This document shows, in pieces, positions 1 through 64,000 of a stretch of 64,000 nt of DNA. The DNA comes from Gordius sp. MW1 (taxonomy: Eukaryota > Nematomorpha > Gordioida > Gordea > Gordiidae), in contig OZ038528.1 of NCBI GenBank assembly GCA_964036665.1, forward strand, positions 26,027,245 to 26,091,244. The letters are read 5' to 3'. Made by a program: the position numbers and the translations under genes. Position 1 is the first letter of the stretch; every line of letters starts with the position of its first letter. The notes beneath the pieces are model-generated. The model was not told the DNA's origin and did no database searches. It saw nothing but the letters and a program-made list of their open reading frames with translations.

Positions 1-82
1 TTCAATCTTCTAACAACCAACTTTCTCTGAATCGAACTACATTGGCATGATAGAATTGAAAGAATCAGACGGAAATATCACG

Positions 83-2503
83 AGGTTTTTCGGGAGGAAT
101 TAGGTTGTTTAAGTGATATTATGTTTTCTGTAAGGGTTAATTCTAATGCAACACCTCGTTTTTGTCCTGCTAGACTCATTCCATTAATGTGGAAAGATAA
201 AGTGCACCAGATTTTAGATAATTGGCTTAAAGATAACGTAATAGAACCAATTGAATTTTCGGAATGGGCCACTCCCCTTGTGCCAATTAAAAAGAGTGAT
301 GGTACAATTAGGGTCTGTGCTGATTATCGGGTTACTATTAATAAATGGGTTATCGATGTTAATATCCTCTACCCAGGCTGAGATGGTTTTAGCTAATTTA
401 AAGGGTTGTAAGTATTTTTAAAAATTAGATCTCGCAAATGCATATTTACAGCTTCGCATGGACGATAGGTCCGCTGGGTTATTGACCATAAACACGGACA
501 GGGGTTTATTTGCTTTTAAAAGTTACCTTTCGGTTTAAGTGTATCCGCACCTATCTTTCAGAAGGCGATGACATCCATATTTAATAATATAGATGGTGTA
601 TTTTTTTATTTGGACGATATCTTAATTACGGGTTCTACTGAGGATAAGCATGATTCACGTCTAGAAAGAGTATTAAATTTAATTAAAATTAAAGGGTTAC
701 GGGCCGCTAGTAAATGTACTTTAGGTACCGACCAGGTTATTTACCTGGGTCATGTAATAGTGGCGGGTCATGTTAGACCTAATTTTAAGAAGGTGCAGGA
801 TATTAAAAACATTAAAGCACCATTAAATATAAAGGAACTTACATCTTTCTTAGGTTTAATGAATTATTATAGTAAATTTATTGAAGATTATACAAATTAT
901 TCTGGTCCTTTGTATGAGTTAACTAGAGAGGACACAGTGTTTAAATGGGATAATAACTTGGATCGTTGTTTTAACTTTTTAAAGAATGTTTTATTAACGG
1001 CTCCAATTCTTAAGTGCTTTAATACTAATAAAGAGCATGTTTTAAAGGTTGATGCTTCTAATATTGGTATTAGTGGCGCTCTATCCCAGATTGAGGATGG
1101 AATAGAGCCTCCCGTTATTTAATTTCACGTAAGCTTACTAAGGCTGAGTTAAATTATTCCGTCATAGAGAAAGAGGCTCTTGCGATGTATGGTTTAAAAC
1201 GTTGTCGGGAATATTTAATTGCTAAAACTTTTACATTATATACCGATCACAAACCGTTGGTAGCTTTATTCAATAAGATTAATACCGAATTTTTAATGTC
1301 CCCTCGACTCCAGAGTGGTTATTGACTCTCGGTAATTTTTCATTAGCTTTAAAATATCGAGAGGGTAAAAGTAATCACTTAGCCGATGTTTTATCGAGGA
1401 TGAATGCAGATACTGTAACTGATAGATTTGCGGTTATAGATAATGTTGCTGTTAATGTGTTAAAGGCTATTGATCTTAAGGATATTGTTAGAGGTACAGA
1501 TAATAGTGTTGAATTAACAGCTATTAAACAAATTATTATAGGGGTTAAAGATATGCTAGATGTTCCTTTTAATTTAACATGAATAAAGGAGTTATACATT
1601 GAAGATAATTTGGTTAAACGCAATGATAAGTTTGTATTGCCAGTCGAATTGCGTAGTAATGTTTTAGAAATTTTGCATGAAGGACATGCTTGTATGGTTA
1701 AGATGAAGGAGCTGGCTAGACAATACGTCTGGTGGCCCAGGATAACTAGGGACGTTGATAACTATGTTAGGCAGTGCGCGATGTGTAAATTAAATGCAGC
1801 CATGCCTCGTAGGCATAAAAAGGCTCGTGGCCTCGTCCAGATAGTCCCTGGTTTAGAAATTCATATTGATTTTTTTGAATTTAACAAAAAAAGGTATATT
1901 TTGGTCGTAGATGGATATTCGGGTTGGACTGAATTTAAAATATTGCACGATATATCTACGAAGGTTACCGTAATATTTTTAAAAGATTTAATAGGCGCGC
2001 ATGGTTTCCCTAAGTTTATAGTAACGGACAATGGGAAGGCTTTTACGAGTGCAGATTTTAAAGATTTTTGTAATAATTGGAAGATAACTCACCTATTTAC
2101 ACCACCATATCACCAAAGTTCTAATGGACAGGTTGAAAGGTATGTAGCAATTGTTAAGAAATGGTTAGAGCTTGCCCAAGCTAATAAAGAAGGCACCTGG
2201 TTATATCGTCTATATCATAATATGACACCTCGACATAGACGTTTGCCCGTAGGCGTGGAGTTTTTTGGTCATAAGTTACGATTTCCGCCTGATTTTTTGA
2301 GCGGTTTTGAGAATAACTTAAATGGCAAGACCAGATATAATGTTAATGATCTAGTTTGGTCAAGAAATTATTTAAATCAAGCGAGGTGGGAGTTGGCTAG
2401 AATAACTGCACATCTAGGTAATAAGATTTATCAAATTCGGTCGTTAGAGACTGAAAGGATAGAGATTAGGCACGTGGAACAATTATTAAGTTACGCTGCT
2501 TAA
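83..2503 (+). pseudogene. pol: Ty3/gypsy pol pseudogene (RT, RNase H, integrase)
   Basis: The protein would copy element RNA into DNA and insert it into the genome. The reverse transcriptase starts in a frame opening near 83 and is interrupted around 380-570. The catalytic YLDD is at about 607-618. The RNase H region runs to about 1400 and includes a TDHKPL motif near 1245. The integrase frame 1610-2503 shows an HHCC zinc site (H-x3-H near its start, then CAMC) and the three acidic positions of the DDE core: IDFFEF, VTDNGKAF and SNGQVER. Frame breaks at about 380, 1120, 1320 and 1582 make it a pseudogene. The family resembles the invertebrate K02A2.6-like pol proteins. This assignment rests on motifs and order only. 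Confidence 0.9.
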
Positions 2504-2527
2504 TGCCTATTTTTTATTTGATATTAG

Positions 2528-2821
2528 ATGGAACTAATTACGCCTTGGTGTAGAGTACAGGTGTTGGTCGAAAGAACAAATCAGCCCGGCCCTTTACATT
2601 TCTCAATAGTAATAGGCATGGATGGAGTGCCTAGAATTGTGCACTTTGTGGAGGCAACGTTACCAAGACGAGTTCCACAGTTGCCGCCTACTTTGCCCGT
2701 TCTAGAAAGACTTAGCAGGAGGCGCTATCGACGGCGTGCGAGAAGCACCCAAAGGATTCGTTGTGGGGCATGCCAAAGATGCATGGTTTACCGTTGTGTG
2801 CGCGCCCGGGCAATGTATTGA
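2528..2821 (+). CDS. Basic C-terminal ORF downstream of integrase, element-encoded
   Basis: This is a 97-codon open frame just after the integrase stop, in another frame. The first half is ordinary and the second half is strongly basic (many RR pairs). It ends with a CGACQRC cysteine cluster. It may be the displaced tail of pol after a frameshift, or a small accessory frame. No named domain was recognised. The position before the polypurine tract fits element coding sequence rather than a host gene. Confidence 0.4.
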   Translation: MELITPWCRVQVLVERTNQPGPLHFSIVIGMDGVPRIVHFVEATLPRRVPQLPPTLPVLERLSRRRYRRRARSTQRIRCGACQRCMVYRCVRARAMY

Positions 2822-2929
2822 ATAGACCCGGGACTGAGGAGCAACCGTTACTTACGGTCAGCGGGATCTTGGTACCACCGTTGGCTGCCTTAACCTTGGC
2901 GGGGGATCAGCGGGGTTAAAAAAATTTTT

Positions 2930-2944
2930 GGGAAAAGGGGAAGG
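2930..2944 (+). promoter_or_regulatory. Polypurine tract of the Ty3 element
   Basis: GGGAAAAGGGGAAGG lies directly before the TG that opens the 3' LTR. This is the usual site of plus-strand DNA priming. Confidence 0.75.
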
Positions 2945-2954
2945 TGTGCAATTA

Positions 2955-3098
2955 GGCCATATTTTTAGTAATTTTTATTACCGTGGCGTTAGGCCATATT
3001 TTTGTAATTTTTATTACCGTGGCGTTAGGCCATATCTTTAGTAATTTTTATTACCGTGGTGTTAAGCCATATTTTTAGTAATTTTTATTACCGTGGTA
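2955..3098 (+). repeat. 36-37 bp tandem repeat, four copies, in LTR U3
   Basis: Units start at about 2955, 2992, 3028 and 3065 with the core GGCCATATTTTTAGTAAT followed by TTTATTACCGTGG. Tandem blocks in U3 often act as promoter or enhancer modules. That role is inferred here. Confidence 0.85.
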
Positions 3099-3298
3099 AT
3101 GATTTGCCCTTTTTGATTTGTAAAATTAAAATTACCCTTGGATTTTATGGATCTTGCTTGGCTGTTCAAGGCCACACAATTATTAATAGATTTTGGAATC
3201 ACGATGATTGTTATTTTCGCTATTTGTTAGTTTATTGTTATTTTCGCTGTTTATTAATATTTTTTGTTCGCCATCTTGATTTACGCCTAATCTTATTA

Positions 3299-3390
3299 CC
3301 TCACCCATGATCTCCTTGTAATGTAAATAACTGTTGATATATCACCTCACCCATGATCTCCTTGTTATGTAAATAACTGTTGATACTTGA
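3299..3390 (+). repeat. 46-bp direct duplication in LTR
   Basis: Two adjacent copies start at 3299 and 3345 with CCTCACCCATGATCTCCTTG and differ at only a few positions. Confidence 0.85.
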
Positions 3391-4716
3391 TATATTATTA
3401 TTGTTACTACTTTAAATACGGGATGTTGTAATGAATTTTCAGTTGAAATAAATTTGAAGTCGAAATTAAGTTGATATTGGAAGTCAAATAATTATTACTT
3501 ATCTAATACATACCAAAGGTTTTTGGTCTGTTTTTCTTAGTTGCATAAACAGACCAAAGGTCTTTAGGTCAAACATATGGTCTTTTTATGTTAAGTCGAC
3601 TAAAACCAAAGGGCAACCAAACAAAACTCAGCCGTGTTTACAACACTACATTAGAGTTATGTGCGCATATTTTCTCAGTGTTTGGAAACAGAAAAAGACA
3701 TATTCTTCAACTCATTGGAAAAGGAGATAAGAAGGAATATGATGGAAAAAATAGCTAATTATGGATTTGGTACTTCAACGCTTAGGTGTGATCTTTTGTA
3801 TGAACAAAATCATGGAGGCGATAGGTTGAAGAACAAGGCAGGGGAAAAACTTCTCTCAGTATTCCAAGATCACAACAAGCAATCGTCAACAGGAAGTTGT
3901 TTCGTAGCTTGACAAAAAATGGAAGTCAATAACTGCCGACAAGGACATGGCAATTCAGGTTTTAGGACAGACCAAAGTAGGAAAAGCTTTGAATAGGAAA
4001 AGCGGTTGGATCATTCGGTTAAGGTATTCATCAAAAAAAAATCTAAAGACACGACGGCATAAATCATAAATGTCCGAGGATTATCAAGAGTATAGGAGCG
4101 CTAAGAGAGCTGCAAAAAAGGCCGTTGCAATAGCGAAGAATGCCGCTTACACCGAGATGGCGAACAAACTGGATCATAAAGGAGGCGATAGGCTTATGTA
4201 AAAATTGGCCAAGATAAGGGAGAAGAAAAGTCGCGATGTCGGAGTTCTTAAAATAGTCAAAAACGAGAAGGGTCAAACCTTATTCAAGCCGAAGCAAGGG
4301 ATGGAAAGGTGGAAAGGATATTTCAAGAAGCTTATGAATATTGCAAATGACAAAGAATCCATTTATGATTGAGCAAAACATAAGTTTGTCGAACTCTTTC
4401 AGGAGGATAAAGTTAGCACACAAATAAAAAAGATGCAAAGAGGAAAAGCTAATGGCCCATCCGATCCATGCTTGCATTCAAGAACAGAATATGCCTAAGA
4501 GAGTGAATTACTAATCAATGGAGATAAGGACGATCATACCTTTATTCAAAGCCCAAGGAGATCCGCAGGAGTGTGGCATTTACAAAGGTATCAAGTTAAC
4601 TTGCCATTCCTTAAATTTTTTGAAAAGGATTTTAATAACAAGGCTTTAAACGAGCTGGAAATAATGGCTAATCCGATTTGTGGCCGGCAAATCCACAATC
4701 AACCGTGTCTTCGCAC

Positions 4717-5812
4717 TAGAGAACTGCACGGGTGACCCGAGACCCGACCGGTTAAAAATTTTAAAATGTCATCGGGTCGGGTTCGGGTTAAAAATTTTGA
4801 AATGCTTTTGGGTCGGGTTCAAGTTGAAAATTTAGATATGCTTTTGGGTCGGGTCGGATTGGATTTAAAGTGTCGGGTCAAGGGTTATGAATCTTACATT
4901 GCAGAATACACGGGACATATCTCTAAAAATAATGCTATTATGTTTAATATTTTTTAATCAATATCGAAATTTATAATTGAAGATCATTCATTAAGTTAAA
5001 TAAAATTCCTTTTGTTTTTTTAAATCTGATTGTTTTAATTTGGACGCAAATTTAAATTTGACTCGTGAAAGGTAAAATATATCAACAAAATCATATTTTT
5101 AAATTGTATTTAAATAGTGTGAAGTTGTAGTTCATTATTAATTTAAACTACATACATATATATTCATAAAACAATTAAGGTTATGTTTAAATTTAATAAA
5201 TGATTCATTTACAAAACTCTATATTTCAAATTGAATGTGACCAGATATTGTATGCTTATCATATATATATCTCTATAATAAATCATTAAAATAAATTTAG
5301 TAACCATCTGTGGAATCAATTATTTTCATAAATCGCACTTTAATTTGTCGATTTAAACACCCTCATGGGAGTAGCCAGGAAATTGAAATCAGGGGGGGGG
5401 CAATAATGAAAGGGACCATTTTTTTAATTTTAGCCATAATTTGATAAAATATCTAAGAATTTGGATTTAGAGGGGGCCATCCGCCCGTCCCTGCCTCTGG
5501 CTACGCCCATGCAAAACGCAATTTTTCTTCCTCTCGCGTTATTAGCCAAAATTTAAAACACGTCCGGAAATTCGGTTAGATTTTTTTTAACTCTTTCGGG
5601 TCGGGCCGGGTCGGGTTCGGGTTGAAAATTTTAAAATGCATTCAGGTCGGGTCTGGGTCGGGTTAAAATTTTTTAAAGGATTTCGGGTGGGGTCGGGTTC
5701 GGGTTGAATAATTTAAAATGCTTTTGGGTCGGGTCGGTTCATGTTAAAAATTTTAAAAAAATTTTGGGTCGGGTCGGGTTCGGGTTAAAAAAAGTGACTT
5801 TGCAGTTCTCTA
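4717..5812. mobile_element. Non-autonomous hAT-type element with subterminal G-rich repeats
   Basis: The ends are perfect 12-bp inverted repeats, TAGAGAACTGCA at the left and TGCAGTTCTCTA at the right. They are flanked by a perfect 8-bp duplication CTTCGCAC at 4709-4716 and 5813-5820. An 8-bp duplication is typical of hAT transposons. Both subterminal regions carry direct repeats of about 35 bp built from GGGTCGGGTTCGGGTT plus an AAAATTTT spacer. No transposase is present. A second MITE (5364-5511) lies inside. Confidence 0.9.
5364..5511. mobile_element. CATGGGCGTAGCCAG-type MITE nested in the hAT-type element
   Basis: The ends are CATGGGAGTAGCCAGG and the inverted match CTGGCTACGCCCATG. About 148 bp, with a run of G after the left end. 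The same family occurs at 22273-22401 and 46311-46469. No clear 8-bp duplication is seen for this copy. Confidence 0.7.
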
Positions 5813-6488
5813 CTTCGCACTGAGAAAAATATCGGATAAATATGGGGAAAAGAGAAGAAATTTACAAATGGTCTTTATGAAAAAAAGGCTTATGACACGC
5901 TCGCAATCTAATATGATGGTCCTTGAGAAAACAAAATTTTACCCCTGACTCATATGTACAGCTTGTGAAAAATATTTATGAAGCCTAAATTCGTATGTCA
6001 GAACGTTGGAGACTTTAAAGTGCGGGTAGAAATTGGATTACACGTTTAAATAAAACGACTCGAATCAAAAGGGATGTTTCGCAAAAGAAGTTAATGCAAG
6101 AATTCAATAAGAATGGCAAAAATGGCCAGGTATATCTATTGTAATGTGGGACAGGAAGATGCCAAATATGCTTGAAGAGCAAAGCTTACTAATCCATCGT
6201 AAGAATGGTGTTACTATGGAAGTGAAACATGAGCATCAAGGCCATGGTAATAATGAGCTCGGGGTTACTAAGCTCGACCCTATGACATGACTGTCTTCAA
6301 ACAAAAATGGCCTATGGCGGACTAAATTAACGAAAATCAAGAAGGGATACGAATGATTTAAATTCAAATACCCAGGGAAGAGAGGTAGACGACGACCTCG
6401 CCTTACTTGGAAATGGCAAGTGGACAAAGTTATTAAAACTAAGAATATATATAAGGGCATTTTGGGCCATAAACATGAAATAGAAGAA

Positions 6489-7044
6489 GGTACATTATAC
6501 GATCGTAACGGTGCTGTTGCAACAATAGCTTTTAGTTTTGCAAAAATGTCTAGTTTTAGATCAATTTAACTTAAAGTTCGTTTCATACTATTACAAATAA
6601 CTTAGCCCGCCCCATTACCGTCGAATATATCATACGCAAAAATACCATATTTAATATAAAAATTTGCATACTTAAAGACCTTTTGATATCAAATTTAGTT
6701 TTTATTAAAGCTTAAGATGTGATTTACATTATGAACTAATTTTTTATGTTTTCTAATTTATTGGCATCCATTTTTCGCAAAAGGGAACTTTCTATAAAAT
6801 AGTGTCCGGTCTTAATGGGTTTTTATTGGAGCTAAAGTCAAAAATCGTAAAGCTCACATTGATGATCGATTTGGAAATATTGTAAACACTGCAACTATAA
6901 TTTTAAATTAGATGGATATCATGACAATACATTTTTTTAAAGCTTGCTATATTAAACTTAGATTAGCTGTCTGCCCTTTATATCTTAAGTTTATATAAAA
7001 ACGAATATTATTTGACTCGTTACCAATATGACATTTATAAGCGA
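6489..7044. other. No recognisable feature
   Basis: AT-rich sequence downstream of the LINE tail. No open frame, tandem repeat or known end was seen. Confidence 0.6.
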
Positions 7045-7130
7045 CTAGATGAACCCGGCAAACGTTGTTTTGCCATTTACCCAGGTGTATTAAATTATGT
7101 TGGAATTTTTTATATATAAGATTATTCTAT
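7045..7130 (-). mobile_element. Helitron 3' end relic
   Basis: Read on the minus strand the sequence ends in a small GGCAAAA...TTTGCC stem, a CGGGT spacer and CTAG followed by T. This matches the Helitron ends at 14804 and 22597. The rest of the element is not recognisable. Confidence 0.5.
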
Positions 7131-7560
7131 GCTTCTCTTGAATCTGACCTAAATTATGTTTAATTTCTCCGATTCGGCATAAATTAAGCAATAAATTTAT
7201 TTCAAGTTATACATCTTGAGAAAATTAAAATATAACAAAAATAATAGAATATAAAGAAAAATGTTGTAAGTAAAGTTGCAAAAATGTGTTCTGGTAAATT
7301 TAATATTGCACCTTCCATTATGCTTAATAAATAATTAAGCTGGTGATGCTTTTATGTTTTATCAAAAATTTATTCTACCTGCTCTTTTATTTTTTTAAAG
7401 TTATAAATCTTTGCTCGTAATATTAAAATTAAATTATAATAGTATAAAGCTCGACTAATAATTTGAATGCAAATCTTTTTTATTTTAAGTACTTTAGGTT
7501 AGGTTCACTCGCATATTCTACATACAATTTAATATTTTTTAAAGATTCTGCTAACTTTAA
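7131..7560. other. No recognisable feature
   Basis: AT-rich stretch between a Helitron relic and the 3' flank of the GPCR copy. The part from about 7560 to 7752 resembles the flank at 58450-58600 and belongs to the duplicated GPCR unit. Confidence 0.5.
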
Positions 7561-7752
7561 AATGTATAAGTTTGCCCATTGGTAATAGTGTAATACTAAA
7601 TATTCATATTTATTATTTGGCTAATAATTGACACAACATATTTTCACACAATTATATATAAACTTTTAAAGACACATTACATGAGATTAAATTTGTAATA
7701 CAAGCCTACACGATCCAGTCCATTTCTGTCAAATAGCATATTAGGCGAAATC

Positions 7753-9045
7753 CTATTTCCACCACATTTTTTTACAAACGTATTTTAACCCTTGATAGAT
7801 ATTGGGATCAAAATAAAATTGTATATAGACGCCTAGACAATTTATACCGTATTTCGTTATGTGGGCGAAATGCTGAAACCATAGTTCATTTTTGCTTTTA
7901 AACGTACCAGTCCATGGATAGGCAAAAATGTAAACGGTCATTGGTAATATGTTCAAGATAATATATATATTGGTAATTATCAAGAATAAGATGAATTTAT
8001 GTTGTCTATTTTTGCTTTTGTTCAAAATTTTGTTGTCTGCCTGAATCTTTGTGATCGGTATTTTCAGTGGAATCATATTAAAAGAAACATCACGGTGATC
8101 GCTTTTAAAACTAGAAGTTCTTGTGACGTATGGTAACAAAAGAGTGCTAACTACAACAGCACCTTTTCCGTCCAATTTTTTCATTTTGTTTTTTTTATCA
8201 ATCAGGCGTATATATAAATAGATTATAATGGTATTCGAAATAACTGTTATTGTTAATGGGACTATACAAAATATAACGTTGATTGAACGACGATAGCTAA
8301 TAAACCATTTACTAGATTCAGCATTCGGTCCGTGGAATTAACCATTATATTTACAAGCACTGTTGATTAAATTTAATCTTTGAGTTGTGCCATTTTTAAT
8401 GGTAATGCTGCTTGAAACGTGTGTTAAATTGTTGATGAATAAAATTACATCTATAAAATTTGTGTTTTTGTTTTCTACATAAACAACATTGTATCCCCAG
8501 CTGTACGGTATTGCTAAGGCCAGAGAAACAAAGAATCCTATAGCTAATATTAGATAACTAATAAGCCAGTTCTTGCAATGTTGTTTATAGCGATGTGGAA
8601 TTGTTAAAACACACAAACGTTCCAATGATATAGCTAAACGAAGGTAATTGCTGAAGTTGGCAAACGTATCTAATAGGGGAAAATTAACTTTAATTACATA
8701 AAAGACATACCAATTATTACAGGTGCATGTCGCGCATTTTAACATGTATGCGAATTTAGAGATTATTAATAAGGACAATATGAAATCGGAAAGGGTTATA
8801 ACTTTAGGAAACATGTACATTAAGAGTTTGCGTTTCTTTGCTATATTACTTCCGCTTATTGACTTAATTGAATCGACTCTGTATGATATATAATAAAGTG
8901 CACTTCCAGCAAGTCCGATCACCACTAAGATGGGTAGAATTATTCCATAAGTAATATTTATACTCCATAAAATGTATTTAAACGAAACTTCGGTTTCCTT
9001 GTCTCTATTCAAAGTTATCTTGGCTAACATAAGTGTACGAGGCAT
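7753..9045 (-). pseudogene. Class A GPCR-like receptor with one in-frame stop
   Basis: This is a seven-transmembrane receptor of the same family as the intact genes at 28596-29861 and 34147-35451, in one continuous frame of 431 codons. The only break is a TAA at 8338-8340 (codon 236). The paralogues have tyrosine there, after an NNG motif in the second extracellular loop. Upstream of the stop are transmembrane segments 1-4 and an ERL motif after helix 3. Downstream are segments 5-7, ending with the family's NCLGVYIQ motif. The paralogue's helix 2 LSD motif is kept. No indels are seen. It may be a very young pseudogene, a segregating allele, an assembly error, or it may use readthrough. Confidence 0.85.
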
Positions 9046-9137
9046 AAATAGTGATAAAGTTTTATTAGGTTGTAATTATAAAATGTTGGTCATTTTCTGG
9101 CAGGGGTGGATATAAGTAAATGACAAAATAAAACATA

Positions 9138-9231
9138 GTACATTGACATATATGGCGCAAGATTTTAATCAAATTTAATTATGATCGAAATTTTTTTTCA
9201 TATCCTATGTAATGGCCCATATTGTTTGTAT
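9138..9231 (-). promoter_or_regulatory. Conserved upstream block of the GPCR family
   Basis: Read in gene direction the block contains a CATAGGA(A)ATGAAA-like core, then TTAAATTTGATTAAAAT, then a GCCAAATAAGTC-like end. Here it lies about 95-190 bp before the ATG. The same block precedes the copies at 25450, 29861 and 34147. It could be a promoter or simply part of the duplicated unit. Confidence 0.6.
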
Positions 9232-9399
9232 AATGTCGTGACCTATTTAGATTTGTAGATCCATTTAATAAATATCTATTTATTCTAAAATTAATAATAA
9301 AATTTATGACCCAAATATTAATGCTAGGCTTAAAAATTTGTCGTGTTTTTCTACATCAACCTGTTCTATTAAAATGCAACATTAAATATATGGAGATGA

Positions 9400-10639
9400 G
9401 GCCTCTATAAGATAATTTATTATCAATCCTATTTCACCGTTTTTATTTAACAAAATTATATTTTTAATTTTTCAATTACAACATTAGATAAATTCTCTAG
9501 ATTATTTAAAAGGTATAAGTTAATATGAAATTTTATCCGCACTGTTAATGCTTTATAATCAAATTAGTTAAACATTAAAGAAATGGCTCTATGTCTCTTT
9601 ACCCATAAAACCTAAAGGGTTAGAACTTTTTTTATAAAGGAACGAAAATATATCTAATAATAATTGTGAATGTTCACGTATTGAATAACTTAATGAAATA
9701 AATACATAGAAGATCACAAAAAGCAATATCCATTAATCACTTGACCAGTGGATATAATTTTTGAAGAGGTATTTTTGAGAGTCGGGTCTTGTCGAGTAGT
9801 GGAAAAATAAAACAAATCAATATGTCTTTCTCCTTAGTTTTGCTTTTTTTTATGCTGCGATTTGGCTAAGATTTAACTTTATGCCTAACCGCTTAGCTTT
9901 GTGTAAGTTCATTTTATAAACCTAATTCAGTTCGATGAATATAATTTTACATTATTGACATTTTCGAAAATTATCAAGATACACTTAAAATGTATTATTT
10001 ACTGATTGAGGGACACCGCGACTCCGATCAGAATGGTTGACTTTAGTCCTGCACCTTCTTCCTGCCCCTAAATCCTAAACAACACGCATTTGTTGCCCAA
10101 CCCAGCTAACCGTTTAAGTCAATACCCCAAATAAAGATGTTCTAACCTACGCTTTTACAATAATTATTATAAAATTTCAGTATAGATCTACGTTTTTATC
10201 TTTATATTTATTCTGTCATTGAATTTAACCTTAATTTAATTAGAACAAAATCTTTCGCATTTTATTAGTAATGGCTTTATTTCAAAATGTGGTTTATTTG
10301 AGTGTAGATTGATTATGACGTCTAGCTAAATTAGCCTCTATTACGTTTAAACTTCTTGGGCACCTTTTCATAATTGATCACCCAAGCTAGGGGTTATTGC
10401 AAATAATAGCGATCCCAGAGTGACTACTAAATTGCTAGAAATCTCGGAAGAAAAATGCCACTTGGAAAATACCAAAAAGGGGTATTGCATAAAAACGATA
10501 GCAAATTGCTGTTGCGTTCTACACCAGGTACTGGTAGAAAAATAAGTTTACTAGACTAACCCGAAGCGCTAAGGGTGTGGTGTGAGAGGTTCAAGCTAAT
10601 TCTATACTTATAAGGAGAGGACTTAAACCATTGCGCACG
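9400..10639. other. No recognisable gene
   Basis: Upstream GPCR-type flank extends to about 9400. Beyond it is AT-rich sequence with no long frame or inverted ends that I could recognise. Confidence 0.5.
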
Positions 10640-11110
10640 CGATGTTTACCTTACTCCTTCTCTATACTCCGCTCCCGCCTTCTGCTATTGAGTAAGAAAT
10701 TTTATTTGTGCAACTAGGCAAAGCTGGAAAGATACCCTCGGATCCGAAGTGGAAGAGATAAAGAAAGTAAGTAAGGAGAGAGAGGGATGTGTTGGTAAAC
10801 CTCGCATACTTATAAAGTACTGAGTTTTCCCAGACATAATGTGAGGAATATTCGGGGAGGGGGTTCAAATAAATGGGGATAAAACTAAAAGTAAGAAACA
10901 AGAAAAACAAAGTATTATATAATTATTATTAAAATAAATTGGAAATGGCGTGGGAATATAGCCTCAAAAAATGCTTACAACATCATTTCGTAGTTTTAGC
11001 CTCATTTATCACAAAATCTGGACTACCTAGGGGAAAACTAAAAATATATTTTTGCTTAGCGAAATCTTTATTAGAAATATTAATCCGATTGCAGGATATT
11101 TTTTCTTGTA
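10640..11110 (+). repeat. Interspersed repeat with 5' foldback (copy 1)
   Basis: It starts with arms around GCGATGTTTACC and GGTAAACCTCGC that can pair, about 180 bp apart. The body, with polypurine stretches and a GATTGCAGGAT end, is also found at 45163-45680 (plus) and 52600-52960 (minus). No coding potential. The class is unknown. Confidence 0.65.
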
Positions 11111-11250
11111 TACCTGTTATTTTTATGAATTTTTGGCGTAGTTTTGACAAATCAATAGTTATAACAGATTTAATTTTGCTTTCCTTGCTTGATATGATTA
11201 ATATAAAGTATGGTATGGGCTCGTATGTAAGTTTAAATATTTGTGTCTAT

Positions 11251-11261
11251 ACTGTTTTAGT
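11251..11261 (+). repeat. Left target site duplication of LINE 11262-14322
   Basis: ACTGTTTTAGT, repeated exactly at 14323-14333. Confidence 0.85.
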
Positions 11262-14200
11262 AACCTAACACCACCAACGATGGTCCCAAGTCCGTGTGCA
11301 AAAAGTAAAGGGTTGGAGTCAGGTGGACCGGCTGTAAAAAAACCTTTTCCAAATTATGACAGTTTTTAATAATAAAGTTCAACAAAAGAAAGCTAAGGCG
11401 TTCTCTCCAAACGACGCGCAGTGCATCATCCGCCCGTGCAATGCGAAAAATTTACAAGGGTTACCCCCTGATTCACAACGAAGGCGGTTAGGGAATCTAG
11501 TTGTGGACAAATTACGGGTAGCAAGCTGGAACGTGGGCACGCTGACGAGGAAAAGCATTGAGGTCGCACAGATGCTCAAAAGAAGAAAGATACACATCGC
11601 TTGCCTACAGGAAACGGGATGGAACGGAAGAAAGGCACGAGAGCTAGGAGAGGGTTACAAGCTATTTTACAGCGGTCACCAACAGGTCGAAACGAGGTCG
11701 GTATCGTTCTCAGCGAATTCTTCAAGGACAAGGTTGATGAAGTCAAAAGATGCTCAGATAGGTTGATGTGGGTTAAGATCGCAGATAAAGGTGGTCTCCT
11801 AACCGTTATTTGTGGCTACGCACCACAAATTGGGTGTTTGGAATCCGAAAAAGACACCTTCTTCGAATCATTGGAAAAGGAAATACAAGGAATACGACAG
11901 GAGGAAAGGCTAATTATTGGGGCAGACTTCAACGCCCACGTGGGAAAAGATCGTCAAAATTACGAAAGAAATCATGGAGGGCATGGGCATGGCATGAAGA
12001 ACAAGGAAGGGGATAGACTTCTACAAGTTTCCCAAGCATATGACATGGCGATCGTTAACACTTATTTTCAGAAACGTGAAAAACATATCGTGACGTACAG
12101 AAGTGGGAAGCATTTTAGTCAAATTGATTATCTGCTTATACGACGAAGAGATTTAAGGACGATTAAGGACTGCAAAGTAATACCGGGAGAAGAAATCGCC
12201 AGGCAACATCGGCCACTGGTCATGAATCTTGAAAGAAGAATATTTCCCAAAAGGAGAAAAGTTTGTGAGCCCCGAATTAGGTACGAAAGGCTTAAGGATA
12301 CGACAACAAACGAAAAATACCATCAGAAAGCCTCTACGCTGTTTAATGCCAAGACTCTGGAACGAAACGTGAACGACAATTGGACAATGATCACCGCTCA
12401 TCTAAAAGAAACGGCCATTCAGGTGTTAGGGCAGACCAAAGGGGGCAAAGCGCTAAATAGAGAACTATGGTGGTGGGACCAATCCGTTAGAAACATCATC
12501 GAAACCAAGAAAGCTCTATATAAGCGATGGCATATATCAAAAAAGTCGGAGGCTTATCAAGATTATAAGGAGGCAAAAAGTTCTGCAAAGAAGGCGGTTG
12601 CCATAGCGAAAAATACGGCTTACACAGAGATGGCCAACAAACTCGATCAAAGAGGGTGTGACAAGTTTATGTACAAATTGGCCAAGATAAGGGAGAAGAA
12701 AGGTCGTGACGTCGGGGTACTTAAAGTAATCAAAAATTCAGAAGGTCACACATTATTTAAGCCAAAGGAGGTGTTGGAAAGGTGGAAACGATATTTCAAC
12801 GAGCTCATGAATGTTGCAAATGACAAAGAACCCCTTCCCGATATAGAGCCTAACATGAATATGGTCGAACTATTTCAGGAAGAAGAAGTTAGGGTACAAA
12901 TAAAAAAGTTGCAAAAAGGAAAAGCTAATGGACCAGACGGAATTCCGTTGGAAGCGTTGGTAGTGTGCAGGGAAGAAGGAATCACGACTATGACAAAGCT
13001 ATTCAACAAGATATTGGTCGAAGAACGCATCCCTGATCAATGGAGACAAAGCACGATCATACCCATATTCAAAGGGAAAGAATACCCTCAAGATTGTGGT
13101 AATTACAGAGGCATCAAGCTGACATGCCACTCCTTGAAACTGATGGAAAGAATCTTAGTAGCAAGGTTGAAGACGGGGGTGGACATATCGACTAACCAAT
13201 TTGGTTTTGTGGCCGGTAAATCCACAATCGACCCGATCTTTGCGCTAAGACAAGTTATGGACAAGTATGGAGGGAAAAGAAGGAATCTACACATGGTCTT
13301 CATAGACTTGGAGAAAGCATATGACACGGTTCCCCGCAAATTGATTTGGTGGTGCTTGCATATGTACGGCTAATCAAAAACATCTATAAAGCCTTAACAT
13401 CGTGCGTTCGAACGACAGTTGGAGAGTCTAAGCCCTTTCAGGTCAATGTTGGTTTACACCAAGGTTCTGCCTTAAGTCTGTTTCTATTTAACGTTATTAT
13501 AGACACGATAACGAGGGACTTACAGAAGCCATCCCCTTGGTGTATGCTATATGCCGATGATATAGTATTATGCGAGGAAAAGAAGGATATCGTATTTGAA
13601 GAAGCCGATAAGTGGTCGAAACGTTTGGCTAGATATGGGCTCAAAGTCAATGACCGAAAGACGGTACATGGAGATGAACGCAGAAGGCACACAATCGATG
13701 AATGAACAATTGAAATTCCCAAGAGTTGACAAGTTTACGTACCTCGGCTCGATGCTACATCAAGAGGGTAGTTGCGCGAAAGAAGTTAATGCAAGAATTC
13801 AGAAGGGATGGTTAAAATGGCGTAGCGTATCCGGTGTAATGTGTGACAAGAAGATGCCAATATGGTTGAGGAGTATAGCTTAAAAATCTATCGTAAGACC
13901 GGTGTTACTCTACTGAAGTGAAACATGGGCATTGAACGCGATCCAAGAAAAACTATTACAAGCGACGGAAATGAGAATGATACGCTGGAGCTTGGGATAC
14001 ACAAAGTTGGACCATATGACGAATGAAAGTCTTAGAGAAAAAATGAGTATTCAGCCAATAGCCGACTATATTAACGAAAATCGGCTAAGATGGTATGGGC
14101 ATATCTTAAGAAGAAATGCGAGTGACGTCAATCGAATAGTACTAGACATGGAAGGGCCGGGAAAAAGAGGAAGAGGTCGACCTCGTGGTACCTGGAAAGG

Positions 14201-14322
14201 ACAAGTGGACAAAGTCATGCTCAATAAGAAGATCGATCCCAATATGGCTCTAACTCGATCTAGATGGAAGAAACTGATAAAAAAACCCACGAATGTGGGA
14301 CCTACGAATTGATAAAGAAGAA
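11262..14322 (+). mobile_element. RTE-like LINE, near full length
   Basis: The element is flanked by a perfect 11-bp direct repeat ACTGTTTTAGT at 11251-11261 and 14323-14333. The 3' end is a short GATAAAGAAGAAG tail, as is common for RTE elements, rather than poly(A). It holds an endonuclease and reverse transcriptase gene with a few frame breaks. The 5' leader is short (about 95 bp). Confidence 0.9.
11356..14312 (+). pseudogene. RTE-like endonuclease/reverse transcriptase
   Basis: The protein nicks genomic DNA and copies its RNA at the nick. The apurinic-type endonuclease shows SWNVGTL, CLQETGW, GADFNAHVG, QIDYLL and a QHRPLV motif where SDH is usual. The reverse transcriptase shows GKANGPDGIP, NYRGIKL, NQFGFVAGKST, FIDLEKAYD, GLHQGSAL, MLYADDIV and FTYLGSML. 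A C-terminal wing contains RLRWYGHILRR. The frame shifts near 11690, near 13350 and near 13660, and stops near 13880, so four or five lesions separate it from an open gene. The longest open part is 11601-13373. The family resembles sequences often labelled craniofacial development protein 2-like in databases. Confidence 0.9.
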
Positions 14323-14333
14323 GACTGTTTTAG
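14323..14333 (+). repeat. Right target site duplication of LINE 11262-14322
   Basis: ACTGTTTTAGT, the exact match of 11251-11261. Confidence 0.85.
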
Positions 14334-14803
14334 TGTTAGTTAATAAATCATTGGGCTTTCAATTGTAGTAGACTATGCCAATCTTCACATAAATTTTGTA
14401 CTGGCATACAAAATATTCTCTCATTTTTCTAGTACTAGCTGCGTGAATTTGTATTAAACGTTGAAAAGGGTTAACTTTCAATCTTTTGGAGTTAAAAATG
14501 AATTTATGAATTTAATGGCAAACTTTTGAATTATGATAATCTATCGAGCTATAGATAAATGATTGCCCAATTAAAAAACTAATTGTTTATTAAAATGTAA
14601 TTCATGTATTTGCACGTCTAACTAATATATTAGGATTTTCTTCGATATTTGATACTGAAGCTTAAAAAATTTGTTATAACATTCATTTAGCATAAGGATG
14701 TATTTAGGATGCATTTAATATAAAGCGTTTAAAATTAAAATTGCTTTAGAACATAAGACGAGCAATCTTCCATCTTAAAATAGCTTTAAGTTTCATATAA
14801 AAA
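14334..14803. other. No recognisable feature
   Basis: AT-rich spacer between a LINE and the 3' end of the Helitron. Nothing was recognised. Confidence 0.6.
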
Positions 14804-17384
14804 CTAGCTGACCCGGCAAACGTTACTTTGCATGTGTAAGGAAGTGGTTATGATTGAAATAGGAATCGAGCGTTGTGACAATGATGGCCTATAAAATGAC
14901 AATACACAAATTATTTATTTATTTCACCCTTTATACTTTACTAAATTCACAAATATTTTAAATTACATTTTTTGTAGCTATTAATTTTTAAATGCGCTGG
15001 AGTATACAATATTTTTGGTTTGTCCGTCTTTGGCAAACCAAAGTATATGGTTTATCGACGCGAGAAAGCTGTCCGCGGGAAAAACATAATGTGCCCAAAT
15101 CTAAGCCACTATAGACATCGTTTGGCCTTGCGCCTTATTGATTGTCATTGCGAATGCCAATCTAGTTAGAAATTAAATACGGTTTAATTCAATCGGCACA
15201 TCTGTGGGAATCATAGGAATTCGTGGCAGCAATACATTTTTACTTCGGATTTTGCCATCTTAAAATTCTGACTTCGATAACGTTTTTCATTAATTTTTAA
15301 TGAATCGTGTGCCATTGCACAGCCGTGGTGGGTTCAAATTACGAAGCAAAATTACCAGAGATCCAACCTTCAGTTGTAAACTGTGCGGTGGCATACCTGG
15401 AAAATCCAATGAATTCAAAAACTCAATTGGATAAATTACAGCTTCATTAGCATCCTCTTGACCATTTTTTGCTGCCAATATTGCTCTTTCTGCCAGCCAA
15501 TCAAGATTTTTGTATTGTGTGTATAGATCTGAAAATATGTGGTCGATGAGAGTATTTTGCGAGTCGACGATTGTGCAGAAATCCGACGGTAATTTTATAC
15601 ATCCAATATTCTTATGTAAAACAACTTTTCCATCACCAATATCTAACAGTTGTTTTGAGATTGTTTCAGCAGATAGATCTTTAAGCATATGATCGCGCAT
15701 GTTTATTTTAGGTTCTAATTTTTCACCATTACGCCACAGTGACGATGATTTTTAGCAAGCGTTGATCTCATTCGCGTACGTTGAACGTGAAATGACGGGA
15801 AGTGTTTGTCTGAAACCACTTGAAAGGAGTAAGAGGGTATCACCAAATAGTTTATCCCTTTTTTCATATCCTTCTGTCCTGTTCAATGCCTCAAGCGAAT
15901 CATTGTGTAATATAGTGCTTTCATCCCAGATGATAACTTTACACAGTTTGAGTACTGTGGCCATGGACGATTGTTTTTTTTTATGTTGCACACTACGTCT
16001 GAGTTATTATGAATATTCAGTGGCAGCTTAAATGCTGAATGAGCTATTCTGTCTCCATCTAATTTGATCGTTCTCGGCAAGAAAGCAAAATGAACAAGTT
16101 TTTTCAACTTCCAATTGTTGCATCCAAAAAACTACCATGTCCTGCCGAAACTGCCAGCATAATGCGGTCGTAAATGGTTTTTTGTTCATCAGTCGGGACA
16201 TTGCTACAATCGCTGCATCTATACAGTGATATACTGCAGCTTAAGACTCATGTCAGTGTTGAGTAAATCAGATGCACTTCGATTTAGGGAACTCATACCG
16301 AAATGTCTAATTTTAAAATTGTCAATGTCAATGAAAAGATCTTCGATAGTTCATTGTACATTGCTTCGCTGAATGTTATCGATAGATCGTTGCAACTTAG
16401 ACGATGTAGATGCAATATATCATCAGCCATAGAATCTTTGTGCTTATCCCACAACGTATGTGCTCGGACCGGGAAACATAGTCAACATATAATGAATAGT
16501 AGCAAACTTGTGTTCCTTACAGTTTAATACTGTCAGTAAGCTTACTGTCCCAATAGTTGCCATCTTCTAGCAAGCCTAGTGCAAGGCATGCATATACGTT
16601 GGATACTGCTGTTCATTTACTTTAGGTATATAGTGAAATGGCAATGGGCCGGTGACATTAACTAACAACAGCCGCAGATAAAAGCACTCAGTCGCATGCA
16701 TCAACTGGTGTGCCTTGCTTGCGTGGCATCCATTTATTCGATTGAGCTAAGCGTGGTTTTTTTTTAATAGAGTAGTGTTTGTGCGAAGGCACCAAAAGCA
16801 TCGGCATGATTACACAATTCAAGGGAATCGGTGAGTGTAGTTTTTGGTGGATTTATAGCACGATCTAGCGCTGTTTCGTTCGTGAAAAATACACGCTGTC
16901 CGTTTTCATATCCGTTCATGAATTGGGAAACTGAAGAAACGCCAAACAGCTTCATTGGATCTGATGTACCGGCCAATTTGGTAGTTCGTTATTTAGTCAT
17001 TGTTATTTAATGGAGGAGCATTTACATTGGTATTTTCAAGTAATTAAAGCCATATCACTTCCTTTATTTAAATATTTGCATATATATTTGATGCTCTTCA
17101 CTGAACTGCAAAACTCAACATTATAATGAGCATTGAATGTTTTGCACAACAGATATGTACCACCCAGCGATTGTCAATGTCAATGGCTGTGTTACTGATA
17201 GTTTTAGAGAATCTTTGCCAGCCATTATCAGTACTTCTTCTACGATATATTGGATATCCATCGATATGTGTGACCGTATCGTTGGTGAAATCTTTAGGAA
17301 AACATTTTGTACATTTTTTATCTAACGTGCAAGGCGATGAACGATTATAATATCTACATGGGCCATAAATCATGTTTGTAGTAA

Positions 17385-17978
17385 CTTTTCTATTTTAAAT
17401 AAGAAGACGATGAAATTTATATTTGTTCAGGATGGGATTTAAGATATGAGGAATAGGAATAAATATATGGGCGAATTGATAGGAAAGATAGGGGGATGTA
17501 TCGGGCCGTAAAAAGATAAACTATAATGGACCGTAAAGGGATAAACCTTATCCCCTCCCCAAAGGGAGTAGTTTGAAGGGAGAATCAGGAGCTACATTTT
17601 TATTGTATATCTTAAGACGGAAAATATAATAATTATTAATGAATCGAAACGCGTTATCAAGTTCAATGATGCGTATTCAAGTTGATCAATGGGGAAGAAA
17701 TAACAAATACATATAAACGCGTGTGGGGGGGGGGGGTAAAGTAACACACGTACTGAAATTAAATAGAAAGTAAAAGTATCACATATGAACTTAAGGTGAC
17801 AGGAAAAGGGGTTACTCAGTGAGTATGCCTCTGATAGGTAAATGTTATAAGATCAAAAGACCCGACAATGTTTAGAAATCTAACAATAAATGAACCTTTT
17901 TATTTAATCGAATGAGATACACTGTTTTACAAGGGGTTGGGGGAAATGGGGAATATTCGCGTATCAAGGAATACGACA
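17385..17978 (-). repeat. 3' LTR of the non-coding LTR element
   Basis: About 594 bp, closely matching 19305-19896. It contains a G homopolymer near 17727 and ends (minus start) at TGTCGTAT. The terminal dinucleotide at the other side is not the usual CA. Confidence 0.85.
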
Positions 17979-17991
17979 CCTTCCCTTTTTC
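17979..17991 (-). promoter_or_regulatory. Polypurine tract of the non-coding LTR element
   Basis: On the minus strand GAAAAAGGGAAGG directly precedes the TGTCG of the 3' LTR. It closely resembles the tract of the Ty3 element at 2930-2944. Confidence 0.75.
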
Positions 17992-18508
17992 AAAAAAGAT
18001 TATAGCCAGGGGTAGGGATATATAAATCGACAAAAATTGATGTGATAAATTCGACTGAATTACAATATTAAACCATATTATTATTGCAATAATATAATAT
18101 ATTAAAAATATTATATTAATTATACAAAATTAACCTCGCGTATTATTATATACGACATGTGTAATCTTTGATAAAGTCGTGTGGTCTTCTCATTTGAAGA
18201 ATTAAGTATTCATGGCCAATGGGATGCATTTATAAATACCTCACATGGCTTGTAGGAATAATCCTAAAATAATCCAGTTTTCCCCGCACTTTAAATGGGC
18301 AACAGAATCCTTGTCCGTGACAGACCTACTTCATATCTCTACTTTTTCTTTCATTCAATCGTATTGCCATTTGTTATCGGATACTCTTGTCTTACGATCC
18401 ATCTAAAATGAGGAATTCTCAGCATTTTTATATGCCTTTACCTCCATACATGAGGAACTAGTCTCATTATTTGAAACCTTGCCCATCTGAAATTAAGGAG
18501 ACACCCGC

Positions 18509-18558
18509 TTCCTTAACAATTATGGTCATAGGCACAGATCCAACCTTATTTATAGCTT

Positions 18559-18560
<2 letters not shown>
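18509..18560 (+). repeat. Left copy of the 52-bp target duplication
   Basis: Starts TTCCTTAACAATTATGGTC and ends TATAGCTTTA. It repeats at 19036-19087 with one mismatch (18542 A against G). Confidence 0.9.
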
Positions 18561-18638
<78 letters not shown>

Positions 18639-19035
18639 TTTATTTGTTAAAAATCTACTGACAGTAATATAATATAAATACATGAAATATAAAAGGCAAA
18701 ATGCGCCGAATAAAATAATACACTATTCGGATATATCATCATCGAGGGGATCTTGGAAAGTGGCCAAGAATCCGCGAACGATTTAAAGTTGTACTTGGCT
18801 ATAAGAATACCAAGTCTTTGTTTTAGTAAAAAGGGTACCGAATGTTTAGACGGGGGAGAACGTCTTCCAACCTCTTTAAAAAAAGCTAAGGCCTGTTTGC
18901 CAAAGGTGCCTGAACACGAAGCAACCAATGGAATAAAAATATTTGAGGATAATAGGGCTTTGTATTTATTGGTTTTCCGCCCCTCTGCAACAGCTAAAGA
19001 ATCATTGTTGCAGTTAGAGGGGGCAAATAGGTAAA
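18561..19035 (-). mobile_element. 5'-truncated LINE 3' end with a 74-nt poly(A) tail
   Basis: On the plus strand it reads 74 uninterrupted T (18561-18634), the poly(A) tail of a minus-strand insertion. The body encodes the C-terminal end of the LINE family at 54.8-58.2 kb (motifs VASCSGTFGKQAL and FLLKQRLGILIAK), ending near 18740. The copy is flanked by a 52-bp direct repeat. It lies inside the LTR element, so it inserted after that element did. Confidence 0.9.
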
Positions 19036-19087
19036 TTCCTTAACAATTATGGTCATAGGCACAGATCCGACCTTATTTATAGCTTTA
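19036..19087 (+). repeat. Right copy of the 52-bp target duplication
   Basis: Matches 18509-18560 except for one base. It lies directly after the truncated 5' end of the LINE. Confidence 0.9.
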
Positions 19088-19291
19088 TTAGCACAAATGT
19101 GGCTTACGCTTGAGTACGATTTAGTTTTTCCTTAGTTTTGACGCAATCAGGTGATAATTTGCTTGTTGTTCTTCTCCAGTTATAAGAATTTAATCTCTAG
19201 AATATGATTTATTTCATTCAGCAGAAGGTGGGGGGGATTTGTTCCCAATTATTTTTATGATTGTTCCAAGGGTAGGGGTGAGAGAATTTGT

Positions 19292-19304
19292 CTTCTGGAC
19301 ACCA
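19292..19304 (-). promoter_or_regulatory. Primer binding site of the non-coding LTR element
   Basis: On the minus strand TGGTGTCCAGAAG begins immediately after the 5' LTR. It begins with TGG, complementary to a tRNA CCA end. The tRNA is not identified. Confidence 0.65.
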
Positions 19305-19896
19305 TTTTTCTATTTTTAAATATGAAGATGATGAAATTTATATTTGTTTAGGATGGGATTTAAGATATGAGGAATAGGAATAAAGATTTGGGCGAATTGA
19401 TAGGAAAGATAGGGGGATGTATCGGGCTGTAAAAGGATAAACTATATTGGGCCGTAAATGAATAAACCTTATCCCCTCCCCAAAGGGAGTAGTTAGAGGG
19501 GAGAAGGAGCTACATTTATTGTGTATCTTAAGACGGAAAATATAATAATTATTAATGAATCAAAACGCGTTATCAAGTTCAATGATGCGTACTCAAGTTG
19601 ATCAATGGGGAAGAAATAACAAATACATATAAGCGGGTGTGGGGGGGGGGGGGGTAAAGTAACACACGTACTGAAATTAAATAGAAAGTAAAAGTATCAC
19701 ATATGAAATTAAGGTTACAGGAAAAGGGGTTACTCAGTGAGTATGCCTCTGATAGGCAGATGTTATAAGATCAAAAGACCCGACAATGTTAAGAAATCTA
19801 ACAATAAATGAACTTTTGTAATTAATCGAATGAGATACACTGTTTTACAAGGGGTTGGGGGAAATGGGGAATATCCGCGTATCAAGGGATACGACA
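19305..19896 (-). repeat. 5' LTR of the non-coding LTR element
   Basis: About 592 bp, a near match of 17385-17978 with scattered substitutions and small length changes, including a longer G run near 19640. Confidence 0.85.
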
Positions 19897-21790
19897 GTAA
19901 AAATATCAAACAATAATTTATCAGTAGATGGATTTGAATTTTTGTAGAAATTAAACTAGATGCTTCGTATTTTGTCGATGAACCGAATCAAAATGTGAGG
20001 ATTAGGTAATCCTCACTTTTGCCACTCACCCAAATACATCCAGCAACGTGCGGGGCCAAATATATGTAGAATGAAGATAATGAAAGCTTTAATTTTTGTT
20101 TAAACACACGTGCCGTAAAGTCATGACGATGTATTGCATTTTGTCCTGGTAATAGCAACGAAGTAGTCTCCTGCCATTTTAAATTACAGGTAAACGTGAT
20201 AAAAAAATACGGTCGTCGTATTCGCGTACGAAAGCCATAGCACCTGTATGTATTCTTGCATGTGACGTGGACTACCTACGTACGATGATGGTAGAATCAT
20301 AGAGTTACCAATTTCAGCAGTGTCGGCGTTGTTCGCAATAGCGTCTCGTAAGTGAATGTATTCTTCCGCACGCAGTTTCTGTGGTTTTATCTTAAGTATC
20401 GTAGGCGTTCGCTCTCTATCTACACATACATGTCGACCATGAATTGTAGCAAAGCTCACGACATTGTATATTACGTTGTCTTGACCGCGTCTAATCATCA
20501 AACGATATGCATAGTAATCTTTCGAGCTAACCTTCTTGTTTTTTCGGCTCCTATAATAATGTGTATTCCAATTAATTGAAAATGAGTAATCATGTTTTTA
20601 ATAATAAATAAAGTACCTGTTAGGGGATCTCGTTGTTTAATGTTTATGCAATATCCATCTAGTCCTTTCTAAAAAACTATCGTATATTGAAGAGCGTCAT
20701 ATGAACGGTGGGTCTCAGCAATACTCTGAAGATTATTATCTCTTCTTCGAATCACGATTTGGCGCGAAGCCGTAGGGTCGCTAACCATGATTCCACCAAC
20801 GTCGCAATTACTGGGGCATTAATCTACATATGTGCTCTCCAAACTGGTGTTTTATCAGGATCGATGACCGTAATTGTCACTTAGTAATTATAGCATGTGT
20901 GATTTAAATAATTTTAGTAATTCATTGTGCTCATTTAACAGAGCGTCTAGCTAACTGACGATGCGCCTGGAAAAAGGTGAATCTAGGTTATTGTAGCCGC
21001 AACGTGCATCCACGCGATTAGTGAGTGCTCGTTCGGAGTCGTAACCCCCCTAAAATAAATTTGTAAAAATTTATAAGAATTGTTTGGGATTGCCAGCAAA
21101 GAACCCACTTTGTGAAATACTTGGCCTATTATTTTAACGTTCAATTTAATTGTTGACCTTTTGCATCATTATTTTGAACTATTGTTGCTCGAACGATGTC
21201 ATTTGGAAGCATGAATTAAATGTGCGATATGACTTCAGGAACAGGCTAGAATCAGGATCCTTACCGATAAGTTAACCGTGCAATGGTTCAAGAGGTGTTT
21301 TAATTTCCGTTAGTTGCATTTTTCCTGATGCGCAACAAATCCCGGCTGGTTTATTTTTAAATTTAAGTGCATGACAATCTGGACATACCTTGTTCACAGT
21401 ACTATTGACTATTTTGGAATAGGTGTAGTAATATCCAACATCAGGCTCATAATGGAATGCTTTTCGAAGGAATGAAGCCGACGTAAATGCCTATTGTACT
21501 TGTTGGCGTTGTTGGTCATTTGCTATACGCGTGTTGATTACAATTCGGCGGGCTTGTCTTTGTAATTGTCTTTGTTGATTTGGTTCATTGGCTCTTGCGA
21601 TTGTGTTCACGTAAGTGCCCTATGCTCACACGCATATCTGCATTGTGCAGGATTTGTTGGTCTGTTCTTTGTGCTCATATATTTATCACGGTTGCATTTT
21701 GTTTCGTTCGATGACGCAAATTGGCCCCTTTGCGTCTTGCTGGCATGGTTAACTTTAATTATAACATATCTAATATATATATTAAATTGA

Positions 21791-22272
21791 ATTACTTAAA
21801 GATGAAAAACAGTAAACTAATATTGTATTTGTTCTATTTTTATTTGACAACCATAATTTTGATTTGTAAATAAATAGAATACTATTTATAAATAGAATAC
21901 GTCAATCTTTTTATATGTGAAAGTTTATTTACATTGCCGTATTTGCATGTATGACGTCATGAAGTTGGGTATGATTGATATTTTATTAAGTGTCAAAATT
22001 AAAAAAACAAAATTACTGTACCGACTTATCTCAGGGGTATAAAAAATAGTTTACGACCTATGCCTACAAAATATGACAAAACCTTAAATTGAGTGTATAT
22101 TAACGACTCATATTGTTTAATTCGAATAAACTGAGGCATGCATCGTGTACCTTGCTTGCGGTGCATTAGTTTCATCATGTTTTCAAATGTTTTCTTCTTT
22201 ATCAGGAAGAAAATAATGCTTGCAGTGATTTTGATAATAAAGTTGAAATAAAATGGTATTAATTATATATGG
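21791..22272. other. No recognisable gene; possible Helitron 5' region
   Basis: AT-rich. A short segment near 21940-21980 (TGTATGACGTCAT) recurs near 25955, in the Helitron-like composite. The Helitron 5' TC end should lie here if the element is complete. Confidence 0.4.
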
Positions 22273-22401
22273 CATGGGCGCAGCCAGGGAGGACAGGGAG
22301 GAACGGCTGCCCCTCTCTAATATTCATAGCAAAATTATCATTTTTCCAGTCCTTAAATCATTATTGCCCTCCCTCTCATTCCAATCCTGGCTACGCCCAT
22401 G
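22273..22401. mobile_element. CATGGGCGTAGCCAG-type MITE
   Basis: The ends CATGGGCGCAGCCAGG and CCTGGCTACGCCCATG are inverted matches. About 129 bp, non-coding. The flanking 8 bp do not form a convincing duplication. Confidence 0.8.
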
Positions 22402-22800
22402 GTGGCATGGTAAATTATAAGAAATAAAGGATGAAATTGGTAAATGATTAGTGTATTGTCATTTTATAGGCCATTATTGTCACAACGCTTAATTCCTATT
22501 TCAATCATAACCATATCTTCACTCTCAGAGTATTTTCTAGAAATAATGTATATAGCAAAACAACTTTTGCCGGTTCACCTAATATATATATATATACTAG
22601 CTGACCCGGCAAACGTTGTTTTGCTATATGTACATTCGTTAGTTATGTATTTTAGAACATCTTCTAATTTCGAGTCAGGATCTTATAATTTTAAAAAAAT
22701 GGAAATTTAAAATTATTATATTGATAACAACATAATTAAACATAATTAAAAAATGTGTTAATATACTTACCTAAAACAAATCCCTGATCCGTTTATAATC

Positions 22801-23141
22801 CGCCATCCCTCCTCTCCACCCCACCGTCCTTCTTTTGAAAGATCTGGAAAAACATAATTCAGAGAATTTAGATTATCATAGTCTACAAACAGGAGAAATT
22901 TATACATTTTTAGACACTTACTTAAACGATGAAAATAAATCCGTAATGCGCCTGCCATCCCTCCTCTCCACCCCACCGTCCTTGGAAGATCTGGAAAAAC
23001 ATAATTTTGACAATTTAGATTATCATAGTCTACAAACAGGAGAAATTTTGTCTATTTTATACATTTTTAGACACTTACATAAACGATGAAAATAAATCCG
23101 TAATGCGCCCGCCATCCCTCCTCTCCACGCCACCGTCCTAT
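22801..23141. repeat. About 155-bp tandem repeat, two full units plus a partial
   Basis: Each unit starts with a GCCATCCCTCCTCTCCAC block and contains TAGATTATCATAGTCTAC and GATGAAAATAAATCCG. A short open frame crosses the units, but it looks like a by-product of the repeat. Confidence 0.85.
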
Positions 23142-23795
23142 TAATGGATACGATTATTGTATAACATAATCGACACATTATTTCAAATATTTAAAGTTTA
23201 ACTTAATTAAATCATCTATAATGTATTGATATACTTACCGAAACGATAAAAAATCCCTGAGTTCTTAAATATGGTCTATTTGTGTTTTAAACATATCTTT
23301 AAATAAAATATGAAAATTATAACTAATATCATATGAATAATATGTTGCTTTATGTGTAGCTTAAGTATTAATAGATTTGTAAATATTTTAATCACTAAAG
23401 GAATCATTAAATAACATCCTAATTAGATTCTTAACAAAAATTTAAAACAACAAAATTGCAATTAAAATGAATATATAATTTTTAATTATGTGCATTCAGT
23501 CTTGAAATTAGATTAAACTCTTGAAAAACTCATATTCTATTTAAAAAAATATTAATATTATTAGTGAATTACATAACATATGCAGAGTGTATACCCAATA
23601 AAAAAATATCTGTTTTATCTTTAAATTTATGTTTTATGTTTAGATATACCTTATATAATTGTTTTGTTTAATTTTATAGATCCTATCATTTGTTGGAAAT
23701 AAATTGTCTGCGTGTTCTACAAATGTATATAATTTTATGTTTTATATTTAATTTTACTTAATATTTCTCTGTTTTTGTTTCAATTTAGTCTTTAA

Positions 23796-23904
23796 ATTTG
23801 TATGTTTTCTGTTTCAATTCAATACATTCAAAACATGATAGACACGCAGAATTTGTATGTTTTCTGTTTCAATTTAATGCATTCAAAACACGATAGATAC
23901 GCAG
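23796..23904. repeat. 55-bp tandem duplication
   Basis: Two copies starting ATTTGTATGTTTTCTGTTTC at 23796 and 23851. It lies in the 5' half of the non-autonomous Helitron. Confidence 0.8.
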
Positions 23905-24414
23905 TCTTGGTCATGAGGTGGCGTTTGAGTGACATTTTAGTAAACGTCAAAACGTATAAACCTAAATAACATGACCGTCTTGTGACTTAGAAATTTGGAA
24001 TATAGTTAAAAACCTAGGCTCAGACCTACCAATAATTCGCAGAAATTTCCATCTAAATCGGTCTAGCCGTTTCGGAGGAGTTTAACCACGCACACCGTTT
24101 CACGTGATTTTTATATAGTAGATTACTTGTGACGCTTTTCTTCAACATTATGCTGAATGGTTATAACGTTGGCATACCTTATCTACAAAGAACTAAAATC
24201 GTTGACTCAAACATTTATACTAAGGGAAGTGTTACTAAACGCGAGTGAATACCAAAAGTGATGAATAAACAATTTTTGTTTTGTGTACTTGGGGCCTTTG
24301 TCGCATGTAAATTACATGAGGACACATTCAAATGTCAGAATTGCACATAATATCTTTACCTTTATAAAAAGCAGGTTAGTTTTACTTCTATAAATTTTAC
24401 GATCTTAATAGATT

Positions 24415-24441
24415 TTAAAAATATCTTTAAAATCCCAAAAT
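24415..24441 (+). repeat. Left 27-bp target duplication of LINE fragment
   Basis: TTAAAAATATCTTTAAAATC plus CCAAAAT. It recurs at 24798-24824 with one mismatch. Confidence 0.85.
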
Positions 24442-24797
24442 ACTTCTTCTTTCTATGACTATTTGCCACCTATGCTGGTGGTCAGTCCTTTCAGCATTCG
24501 TTTCCATTCGTTTTTATGTTTACATAGATATTTCTTTATCTTGTGGACTTTCATATGGTGCCGTATTTTATAAATTAGGTAAGCTTGAGTCTTCCTCTCC
24601 TTCGGTTTCCAGCGAAATCTATCATCTCGATTTTTTTTCCGACGTAGCTATCGTCCCTTCTTTCGACATGGCCATACCATCTTAGTCTATTTAGGAGCTT
24701 TGTCGTAATAGATGTAGTACCCAAAATTCTTTTTATTTCTTCATTTCGCCTATGTTCCTTTTTACTTACTCTTAGCACCCATCTTAGCACTCTCAAC
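24442..24797 (-). mobile_element. 5'-truncated RTE-like LINE fragment
   Basis: The minus strand encodes the C-terminal wing of an RTE-like element (KKEHRRNEEIKRILG, RLRWYGHVERRDDS), closest to the copy at 47625-50650. The 3' end is a GAAAGAAGAAG tail at 24442. The fragment is bracketed by 27-bp duplications. Confidence 0.9.
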
Positions 24798-24824
24798 TTA
24801 AAAATATATTTAAAATCCCAAAAT
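24798..24824 (+). repeat. Right 27-bp target duplication of LINE fragment
   Basis: Matches 24415-24441 with one substitution. Confidence 0.85.
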
Positions 24825-25194
24825 GCAACAAAATTAAAAAAAAATTAGAAAAAATGATAAAGCGGTTAGAAACTCGCATACCTATTTAGGAAATACCCTT
24901 TTTCAATAATGTGGTCTTAATTATTTTTAAAAATCTATGCTTTTGGATTTATTATATATCAAAGTCATTTAGTCAGCTACATTAAGTTTAAAAAGAAAGT
25001 ATGTTCTAATACTATCTTAAAAATACCTATTTATTGATTGCCCGAATTTATATATTTATAGCAACAAGCGGTCTTAGATCTTTTATTCTAAAATAAATAT
25101 TTCAAATGTAATTTTTTATGAACCCAAGATGGACAGGACGGAACAGGACGAGACAGAAAATTTTCCACCGAAAGTGAGCCCATAGATTGCCTGG
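24825..25194. other. No recognisable feature
   Basis: AT-rich. Near 25125-25190 a GGACGGAACAGGACGAGAC stretch and GAGCCCATAGATTGC resemble the end of the repeat at 28160-28225. Confidence 0.4.
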
Positions 25195-25450
25195 CAATTA
25201 TACTATTTACTAGTCAAACTGTCTCATATTTTAACATGTACATTGTGAAATAAGGGGTTGGAAAAGGTGACAACTCTGATTAACACGTGCGATACTTCTT
25301 TGCTATAGTGCTTCTTATTATGGATTTTTTAAAAAATAACTATGTGTGACATTAACAAAGCCCACCTTTAACAGCTCCTACCACCACTAGCACTAGGATA
25401 GGTAGAATTATTAAATAAAATTTATGCTTCACAAAAATGTTTAAACCAAA
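25195..25450 (-). pseudogene. GPCR family relic, N-terminal part
   Basis: The minus strand still encodes IILPILV followed by a VVVGAVKG segment (transmembrane 1) and traces of the segment 2-3 region (tacatgttaaaatatgaga-like). Frameshifts and deletions remove the rest. The upstream side keeps the family's conserved block (25555-25635). This is a dead copy of the receptor family. Confidence 0.7.
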
Positions 25451-25554
25451 TATTTGTTGCATCAATTATTTTTAAAGTCACCTGAGGCAAGGAATTTGCA
25501 AGCCGAAATTATAAAATGTTAATTATTTTTTGGCAGTTAAGAAAATATTGTATT

Positions 25555-25635
25555 CCATAGACTTATTTGGCTCGAGTTTTTAATCAAGATTAACTAGGTT
25601 TAAAATTTAATTTCCTATGCTGTGACAAGCTCCAT
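25555..25635 (-). promoter_or_regulatory. Conserved upstream block next to the GPCR relic
   Basis: In gene direction it reads GCATAGGAAATTAAATTT, then TTGATTAAAAACTCG, then GCCAAATAAGTCTATG. It matches the blocks at 9138-9231, 29970-30050 and 33987-34063. Confidence 0.6.
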
Positions 25636-26236
25636 ATTTTTTGTATAAAGTATTAGGAACCAAATATTAGTGCTAGGCCTATAATAAAAAATTGTCGTCG
25701 GGCCAATTTTTAAGACACTAACCCGCTAAATTAAAATGCAACATGAAATATATGGGGACTTAGAATGGCTCTGTAGGTATAAAGGTAAAATTGCTAAAAC
25801 GTGTTATATGAAGTTTTAATATCACAGCCTTCCAATGTCTCATAAATAATCTAACCGTTAATGTTATTATGTTTTATCTATATCTCGCTGACCCGGCAAA
25901 CGTTTTTTGCTAAAAATACTATTTTCTTTAATATAATAAAATTCGAAAAAACTTCAGCCTTGTATGTATGACGTCATTTTTTATTTGATGCTATAAATGA
26001 AACTGACCGGGAAATGTCCGATATTTTTTAAACGAAAAGGTATTTTAGGAATCTGAAAAAGCTATTTTACCCCTGGCCGCCTTGGGCATCTACGGCTAAA
26101 TTTTCGCGGGAATCAGGCCGGTAGTTTCAGAGCTTAGCCCTTTTTTAAAACGAAAACGAAATGTCCGATATTTTTAAAACTAAAAGGAATTTTGGGATTA
26201 TGTATTAAGTTAACATTGATAATTTAATTACCCTAT

Positions 26237-26368
26237 GCCCTCCCCTACAAGAGCCTATGCCTCTACTGATATGGGTCCCTGTGCCCCTACAAAAGCCTAT
26301 GCCTCTACTGATGTGGGTCCGAATCGCGGCGAGGGCAAATTCTTAATTGCTGGTCCAAATCCCGGAGA
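26237..26368 (+). repeat. tRNA-like segment (B-box and acceptor-like ends)
   Basis: GCCCTCCCC at the left can pair with GGCGAGGGC and GGAGAGGGC at the right, and GGTCCAAATCCCGGAGAGGG resembles a T-arm plus acceptor 3' half. A module of about 41 bp (GCCTATGCCTCTACTGATRT) is repeated inside. No convincing A-box or anticodon arm, so I do not call a tRNA gene. Confidence 0.5.
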
Positions 26369-26399
26369 GGGCCAAATTTTTATTTTTTTTAAATTAAAT

Positions 26400-27070
26400 T
26401 AATATATTGTTCTTGTTAATACCATTGATAATATGACTTTTTGACCTTCCGCTGGCTACTGACCAATAAAAAAATGACCATTGGCCAAAGTATCGAATTT
26501 TTTTTTTTTGAATAGTTATATTAGGTTAACATTGATAATTACCTGTGCCCTCGACTAGAAGGGTCTATGCCTCTTTTGATATGGGTCTCTGTGCCCCTAC
26601 AAAAACCTCTGCCTCTACTGATGTGGGTTCGAATCCCGGAGAGGGCAAAATTTTTTTTTTTTAAATTAAATTAATATATTGTTCCTGTTAATACCATTGA
26701 TAAAATGACTTTTTGGTCGTCCGCTGGCTACTGGCCAATAAAAAACATCACCATTGGCCAAATTGTCGATGTTATTTTAAATTAATATAGTGTTTTTGTT
26801 AATACCATTGATAATATGGCTTTTTAACCGTCCGTTGGCTGCTGATTAATGGAAAAAATGACCATTCGCCAAATTGTGATTCGAAATTTTCTTTTCGTTT
26901 TTTTTGACTCGTATGTATTTTATAGACCGTCTCTGGGTACTGACCAATGGGAAAAAATGACCATTGGCCAAATTGTGATTCCAAATTTTTTTTTTTTTGG
27001 CTAGTGTGTATTTCAGACCGTCTCTTGGTACTGACCAATAAAAAAAATGACCATTGGCCAAATGGTTTTT
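26400..27070. repeat. CCAATGG/CCATTGG dyad array, about five units
   Basis: Imperfect units of about 90-300 bp spacing each contain CTGACCAATRR, a short A-rich spacer and TGACCATTGGCCAA, plus GACTTTTTGGCCGTCCG upstream in several. The CCAATGG and CCATTGG parts form an inverted repeat in the better units. A second tRNA-like segment lies at 26545-26652. The short frames here are by-products of the repeats. Confidence 0.8.
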
Positions 27071-27198
27071 AAGGAAAGGCTAAATGCTCCTCCCAAAATC
27101 ATTATAAAATAATGAAACAAATTCTTGAATTGATTTACTAATTAGTTATTTATTTAATGATCGAAAAACGCTTATTGCTGAAGTATTTTAAATCAATG

Positions 27199-27515
27199 GT
27201 TCTTAACCTTTTTATATACGCGGCCCCCCAAATATTTTATAATTTTTTGCGTCCCCCCATTTTTTATATAATAATTTATATTTGTTAAATTATCTATAAT
27301 ACATTGATTTTCTATTATTGTTTCATTTTATTATATAATAAACATAAAACACAACTTTATTATTTCATTATCTATTTAAATAACATAAAAACTTCTACCA
27401 TTCAAAAAATTAATATCACTATAAATAATAAGTTTCACAGCTTTTTTTAATACCAGCAGGGTGTGAGTAGTTCTAGCGAACGTCTTGTAAACAGAAGGCA
27501 ACGAGTTCGAATTAT
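27199..27515 (-). mobile_element. Internally deleted derivative of the 58.7-61.4 kb hAT
   Basis: It starts CAATGGTTCTTAACCTTTTT, matching the inverted right end of the complete hAT (CAGTGGTTCTTAACC), and follows it through the GCGACCCCCC and TATAATAATTTATAT stretches. It then jumps to the 5' leader of the hAT (TACCATTCAAAAAATTA, TAAATAATAAGTTTCACA, GTCTTGTAAA). The transposase gene and the second end are missing. Confidence 0.75.
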
Positions 27516-28313
27516 TAAACGCTTTCTGTAAATGGATTTTGACAGCTTTCAACGTTGAAGCATAAATTTATCTAAAATTGTCTAAAACCCATTTGTATAA
27601 AATGAAAGATTTTAGGGTTCGATTTTTTATATCTTAACAATTTTTTTTCACTCGGGTATTACGTAAAGAATATTTTGAATTTTGCTATACTTTTATATTT
27701 TATAAAAAAACTTTCTAATAAAATTATTTTTTTTACACCAAAAATTTAATTAATTGCTTACCGTCAATGCATGATTTATGGACAAATTCGGGTTTTAAAT
27801 ACTGCCTTAAAAACTCATTAAAATTAACATTAAAATTTTTTGCATGTATGTAAACCAGTTATCGATAATAAAAACTTAGAGGTTCTCCCTGGGGATGGTT
27901 ACGCAAACGTTTCGCCATCTCCTTTTTATTATATTTTAGAAACATTACACACTTATGTAAATATGCATTATAAATGAAAATTATGGATGTGGGACGTTAC
28001 GACACGTAAGATAGCGCAAAAGACAAGAATAAAATGTATTTTACTAGTCTTGAATTATAGTAAATTCCTTAGACTAATGTACGGTCTTTAAGCAATTGCT
28101 ATATTAATTTAATTTAAAAAAAATATAAAAATTTGCCCTCTCCGGGTATCAAACCTACAATTAAAAACGTTGGACGGACGGGCAACGGACGGACGGACAA
28201 CAAAAAGCGAGCCCATAAATTGCATAGCAAATATGCTAGATTTATACGGAGTATAGATGAGTCGTCCCCCCTTCCCTTCCCCTCCTCCCCTTCCCCCCTC
28301 CCCCTTCCCAAGA

Positions 28314-28326
28314 GGGCCGAAGGCCC
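28314..28326. other. GC-rich terminal hairpin
   Basis: GGGCCGAAGGCCC is a 5-bp GGGCC/GGCCC stem with a GAA loop. The same hairpin ends the element at 61513-63236. Confidence 0.7.
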
Positions 28327-28595
28327 GAGTTTTTTATAGATATTGGTTCTGTCAAATCGTTAGGTACCTGTCGGGTTAATAAAATAACTTTACTCGCATA
28401 ACCTAAAGCATAAAAGTTAACAATTTTGAAAGAAATTCTTTACTACAATATATATTTGATTTATTGACTAATATCTATTATATGGCCCAACAAATTTTAC
28501 ATAATTTCAATTTTGCTTTTAAAACATTGTGAAATTGAGTTTGTAGTACAAGCCTATAGGATCAATTCTTTTGATTAACATATTTGGTTTAAATA

Positions 28596-29861
28596 CTATT
28601 TTCTCCACATATTATTGCAAACCAATTTAAATCCTTGATGAATTTTGGGGTCCATAAATAATTGTATATATACGCCTAGACAATTTATACCGTATTTCGT
28701 AGTGTAGGCGAAATGCTGAAACCATAGTTCAGTTTTGCTTTTAAACGTATCCGTCCAAGGTTGATAGGCAAACATGTAAATTGTCATGGGTAATATGTTT
28801 AAAATTAGATATAAATTGATAATTAACAAGAATAAGATTAATTTTTTTTGTCTATATTTGCTTTTCATTGAAGCTTGGCTGTCTGCGCAAATTATCGTAG
28901 TCGGTTTTTTCAGGGGCACCATATTAAAAGAAACATTATGATTATTGCCTTTAAAAATAGAAGTTCTTGTGTGTGGTAATAAAAGATTGCTAGCTGCAAC
29001 AATACTTTTATCGTCAGCTTTTTTTACTTTGTTCTTTTTATTCATCATACGTAAATAACAACAGATTGTTATAGTATTCGAAAAAACTGCTATTAATGGG
29101 ACTAGGCAAAATAAAACGTTGATTGAACGACGATAGCTTATAAACCATTTAATAGTTTTAAGATTCTGTGCATGGGAATAGCCATTGTTTTTACAAGCAC
29201 TGTTGTTCATATTTATTTTTGTTGTGACATTTTTAAAAATAGTGCTGCTTGAAACGTTTGTCAAATTGTTGATGAATGAAATACCATCTATAAAATTCGT
29301 GCTTTCGTTTTCTATATAAACGACATCATATCCCCAACTGTATGGTATCGTTAAGGCTAGACAAACAAAAAATCCTAGGGCTAATATAAGATATCTAATA
29401 TACCGGTTTTTACAAAATTCTGTATAGTGATGTGGTAATATTAAAGCACACAAACGCTCCACTGATATAGCTATACAAATGAAATTGCTGAAGTTGGGAA
29501 ACGTATCTAGTAGGGGAAAATTGATTTTAATTATATAAAAGGCATACCATTTAGAAGCGAAACATTTTTCGGATTTTAGCATGTATATTGCAAGGTTAGG
29601 TATAATGAATAGAGACAAGAGAAAATCGGAAAGGGTCATAAATCTGATTAATACGTACAGAGATAGTTTGTGCTTCTTTGCTATACCGCTTCCCGTTACC
29701 GAATTCAACGAAAAAACAACTTTATATGACATATAAAAAAGCACACTTCCAGCCACTCCGATCACCACGAGGATAGGTATAATTATTCCATAAGTGATAT
29801 TAATACTCCACAAAATATAATCGGACGAAACTACGATTTCTTTGGCCATATTCAAAGTCAT
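28596..29861 (-). CDS. Class A GPCR-like receptor, intact
   Basis: A 421-residue seven-transmembrane protein from one uninterrupted frame, probably a plasma-membrane receptor for a small ligand or peptide. Segments lie at about 15-45, 65-95, 102-133, 154-177, 247-273, 340-366 and 378-402. C100 at the top of helix 3 and C223 in loop 2 can form the usual disulphide. Helix 2 has LSD (D79). After helix 3 the DRY motif is ERL (135-137). Helix 6 has NILP. The NPxxY position in helix 7 reads GVYIQ, so it is atypical. Loop 2 holds several N-glycosylation sequons. The first ATG follows the conserved upstream block by about 110 bp. The ligand is unknown, and a neuropeptide-type receptor is only a guess. 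Confidence 0.9.
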   Translation of the reverse strand: MTLNMAKEIVVSSDYILWSINITYGIIIPILVVIGVAGSVLFYMSYKVVFSLNSVTGSGIAKKHKLSLYVLIRFMTLSDFLLSLFIIPNLAIYMLKSEKCFASKWYAFYIIKINFPLLDTFPNFSNFICIAISVERLCALILPHHYTEFCKNRYIRYLILALGFFVCLALTIPYSWGYDVVYIENESTNFIDGISFINNLTNVSSSTIFKNVTTKINMNNSACKNNGYSHAQNLKTIKWFISYRRSINVLFCLVPLIAVFSNTITICCYLRMMNKKNKVKKADDKSIVAASNLLLPHTRTSIFKGNNHNVSFNMVPLKKPTTIICADSQASMKSKYRQKKLILFLLIINLYLILNILPMTIYMFAYQPWTDTFKSKTELWFQHFAYTTKYGINCLGVYIQLFMDPKIHQGFKLVCNNMWRK

Positions 29862-29969
29862 TTGGGGTTGGGCCTAAATAGTGAAAGGATTCTAATAAGG
29901 TTTAATTATGAGATGTGGGTATTATTTGCGTACGGTGTTATAATGACGAAAAACAAAGCATTGAATAAC

Positions 29970-30050
29970 TTAGACTTATTTGGCACAAGATTTTAATCAA
30001 ATTTAATTTTATCCTAAATCTCATTTCCTATGCTATAAGACGCCCCATTG
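29970..30050 (-). promoter_or_regulatory. Conserved upstream block of GPCR 28596-29861
   Basis: In gene direction it reads TCTTATAGCATAGGAAATGA, then AATTAAATTTGATTAAAATC, then GCCAAATAAGTCTA. It is shared with three other copies of the family at similar distance from the start codon. Confidence 0.65.
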
Positions 30051-30409
30051 TTTGTTTAAAGTATTAACCTATTTACATTTGCAAATCCCTTTTAATAAAT
30101 ATTAATTAAATTTAAAAACCAATAATTAAATTGTTGGCTCAAATAATTGTGGCAGGCTAAAACCAAAAAAATATTGTTTTATGGCCAATTTTGATGACGT
30201 CAATATGTTAAATTAAAATGCAATATTGAAATATGTGGAAACCTGGAATAACTTTATATGCACATGTTTGAGGAGTTAAAATAACTAATTTTTCAAATAT
30301 GCTTCAACATAGTGTTTCTATTAATACAATATTTAATAAATTCTCCTGTAAACCAATATGTACCCAAAAAATGTAAAGAAATATGACTTATACTTCTTCT
30401 ACCTCTTAC

Positions 30410-31330
30410 CGACTCACTTTCCTTCAGAATTGTTAATAAATTAAATTTTCAAGTCGGAACTTAGCGAAAAAAACCCATTTAAATTACGCTTCTGAATTTC
30501 GAGTCGAATTGAATATTTGTGGTATTCGTTCGAATATATATTAAGTTTCTATATTACTAAAAATCGCATTTAAAAAAAGCTTTTATGTGATATTTAATTT
30601 GCATATACATTTCAAACATTGAATAAAAATGTGAAAGGCGAATTAAGGAATAGAAATGTCGATATCTGTAAGACATTTAAAAGCGGTTTTTAGTCAATTT
30701 TTGTTTGTTATATACAAAAACCTTCAAACATGATTGCTAGTACCATTGTTAGATAATTTAATTTATTATATGCGTAATGGTCTCAATCACTTATTTATTT
30801 CTTTTTACTTCTATGATATCAAAATTTATAAATTTAACAACATATATATCCAAATTAATATTATATAAAAAATTGCCGTTGGCAGTAATTAGAGTTTACC
30901 TCTTAATTAAAAATGAGCACTCGTGCTTCTGGGTATTATCTTGTTTTAAATCTCTTAATATAACCTCAAAGGCATAAAATATATTATATAGAATATGTCA
31001 AAGTGTAATGGATAAGTATGAAAATAACATTAAAATTAAATAAAAATTGAACTTGAATATTAACAAAACTTGAAAGAATTTTGAAATTAAAAGACATTAT
31101 TAGTGAAAAAATAATTGTTTACTATGTATGTATATAAAATTTAAAAATAGTGGAAAAATAATTAATTTGTGGACATAAAAACTGAATTATATGCCTCTCA
31201 TCTATATAAAGTAGATTTAAAGTAAATAATTTTAATTTTTTTTTCAAATTTTTAAATCTCAACAATATTCGTTCGAAATAAGATCGAATATCGAACCGAA
31301 TTTTAATTATTTCCTAGAGCGTAAGTTTAA
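30410..31330. repeat. Interspersed repeat with TTCGAA-type subterminal blocks (copy 1)
   Basis: Both ends carry irregular ATTCG/TTCGAA/GATCG words (30500-30540 and 31265-31310). The interior (TTAAAAAAAGC, AAAGGCGAA, CGGTTTTTAG) matches 36550-36640 and 36925-36960. No long frame. A hAT-type MITE is possible but the ends are not defined. Confidence 0.5.
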
Positions 31331-31491
31331 CCGCTGACTAGGAATGAAATATAATAGACGTCACCAGGTACCTGAAATCTTAAAGTTGTATAGAATTTAA
31401 ACTATTAGCTAATATAAAGTTCTGTTGAGCAAATCCCTCTCTTTCAAAGGCTTAAAAATGAGTAAAAGCCAACCATTTAACAGCACCATAC
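31331..31491. other. No recognisable feature
   Basis: Short AT-rich spacer between two repeats. Confidence 0.4.
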
Positions 31492-31967
31492 TAGAGCTCT
31501 GCAAAATGGATTTTTTTCGGCACGACAGCGGCCCTATGTCGACATTCTATTTTTTAATATGCCTAAGACAGATCCTAGCCCGAAATGTTTTTTTTTTATT
31601 TTTGGCCCGTCCCGAGCCTGAGTTCAGCCCGATTTTCTTTAATAAAGACCTTTAGACTATTTACCTTTAATAATTATTTTATTTGTTATAAATTGGAGTT
31701 TACAATTTAGATAAGTTTTAAATAAAAATCCATTTCACCTGATCAATTTGTTCAGCTAATAATTTAAACCTAAAAAACTAACTTTATAAAATAAATTGTA
31801 CTTAACGGTGAAAATATTTTTGCAAAAATTAACCCATTATAATTTCAAAGTTTTAATAGCTACGATGAATATAATGAATACCAGACTCCCCCATCAGGCC
31901 CGACCCGAAATTGTGTGATTTTAGGCTGGGCCGTGTTCGGGCCGGGTCTGGCTTTAGACAGCTCGTA
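31492..31967. repeat. Possible hAT-type MITE with GGCCCG-rich ends
   Basis: The left end TAGAGCTCTGCA is close to the TAGAGAACTGCA end of the element at 4717-5812. The right end is an imperfect inverted match (CAGCTCGTA). Both sides have GGCCCGtCCCGAGCC or CCCGACCCG stretches around an AT-rich middle. No target duplication is visible. Confidence 0.4.
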
Positions 31968-32934
31968 GAGAGCTTCAATTATACCCTTCTATAGATTGTA
32001 GTAGGCATTCCATTAATGTGTTCTTATATCCAAATTTACCTCGAATTAGTTATCCTTTCACAAATATGAATTTTTAATAATGCCTGCTAATTTAAAAAGT
32101 ACTAAGAATTAAACGACATTAATAAAATATAGTATAATATTATGAGCTTTTTATACCCAGGAGAGATATAGGCATTTTTAAGACAGTTTTGGATCTTGTT
32201 ATCCTTTACCATTTATTAAAAATGAATTTTTTTTCATTAACTCGTATGCCTGCTATTTTTTATATAGGCGTCTCTTTAAAGAAGTATTAGTTTTAAACCC
32301 TTATTATTACATAAAATAAAATGCATAGATTTTTTTACTAAGTATGATACATAAGATATACTATAAATGAGTATAAAAGTATAAGAAAAACTATCATTCA
32401 AAGAAATCAAGAGCCACGTGTCAGATAATTTCGCTAAAAATACCAATTATGTGAGTATTTAGCTTCAGATGATTTCTTTCCTATTGATTAAAAATGTCAA
32501 TGATTGCCAAGCAGAACAGGAAGTCATTAAGGGGATAGAAATTTTAGAGTAAGTAATATCTCAGTATAAAATTTTTTCCGATTTTCGAAAGAAGGTACTG
32601 GGTATAATATTAGATATGAAAACTTTGATTAAATTATTCAACTAAAGCCGTTGATTTTGAAACAGTATACTTGGTTACAAGGGTTATGGTATATTCAAAA
32701 TTACAGATAAATATTTACAGTGGCAAAAGCTTAAAGTCTGTCTTGTTAGTTAAGTATTAAAAGTAAACGTAAATATTATTGATTAAATGAAAACCAATTG
32801 CTAAATAACACTTGTAAGATTAGAGTATAAGCTTTTCTACAATTTTATGGCTTACATCATCATTAACCATTAATCAATACTTTTAAATATTTTTAAATTT
32901 TACCAAATAAGCACACTAATTAAATGGCTAATAG
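31968..32934. other. No recognisable feature
   Basis: AT-rich. I saw no gene, tandem repeat or inverted ends. Confidence 0.55.
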
Positions 32935-33030
32935 TTTTTTTTATTGGTTAAAAAGTTTATTTTCACGAAACAAAATTACATAAATAAGCGAAATACAAAA
33001 ATAAAGACATATTGGTTAAATACAACAACC
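32935..33030 (-). mobile_element. LINE 3' tail fragment
   Basis: TTGGTTAAAAAGTTTATTTT and the following GAAATACAAAAATAA segment match the 3' end of the LINE at 55722-55815 almost base for base. A short T run marks the poly(A) side. Confidence 0.8.
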
Positions 33031-33094
33031 TATACACTTAAACATGTCACAATAACTAATATTTTCTTATAATATGCTTAACTATTTAGTGTCC

Positions 33095-33210
33095 CGTGGA
33101 TTAAATCTCACTTGGGACTTCACTACGGTCGACATATTTGCCCCATCTAACTCCTTTCCCGGCCTTATAGTCAGTGCAGAGAGTAGGAAGACAACGAAGT
33201 ATTCCTCCCT
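33095..33210 (+). mobile_element. LINE C-terminal coding fragment, opposite strand
   Basis: The plus strand encodes LTWDFTTVDIFAPSN, the counterpart of the WDYTCIDVFAPSN motif in the LINE at 54866-55189. Only a short piece remains. A run of T from about 33267 follows. Confidence 0.65.
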
Positions 33211-33299
33211 CGCGGATCACTTCAAATAGAACATTCTCTTTCGTTTATATTCTATTTTATTTACATTTTTTTTTTTTTTTTTTTTTGAAGATGTCTTTT

Positions 33300-33960
33300 A
33301 TTAAGACAAAATATTATATAATTATAATTTGTTTTAATACACTTGTGGCGTTGAGATGAAGTAACCAACTGACATTCAATTACTTTTTACTTTTCAACTT
33401 TTCAATCATCTATCCATTAACAATTCCACCAAAAACTTCCGCAATATCAACAACACCACATCGCTATTGATATATATTATTTTTATCTATTTCCGCGATC
33501 AACCCACGCTATTGAATATTCTATCATACCAAATTTCGCTCATATTTTATTTCATTGTTAATTAATACCAATCCTTATTGTGTGTGTGGAAATAAATACC
33601 TTACAACCATTACACCCTCTATCATTCTCAGTAATAAATATATGAAGAAAAATTTCCTGTTACAATCAATCTTTAAATAAAACACGATCAGAATTTTATA
33701 AAACAACACACAGTTATTTTGCTGCATGTTAATGCACCAAACAATACTAGCTAGGAAACGATTCCGGTTTCATATTTACACATCTAGTACTCCTCCATTA
33801 ATGCATAAAGAGCCAATCTAAGACCCTATATATTTCAATCTTCATTTCTATATAAAAAAAATTAGCCACACGATTTTTTTTACTACACGAATACCAATTT
33901 AATTATTGATTTTAAATTAAATTAACCTTTATTTAAACGAATTTAAAATTTAAATAGGTC
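33300..33960. other. No recognisable gene
   Basis: AT-rich sequence before the conserved GPCR upstream block. No other feature was recognised. Confidence 0.5.
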
Positions 33961-33986
33961 AAGACTTTATACAAACATTAGGGAGC

Positions 33987-34063
33987 GTCTCATAAAATAG
34001 GAAATGAAATTTCGGGCATAATTAAAATTGATTAAAACCTCGGGCCAAATAAGTCTATGTAAT
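33987..34063 (+). promoter_or_regulatory. Conserved upstream block of GPCR 34147-35451
   Basis: It reads GCGTCTCATAAAATAGGAAA, then ATAATTAAAATTGATTAAAA, then GCCAAATAAGTCTATG, about 85-160 bp before the ATG. It is shared with three other family copies. Confidence 0.65.
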
Positions 34064-34146
34064 ACAATATATTCTTATGTTCGCTATTTTAACTACCTAG
34101 TGCCAAAAAAATAACCAGCTTTTAAAAATTACACTAAAATTTTATC

Positions 34147-35451
34147 ATGGCTCAAACACATACCGCACCTCAAGTGACTTTGAATATATCCAAGGAATCC
34201 GAAGTTTCGTATGAATATATTTTATGGAGCCTATATATTGTTTATGGAATGATTCTACCTATTCTAGTGGTGATCGGAGTTATTGGAAGTGCGCTTTATT
34301 ATATGTCACATAGAGTTGTCTTTTCAATCAAGTCTATAATGGGAAGCAATATAGCAAAGATGCACAAAATATCTGTGTACGTGTTAATTAGAGTTATTAC
34401 CCTTTCAGATTTCATCTTGTTCTTATTCATTCTCCCTAATTTTGCAATGTACATGTTAAAATACGAGACATGTTTCGCTAGTAAATGGTATGTCTTTTAT
34501 ATACTTAAAGTCAATTTTCCCCTATTGGAGACATTTGCCAACTTTAGCAATTACATTCGTATAGCTATATCATTAGAGCGCTTGTGGGCTTTAACTTTCC
34601 CACATCGCTATAAACAATTTTGCAAGGACTGGCGCATTAGATATCTGATATTGGCTTTCGGATTTTTCGTTTCTCTGGCCTCAGCAATACCGTATAGTTG
34701 GGGATATAACTTTGTTTATGTTGAAAAGAATAGCACATATTTTGTAGATAGAATTTTTCTCGTTAACAATCTGACACACGCTTCAAGCAGCATTGCCATT
34801 AAAAATGGCACAACTCAAAGATTGAATACAATCAACAGTGCTTGCAAAAATAATGGCTATTTTCACAGATCGAATGCTAAATCTATTAAATGGTTCAATA
34901 GCTATCGTCGTACGATCAACGTTGTATTTTGTCTAGTCCCGTTAATAATGACACTTAGTTCGAATACAATTATAATCTGTTATTATTTACGTTTGATGAG
35001 TCAAAAAAACAAAATAAAAAAGTCTAATGGGAAGAGTGTTGTTGCAGCTGACAATCTTTTGATTCCAAGTGTCACAAGAGCGTCGAGTAATAGAAGCGAT
35101 CAGCATGATGTTTCTTTTAATATGATGCCTCTGAAAAAGCCCACTACACAGGTTAACGGGGACAACCAAGCTTCTACAAAAATAAGAAAATATAGACAGA
35201 ACAAATTAATCTTATTATTGATAGTTATCAATATATATCTTATTCTAAACATATTGCCAACGACAATTTACATGTTTGCTTATCAACCATGGACGGATAC
35301 ATATAAAAGCAAAACTGAACTATGGTTTCAGCATTTCGCCTACATTACGAAATACGGTGTAAATTGTCTAGGCGTATATATACAATTATTTTTAGAACCA
35401 AAAATTCATCAAGGATTTATATACGTTTGTAAAAATTTGTGGCATAAATAG
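34147..35451 (+). CDS. Class A GPCR-like receptor, intact
   Basis: A 434-residue receptor in one open frame. Transmembrane segments are at about 24-53, 74-104, 112-143, 163-187, 256-284, 353-377 and 391-416. N13 in the N-terminus and N195, N208 and N220 in loop 2 are N-glycosylation sequons. C109 and C233 can form the conserved disulphide. D88 in LSD is the helix 2 aspartate. The DRY motif is ERL (144-146). Helix 6 has NILP with P371. The NPxxY site is replaced by GVYIQ. The third inner loop (about 285-350) is long and basic. It is divergent from the copy at 28596-29861, with about 4.3 kb between starts. The family is Rhodopsin-like by layout. The ligand is unknown. Confidence 0.92.
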   Translation: MAQTHTAPQVTLNISKESEVSYEYILWSLYIVYGMILPILVVIGVIGSALYYMSHRVVFSIKSIMGSNIAKMHKISVYVLIRVITLSDFILFLFILPNFAMYMLKYETCFASKWYVFYILKVNFPLLETFANFSNYIRIAISLERLWALTFPHRYKQFCKDWRIRYLILAFGFFVSLASAIPYSWGYNFVYVEKNSTYFVDRIFLVNNLTHASSSIAIKNGTTQRLNTINSACKNNGYFHRSNAKSIKWFNSYRRTINVVFCLVPLIMTLSSNTIIICYYLRLMSQKNKIKKSNGKSVVAADNLLIPSVTRASSNRSDQHDVSFNMMPLKKPTTQVNGDNQASTKIRKYRQNKLILLLIVINIYLILNILPTTIYMFAYQPWTDTYKSKTELWFQHFAYITKYGVNCLGVYIQLFLEPKIHQGFIYVCKNLWHK

Positions 35452-36339
35452 GAACAAATATGATGTCAAAGGAAACACTTGATTGTATGCTTATAATACA
35501 AATAGAATCTACCAATATTTTTTAAAAGCATGATTAAAAATATGTCAAAATGTGTTGTGCCATACATTAAATATGAGTCATTAGTATTCCATACATTTTA
35601 CAATAAAGCAAATCTTTCAAAATTTGAATTGCATGTTAGTTATGCGAGTGAGCCTACACAAACATAATCAAACTTGAAATTTAAAAATTTATATTTAAAT
35701 TATTTATCCTATTGATGCGAAACTAAATATAATTTTAAGCATCATTTTGAACAAAGTTTATCTTAGTTACTGAATAGATCTATGTTTGTTACATATTATT
35801 GCTGCCATTTTTTATATATTTACATAAAAATTAATATAATAAAACTTATAAGCAATTGTAGAACATAGGAATTTTATATGAAACATAAAAGCAACAGCGA
35901 CCAAATGGCGTTAATGTGTAATAGTAAAGTTGAATGTTTTACATTTTAGCAATTTTTCCCTGCCATTTTTTTTAATTTAAACACTTTTACGAATATATTT
36001 ATTAAATATACATCTTAGGATAATTTTAATGTTTAATTCTATTTTATGGTAAATGGGGGGAAATTTAAACATTGCTAAGGTCAAAAGAGGCATATTATAA
36101 CAGTGGCTTAGCCAAGGAAGGAAAGCCGGAAATTACCACCTCCCTTGGCAAAAAAAACAGATTTTGATTAATATATATTGTTAGATAAATAATAAATTAT
36201 ATCTCATTTTAATTTTATTATATTTTTTTTAATAAAAATTACAATTTATTCTTGGGAAGCCAGTTCCCTATGTTAAGGAAAAATTCCGATAAGCTTATTA
36301 TATTCACATATTTATATATATGGAAAACAATCAAGTGGT
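35452..36339. other. 3' flank of the GPCR gene and AT-rich spacer
   Basis: An AATAAA-like signal occurs near 35600 (ACAATAAAGC). A segment near 36102-36270 starting CAGTGGCTTAGCCAAGG loosely resembles the CATGGGCGTAGCCAG MITE ends, but the right end does not match well. Confidence 0.4.
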
Positions 36340-36653
36340 AATGAGAATCGTTAGCTAAGAGAGACGCCTCTGGATTTTAAAATCGTATCGAATATTTTCG
36401 GAATTGGATTCGAATTCGAATTTTATTTTAAAAATAATAGTCGATTTGAGATTCAAAGAATATAAAAATGAAGATTTGAATTCGATTCTAAAATAATTTA
36501 TGGAATCGAAATCGATTCGAATGTTTATTAAGTTTTTTTAATTATTAAAAACTCATTTAAAAAGCTACACATTTAAAAATTTTTAAGATATTTAAAAATA
36601 TACACACATTGAAAATAAAAATATTAAAGGCGAACAAAAAACTATGGTATGTC

Positions 36654-36656
36654 TAA
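36654..36656. repeat. Left TAA target duplication
   Basis: TAA before the MITE, matched by TAA at 36920-36922. Confidence 0.75.
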
Positions 36657-36919
36657 GGGCTTGTCTTAATATCGGATTCCGATTCAAATGGCGCGAATTT
36701 ATTTTTATCAAATATCCGATTCAATTTAATTCAAGCTAAGCTGTAATTATTAATATTTTGTTTTTTGATAATTAAATTTTTTTTTTTATTTTAACTCTTA
36801 TTAATCGCTGTTATGTTATGCGTCTGAAATGTAAATCTGCTGTGAATTCGAAGTTAAGACACGGCTATGTTTTAACCCGTACTTTGCTGCGTAGCAAAAT
36901 TCGATATTAAGACAAGCCC
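36657..36919. mobile_element. Harbinger/Tourist-like MITE
   Basis: A 263-bp element with perfect 18-bp inverted ends, GGGCTTGTCTTAATATCG and CGATATTAAGACAAGCCC, flanked by TAA on both sides. Ends starting GGG and a 3-bp TWA duplication fit the PIF/Harbinger superfamily. No coding sequence. Confidence 0.88.
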
Positions 36920-38030
36920 TAAGACAATCAAGAACCGTTTTTAGCCAATTTTTAAGGCAAATTAACTTCCTAACACTTTTTTCCTTAAGCGATTGCTTGT
37001 GTTTATTGGTTCCGGTTAAAAATATTCTTTTGCACGGGGTAAATGATCTAGGTATAGAGAAAAAATTTTCCAATTCTTGGATGGCTGAAAAACGACGTTG
37101 ATTGATTTCCACCATTGTAAAGGCTCAACATTTAAGGCCACAAGCAGTTTATGCGAAATTGTCTCCAATGGATACTTCGCCATTTAATAGACGAGTGTTG
37201 ATACCTCGCTAGTTTATACGAAATCGGGCTGACTTCCTACAGCAGTTTTTAAGTCATATTAAATTTCTCTAAAGGATATGCCATGTACAGGTGATAAACA
37301 CTCAAATTTTGAGACTTAAATCGATGACACTCGCTAATAAGGCTATCTTCTTATTGAATGCCATGTATTTTAAATTTTCTGTTTGGCCATTTTGACAGCA
37401 TGATCTTCTATGCCTGGTTGATAATATACCGGTAATACCAAGTTAATTGTGGGATTTGCCTCCCCCCCCCCCGGATATTATATTAGTTCCACTGCAAAAG
37501 GGAAAAAGTATTAATTTAACCTATTCAATTTGTTCCCATTGAACGTTGGATATTAATTCCTCCTAAGAGGAATTTAAAGGCCAAATCCAATGCATGCCTT
37601 TATAGCCTTTTCTAACATTGTATAAATGCTTTCCACCTGACTACCATGTCAAGTTTTGCCTTTAAGTAATTAATTGGTGGGTCAAATTCTTAACATATAG
37701 CCTTTAATCGTGGAATATTTTTGGGTGTCTTGCAATTCATCAAAGTCCATAATTTAATTTAATTGTGATCCTTATTCTCCATAACTTATGTAGGTTTAAA
37801 AATCTTTAATTAAACTTTTTCAAATTGTAGCAGGAAAAATAACAAAAATGCGGTAAGATAAAAATAGTTAAATATTTGAGTCTCGTCTATTTAAATATAA
37901 CTTTTAGCAGCGTAAATATTTGATTCGAAACTTACACGTATAGATTCGAATTCGGATTCGAAATTTCTAATCGAATCCGAATCCAATCCGAATCGATTCG
38001 TCAGCAGTTCGTTCCTAAAGAATCTATTGC

Positions 38031-39099
38031 AGGTTCACTATATCGTTATATAAACCTGAAAGGTAAGCGTGGATATTTTTTATGTTATATATGAAATTAG
38101 TTGCACGCATTATAGCGTTGTAAAAACACCAACAAAAGTAGTATTGTTACTGAAATATGAAAATAGGAGTTTTTAGCTTTTCTATGAATTGCACATATAT
38201 TATAGCATATGTTTTTAAATTTAAGAGTAAACCATTTTATTAGTTTAAGACCTCATATTATGTCCCATAAAAATTATTTAATCCATTTTTAAATAATTTA
38301 GCTGAAAAATATTCTTCAAAAGCTTGTGCATATATTATAGTGTGGTGGAAAATCTAGAGAGGTTAGAGGATTATACTTTATACTTTACCTGCTAAGCTTA
38401 TTTTATAAGTCAATGTAAACGACAAATCAATTGCATTATATGATTTATGGCTTAAGAATTTGAGTTAAAGCATAACAAACTCCTTTTAGACTCATTTTAG
38501 CTTTAATGTTTATAAGGCAATCGTTCGGCAGGGCCGCTAGGGTCCTCCAAAAATATTAAGTTATTAAAGCCAAATCTCTATTATTATTTTGAATAATTAA
38601 CCGGGGAATCAAAAGATCATGACATCAGACAGGATGATATAATTTTTGCGAAATTTGACGATGCTTTATTTATATTTACTACTTGATTAAACATTTTAAG
38701 TCAAAATATAATAGATTAACACATTGGATTTATATAAACGTTTACGTTCGTTGTTCCTAATGTATAATACACGTGATTGTTATCATTTGTTTTAAGTTTT
38801 AAGTTTATCCTATTTGAATAATAAAGCTTCAGAGTAGTAAAACCACATAAGTCTGTATGTTTATATATACTAATGCTAAGGATATAAATATGCGAAAAAT
38901 ATAATATTATTTATATGCCCTGGCGGCCACTCATTATTCAACAAGCTAAAACATTTTAAATTATACGGAGTAATTGGGTGGGTAAATTATCCCATATTAA
39001 AAGTAACGCAATTAAATCATTTTATATGTAAATTACAAATTCTAGTATGCACAACTAAATTTACTATATTATGATTATGATGTTTAATAAATAAATTTA
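38031..39099. other. No recognisable feature
   Basis: AT-rich with no long open frame or identified repeat. Confidence 0.5.
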
Positions 39100-39245
39100 A
39101 AAGCCGAGATCTCCCTAATAAAATCTCGTATCGTCTCGTTTCGAGGTCGAAACTCGTCCTGATCCCGGGACAAATTTTCAAAATCTTGTTTCTTCTCGGT
39201 TTTTCGAGACGAGATCGAAATTTTTCTCGTAGTTTCCGAATCACT
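39100..39245. repeat. CTCG/CGAG-rich low-complexity block
   Basis: Words such as TCTCGTATCGTCTCG and TTTTCGAGACGAGATCG recur within 145 bp. The style is like the subterminal blocks at 5590-5790 and 36385-36520. An apparent 75-codon minus-strand frame here is a by-product. Confidence 0.5.
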
Positions 39246-42200
39246 AGGAAAGTTTAGGTTTTATTAGACGAAAATCTAAATTGTATGTTATTAACGCAGT
39301 TGTTATATTCAATTCGAGGAATTATCATAAGCTAAACGAATGTCAATCAAAAAGCTATATAATATTTTGAATTGACTTATTAATTTTTATGTTTATTTAT
39401 TATAAGATGCAATGATTTTAATTATTAGCTTATTATGATTTTGTTTAAAGACTTTTAAATGATGTAGCAGGTTATAATGTTGAGTGACAATACCAGGGCG
39501 TAGGCAGAATTCCTCAAGGGGGGTTTAAAATTTTTTGATAAATAATTCTTTAACAAAATATTAAATTATATACATTGATGGCATAAGTGGGTTTGCCCAA
39601 AGGTGGGGGGGGGGGGGGGTAATTTAAAGGCCCAAGAAACAAAAAGCTTATCCATGCCCTGCCCCTTTATCCACCATCTAAAGGTCGGAAATTTATAAAA
39701 TTAACTTTTACGATTTCAGCTACATTTGCTTTATTTAAGTTGGCTATTTTAGATCATCTGAACTTTAAAAATCAATTAACTAAACCATGAGGATCATAAA
39801 TTCTTAATTGACGTTAATCATCAGTTTAGTCAAATTTTAAATAAAGGAAATTTTGAAGTAAGTTCAAAAATGAAGCGTGCAAAACGCTATGTAAAATATA
39901 TTTATGGAGCATTAATTATTATTTGTATTTTATTAATAAGATATTAGGATTAACACATGCAATTTAATAAAACAAGGAATATATGGTAAGTTTAGGTGGC
40001 CATGTTAAAGGGATGGAAATAAAATGATTAATCACTTTTTATTACTAAAATTTGGCTTGAAATTCCATCTTCCTCTTGTATTCTAAAATTGAGAAAGTTT
40101 TAAAGATATAACTAAGATTTAGATTTCCATTAATTTAAAACGCGTAAGAAAATATTTGTGTAAATAGTCGGTAGATTTCACATTAAATTGACACTCACTT
40201 TAATTAAGGCAATTTATAAGCGCAACACATCCATCCCATTAATAAATTTGTATGCGGGGAGGGCACAGGGTTGAAATCTCATATTACAAGATAATTATTA
40301 GATATGATTTTAATCAAATTTTTTAAATCTTTGGTTCGCAAATAACCTCACAATTAATATATGTCATTTAAAATTTATACAACCAATTCTTATTTCCAAA
40401 TTTATAATAAAATCAAATTTTAATGCGATATAAGAGGTCTGCATCCCGACCTTGCGGCCAAAGAATGCCCTTAAAACCAATCAACGCGTAACTTTTCCCT
40501 CAAGCTTTTTTAATATATGATCGTTTAGCCCGAACTTTAATATATTTATTATTTTTCTTGCCATAATAATGTGTCTAATATAATTGATTAATTTAAAGTA
40601 TATAAAAAGTGAATAAGATGATATATAGTTTATTTTCAAGCTCACAAATATCTTCCCTGAGAAGAGCTTAGTATCGCTAAGAAGTTTAAATAAAACCTTG
40701 CTGTTAGAATATCATTTTTTCGCTTCAATAGGTAACATATGGATTTTGAAACCGAGCATCGCCCGCTAATTTATTTAATAACTTATGTCCGCAGAGTTCG
40801 AAAGTTTTAGAACTCGTGTTAAGGCGACAAACGAGATAAAAAATTTGGATAAGAGGTGTCCTGATATTTGGCCGTTTTGTAATTCTCGCGACTTTGTCTG
40901 CAATGAAACTCAATTATTGCATAGACCATCTTGCCTTATATATTTCGCCGGCACTAAGACCCGCACGATCGAGCGAAACTCTAAGTGACATTTAAAAATT
41001 CAGCTAGAGATTCTACTAAAACCGTTTACCCCGTGCTACTATAAACTACTTACATTTTCCTCATTATCAAATGAGAATTATGTATTTATTTTAGAATTTT
41101 AAGTTCTTGATCGGTCTTTAGGTGGTATTTTTTTAATTCTCACTGGTCTAGTCTTGTGTGCCCAAAATGTTTTCTGACGGGCTGGGACTGAAAAGGTCTA
41201 TAATTTGATCGGAAAAATTAAAACGACTTTAGATAAGGAAGGGTTTGAATTTAAAAATTTTGTTACAGACCTTTGGTAAGAATAATAATTCTTAATTTTA
41301 ACTATAAGTATGCATAATTTAGAGCATACAAACCTGAGGGCAAATTTTTATAAAGAAAAGAATAAAAAGTATTTCTAAATACTATATGTACACCAACAAG
41401 TTTTCAAATCTATTTTTCCTAGAACTTAAAAACGTCACTCCTTAAGGCAAACTAGTTCCTTTTCAACTTTAGCAACTATGACAATATTCCATGAAGTATC
41501 ATTTATTTTACTTTTTTGCTCAGATTAATCATAAATTTTGAATCCAATTACAACAATTGGTTTAACTAATGATCTTGTCCGAAGAAATTGGGAGGGAAAT
41601 GGCTCAATTTTTTGGGCCACGAGACAAAGTTCAAGGACGAAATTTAAGAAAGTTCCTAACCAATTTAATCATCTATTATTAGCTATTGTTCCAAACCAGT
41701 ATCAACTTTTGTATTCTTGTTTATTTTTCTGTTATCTTACTTCTTCTCTCAATCTTTACTATTATAGTTGAAATCTCCTTGATGTTTCTAAATCAATCCT
41801 TTACCACCTAATTTTCTTACTTAATAATAACCGTGTGATCCCAAACTAATTTATAGGAATTCTTAAAGATTAATAAATTATACGCTTTTTAAAATTATTG
41901 TTTCAATTCAAACAAGACAGATCCTTTTTAATTTATCTTATCATTCCAATTAAATTGCAATTAACTTTTACTAGTTATCATATAAATCGTTAAAGTGTTA
42001 TTTCAATCTTGTTAACAGAAATTGAAAATAATAATATATAGAGTTGTTTTGTCTAAAATGATTAATAATTTGATTCAGTTCCAAATTTTTAAATATTTGT
42101 TTGTATATAGATGTATTTGGAGGGGGCACTCTTTATTGAAGGTATATAAATAAAGTGAGTGAAAAGAAAAGAGTTCGAAGAGTAACGAAGAAGTGTTTTG

Positions 42201-43340
42201 AACGCCTTTATATAATCGCGAATTAATTGAATAAATCAATTACATTTAATGGTAAATGCGAGTTATATGTGATTGGTCAATTAATGTCGCGAAGTAGTAA
42301 GGTAATGTAAATGAGTCAATTAAGTTTCAAGACATAAGTAATATGCCGCGAGCAAAATAGTAATTGACGCAACACTACAGATGTTTGTACTTGGCAATAC
42401 TATAATAATTAGTTTTGAGTTATTTGATAAATTAAATCAAACGTTTTTAGTATCCTAAGATAAAAAATTATTGCGAATCTTATTTACATAATAGCAGATC
42501 CGAACTAATTTTTTTACTGTAATTTGCTATAGTATAATTCGGGGGAATATTAAGCATTGAATCAATATTCATTTTAAAATATATTAATATATGAATTTTA
42601 ATCTAAGGTTGCGTATATGAAAATTAAAAGATTTAATATTGTTAGAGATCCTTTATATAAGAATTTAGCTCAAGGCTTAGCATAAAAGGATTAACGTCAC
42701 AGTTTTTCTGATAAATCCTAGCAAAGTTTATCCAATAATTCTTAATTTTGTCCTCTAGAGTAAGTTAAATCTCATGAAAAACATTTTTAAGGATGTCATT
42801 TGATACATTGTTAAATGAGATTCTAGTAGTAATATATTTAGGTCTCCTAAAAAGGTCCTTATAAAGTTTTGGGCTACTTACGACTTTCTAGGATTCAATA
42901 AATAGTTTAAACGAGGTAAGTTAAATAAAACTTGTGGGCTATGTGTTATAATCATAATTAAACTCAAGTATTAGAATGTTTGGTTTTTGTTAAATTTTGT
43001 ACCTATTACATGTATTATATTATTTATTATTATATTATTAAGCACAAATTCATAAATTTGACGAGCTCTATATTTAATGCCCTTCGAGAAGTCTATATTC
43101 GAGGATTACACTATAGCAATATATTCCCAATTTGGATTAATACCAATTTGTAGCTGTAGGATTAGCCCTAAATGTGACGTTTATTAAACATAGCAGTGTG
43201 TTAAGGGATATTTATCCATCTGGACTTACACTCGTCAAATATGTCATATTGTGCAATAGTTTTGGTTGCCTGATGGCTTTAATATGGCCGCTAGGATACA
43301 GGCTATCCAATGCCGCATACTTTCAGCAATCACAATCGTT
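39246..43340. other. Long AT-rich stretch, nothing firm
   Basis: A G16 homopolymer lies near 39604. A segment near 39490-39660 (CAGGGCGTAGGCAGAATTCC) looks like a broken MITE. No frame above about 80 codons and no recognised protein motif. Confidence 0.5.
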
Positions 43341-44600
43341 GGAATAATTCATTTATCTTATATATTTCCATCCTACCTTTACAGGGATTCTAATACAGTC
43401 TAAAAATTTTGTTATGTTCATGTTCGTTATTAAACGCTTTTCGACACAATGTTATTTGTGGCAGGAGGGAAATTGCTTAAAATTCCGACAAATAGCATCT
43501 CCACCACCACCTGTAACTCTTGCTAAAGGTTGTATCTTTAATCGTTTAAATTGTTTCGGGTTAAAAAGATATAAATTCACTGAATCCATAATTCCAGCCT
43601 TGCATAGATCCTATCGCTCGATTCCAGTTCAAAATCGATGGACCACTTTTAAGATCTATTTTAGAAACGAAAATTTTATCAAATTTCTAACCTTATGCTG
43701 TCTAATAACGCCATCGTTTGTACCACCAGTAGAATAATGCTATAAAATACAAATGCTAAAATTCTATGCGGATAATTATGATGAGCAATCATCAGGAGTT
43801 ATAGGAGTGGTTCTTCTCACTACCCAATTACCCTTAATAATGCTGTATGGGGGGCGTTACTGAAAACAAAGGATCCCACTAAAAAAAAATATTGTCCAAT
43901 AGGGATTGCTAACAAAATTCAAACAGAATACGTAAAAACTTTACAAATTGGACCTTTTCAAACAAGCATTAAATTTATCAATATCGCTAAAAACTTATCC
44001 GTCCTCTCACTACATTATTAACCTTATGTTATATTTGGCTTTATTACAAGTTAAACCGTTATAAAATAATGTTAAGGTTTTAGAAACCAATTTAATAAAG
44101 CATAAAATCAAAGTTGATAGCATCAATCAACCAGCGTCAGTATCAGATAATAATGAGTCTATCAAAAACTCTATATATAAGATTAAATCCAACTACACGC
44201 CTTTCTGCAAAAAATTTAACAAATTATCGGTAACAATATGTGAATCCAGAGAATTGCGTGGTCTTTTAAAGTCCGAACTCATATAAACAATGTTGCAAAT
44301 TATATTAGCTCTTCTCAATTTAACTTATATCGTACCTAAAAAAATTTACACGTACTCTTTACAGTTATCTTGTACTTGGTACTGCAATCACCTTACAGTC
44401 AAAGGAATGTCGATAAATTAACACACTTAGTTGTCATCGATTTTGAAGTTGGAAAAATCACAAATGTTATTGAACTTATTAATATGACACTGATATCAGG
44501 ATGTATTTTATTAGCAATGCCAGAAACACGACGACACTTTAACATTGGCAAACCTTTTAAGTTTGTGATTTAATGTCTATCATGTATCCTTAAAAACCAC
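43341..44600 (+). other. Region of unassigned open frames
   Basis: One frame is open from about 43360 to 43737 (107 codons from the ATG at 43414), and another stretch of about 70 codons is open near 44060-44285. The sequences look protein-like but match no family I recognise. It may be a decayed transposable element gene. I do not assign a function. Confidence 0.3.
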
Positions 44601-45162
44601 CGTCAAACATCAAATCAATTTGTCTAATTTAACATACTTGTAAATATCCTTAATTTGCTAAGCTATAATGAATTTCTATGCGTTTATTAAAAGAAATAAC
44701 TATTTTAATATATATTTTACTTAGTAGCAAGTAATCTATATGTACGATAACCGTAATTAAATGTTTTTTAAAGATAAATGAATAAATCGATAAATCGTAT
44801 GATTTGTTAAGTATTTTTAAATAATTTAGACATGGGATCAAATATTTTTTATAAAATGGGTCGAATTCCAAATATTTTGAAAGCCTAAATAAAGAAGAGT
44901 ATAGCTCTGATTAGCAGAATAAATATTATGAGGTAGGTGAATTACTACTTATTAACAAAACATATCCACTAGAATTTAAAGTTGATTTTATGAATTTCAT
45001 TACAATATAAACGCAAACTCAAAAGGAAAATTAATACTTTTAATTACGTTATAAGCAATTAATAAAGAATTTAGAACTAAGTCGTCAATCATGGCTTGAT
45101 AAAATATAAAGTTTAAAAAGGATCAATTACACAGGTCTACAAAAAACCATAGAGTACATATT
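44601..45162. other. No recognisable feature
   Basis: AT-rich spacer. Confidence 0.5.
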
Positions 45163-45680
45163 ACACACGCGCTGTTTACTAACACATCTCTCTCTCCCTT
45201 TCTCCATCTCTTCCACTCCCGCCCCCATATCTCTCCAAGCACACATGCAGGGGGCGGGAGTGGAGGAGAGTAAGGAGAGTAGGTGAAGGGAGAGAGATAT
45301 GTGTTAGTAAACATCGTGTACGCAGTATGTACTCTAATGCTCCTTTTTCCAGACATAGTGGGACGAATTTTGATAAGGGGAAAAGATTCACGTAAACGCG
45401 TATAAATTTAAATATAGAGGTGAAATAAAAATAATAAATTTATACAAGAGGAGATGAGACTTAAATCTACACAAAAACACTAATTTTTTTTAATATAAAT
45501 TTAAAATGGAGTTGGTATTTAACTTCAAAATACCTTAAAACGGCCATTTTTTACACCTTCAACCTCATTTATCTAAAAAACTGGAGGTTTTGGAAAAAAA
45601 ACTAAAAATATATTTGTGATCAGCGCGAAATTCTCTATCAGGATTATTGGTCCGATTGCAGGATGGAATCACAAAGTCAA
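45163..45680 (+). repeat. Interspersed repeat with 5' foldback (copy 2)
   Basis: The first 155 bp fold back: arms with GTTTACTAACACATCTCTC on the left and its inverted match on the right (GAGAGATATGTGTTAGTAAAC) enclose a CACTCCCGCCCCC/GGGGGCGGGAGTGG inner pair. The rest (polypurine, then GGTCCGATTGCAGGAT) matches 10860-11110 and, inverted, 52600-52960. The short frames on the minus strand come from the foldback. Confidence 0.75.
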
Positions 45681-46310
45681 AATTTGTAGACCTGTGTTAT
45701 TGAATGAATATATCAAAAATACTTTAGCTGCTACCCACAATTATTATAAAAATACTCTAAATTTTCAAACTATTAAGATTTTTAATTTTAACTTCTAAGA
45801 GTATTAATTTTAACTTCTGAAATGTAAAAAGATGCGTCACTTTTATTAATGTTAGAAAGATTTTCTTGTTTTTATCCATGTTACAAAAATATATATCTTT
45901 ATCTAAAGCTAAAATTTTTTTTAAAAAATATGAAGATTCGTTACACAAATTTGGAATGCAAATCTAGAAGCTTTATTAAAATCCAGTGGATGTCTTTAAT
46001 TACAAAAGTTATTTTAACCTTTCAATCCTTAAGGCAAGCAATATAGTTTACGTCATTAAACCACTGGATATAAAATAATTTCAAATATTAAAAGTTTAAC
46101 TAGCTACAGCTACAGGTCATCATTTCATATCTAGAAAAGTTCAAATCCAATGTTCTACTTTTAAAGGAACGCATTCAAGTTCAGATCTTTTAATTATATG
46201 CAAATAAAAAGTATCTATTATATTTAAATGGGCTTTATTTTAAATTCAAAAAAAATTATTAAAAGTAAATTAATGTTTGACTTTAATATATATAAACCTA
46301 TTAAAATACC
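45681..46310. other. No recognisable feature
   Basis: AT-rich. Short frames only. Confidence 0.5.
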
Positions 46311-46469
46311 CATGGGCGTTGCCAGAGGGAGGCATGGAAGGGCGGTGCCCCCCTCTAAATTCATTATTGTTTATATTTATTAAAATAAAGGTTAAAATTC
46401 CAAAAAATTCTCATTATACCCTTCTTATCATTATTGCCTCACTCTATTCCAGTGCTAGCTACCCCTATG
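46311..46469. mobile_element. CATGGGCGTAGCCAG-type MITE with 8-bp duplication
   Basis: The ends CATGGGCGTTGCCAGAGG and CTAGCTACCCCTATG are inverted matches. The flanks AAAATACC (46303-46310) and AATATACC (46470-46477) agree at seven of eight bases, as for a hAT insertion. Confidence 0.8.
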
Positions 46470-47164
46470 AATATACCACAAGTCCATCCTTCAAATTTAA
46501 CTACACTTGCAGGTCTAAATTTATTATATATATTATTTTTTTTACTTTATACTTTTTGAGCCATTATATTTATACTGGTTTTTATTATAATCAAACCTCA
46601 CCTAAAACACTTTCATCTGATCAAAAATTTTCTAATAACTATATTTCTAATTTTTTTATCATATATAATTTCGCTTCTTTTATACTAGCGGAAATTTGTA
46701 TTATTTCTAATTAATTCTGATTTCCCAAATATTGTAAAAGCCTTCATTTAACCAAATTTGAAGGAGGTTTTTTAACATCTCTTCATTTTGATGCTATAGA
46801 TTTTAGGCTACAGCATTACACTATTATAAACGCAGTACTAAAATAATTTCTCTACAATGTCGAAAACATTATAACTGACATTTATACACCAGTGGTGTAT
46901 AAATTTTTGTCACCCAATTATGCTTAACATCGCACTTTTTAACCTAAAAAATTAACAAATACCTTATAGGTATTTGAAACTGTTACAAATCTATTAAATT
47001 TTAAATAAATATGCCTTTTCCTATTTTTAAATTAACTAATATTCATTTTAATAATATAGCATTCTATTTTTTGAATCATAAACTCTCCCACAGATGACCC
47101 AAAATTTGTCATATATGTTCTATTAATTCATACTAATTATTTAGCTAATAGGACTAAGCCAAAG
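46470..47164. other. No recognisable feature
   Basis: AT-rich. Possibly the body of the non-autonomous Helitron that ends at 47188. Its 5' end was not found. Confidence 0.4.
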
Positions 47165-47188
47165 CAACGCATGGCCGGGCATAGCTAG
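47165..47188 (+). mobile_element. Helitron 3' end, plus strand
   Basis: GCAACGCATGGCCGGGCATA followed by CTAG at 47185-47188 and T. A GCCA...TGGC stem lies just upstream. Confidence 0.65.
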
Positions 47189-47624
47189 TATATATATATT
47201 ATTTTAAACAAATAAAAAAATCAAATCAGTAATGAAGTAAAAATTTGAATTATAAAAAAGCTGTTGCGATTATCATTGACATAGATTTGTTTTATATTTT
47301 TAGTTTCTACATTAATAGATCATATGAAGAGGAAATATGTTTTGATTTCCTTGCGATTACATATATCACTAACCTTTGTTATTTTCCTAACCAACCCACC
47401 ATAAAGGTTTTAAATGGGAAAGGCTGCCATGTCATTCTCCTTGTTTTAAATACCAGTCATAGACGAGATAGACTGCTCACAACGCACAAAATGTGTACCT
47501 TTTTCCACCATTTTTATGTGAACGTGGTAAAGGGTTGATCATAAATAAATTTGTAATTTTCGCAAATTAAATAATCTTAAAAAGGTAAATAAAAAAATAT
47601 TGAATTGGGTAGATATCACAAACT
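47189..47624. other. No recognisable gene
   Basis: A 97-codon plus-strand frame at 47245-47538 has no recognisable motif, and I do not call it. Confidence 0.4.
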
Positions 47625-50600
47625 CTTCTTCTTCTTTCTATAGCTGTTTGTAACCTAGGCTGGTAGTCAGTCCTTTCAGCATTTGTTTCCATTTGTTTCT
47701 ATGTTTACATAGACCTTTCCTTATCCTGGGGATTTTCATATCGTGCCGTATTTTATGAATCCAGGTAAGCTTGGGTCTTCCTCTCCTTTGTTTTCCTGCG
47801 AAATATATCATCTCGATTTTCTTTCCGGCGTAGCTATCATCCCTTCTTTCGACATGGCCATACCATCTTAGTCTATTTGTTAGGAGCTTTGTCGTAATAG
47901 ATGTAGTACCCAAAATTCTTCTTATTTATTTATTTCGCCTATGTTCCTTTTTGCTTAGACTAGCACCCATCTTAGCATTCTCATCTCCATGGTCGCAAGA
48001 CGCTGCTCCTCTTTTACTTATAGCCCATGATTCCGAGCTATACAGGGCTGTTGGATGCATGATGGATTTATACAGTGCGCCTTTTAGTCTTCTCGGAATG
48101 TTTTTGTCACACAGAACGCCTGTCAAGTCCCTTCACTTAAGCCACAAGGAATTTATCCTTGCTTGGATTTCTTTATCCATTCCACCATTCGATTGAAGTA
48201 TTGATCCTAAATATTTGATCCACGCTTATAAGTTGCCAATCACCTAAAATAAGGAATGCACTTATGGTTTTCATCCGATTTAAACTTTGTCTTCATGTAT
48301 TATGTTTTCTTTCGATTTACCCTGAGACCACTTTCTTCTATTGCATTTACCCATCTATTTACAGTATTAGCTAATTCTTGTTCACTTTTGGCACAGAGGA
48401 TTATTCTGCAAGATCATTGCCCAAGGAGCTTGCTCGCCCAAATCCTTGGTAATAATATCCATTCATTATAAATAGAAAGGGACTAAGAGCTGAACCGTGA
48501 TGGAGTCCATTGTTAATGGCAAAGTCCTTTGTAGTCCCCACCGTTATTCTAACGTACGTTCTATTCTTGTACATATCTTTTATTGCTCTGACGTATAATT
48601 CTAGCACATTGTTTTCTTTAAGACATTTCCACACTAAAGTACGAGGAACCTTATCGAACGCTTTTTCTAGATCGATAAAACACATGTGCAAATCCCCATT
48701 CCTTTTTTAAACTGTTCCATTAATCTTCTAACACTGTTTTGCTGTAGACTTCTCCGGCATGAATTCGAATTGGTTATCTCGAATTTGAACCAAACTCCGA
48801 AGCCGTTTTTCAATCACTTTTTCCCACACCTTGAAAGTGTGACTCAAAAGCTTTATCCCTCTGTAATTGTTGTAATTCTGAATGTCCACTTTCATCTTGT
48901 ACATCGGGATCATGTAGCTATCCCTCCACTCATTAGGCATTTTACCCGCAAGATATTGTTGAAAAGGTTGGCGAGGAATTGTGCACCAGTATTGCCTAAC
49001 GTTTTCAAACCCTCTATTAGTATATTGTCTGGTCCAAGAGCTTTTTCCGACTTTAGTTAACCATAGCAACTTTGACTTTCGTTTCCGTGCCAGTCCGCCG
49101 TGTTTAATTCTCCTATTGTATTTTGCTGGTTAATGTCTTCAACTACAGGCCCCTTTTCGATTGTTAAATCGCTATAATAGTCGTACCATCTTTGTAGTAT
49201 ATGGCTGTCGTGTGTTAGTATTTCTCCCTTTTGACCCTTGATTAGCCGGCATTCTCGGTAATCTTTAGAATTCGGGCCCTTGACTTTGCGATTTTGTGTA
49301 TCAATTTTTCTCCTTCCTTCGAGTTTAGTTTTACATTTATATCGTCGTACACCTTGCTTTTGCTACGAATTTTTTAGCCGATCTTTTAGCTACTTGGTAA
49401 GCTTGCTTATCATTACTATCCTCGCTTTTATACCAAACTTTGTACAATCTCTTCTTTTCCTTGTTACATTTTTGCACTTCTTCATTCCACCAACACGTCT
49501 CCTTGAGAATTATTTTAGTGGGCTTGCTTTCACCTAGTATTTGTCGTCCCGCTTTTCGCATTGTGGCAGCTATGCCATTGCATTGATCCTCATATGAAGT
49601 ATTTTCCTTAAATTCAGCATGTTTAATTACTTGTTCCTGAAAATGTTGGATTTATCCTTTAGTTTCCTCCATTGTATAGTAGCCGCTACTCTTTGCACCT
49701 TTTGCCCTTTAACATAAAGTCCATCACCAACAGCTTGTGTTGGCAGGCCAATATTTCACTCGGTATTACGTTAACATTTTAAACATACTTTAAGTGCGCT
49801 TTGTTGACTAGAAAGAGATCTATCTGAGTGGTACGGCTGCCGCTTTTGTACGTTATAAGATGTTCCTATCTCTTTTTGAAAAAGGTATTTTTTATTGCTA
49901 GATTAAATTTAGAATTTCCGTACCTCCTTCATTTCTTAGGCCGTAACCACGACCACCGTGATTTCTTTCAAATCCTTCCCTTGATTTGCCCACGTGTCCA
50001 TAGAGGTTCGCTTCGATAATTATTAGTCCCTTTTTGTCGAATTGGGATAGAACATCTTCCTCCTTCCAAAATTACTCTTTTTCCGCCTCAGAGCATTCAC
50101 TTTGAGGGGCGTATGCTGATATAACGTTTATCGTAGTAGATTTATAACAAAGCTGTATCGCCACAATTCTGTCATTGATTCTTTTAACGTCGACGACAGT
50201 TTGCTGAAATTATTCCGATAACACTATACCGACGTAATTCCGATGAGTTTCTATACTGTAAAAATATCATTTGTATCCGTCACCTATGTATTTTGCTTTT
50301 TGGCCCATCCATTTGATCTCTTGTATACAAGCGATATCGATTTTTCTCCTCCTTAGAACGTCTGCCAATTTTCTGCACTTGCTAGTCATTTTATTAATAA
50401 TCCATCACCCAAGCTTTATCCTACGCAAACTAATGCCTTTAACCGCTTCCGTTTGTTGAGAGAGCAGTAGCCTTCGTTTATTTTCCACACATATAAGGCG
50501 AAGAATGCGCGCGTCGTTTAATGGGGACGCCCTAGCTTGTTTTTCATGCTGCTTCTTTGTTGTAGTATACATTTTGGTTTATATGGAATGAGGGAGTATT

Positions 50601-50919
50601 GCTATCTCGGCCTTCCAAGCCAGACGGAACTATGTTAGATTCTCCTATTGCATTGGCGTACGCAAGGGTATGCTGTAAGGTTGTAACACTACCCATGAGT
50701 GTCAAATAATAAAATTTTTATATGGTATTTGCACACAAATATTACTGAATACTGATAATTATAATTCATAAATGATTTTTGTGGAAGTGCTATTAAGTTT
50801 TTCGTTGCTTTTTCTATTTTTAAATGTTCAAAATTTATAAATTTTATTCAAAATTTATAAATTTTAAATTTAAATTTTAGATTAGTATCTCCCCTCACAT
50901 CCTTTTTCCGAAATTTCAA

Positions 50920-51870
50920 TATGAAGAAACGCCAACAATATCCTTCCATTTATAACTACTTCCCTAAAAAATTAACTTTTCGAAGGAGAAAAGTAAAATT
51001 ATTAAAATTCACTCTAGATTCTAGAATTTGATTTAGAAAATGTTAGTACTAATTCAGTAGGAGAAGAAGAGGAACATAGAGATCAGGATGAGGGTGATAA
51101 ATAAATTATATAAGCTAAATATAGATTCTAGAATCTATTTCCATAGAAAAAGATTGTATTAATTCTGTAAGACTAAGAATACAAGAAAAAGAGGATAATC
51201 AGACACCAAGAGATCAAGGTAATTTACAATTATTATAATTCACTCTAGATTCTTGAATTTAATTTAGAAAATGTTAGTACTAATTCAGTAGGAGAAGAAG
51301 AGGAACATAAAGATCAGGCTGAGGGTGATAAATAAATTATATAAACTAAATATAGATTCTAGAATCTATTTCTATAGAAAAGATTGTATTAATTCTGTAA
51401 GACTAAGAATACAAGAAAAAAAGGATAATCAAACACCAAGGGATCAAGGTAATTTACTCTTTGTTAAAACTCATTCACTAAAATTTTTTTTAGAAAATAA
51501 TCAAACATTAACTTTTCTAGATACTGCCAGTGTGAAGTCTAAAATAGATATTAGTGAGGATAACATCAGAATATATTAAATACTTATACTTTTAGATGAC
51601 CATGATATAGGCAATTATATTTACTCAAATTTGATTGGGATGGAGAAATTTAGAGTTTTTAAATTAATCTGGCAACCTATGGAATGCTTCGAGTTCCCCA
51701 AATCTGGACCTCGTAATTTAAAATTTTAATATCAGTGGTTTAAACAATGGCCATGGTTATGTTATTCCAAAAAGCTTGGAGGAGCTTTTTGTAAGTATTA
51801 TGTACTTGCAGGGAAAATTACGGGTGGAAAAGGCTCTCAAAATTTAAATATTTTAACTGTAAATGCTTAT
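50920..51870 (+). pseudogene. TTF zinc-finger (ZMYM1-like) hAT transposase remnant
   Basis: The N-terminal part reads KKRQQYPSIYNYFPKK near 50920. An acidic stretch (SVGEEEEH) occurs twice because of an internal duplication. The zinc-finger region follows at about 51590-51870: HDIGNYIYSNL, LKFQYQWFKQWPWLCYS, GGAFCKYYVLAGK. This order is known from ZMYM1-like hAT proteins. The catalytic core is missing and several stops break the frame. Confidence 0.7.
51006..51460 (+). repeat. 231-bp tandem duplication within the transposase relic
   Basis: The units start near 51006 and 51237 and both contain CACTCTAGATTCT, GAAAATGTTAGTACTAATTC and ACAAGAAAAA. They differ at few positions, so the duplication is relatively recent. 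Confidence 0.85.
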
Positions 51871-52599
51871 ACCTAGTTAGATAATAAATTCTAGTTTTTA
51901 AATCACAGTTTGTGCTTTTAACACCAAAATGCAAAACAAACATTCAACAAACATTCACAAAATAATTATCATTTTAGAACAAAAAAACATTTTTATCCAA
52001 AAAAAATATTTACAAAAAAAATTTCACCTTTAAAATTTTCTAACACTACCCATGATTAAATCCTAGTTACGCCTATGTCGTATTGACAGACTTAATCTAG
52101 CACTTCCATTTCACTAGTACTCCCTCAAAAAGCCCATAAATTTTAGTCTCACCAAGAACCTTGCCAATAGGGTGACCCCACCAGTAACAAACACAAAAAT
52201 TGTGTTTGGCTACCAAAGGTATAGCTTCTTGGATCACAAGAGTACACAAGCTCAACCACCACTACAAGGTATTTCTGGCTCGGGCTGAGAGTTAACAAAA
52301 ACACCATTTTAAAATAAATATCATTTAAACAATGCATAAAAATTAAAAAATGTAAAAACTGCGATTAAAGTTTGTTTGATAATATAGCGCCGTCAATAGT
52401 TATAAACTAGTGAGGAAGGTAAATTGACTGTTATAGGGCAAAATTACATGGTTAAAATTCACCAGTTGCACTCTTTAAAATGGAGCAAAATTTGACACAC
52501 AATTAACCATATGCAACATATGGCATGAGCAGTCTATCTACTCTATAATACCAGTAAACCTCGTAAACTATATAAATTCCTAGTTCCACTAATCTCCAT

Positions 52600-52960
52600 T
52601 CGCCTTTTACACAGCTCCACAAATATTGGCTTTGTTATTCCATCCTGTTATCTAACCTATAATTCTGATAGAGAATTTTGCGCTGATTATTAATGTGTTT
52701 TTAGTTTTTTCCCGAAACCTCCCTTTTTTTAGATAAATGAGGTTGAAGGTGCAAAAAATGCCCATTTTACCCCTTTTTGAGGCTCAATAGCCACGAAATT
52801 TTTAATTTATATCATAAAATATTAATTTATTCCTGTAGATTAAAGTTTCATCTATAGTCAGTTATTTATTTTTTTATATCACCCTTATATTTAAATTTAT
52901 TTGCGTTTACGTAAACCCCTTCCCCTTATTAAAATTCGCCCCGCTATAGACATATTGGGT
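52600..52960 (-). repeat. Interspersed repeat (copy 3, inverted, no foldback seen)
   Basis: The inverted sequence matches 45330-45680, for example AGAATTTTGCGCTGAT, AGATAAATGAGGTTGAAGGTG and GCGTTTACGTAAACC. The foldback end at the right is not recognised. Confidence 0.7.
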
Positions 52961-54413
52961 TCGAAAATTTTGAACCCAATCTGAATCTCAAATTAAACTG
53001 GAAAAAATGTAAAATTTTCTATCCCTCAACACAATCTACTTTCCTATTTCTAAAATTTTTTAATGATAAAGAGAGAAAATTTCTTTCTTTTGGGATCACT
53101 TATTGGCGGTGAAAAAACACTTTTAAAATAACGCATCTGTTTAAATGTTTGCTCGCACATCAGCTCTTTTTTCAAAAATTAATCAATGATTTCGCTTATC
53201 TTTTTACACTCATTCAAAGTCGTACAAAATATTTTATTAAGGAGAATTGAAAATTGAAATTTAAAACGAACATTTGAATCCAAGCTTCCTTTCCAGCAAA
53301 ATCAGGAGGATTATGAATTCGTCCACAGCATATCCCTAACTACTTTTATATCCCCTTTAAATATGTAGAAGAGCAGAATAGATTATTTTAAAATCTAATC
53401 TAATAAACTTTTTCCATAGACCAACAAGCTTTTTTCAACATAGCTAAATGAGCTATATAATATTTAATATAATTCAATGTGTAACACTTTTATTTTTTAT
53501 CACAAACATTATAAATATATAATTAAAATTGATAATAGAAATTAGGGGGACATAGATGGGAATTGGACTTTACTAAAATATTATTTTCAAAATTATCTTT
53601 AATAAATAAGAACGTTTATCTCGAAGGATAAGTTTCCTAAGCTAAAAAGCCTTTCAACAGGAGAACTAGATGGAAGACAAAGGTTATATTTAATAAAAAT
53701 TTGTTTCAACTGGGGATTTTTTATAAATATCAAATGAGGTATTATTCAGTTTTATCATCTGGCGATACTTCAATTTTTATTGGACAAATGAATTCAAAAT
53801 AATCTTCCATCAAAGGCCAAGGTAAAGAGTTAGTTAAATCCAAACATGCTCATCATTAACATTCTCCACTTAGGAGTATAAATTAGATTTACTATCAATA
53901 TCCATCTTTTCTAATTACAGACGCATATAAATCACATAAATTAAACTAAAAAATTTTGCTGACAATAATACAGGCTCGGTTGTTCTTGTTTTTTATAATA
54001 AAAAATACGCGCTTAATGAATCGTTCTTGTTAAGCAGGCTTAAAAATTCATTTTAAATAATAATATTTGTGCTGAACTATAACTAGTTCAGTTTTAAGTT
54101 CAGAAAAAAGTGAACTAGTTTGTAACAGCTCTAATTGTTATATAGTTTTAGTTCGTGGTCGATCTGTAATAAATAAACGTTCATAATAACTTTCGGCTTG
54201 TTTGAATATTATTCATTGATATCTCTAGTAAGTGACGCCTTAAAATAATCTCTAATTATTCGTAACTTATATAATCTTCTCTTATATTTTCTACACATAT
54301 CATGCATATCTTATGCGAAAATTGGTCTAACATTTTGTAACAATATGTAAATCTAGAGATTTGAGAAGTGTTTTAAACGGTTGTTATTTAAATGCAGAGT
54401 AATAAATTAAAAA
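52961..54413. other. No recognisable gene
   Basis: AT-rich. Near 54070-54125 several GTTCA/GAACTAGT words form small inverted pairs. Nothing else was seen. Confidence 0.45.
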
Positions 54414-54546
54414 ATGCTCAGTAAAATGTGCTCAGTATTTTATTAAAGTGCTTAGTTAAAAATTCAAAATTGCTCAGTAAATTAACTTTAAATTCTCAGC
54501 TTTAAATTAATAATGCTCAGTATTTTTGATAAAATGCTCAGTAATA
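54414..54546. repeat. Cluster of TGCTCAGTA words
   Basis: TGCTCAGTA, or a close variant, occurs about six or seven times at irregular spacing with AT-rich spacers. It is not a strict tandem repeat. Its role is unknown. Confidence 0.6.
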
Positions 54547-54865
54547 TAAATTCATAATTTGTGATATTAATTTATTTTGCGCTGTTTTAAAAAATATGGT
54601 TTAAATAAAGAGAATTACATATTTTGTAAAGGTGAGATAAATAAATTAAAAAGTTAATCGTAAATATTGGGAAAACATTCGGTTATGGCTAATGAATTAT
54701 ATTTACAGATAGTTATGCCGATTTTCTGTCGTATAAAAAACGATTTGCGATTATCATGGGATAGCAATGAAATTTGTTTCCCTTTTTTTTATAAGTTGTA
54801 AGGCTAGAGGGCTAAAGGTTGTTAGGGTAGTTATCGCAACGGAACAAAATATATTAATAGTTTTG

Positions 54866-55715
54866 TTAATTCCCGAGTATTTTGAAATTTTTAGAGCCTT
54901 CTTTGTTATGATTAGATGGGGCAAATACGTCAATACATGTATAGTCCCATGCTAAATTGAGTCCTTTTTCCCAAGCACCTAAAGTTTGGCCATCTGGTCG
55001 TTTGTTGTCATCACAGAGTCCTGTGGGTTCGAGAATTGAGGGAAAACCAGCTTTGGTGAAATAGTTATGTATAAGTTTGTTAACCGCGATATGTCGAAAG
55101 TACCGGGCTTTGTTGCGATTACAATGAAGGCCATGATGGCCATTCGATTTTACGGAATTATTGCAAAGTGAACAAGTGTGTTCAGCCACTATATTGCATC
55201 CTAATCTTAGGCCTACTGCGAAGCGGAATTCGGTGTTGGATAAGAGAAGACCAAGGTTACGGCTAGGGAAAGCTTCGACCCATTCGTGACTTGAGCGTGA
55301 AGCTAAGCTCCTAAGCGCTGGAAGTTCCTCTGCCTAAGCGCCATTAATAAGAGACTTTAAGAGGCACAGGGGACCAATCCAACACTTTTGGGAGTTTACT
55401 TCAAGGAATTTAGTAGGGACGTTAAAGAATTTCTTTCCATTGTTGAAAGGCAACGTCGAGTAAGTTGTCATGATGTTGGGTTAATGTTGAAATGAAGCTT
55501 TCATTTGACGTGCGGCTTGATATAAATGCGGATAGAGATATGGAGGCTATTGAGCTTAAGCCTAGCCACCCTAGTTTTGTTTGAAGGCAAGCTTGTTGCC
55601 AGTGTGTAGAGCCTAGTGTTAGATTGGTTTTTTCTTCAGTTAAAACCTTAAGTTCTGCATCAAATTTGGACAAGGCCTCGTTTTTGAGAACACTGCAGAT
55701 GACCGGAAGCTGTGC
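54866..55715 (-). mobile_element. LINE family 2, copy B, C-terminal part
   Basis: The minus strand encodes a typical non-LTR retrotransposon C-terminus: AEHTCSLCNNSV, HGLHCNRNKARYFRH, LEPTGLCDDNKRPDG, WDYTCIDVFAPSN, and upstream (55422-55673) a region aligned to 56700-56890 of copy A. It is 5'-truncated at about 55715, where copy A's poly(A) end starts. Confidence 0.85.
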
Positions 55716-55721
55716 ATTAAT

Positions 55722-58224
55722 TTTTTTTTTTGGTTAAAAAGTTTATTTTTACGAAACAAAGTTACATAAATAAACGAAATACAAAAATAAGGACATATTG
55801 GTTAAATACAAAGATCTATATCATTATCCTCTAAAATGGGCCATGAGTCGGCAAAGGATTTAAAGTTGTATCGTAACAAGAATCCCTCGTTGTTGCCTGA
55901 TCAAAAAGGACGCAGAAATTTTAGATTTCGACGAGCGTTTTCCGATTTCTTTAAAAAACCCCATTGCCTGTTTGCCAAAGGAACCGGAGCACGTGGCAAC
56001 GACAGGGATAAAAATATTGGTTGCCAAAAGGGCAGAATACTTTGTAGTTTTACGTCCTTCTGCTGTAGCGATAGGGTCGTAATTAAAATGGGAAGAAACA
56101 AATAGGTTAATACAAGTAAAATCTCATTTGAGGGATAGGCCATTTTGCCAGGGGACTAGAGAAGAGCCGTCAGGGCGCATCCTACCTTCAAGAGAGAGAT
56201 CTGACGGCTCAAGGATTGAGGGGATTTTTGCCTTTTTAAGGGCAGCTTGAATTAATAAATTAGCTTTAGTGTGCCTAACATATTTATATTAGTTTGCTAG
56301 ACAGTGTAGAGGGTGCCTTATTCGTCTACAACGGTAAGACAATTTTGACAATTGAATTCTTTGCTGTAACTAATCCCCAACCTTAAAGCTATGGAATATG
56401 ATAGCTCAAAGTCTTCAAGCAGCATTTCCAAAAGTTTGCTGGGATAGGCATGAAGCCACTCGTGACTGGAACCATTAAAAGCGAAGGACCTATGGTTGTA
56501 ATGCTGGCTATCATCGCTGCTCGATAAAAGGTAATCAACGGAGCGCGATACTAAGCCAGATTCCCAATCCTTTTGTCTCGAGCTTTGAGGTTGAATGGTC
56601 TCGGGTGTGACATTCAAATTCCAAAGCTTCAAGGCTTGAGTTAGCAGAGGGTCGGAATCATGTTTTGTGATATTAAAAATTAAGTTTTGGAAAGACTTAA
56701 AAGAGGAAATAAAAGCAGCTAGCGATATGCTGCCGTGAGGACGAATTCCTAATCCTCCAGATTTGGTTGGGTGGGATGCTTGAATCCAATTGTTGGTATT
56801 AAATTTTAAATTTTTTCTAATAAAGGTTTTAAAAAGCCTTTGTACGACTTTAAAACGTCTCGGTGTAAAAATGCGCCAGATGAGCGAAAACAATGATTAA
56901 TCTTTGAAATGTTTAAATAGTTTTTGATTAGGTAAAATGAGTGATGCGCAGGCAAGTATCTTAAAAGTTCCGTTTTAGATTTTAAAATTTCGAGGTTCTT
57001 ATGAAGAAAATTTAAAAGAGATTTTTCACCGCCAATGGGTGATCCCAAAAGGGATATGTTTTCTTTCTCTATAACTAAAAAAGTTATAAAAATTGGAAAG
57101 TCAATCGTGTTGGGGGCCTGAAAGATTTCGCATTTTTTCGAGTTTATTTAAGATTTAGAGTGGGTTCGAAATTTTTGATGACTATATATAGCGTTACTAA
57201 TCTCCTCCGGGCGGCCACATAGGGTGGCGTCGTCGAGATATCAAACATTTAAATCGAGGGTACACTGAGATGATATAGCCTCGACTAAATTATGAATGGC
57301 TAAACAAAACAAAGGAGGGCATAATGGCTCTCCTTGTTGGATGCCTTCGGACGAGTCAATGACGTATTCGCCAAATCGAAGCTTGGTTGTAGAACCATAG
57401 CTTAATAAAATGTAATTTAAAAATTGTGGGAATTGGGCTAAAAAAGTGTTAATAAGAGTTTCCCTTCGAATGCTGTTAAAAGCATTGACGAAATTTAATT
57501 TAACAAAGCAGGACTCGGTAGGAATATTTTGAAGTGTAATCCGGCCAGCATGGCTGGCTGCCTCACAGCCGCTTTTAATTCCGAAGCCGAGTTGATGAGG
57601 GCAGAGCTTGGCGGATAAAGAGGGTTTTATGAGTTTGCAGAGGATTTTAGATATAATACGGCGAAAAAGACTTCCAATGGCAATGGGTCTAACAGATTAT
57701 CCAATTTTTTGATGGCGATTGCACCGAATAAAATAGGGATGATTTCATGAGGAAATTTTCCATTAACAATGATATTACAAAAAGAAGTAATAGAATTTAA
57801 AAGAGGTTCAGTATTTAAATTATTTAAGTTGAGTAAATCTTGTAGATACACTCGGCGCCATCCGTCAAGTCCGGCTGCGGAGTCCAAAGGGAAGGAGTTA
57901 GGGGCTTCACGGATGTCTGAAGACTCAAGCACTATTGATGATGGAGATGTGGGGTATTTACTTGCTGAGGATGCTGGTGGGTGTTTTTGATTAAGCTCCC
58001 AATAAGAGTCAGGGCAACAAGGGGCAATTGTTGTTATCATAAAAAGCTCTAAGGGCAAATTTTGGGTTGAAATTATGGATTTTATTTGAGATGTGCTTAG
58101 CAGTTTGGTTAATTGAGAATTCCAGTGGAAAGGGTTTTGTTTTACTTGTGCATGTTATGGGAACATCAGTATTAAAACACAGAAGGGATTGTGCTCTACT
58201 AAGATTTAGCATTATATCTTCCAT
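55722..58224 (-). mobile_element. LINE family 2, copy A, with reverse transcriptase
   Basis: The minus strand runs from an ATG at 58224 to a short poly(A) (plus-strand T run at 55722). It includes DSAAGLDGWRR near 57870, the catalytic stretch YLDDATLCGRPEE at 57202-57240 and a GSSHEWLHAYPS region near 56450. The C-terminal end (FGKQA-like, near 55950) matches the fragment at 18561-19035. Several stops and frameshifts break it, including a stop two codons before YLDD. The clade was not determined. It differs from the RTE-like elements. Confidence 0.85.
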
Positions 58225-58260
58225 AATGCCTCCAATAATTAAGTCGCTGATGCTTTTATA

Positions 58261-58574
58261 ATTTATATGTTTCTCACCCTTTTAATATTTATATTATATA
58301 CCAAATTATAATCTTCACTATGCTTAAGATTAAACTATTGTAAAAAGTGAGGCTAAGAATTTTGCTAATTTTTTAATGTATTGCTATGCTTAACAATAGA
58401 TTCCCTCGCATATCCTAATATGCAAGCTAAGATATGAAAAAATTTCCTTACTAAAAAGTGGTTATAATTGCCCATTGGCAATAGAGTAATATTATAGACT
58501 TTTCAATAATAAGGACAACACATTTTGACATAATATTTATATGTGATAAGGAATTTGTAATGCAAAATACGACT
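58261..58574. other. GPCR-type 3' flank
   Basis: The part near 58450-58574 (GCCCATTGGCAATAG, ACAACACATTTTGACA) resembles 7575-7660, downstream of the GPCR copy at 7753. It belongs to the same duplicated unit. Confidence 0.5.
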
Positions 58575-58727
58575 AAATACATTTTTTTGATAAATATATA
58601 AGGCGAACCCTATTTACACCATATATTTCTACAAATGTATTTTAATCCTTGATGAATTTTGGGTTCCAGAATTACCAGAATTAATAGTATATATACGCCT
58701 AAACAATTTACACCATATTTCGTAATA
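58575..58727 (-). pseudogene. GPCR pseudogene, C-terminal piece
   Basis: The minus strand keeps the end of helix 7 and the C-terminus of the receptor family (compare 7753-7860). It ends exactly at the left hAT target duplication. It continues at 61405-61512 and 63246-64000. Confidence 0.8.
58720..58727. repeat. Left target duplication of the hAT
   Basis: TCGTAATA, identical to 61405-61412. Confidence 0.92.
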
Positions 58728-59178
58728 CAGTGATTCTTAACCTAGGGGTCGCGACCCCCAAGGGGGTCGCGAGAAGTTTGCCGGGGGGTCGCCAAATTTT
58801 TTTAGAATAAAATAAAAATATTCAGAAAAGCTTTAGAAAAAATACTCACCTTGGGATTCGAACTCGTTGCATTATGTTTGTTTACATTTACAAGACGTCG
58901 CTATAACCACTCACACCATGCTGCTATTAAAATACGTTGTGAAACTTATTATTTATAATGAAAATAATTTTTTGAATGGTAGATTTTTTTGCTGTTTCAT
59001 AATTTATTCATTTTCTAATCTTTAAAATAATTATCTTCATTTAATTTTACAATTCAACAAATTTAACTTCTGAAATTTAAAAATAAAGCGAACTTCTCAC
59101 CACAGACTTTGGATCGCAAAATAGTGCATTATTTCTTATATTGTTTGTTCATTTTAAATAGTTATTATATTCCATATT

Positions 59179-61119
59179 ATGAGCAAAAAGCAGAAAGAAA
59201 CATTGGAAATTTTTTTTGATCTAAATAATCGCGGACCAGGAACTTCAAATATTAGTGAAGGTTCCGATGATGATACAGCGAAAAATGAAACGGAAAAAAC
59301 CAATAGTCCTAAAACTAAAGGTATAAAATCAAGTAACAATAGAATTAGAAAATACTATCGTGATTATATTAAATATGGGTTTGTAAGCATAGAAGTTCGA
59401 GGAACTACAAAACCACAATGTGTTATATGTGGTGTAGTTCTCTCTAATGAATCAATGAAACCTAATAAATTGTGGAGGCATTTAAATCTTAACCATGATA
59501 AATATAAAAATAAAAAGGAAGATTTTTTTATAAGAAAAAGAGATGAATTAAAAAATCAAAAGACGCTCATAAATGTGACAACTACTACCAATAAAAATTT
59601 ATTAAAAGCTTCATTTATTGCAGCTTTGTACATTGCAAAAGCAAAAAAACCATTTACTATAGCCGAAGAATTATTAAAACCTGCCATGTTTAATATTTGT
59701 AAAGAGCTATTTGAACCCTTTGTGTCAAACAAAATTAAAGAAATACCTTTGTCAAATGATGCAATTTATAATAGAACTTTATTAATAGCTAATGATCTTC
59801 AGGAACAGTTAACTGGCTATATTAAAAATTCTCCTTGGTTCTCATTACAAATAGATGAATCTACAGATGTTTCTAACAGGAGCATTTGCTTAGGATACAT
59901 TCGATTTATTGATTTTATAAAAATGGATATATCTGAAGAATTTCTCTTTTGCATAGACTTAGAAACAGATACAACAAGTGAAAATATATTTAACAAAATA
60001 GATTCCTTTCTGAATACTAATGGCTTACTCTGGAAAAACTGTGTTGGAATTTGCACAGATGGTGCTGCCTCTATGACTGGCTGTTATAAGGGCATTACAT
60101 CAAGAATAAAACGTATTGCACATGCAAACATAACAACTACTCATTGTTTTATTCATAGGGAACAATTAGCCTCCAAGGAAATGAGTGAAGAATTGAATGA
60201 AGTTTTGATAATTTCAGTAAAGATTATAAATTTCATAAAAGGAAGTTCACTAAAGTCAAGATTATTTTCAATTTTTTGTGAAGAAGTTGGCGCAGATAAT
60301 AGTTCTCTTTTATTTCACACAGAAGTGAGATGGCTTTCACGAGGAAAAATCTTAACTCGTTTATTTGAATTGAGACTGGAAGTTGAACTTTTTTTAAATG
60401 ATAAAAACTCCAGCCTATCAAGCTATTTTGATGACAATAATTGGGTCGCTAAATTGTCATATCTAGCGGATATTTTTACAATTCTAAATCAGTTGAATAT
60501 ATCTATGCAAGGACCTAAATCTGATATTTTTACTATGCATAACAAAATTGAGGCTATGAAAATGAAATTACAAAGATGGATTCAAAGAATAGACTCAAAT
60601 ATATATGAAATGTTTCCATTCTATTCACAACTAATCTCTGATTCAAAATTTCAATTCGAGAAAGAAAATGTAAATTACTTGATTAAATGTCATATTTTAA
60701 AATTAATTGATAAATTTGAAAAATATTTCCCTAATGATGAAGGTCACATTACAAAACTCTGGATTCAAGATCCATACAACAATTATAAAAATACCAATTT
60801 ATCATCAGATGATGAAGATTCATTATTAGAATTAATAAATGATTGTAATTTAAAATCTTTGTTTAAAACTAAAAGTTTGGCGCAAGTTTGGATACAAATT
60901 CGTGCAGAATATCCTCCATTATTTTCAGCAGCAATGCAAAATTTGCTGCCTTTCGCTTGTACATATTTGTGTGAAAAAGGTTTCTCAACTATGGTGGATA
61001 TAAAAACTAAAAAACGCAATCGATTGCGACTAGATTCCTGCATGAGGATAGCATTACAATCAATTGAACCAAGAATTAACAAATTGGTTGATGATGTTCA
61101 GCAGCAGAAATCTCATTAA
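59179..61119 (+). CDS. hAT transposase (ZBED5/SCAND3-like), intact
   Basis: This 646-residue protein would cut and paste the surrounding element in the nucleus. An acidic, serine-rich N-terminus precedes a BED-type zinc finger (C81, C84, H101, H106). The hAT catalytic domain shows QIDESTD with D226, CTDGAASM with D294, the HCFIH site (H322, C323, H326) and EVRWLSRG with W385. The C-terminal dimerisation region has LPFACTYLCEKGFS with E599, then KTKKRNRL. D226, D294 and E599 are the likely catalytic acids. The length fits the family and no stop or frameshift is present. Related proteins in vertebrates are domesticated copies, but the ends and duplication here mark this as a transposon gene. 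The ATG at 59179 lies 450 bp inside the left end. Confidence 0.93.
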   Translation: MSKKQKETLEIFFDLNNRGPGTSNISEGSDDDTAKNETEKTNSPKTKGIKSSNNRIRKYYRDYIKYGFVSIEVRGTTKPQCVICGVVLSNESMKPNKLWRHLNLNHDKYKNKKEDFFIRKRDELKNQKTLINVTTTTNKNLLKASFIAALYIAKAKKPFTIAEELLKPAMFNICKELFEPFVSNKIKEIPLSNDAIYNRTLLIANDLQEQLTGYIKNSPWFSLQIDESTDVSNRSICLGYIRFIDFIKMDISEEFLFCIDLETDTTSENIFNKIDSFLNTNGLLWKNCVGICTDGAASMTGCYKGITSRIKRIAHANITTTHCFIHREQLASKEMSEELNEVLIISVKIINFIKGSSLKSRLFSIFCEEVGADNSSLLFHTEVRWLSRGKILTRLFELRLEVELFLNDKNSSLSSYFDDNNWVAKLSYLADIFTILNQLNISMQGPKSDIFTMHNKIEAMKMKLQRWIQRIDSNIYEMFPFYSQLISDSKFQFEKENVNYLIKCHILKLIDKFEKYFPNDEGHITKLWIQDPYNNYKNTNLSSDDEDSLLELINDCNLKSLFKTKSLAQVWIQIRAEYPPLFSAAMQNLLPFACTYLCEKGFSTMVDIKTKKRNRLRLDSCMRIALQSIEPRINKLVDDVQQQKSH

Positions 61120-61195
61120 ATATATTTCCGAATGCATATCCTTTTTATTATAAATGAATTGTTTTTATGTTTAATTATGAAGTTTTTATGTTGAT

Positions 61196-61240
61196 ATTAT
61201 TTCATTATCTATTTAAATTTTAAATAGATAATGAAATAAT
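61196..61240. other. 45-bp near-perfect palindrome in the hAT 3' region
   Basis: Arms of 22 bp (ATTATTTCATTATCTATTTAAA and its inverse) are separated by one T. The position is about 75 bp after the transposase stop. Confidence 0.85.
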
Positions 61241-61404
61241 AAAGTTGTGTTTTATGTTTATTATTTAATAAAATGAAACAATAATGAAAAATCATATAAT
61301 AGATAATTTAACAAATATAAATTATTATAAAAAAAATGGGGGGGTCGCAAAAAAATTATAAAATATTTGGGGGGTCGCATGTATAAAAAGGTTAAGAACC
61401 ACTG

Positions 61405-61512
61405 TCGTAATATATGCTGAACCATAGTTCCGTTTGGCTATTAAACGTATCCGTCCATGAAAAGCAAACATGTAAATTGTCATTGGTAATATTCAAAATA
61501 AGATATATTAAT
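61405..61512 (-). pseudogene. GPCR pseudogene, middle piece
   Basis: The minus strand encodes a helix 6 to helix 7 part (INIYLILNI, then FSWTDTFNSQTELWFS after small changes). It begins with the right hAT duplication and ends at the next insertion at 61513. Confidence 0.8.
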
Positions 61513-61835
61513 TGCTATACAATTTATGGGCTCGTTTTTTGTTGTCCGTCCGTCCGTCCGTTGTCCGTCCGTTACCCTCCTATCTATTTGCATTGGGTAT
61601 ATTAGGTTATCGATTTTTTAAATTAATGCATGAGAAAGAGGTGCCCCACCCCTCATCTCTATCTCCCTCGCTGTGTTATTTTTTAAATTAATGCATAAGA
61701 GGTGCCCCACCCCTCATCTCTATCTCCCTCGCTTTCGGGCGGGGTCGGGTTTTAATTGCTACGTTAAATTAATGCATAAGTATATCTATTCGTTTTTGAA
61801 TTGGGTAACATTGATATTAATTGCTATAATTACCC

Positions 61836-61972
61836 TATGCCCTCCACTACAAGGGCCTCTGCCTCTACTGATATGGGTCCCTGTGCCCTTACAAAAGCCT
61901 ATGCCTCTATTAATGTGGGTTCGAAACCCGGCGAACGTTCTGAATTGCTGGTTCGATTCCCGGAGAGGGCAA
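61836..61972 (+). repeat. tRNA-like segment
   Basis: GCCCTCC at the left can pair with GGAGAGGGC at the right. GGTTCGATTCC before it is an exact B-box. Two modules of about 41 bp (CTACTGATATGGGTCCCTGT type) precede it. It is not a normal tRNA fold. It is shared with 26237-26368 and 26545-26652. Confidence 0.55.
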
Positions 61973-62159
61973 AATTTATTTTTATTTTTTAATTTAATAT
62001 ATTTTTCCTGTTACTACCATTGATAATATGACTTTTTGGCCGTCCGCTTGTTCTATTATTGTTTCATTTTATCATATAATAAACATAAATAAAAGTTGCT
62101 TACTTTTAATTGCTAAGCAATTTAACTAGTTTTTGGGTTAGAATCCCGGAGTTTTTTTT

Positions 62160-62825
62160 GACTCTTATGATTGTTCTTGTTACTATCATTGATAATACGA
62201 CTTTTTGGCCGTCCGCTGGCTGCTGACCAATGAAAAAATGACCATTGGCCAAAATGTGAATCCGAGTTTATTTTTCCGTTTTTTTTGACTATTATGATTG
62301 TTCCTGTTACTACAATTGCTATTATGACTTTTTGGCCGTCCGCTGGCTCCTGACCAATGGAAAAAATGACTATTGACCAAAATGTGAATCGAAATTATTT
62401 TTTTCGTTTTTTTAGACTATTATGATTGTTCCTGTTCCTACCATTGCTATTATGACTTTTTGGCCGTCCGCTGGCTGCTGACCAATGAAATAAAATGACC
62501 ATTGGCCAAAAGGTGATTCGAATTCGTTTTTTTTTACTATTATGAATTTTTATTTACTTTTGCCGTGTCATGGCTGCTGACCAATGGAATAAAATGACCA
62601 TTGGCCAAAATGTGATTCAAAATTTTTTTTTTCGTTTTTTTTACTCTTATGAATTTATATCCACTTTTACCGTGTGCTGGCTGCTGACCAATGGAAAAAA
62701 ATGACCATTGGCCAAAGTGAGCATCAAAATTTTTTTTCAGTTTTTTTGGCTATCATTGACTTCTAGAGTATCTGTTGGTACTGACCAATGGAGAAAAAAT
62801 GACCATTGGCCAAATTTTTGATTTT
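62160..62825. repeat. CCAATGG/CCATTGG dyad array, six units
   Basis: Units of about 100-130 bp, with dyads near 62241, 62371, 62498, 62598, 62703 and 62811. Each has GGCTGCTGACCAATG, a 5-8 bp A-rich spacer and TGACCATTGGCCAAA. Several have GACTTTTTGGCCGTCCG upstream and a poly-T/CG patch downstream. Confidence 0.88.
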
Positions 62826-63245
62826 TTTAATTAAAAATTGCTCAAATTCAACAATAAATTTCTCCCAACAATTCTGCAAATTCTTCACATTGTGATGTTT
62901 TATAATATAATGTTTGCTAGACCCATAATCACTAAAGGCCATAAAAACTAATGTAATACGAACCTAGATGCAAACACTAAATCTAACCCTAACCTTTGCC
63001 TATACATTTTGCCTATATTATATTTTGCCTATAAATGGAAAATTTGTATAAATAATTGATTAATCATTAGGCATTTAATACCCCCCTATAGGCATTCTCG
63101 CCCCTTCCCACCTTTCTCGCCCATAAATTGCATAGCAAATATGATACATTTATACGAAGTACAGATGAGTCGTCCCCCCTTCCCTTCCCCTCTTCCCTTC
63201 CCTTCTCCCCCTTCCCACGAGGGCCGAAGGCCCGAGTATATTAAT

Positions 63246-64000
63246 AACTATCAATAATAGATACATCATACTGATCGCTTTTAAAATTTGAAGTTGTGTT
63301 CATATGTAGTAAAAAAAGATTGCTAGCTGCAACAACCCTTTTCTCTTTATTTATTTTGTTTTTTTGATTAATCAGACTTAAATAATAGATTGTACAGGGA
63401 TTCGCAATAACTGCTATTATCAATGGAACAAGACAAAATACAACGTTGATCGAGCGACGATAGCTAATGAGCCATTTACTAGATTCAGGATTTGGTGTAT
63501 GGAAATATTCATTATTTTTACAGACATTGTTGTATAAATTTACTTTTTTGTGACATTTTTAATAGAAATGTTGCGCGAAACGCTTGTCAAATTATTGTTG
63601 AATAAAATTCCATCTATGAAATCTGCGCTTTTGTTTTCTACATATGCAACATTAAAACCCCAACTGTACGGTATTGCCAAAGCCAGAGAGGCGGAAAATC
63701 CTAAAGCTAATATAAGATATCTAATATGCCACTTCTTGCAAAATTGTTTATAGTGATGTGGGAATCGTAAAGCTCACAAACGTTCCAATGATATAGCTAT
63801 ACGAATGTAATTGCTGAAGTTGGCAAATGTATCTAATAGGGGAAAATTCACTTAAGTAGATACATGACATACATTCACTAGCGAAACATGTCTCATATTT
63901 TAACAAGTACATTGCAAAGTTTGGGAGAATAAATAAGTATAATATGAAATCGGAAAGATTTATAACTCCAAGTAACATATATATTGATAGTTTGTATTTC
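63246..64000 (-). pseudogene. GPCR pseudogene, N-terminal to loop 3 piece, runs off window
   Basis: The minus strand encodes, in shifted frames, the helix 2 LSDFILYLFILPNFAMYLLKY stretch region, the YETCFAS cysteine, a TM4/loop 2 segment (AIPYSWGFN) and the TM5 to loop 3 part (VIANPCTIYYLSLINQKNK). Frameshifts occur after YETCFAS and in loop 2. The N-terminus lies beyond 64000. Together with 61405-61512 and 58575-58727 it makes one receptor copy cut by two insertions. Confidence 0.85.

Follow-up and report, generated by a model that had tools for sequence, protein, structure and literature searches.

A very recently amplified hAT transposon of Gordius sp. MW1, likely a Buster-branch member and probably still mobile

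The element and its insertion site

The window, by which we mean the whole 64,000-nucleotide stretch of Gordius sp. MW1 DNA analysed here, contains a hAT element with the following features, given in window positions.

58720..58727, unstranded: left target-site duplication TCGTAATA, perfect, 8 bp
58728..61404, + strand: whole hAT element, 2,677 bp
58728..58743, + strand: left terminal inverted repeat CAGTGATTCTTAACCT, 16 bp
58745..58758, unstranded: left-end palindrome GGGGTCGCGACCCC, two head-to-head copies of GGGGTCGC, a proposed paired zinc-finger binding site
58763..58792, + strand: two further left-end copies of GGGGTCGC (58763-58770, 58785-58792)
59179..61119, + strand: transposase frame, 646 codons, single exon
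59419..59496, + strand: BED-like finger C81-x2-C84-x16-H101-x4-H106 (zf-BED match below cut-off)
59854..59856, + strand: D226, proposed first catalytic Asp, from a hAT motif
60058..60060, + strand: D294, proposed second catalytic Asp, from a hAT motif
60958..60960, + strand: codon 594, Cys in the window copy and in two others (L002, L003), Ser in the majority
60973..60975, + strand: E599, proposed catalytic Glu, from a hAT motif
61195..61241, unstranded: perfect inverted repeat with 23-bp arms and a single central base, 3' of the transposase frame
61341..61378, + strand: two right-end copies of GGGGTCGC (61341-61348, 61371-61378), forming no palindrome
61389..61404, - strand: right terminal inverted repeat CAGTGGTTCTTAACCT, 16 bp
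61405..61412, unstranded: right target-site duplication TCGTAATA, perfect, 8 bp

An earlier note, made from the letters of the window, had described an apparently intact element with matching terminal repeats, a perfect 8-bp duplication and a lesion-free transposase of 646 codons. This description was confirmed in each part: the terminal repeats agree over 16 bp with one mismatch, the duplication is perfect, the element's coordinates are exact, and the frame contains no stop, so that frame, ends and duplication are all whole. Terminal inverted repeats of 10-25 bp and a length of 2.5-5 kb are given for the hAT superfamily in an excerpt of PMC3942097, and the element lies within both ranges (16 bp, 2,677 bp); the 8-bp target-site duplication expected of a hAT element is present in 41 of 42 near-full-length copies. 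Allowing up to two mismatches, we found the terminal 16-mer three times in the window, where shuffles gave an expectation of 0.03; the third match lies inside an old derivative at 27194. This derivative (27194-27512) is an old non-autonomous relative in reverse orientation, in which 189 bp of the right end are 92% identical and a left-end piece 88% identical to the element; its right part ends at the centre of the inverted repeat at 61195-61241.

The flanks of the window copy belong to an orphan 7TM-like gene copy that has degenerated through stops and frame shifts, and the insertion was therefore probably harmless; the gene is intact elsewhere in the window. The earlier note had proposed a search for empty sites. 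Once the flanks were joined, 17 genome places matched across the joint at 69-80% identity; these are paralogues rather than alleles and do not bear on polymorphism. The related intronless 7TM-like genes form an array in the window (7756-9045, 28596-29861, 34147-35451, 58613-58726 and 63259-63999), with two intact genes of 421 and 434 residues and the others degenerate; three of these frames were compared with Pfam and had no match at E 0.01. By eye, open frames at 1610-2503 and 11601-13373 resemble the integrase and reverse-transcriptase frames of other elements.

The transposase

Three Pfam families match the transposase below their curated cut-offs: DUF4371 at residues 220-305 (E 5.8e-5), Dimer_Tnp_hAT (PF05699) at residues 567-628 (14.3 bits, E 0.036, cut-off 21.4) and zf-BED (PF02892) at residues 77-106 (12.6 bits, E 0.14, cut-off 20.6). 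The order and spacing of these matches and of the key residues fit a predicted hAT transposase. The earlier note had placed the D, D, E and zinc-finger residues in the protein, and C81, C84, H101, H106, D226, D294 and E599 are indeed all present; that the first four are zinc ligands and the last three catalytic is proposed from hAT motifs. A search of PDB sequences with the transposase found no credible relative, and its sole match, a ribosomal protein at E 0.36, was rejected as an unrelated molecule. A single-sequence AlphaFold2 model of the protein was unusable (mean pLDDT 34.2) and did not yield an RNase H-like fold.

Copies in the genome

The genome searched comprises 211.8 Mb in 12 contigs; TTAGGG-type telomeres, a type that argues against most insects and nematodes, were seen at two chromosome starts. 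The first 38 bases of the left end occur, with up to three mismatches, at 185 places, 73 of them exact, while a reversed control of the same 38-mer had no genome match at this threshold. The right-end 36-mer, with up to two mismatches, occurs at 310 places, 71 of them exact. Pairing the exact ends gave 68 pairs, of which 62 span 2,600-2,720 bp and 46 exactly 2,677 bp; the pairing also revealed two derivatives of 1,577 and 1,578 bp located 44 kb apart on C6. Five exact left ends lack an exact partner on the right, four of them belonging to two composites described below and the fifth lying at C8:10023057.

Complete sequences were read for 49 of the 73 copies (L001-L008, L039-L078), and 42 of these align over the full length. 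Of the remaining seven, four are composite arms, one has an internal deletion, one is interrupted and one is the outer member of a nest. Perfect 8-bp duplications, 38 of them distinct, flank 41 of the 42 near-full-length copies; the flanking duplication of L062 does not match. In the nest on C5 (3258835-3264196), the inner copy has its own duplication and the outer flanks are unmatched.

Age, coding state and sources of the burst

Compared with their majority sequence, the 42 copies carry a mean of 1.29 substitutions over 2,677 sites (0.048%; indels not counted), the mean pairwise difference among them is 0.093%, and ten have no substitution at all. The earlier note had suggested searching for near-identical copies and had named a genome holding only old, diverged copies as one outcome that would speak against its reading. 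The near identity of the 42 copies contradicts that outcome and, together with the perfect duplications, upholds the claim of recent insertion.

The transposase frame is widely preserved. Among the 68 matches scored in a protein search (out of 853 candidates), 56 are open over residues 1-646, two of them with small in-frame indels. Among the 42 read copies, the frame encodes exactly 646 residues in 33 and 644 in one, and it is broken in eight. Private changes within the frame (n=19) include 14 missense, five synonymous and no nonsense changes, and show no purifying selection; the 14:5 ratio is close to that of random change, which is the pattern anticipated if copies drift once they have inserted.

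Several variants are shared among copies, for example 127C/205T in four, 482T in four, 492G in four and 2231T in three, the window copy included. These define sublineages, which implies that more than one copy acted as a source. L056 and L057, located 24.6 kb apart, have a nonsense change and a second substitution in common and differ in their duplications, so that one of them moved after its frame was broken; the broken copy was presumably mobilised by enzyme supplied from elsewhere.

The window copy itself differs from the majority by three changes, two of them private (one synonymous, one outside the frame) and the third, S594C, common to L002 and L003. It is an ordinary member of the family, one of the 62 full-length spans. 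Its candidacy for mobility, put forward in the earlier note, is supported, with the qualification that the copy does not stand out from the rest of its family. The terms autonomous and mobile agree with the many open frames and should be read as probable.

Intact ends and frames, near identity, perfect duplications and sublineages point to a burst that is very recent, had several sources and is probably live. We assign a probability of about 0.9 to the reading that the element is a hAT cut-and-paste transposon, most likely of the Buster branch, that was amplified very recently and is probably still mobile. The hAT assignment is firm and the Buster branch likely; expression, catalysis, motif binding and present-day movement we infer from the sequence.

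A recent burst that has already ended, its young copies silenced (e.g., by small RNAs) and immobile, is a possibility to which we give distinctly less weight. In its favour, the 42 copies hold 26 private substitutions over 2,677 bp each (2.3e-4 per site), which at an assumed rate of 3e-9 substitutions per site per generation permits roughly 77,000 generations at most, or less if some changes are assembly errors, and nine of the 42 read copies lack the 646-residue frame. The ten copies without a substitution from the majority and the predominance of open protein matches argue against it.

Older relatives and the origin of the burst

The family also has older members in this genome. All 27 listed inexact left ends carry the same two mismatches, and the four such copies that were read are internally deleted derivatives of ~690-730 bp, in which roughly positions 1-142 are joined to 2088-2677. 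Their aligned pieces are 90-97% identical to the element, and two of the four keep perfect duplications. A search with one derivative found most scored copies (40 scored of 1,837 candidates) to be 93-96% identical to the query and three to be 98-99% identical. In addition, a truncated, frame-shifted copy on C8 is 89.5% identical to the element. Element fragments at C8:26136173, 26154869, 26173566 and 26192216 follow one another in steps of ~18.7 kb, a spacing that suggests large units arrayed in tandem, and the last of them is this truncated copy. Beside an old derivative (L079, C1:396602-399578) lies an open frame of 154 residues that resembles, by eye, the start of a receptor ligand-binding domain.

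Given these derivatives, the family had an earlier history in this genome, and the current burst represents a new episode, arising by persistence or by re-invasion. Re-invasion, i.e., arrival by horizontal transfer from some other species in a genome already holding an older relative, seems to us rather doubtful. It would account for the ~720-bp derivatives and the truncated copy standing beside a uniform young burst, and for the fact that none of the 68 protein matches scored is an intact copy of intermediate age; since these are 68 of 853 candidates, however, older copies may be unseen. Viral contigs, in which 12 pattern matches yielded no confirmed relative, offered it no support.

Target choice and spacing of copies

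All 41 copies with perfect duplications have TA at positions 4-5 of the duplication, and a wider palindromic preference is visible in a T two bases outside on the left (35/41) and its mirrored A (32/41). The invariant TA agrees with nnnTAnnn, the 8-bp duplication consensus of TcBuster from Tribolium castaneum as stated in an excerpt of PMC3499496. The family is thus likened to TcBuster by target consensus, from which its outer T and A set it apart. The Hermes-like consensus of the Ac branch, nTnnnnAn, is not followed, with T at position 2 in 22 of 41 copies and A at position 7 in 27 of 41.

Copies are clustered in the genome. Counting each composite once, we found 3, 5 and 8 pairs within 10, 30 and 100 kb, where 0.24, 0.71 and 2.33 were expected; these counts were reached by 12, 4 and 7 of 3,000 simulations, respectively, in which C9 was taken as 1.5 Mb and C10-C12 were left out. 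A tally of 5, 7 and 10 pairs against 0.24, 0.74 and 2.44 expected was set aside, being inflated by counting each composite twice. The clustering is consistent with local movement, and target hotspots could also produce it. All five pairs within 10 kb are arranged tail to tail, or three of three once the two composites are removed, and we draw no inference from this. Five of 44 flank pairs (L039, L040, L046, L068, L073) lie in one abundant repeat family, where L039, L040 and the C5 composite occupy the same position.

Two further close pairs lie on C7. The pair at C7:18575359/18581692 consists of two separate insertions, each with its own duplications. The duplications at C7:20362414/20368278 have changed places and stand in reverse complement (TCCTACAG...TTCTAATG and CTGTAGGA...CATTAGAA), as expected if recombination between inverted copies had flipped the ~0.5 kb between them.

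Subterminal motifs and proposed mechanism

The two ends of the element differ in their subterminal motifs. At the left end, GGGGTCGC is found 18, 36 and 58 from the tip, and an inverted copy at 24 creates the palindrome GGGGTCGCGACCCC, which is conserved in each of the four older derivatives that were read. The right end has the motif 27 and 57 from its tip, both times in the same orientation, and the interior of the element has none. We infer that these motifs bind the transposase finger. In the mechanism that we propose, the 646-residue transposase would recognise the ends through its zinc finger, at GGGGTCGC and its left-only palindrome, and through the terminal repeats; it would then excise the element and insert it at TA-centred 8-bp sites, which would become duplicated.

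Left-left composites

Two composite insertions have left ends on both sides. The first, C5:19698702-19703758 (5,057 bp), comprises element positions 1-2670 followed by inverted 2387-1 and is flanked on both sides by CTTTAGAG in direct orientation; it carries two open transposase frames, of 646 and 690 codons, the latter extending beyond the join. The second, C2:14751931-14758447 (6,517 bp), comprises positions 1-2108 followed by inverted 2669-1, its first arm being interrupted near 1433 by ~1.7 kb of unrelated sequence, and is flanked on both sides by CTCTAGAC, again in direct orientation. The long arm of each lacks 7-8 bp of its right tip, which leaves the two left ends as the sole complete ends. 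Both arms of the C2 composite carry the sublineage pair 127C/205T and therefore probably derive from one element or from close kin.

With its one perfect duplication, each composite is best explained by insertion through two left ends. A damaged right end could have been joined to an inverted second copy ending in a left end, and the product would then have inserted through left-left pairing. We consider it fairly probable that the transposase completes left-left transposition in nature, at a low but real rate that gave at least two independent composites, and that the left palindrome makes the left end the dominant capture end; the same proposal would have left-left pairing work weakly and right-right pairing fail.

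It is unlikely, in our judgement, that both composites are instead rearrangements of ordinary insertions. Inversion by recombination between copies does occur in this genome, as at the C7 pair; unmatched flanks exist (the nested C5 copy, L062); and insertions in paralogous units of the abundant repeat that holds the C5 composite could share 8 bp by chance. Such rearrangements, however, fit poorly with a single perfect outer duplication in direct orientation around each composite. The 28-mer of the C2 empty site has no match elsewhere at up to three mismatches, and none of the other 43 flank pairs matches those of C2. The C5 target 24-mer occurs at 312 genome places with up to two mismatches, and the composite's target has T at a position that is A in 99 of the 100 places listed. 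A mirrored-read artefact was rejected as it would mirror the flanks, which are not mirrored. No description of hAT composites of this left-left kind in nature came up in a limited search of the open-licence literature that used few wordings.

Assembly collapse or gene conversion in place of a recent burst is very improbable, because the 41 copies lying in their own targets have undecayed duplications that conversion would not renew, despite the similarity of the copies and the recombination observed on C7.

Comparison with known systems

Among mammalian genes, ZBED5/Buster1 is a domesticated Buster-type transposase whose finger pattern appears similar to that of the transposase here, although ZBED5 is a host gene and the present element is mobile. 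ZBED5 is placed in the Buster family in an excerpt of PMC3606216.

Hermes of Musca domestica, from the Ac branch, likewise encodes a transposase with a BED-type finger and has asymmetric ends. According to excerpts of PMC10368747, a quasi-palindromic subterminal repeat pair bound by the BED domain is present at its left end only, donors with two left ends (LE/LE) kept little mobilisation and those with two right ends (RE/RE) none, and structures and assays indicate that the two ends must differ. The Hermes motif is AAGT rather than GGGGTCGC, its target nTnnnnAn rather than nnnTAnnn, and its LE/LE donors are barely mobile, whereas two natural left-left insertions are proposed here. The hATx-6 element from Hydra has a hAT transposase of 674 residues with a BED finger, reported in an excerpt of PMC8721813 to be active in vitro when given just left ends or just right ends; it has a low target preference, in contrast to the invariant TA of the present family. 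In maize, alternative transposition and macrotransposons of Ac/Ds use the ends of two separate copies together (excerpts of PMC4270019 and PMC3260210), the pairing there being between 5' and 3' ends and not between two left ends.

Implications

The left-left composites bear on how hAT enzymes pair their ends. If they arose as we propose, they would suggest that the rule of differing ends is, in a living genome, a strong preference and not an absolute one. Only a small number of naturally occurring hAT elements are known to be live. With at least 56 open matches and scores of dated insertions, the present family would provide a set in which target choice, local spread, the movement of broken copies and silencing may be studied, and it represents a candidate tool for gene delivery.
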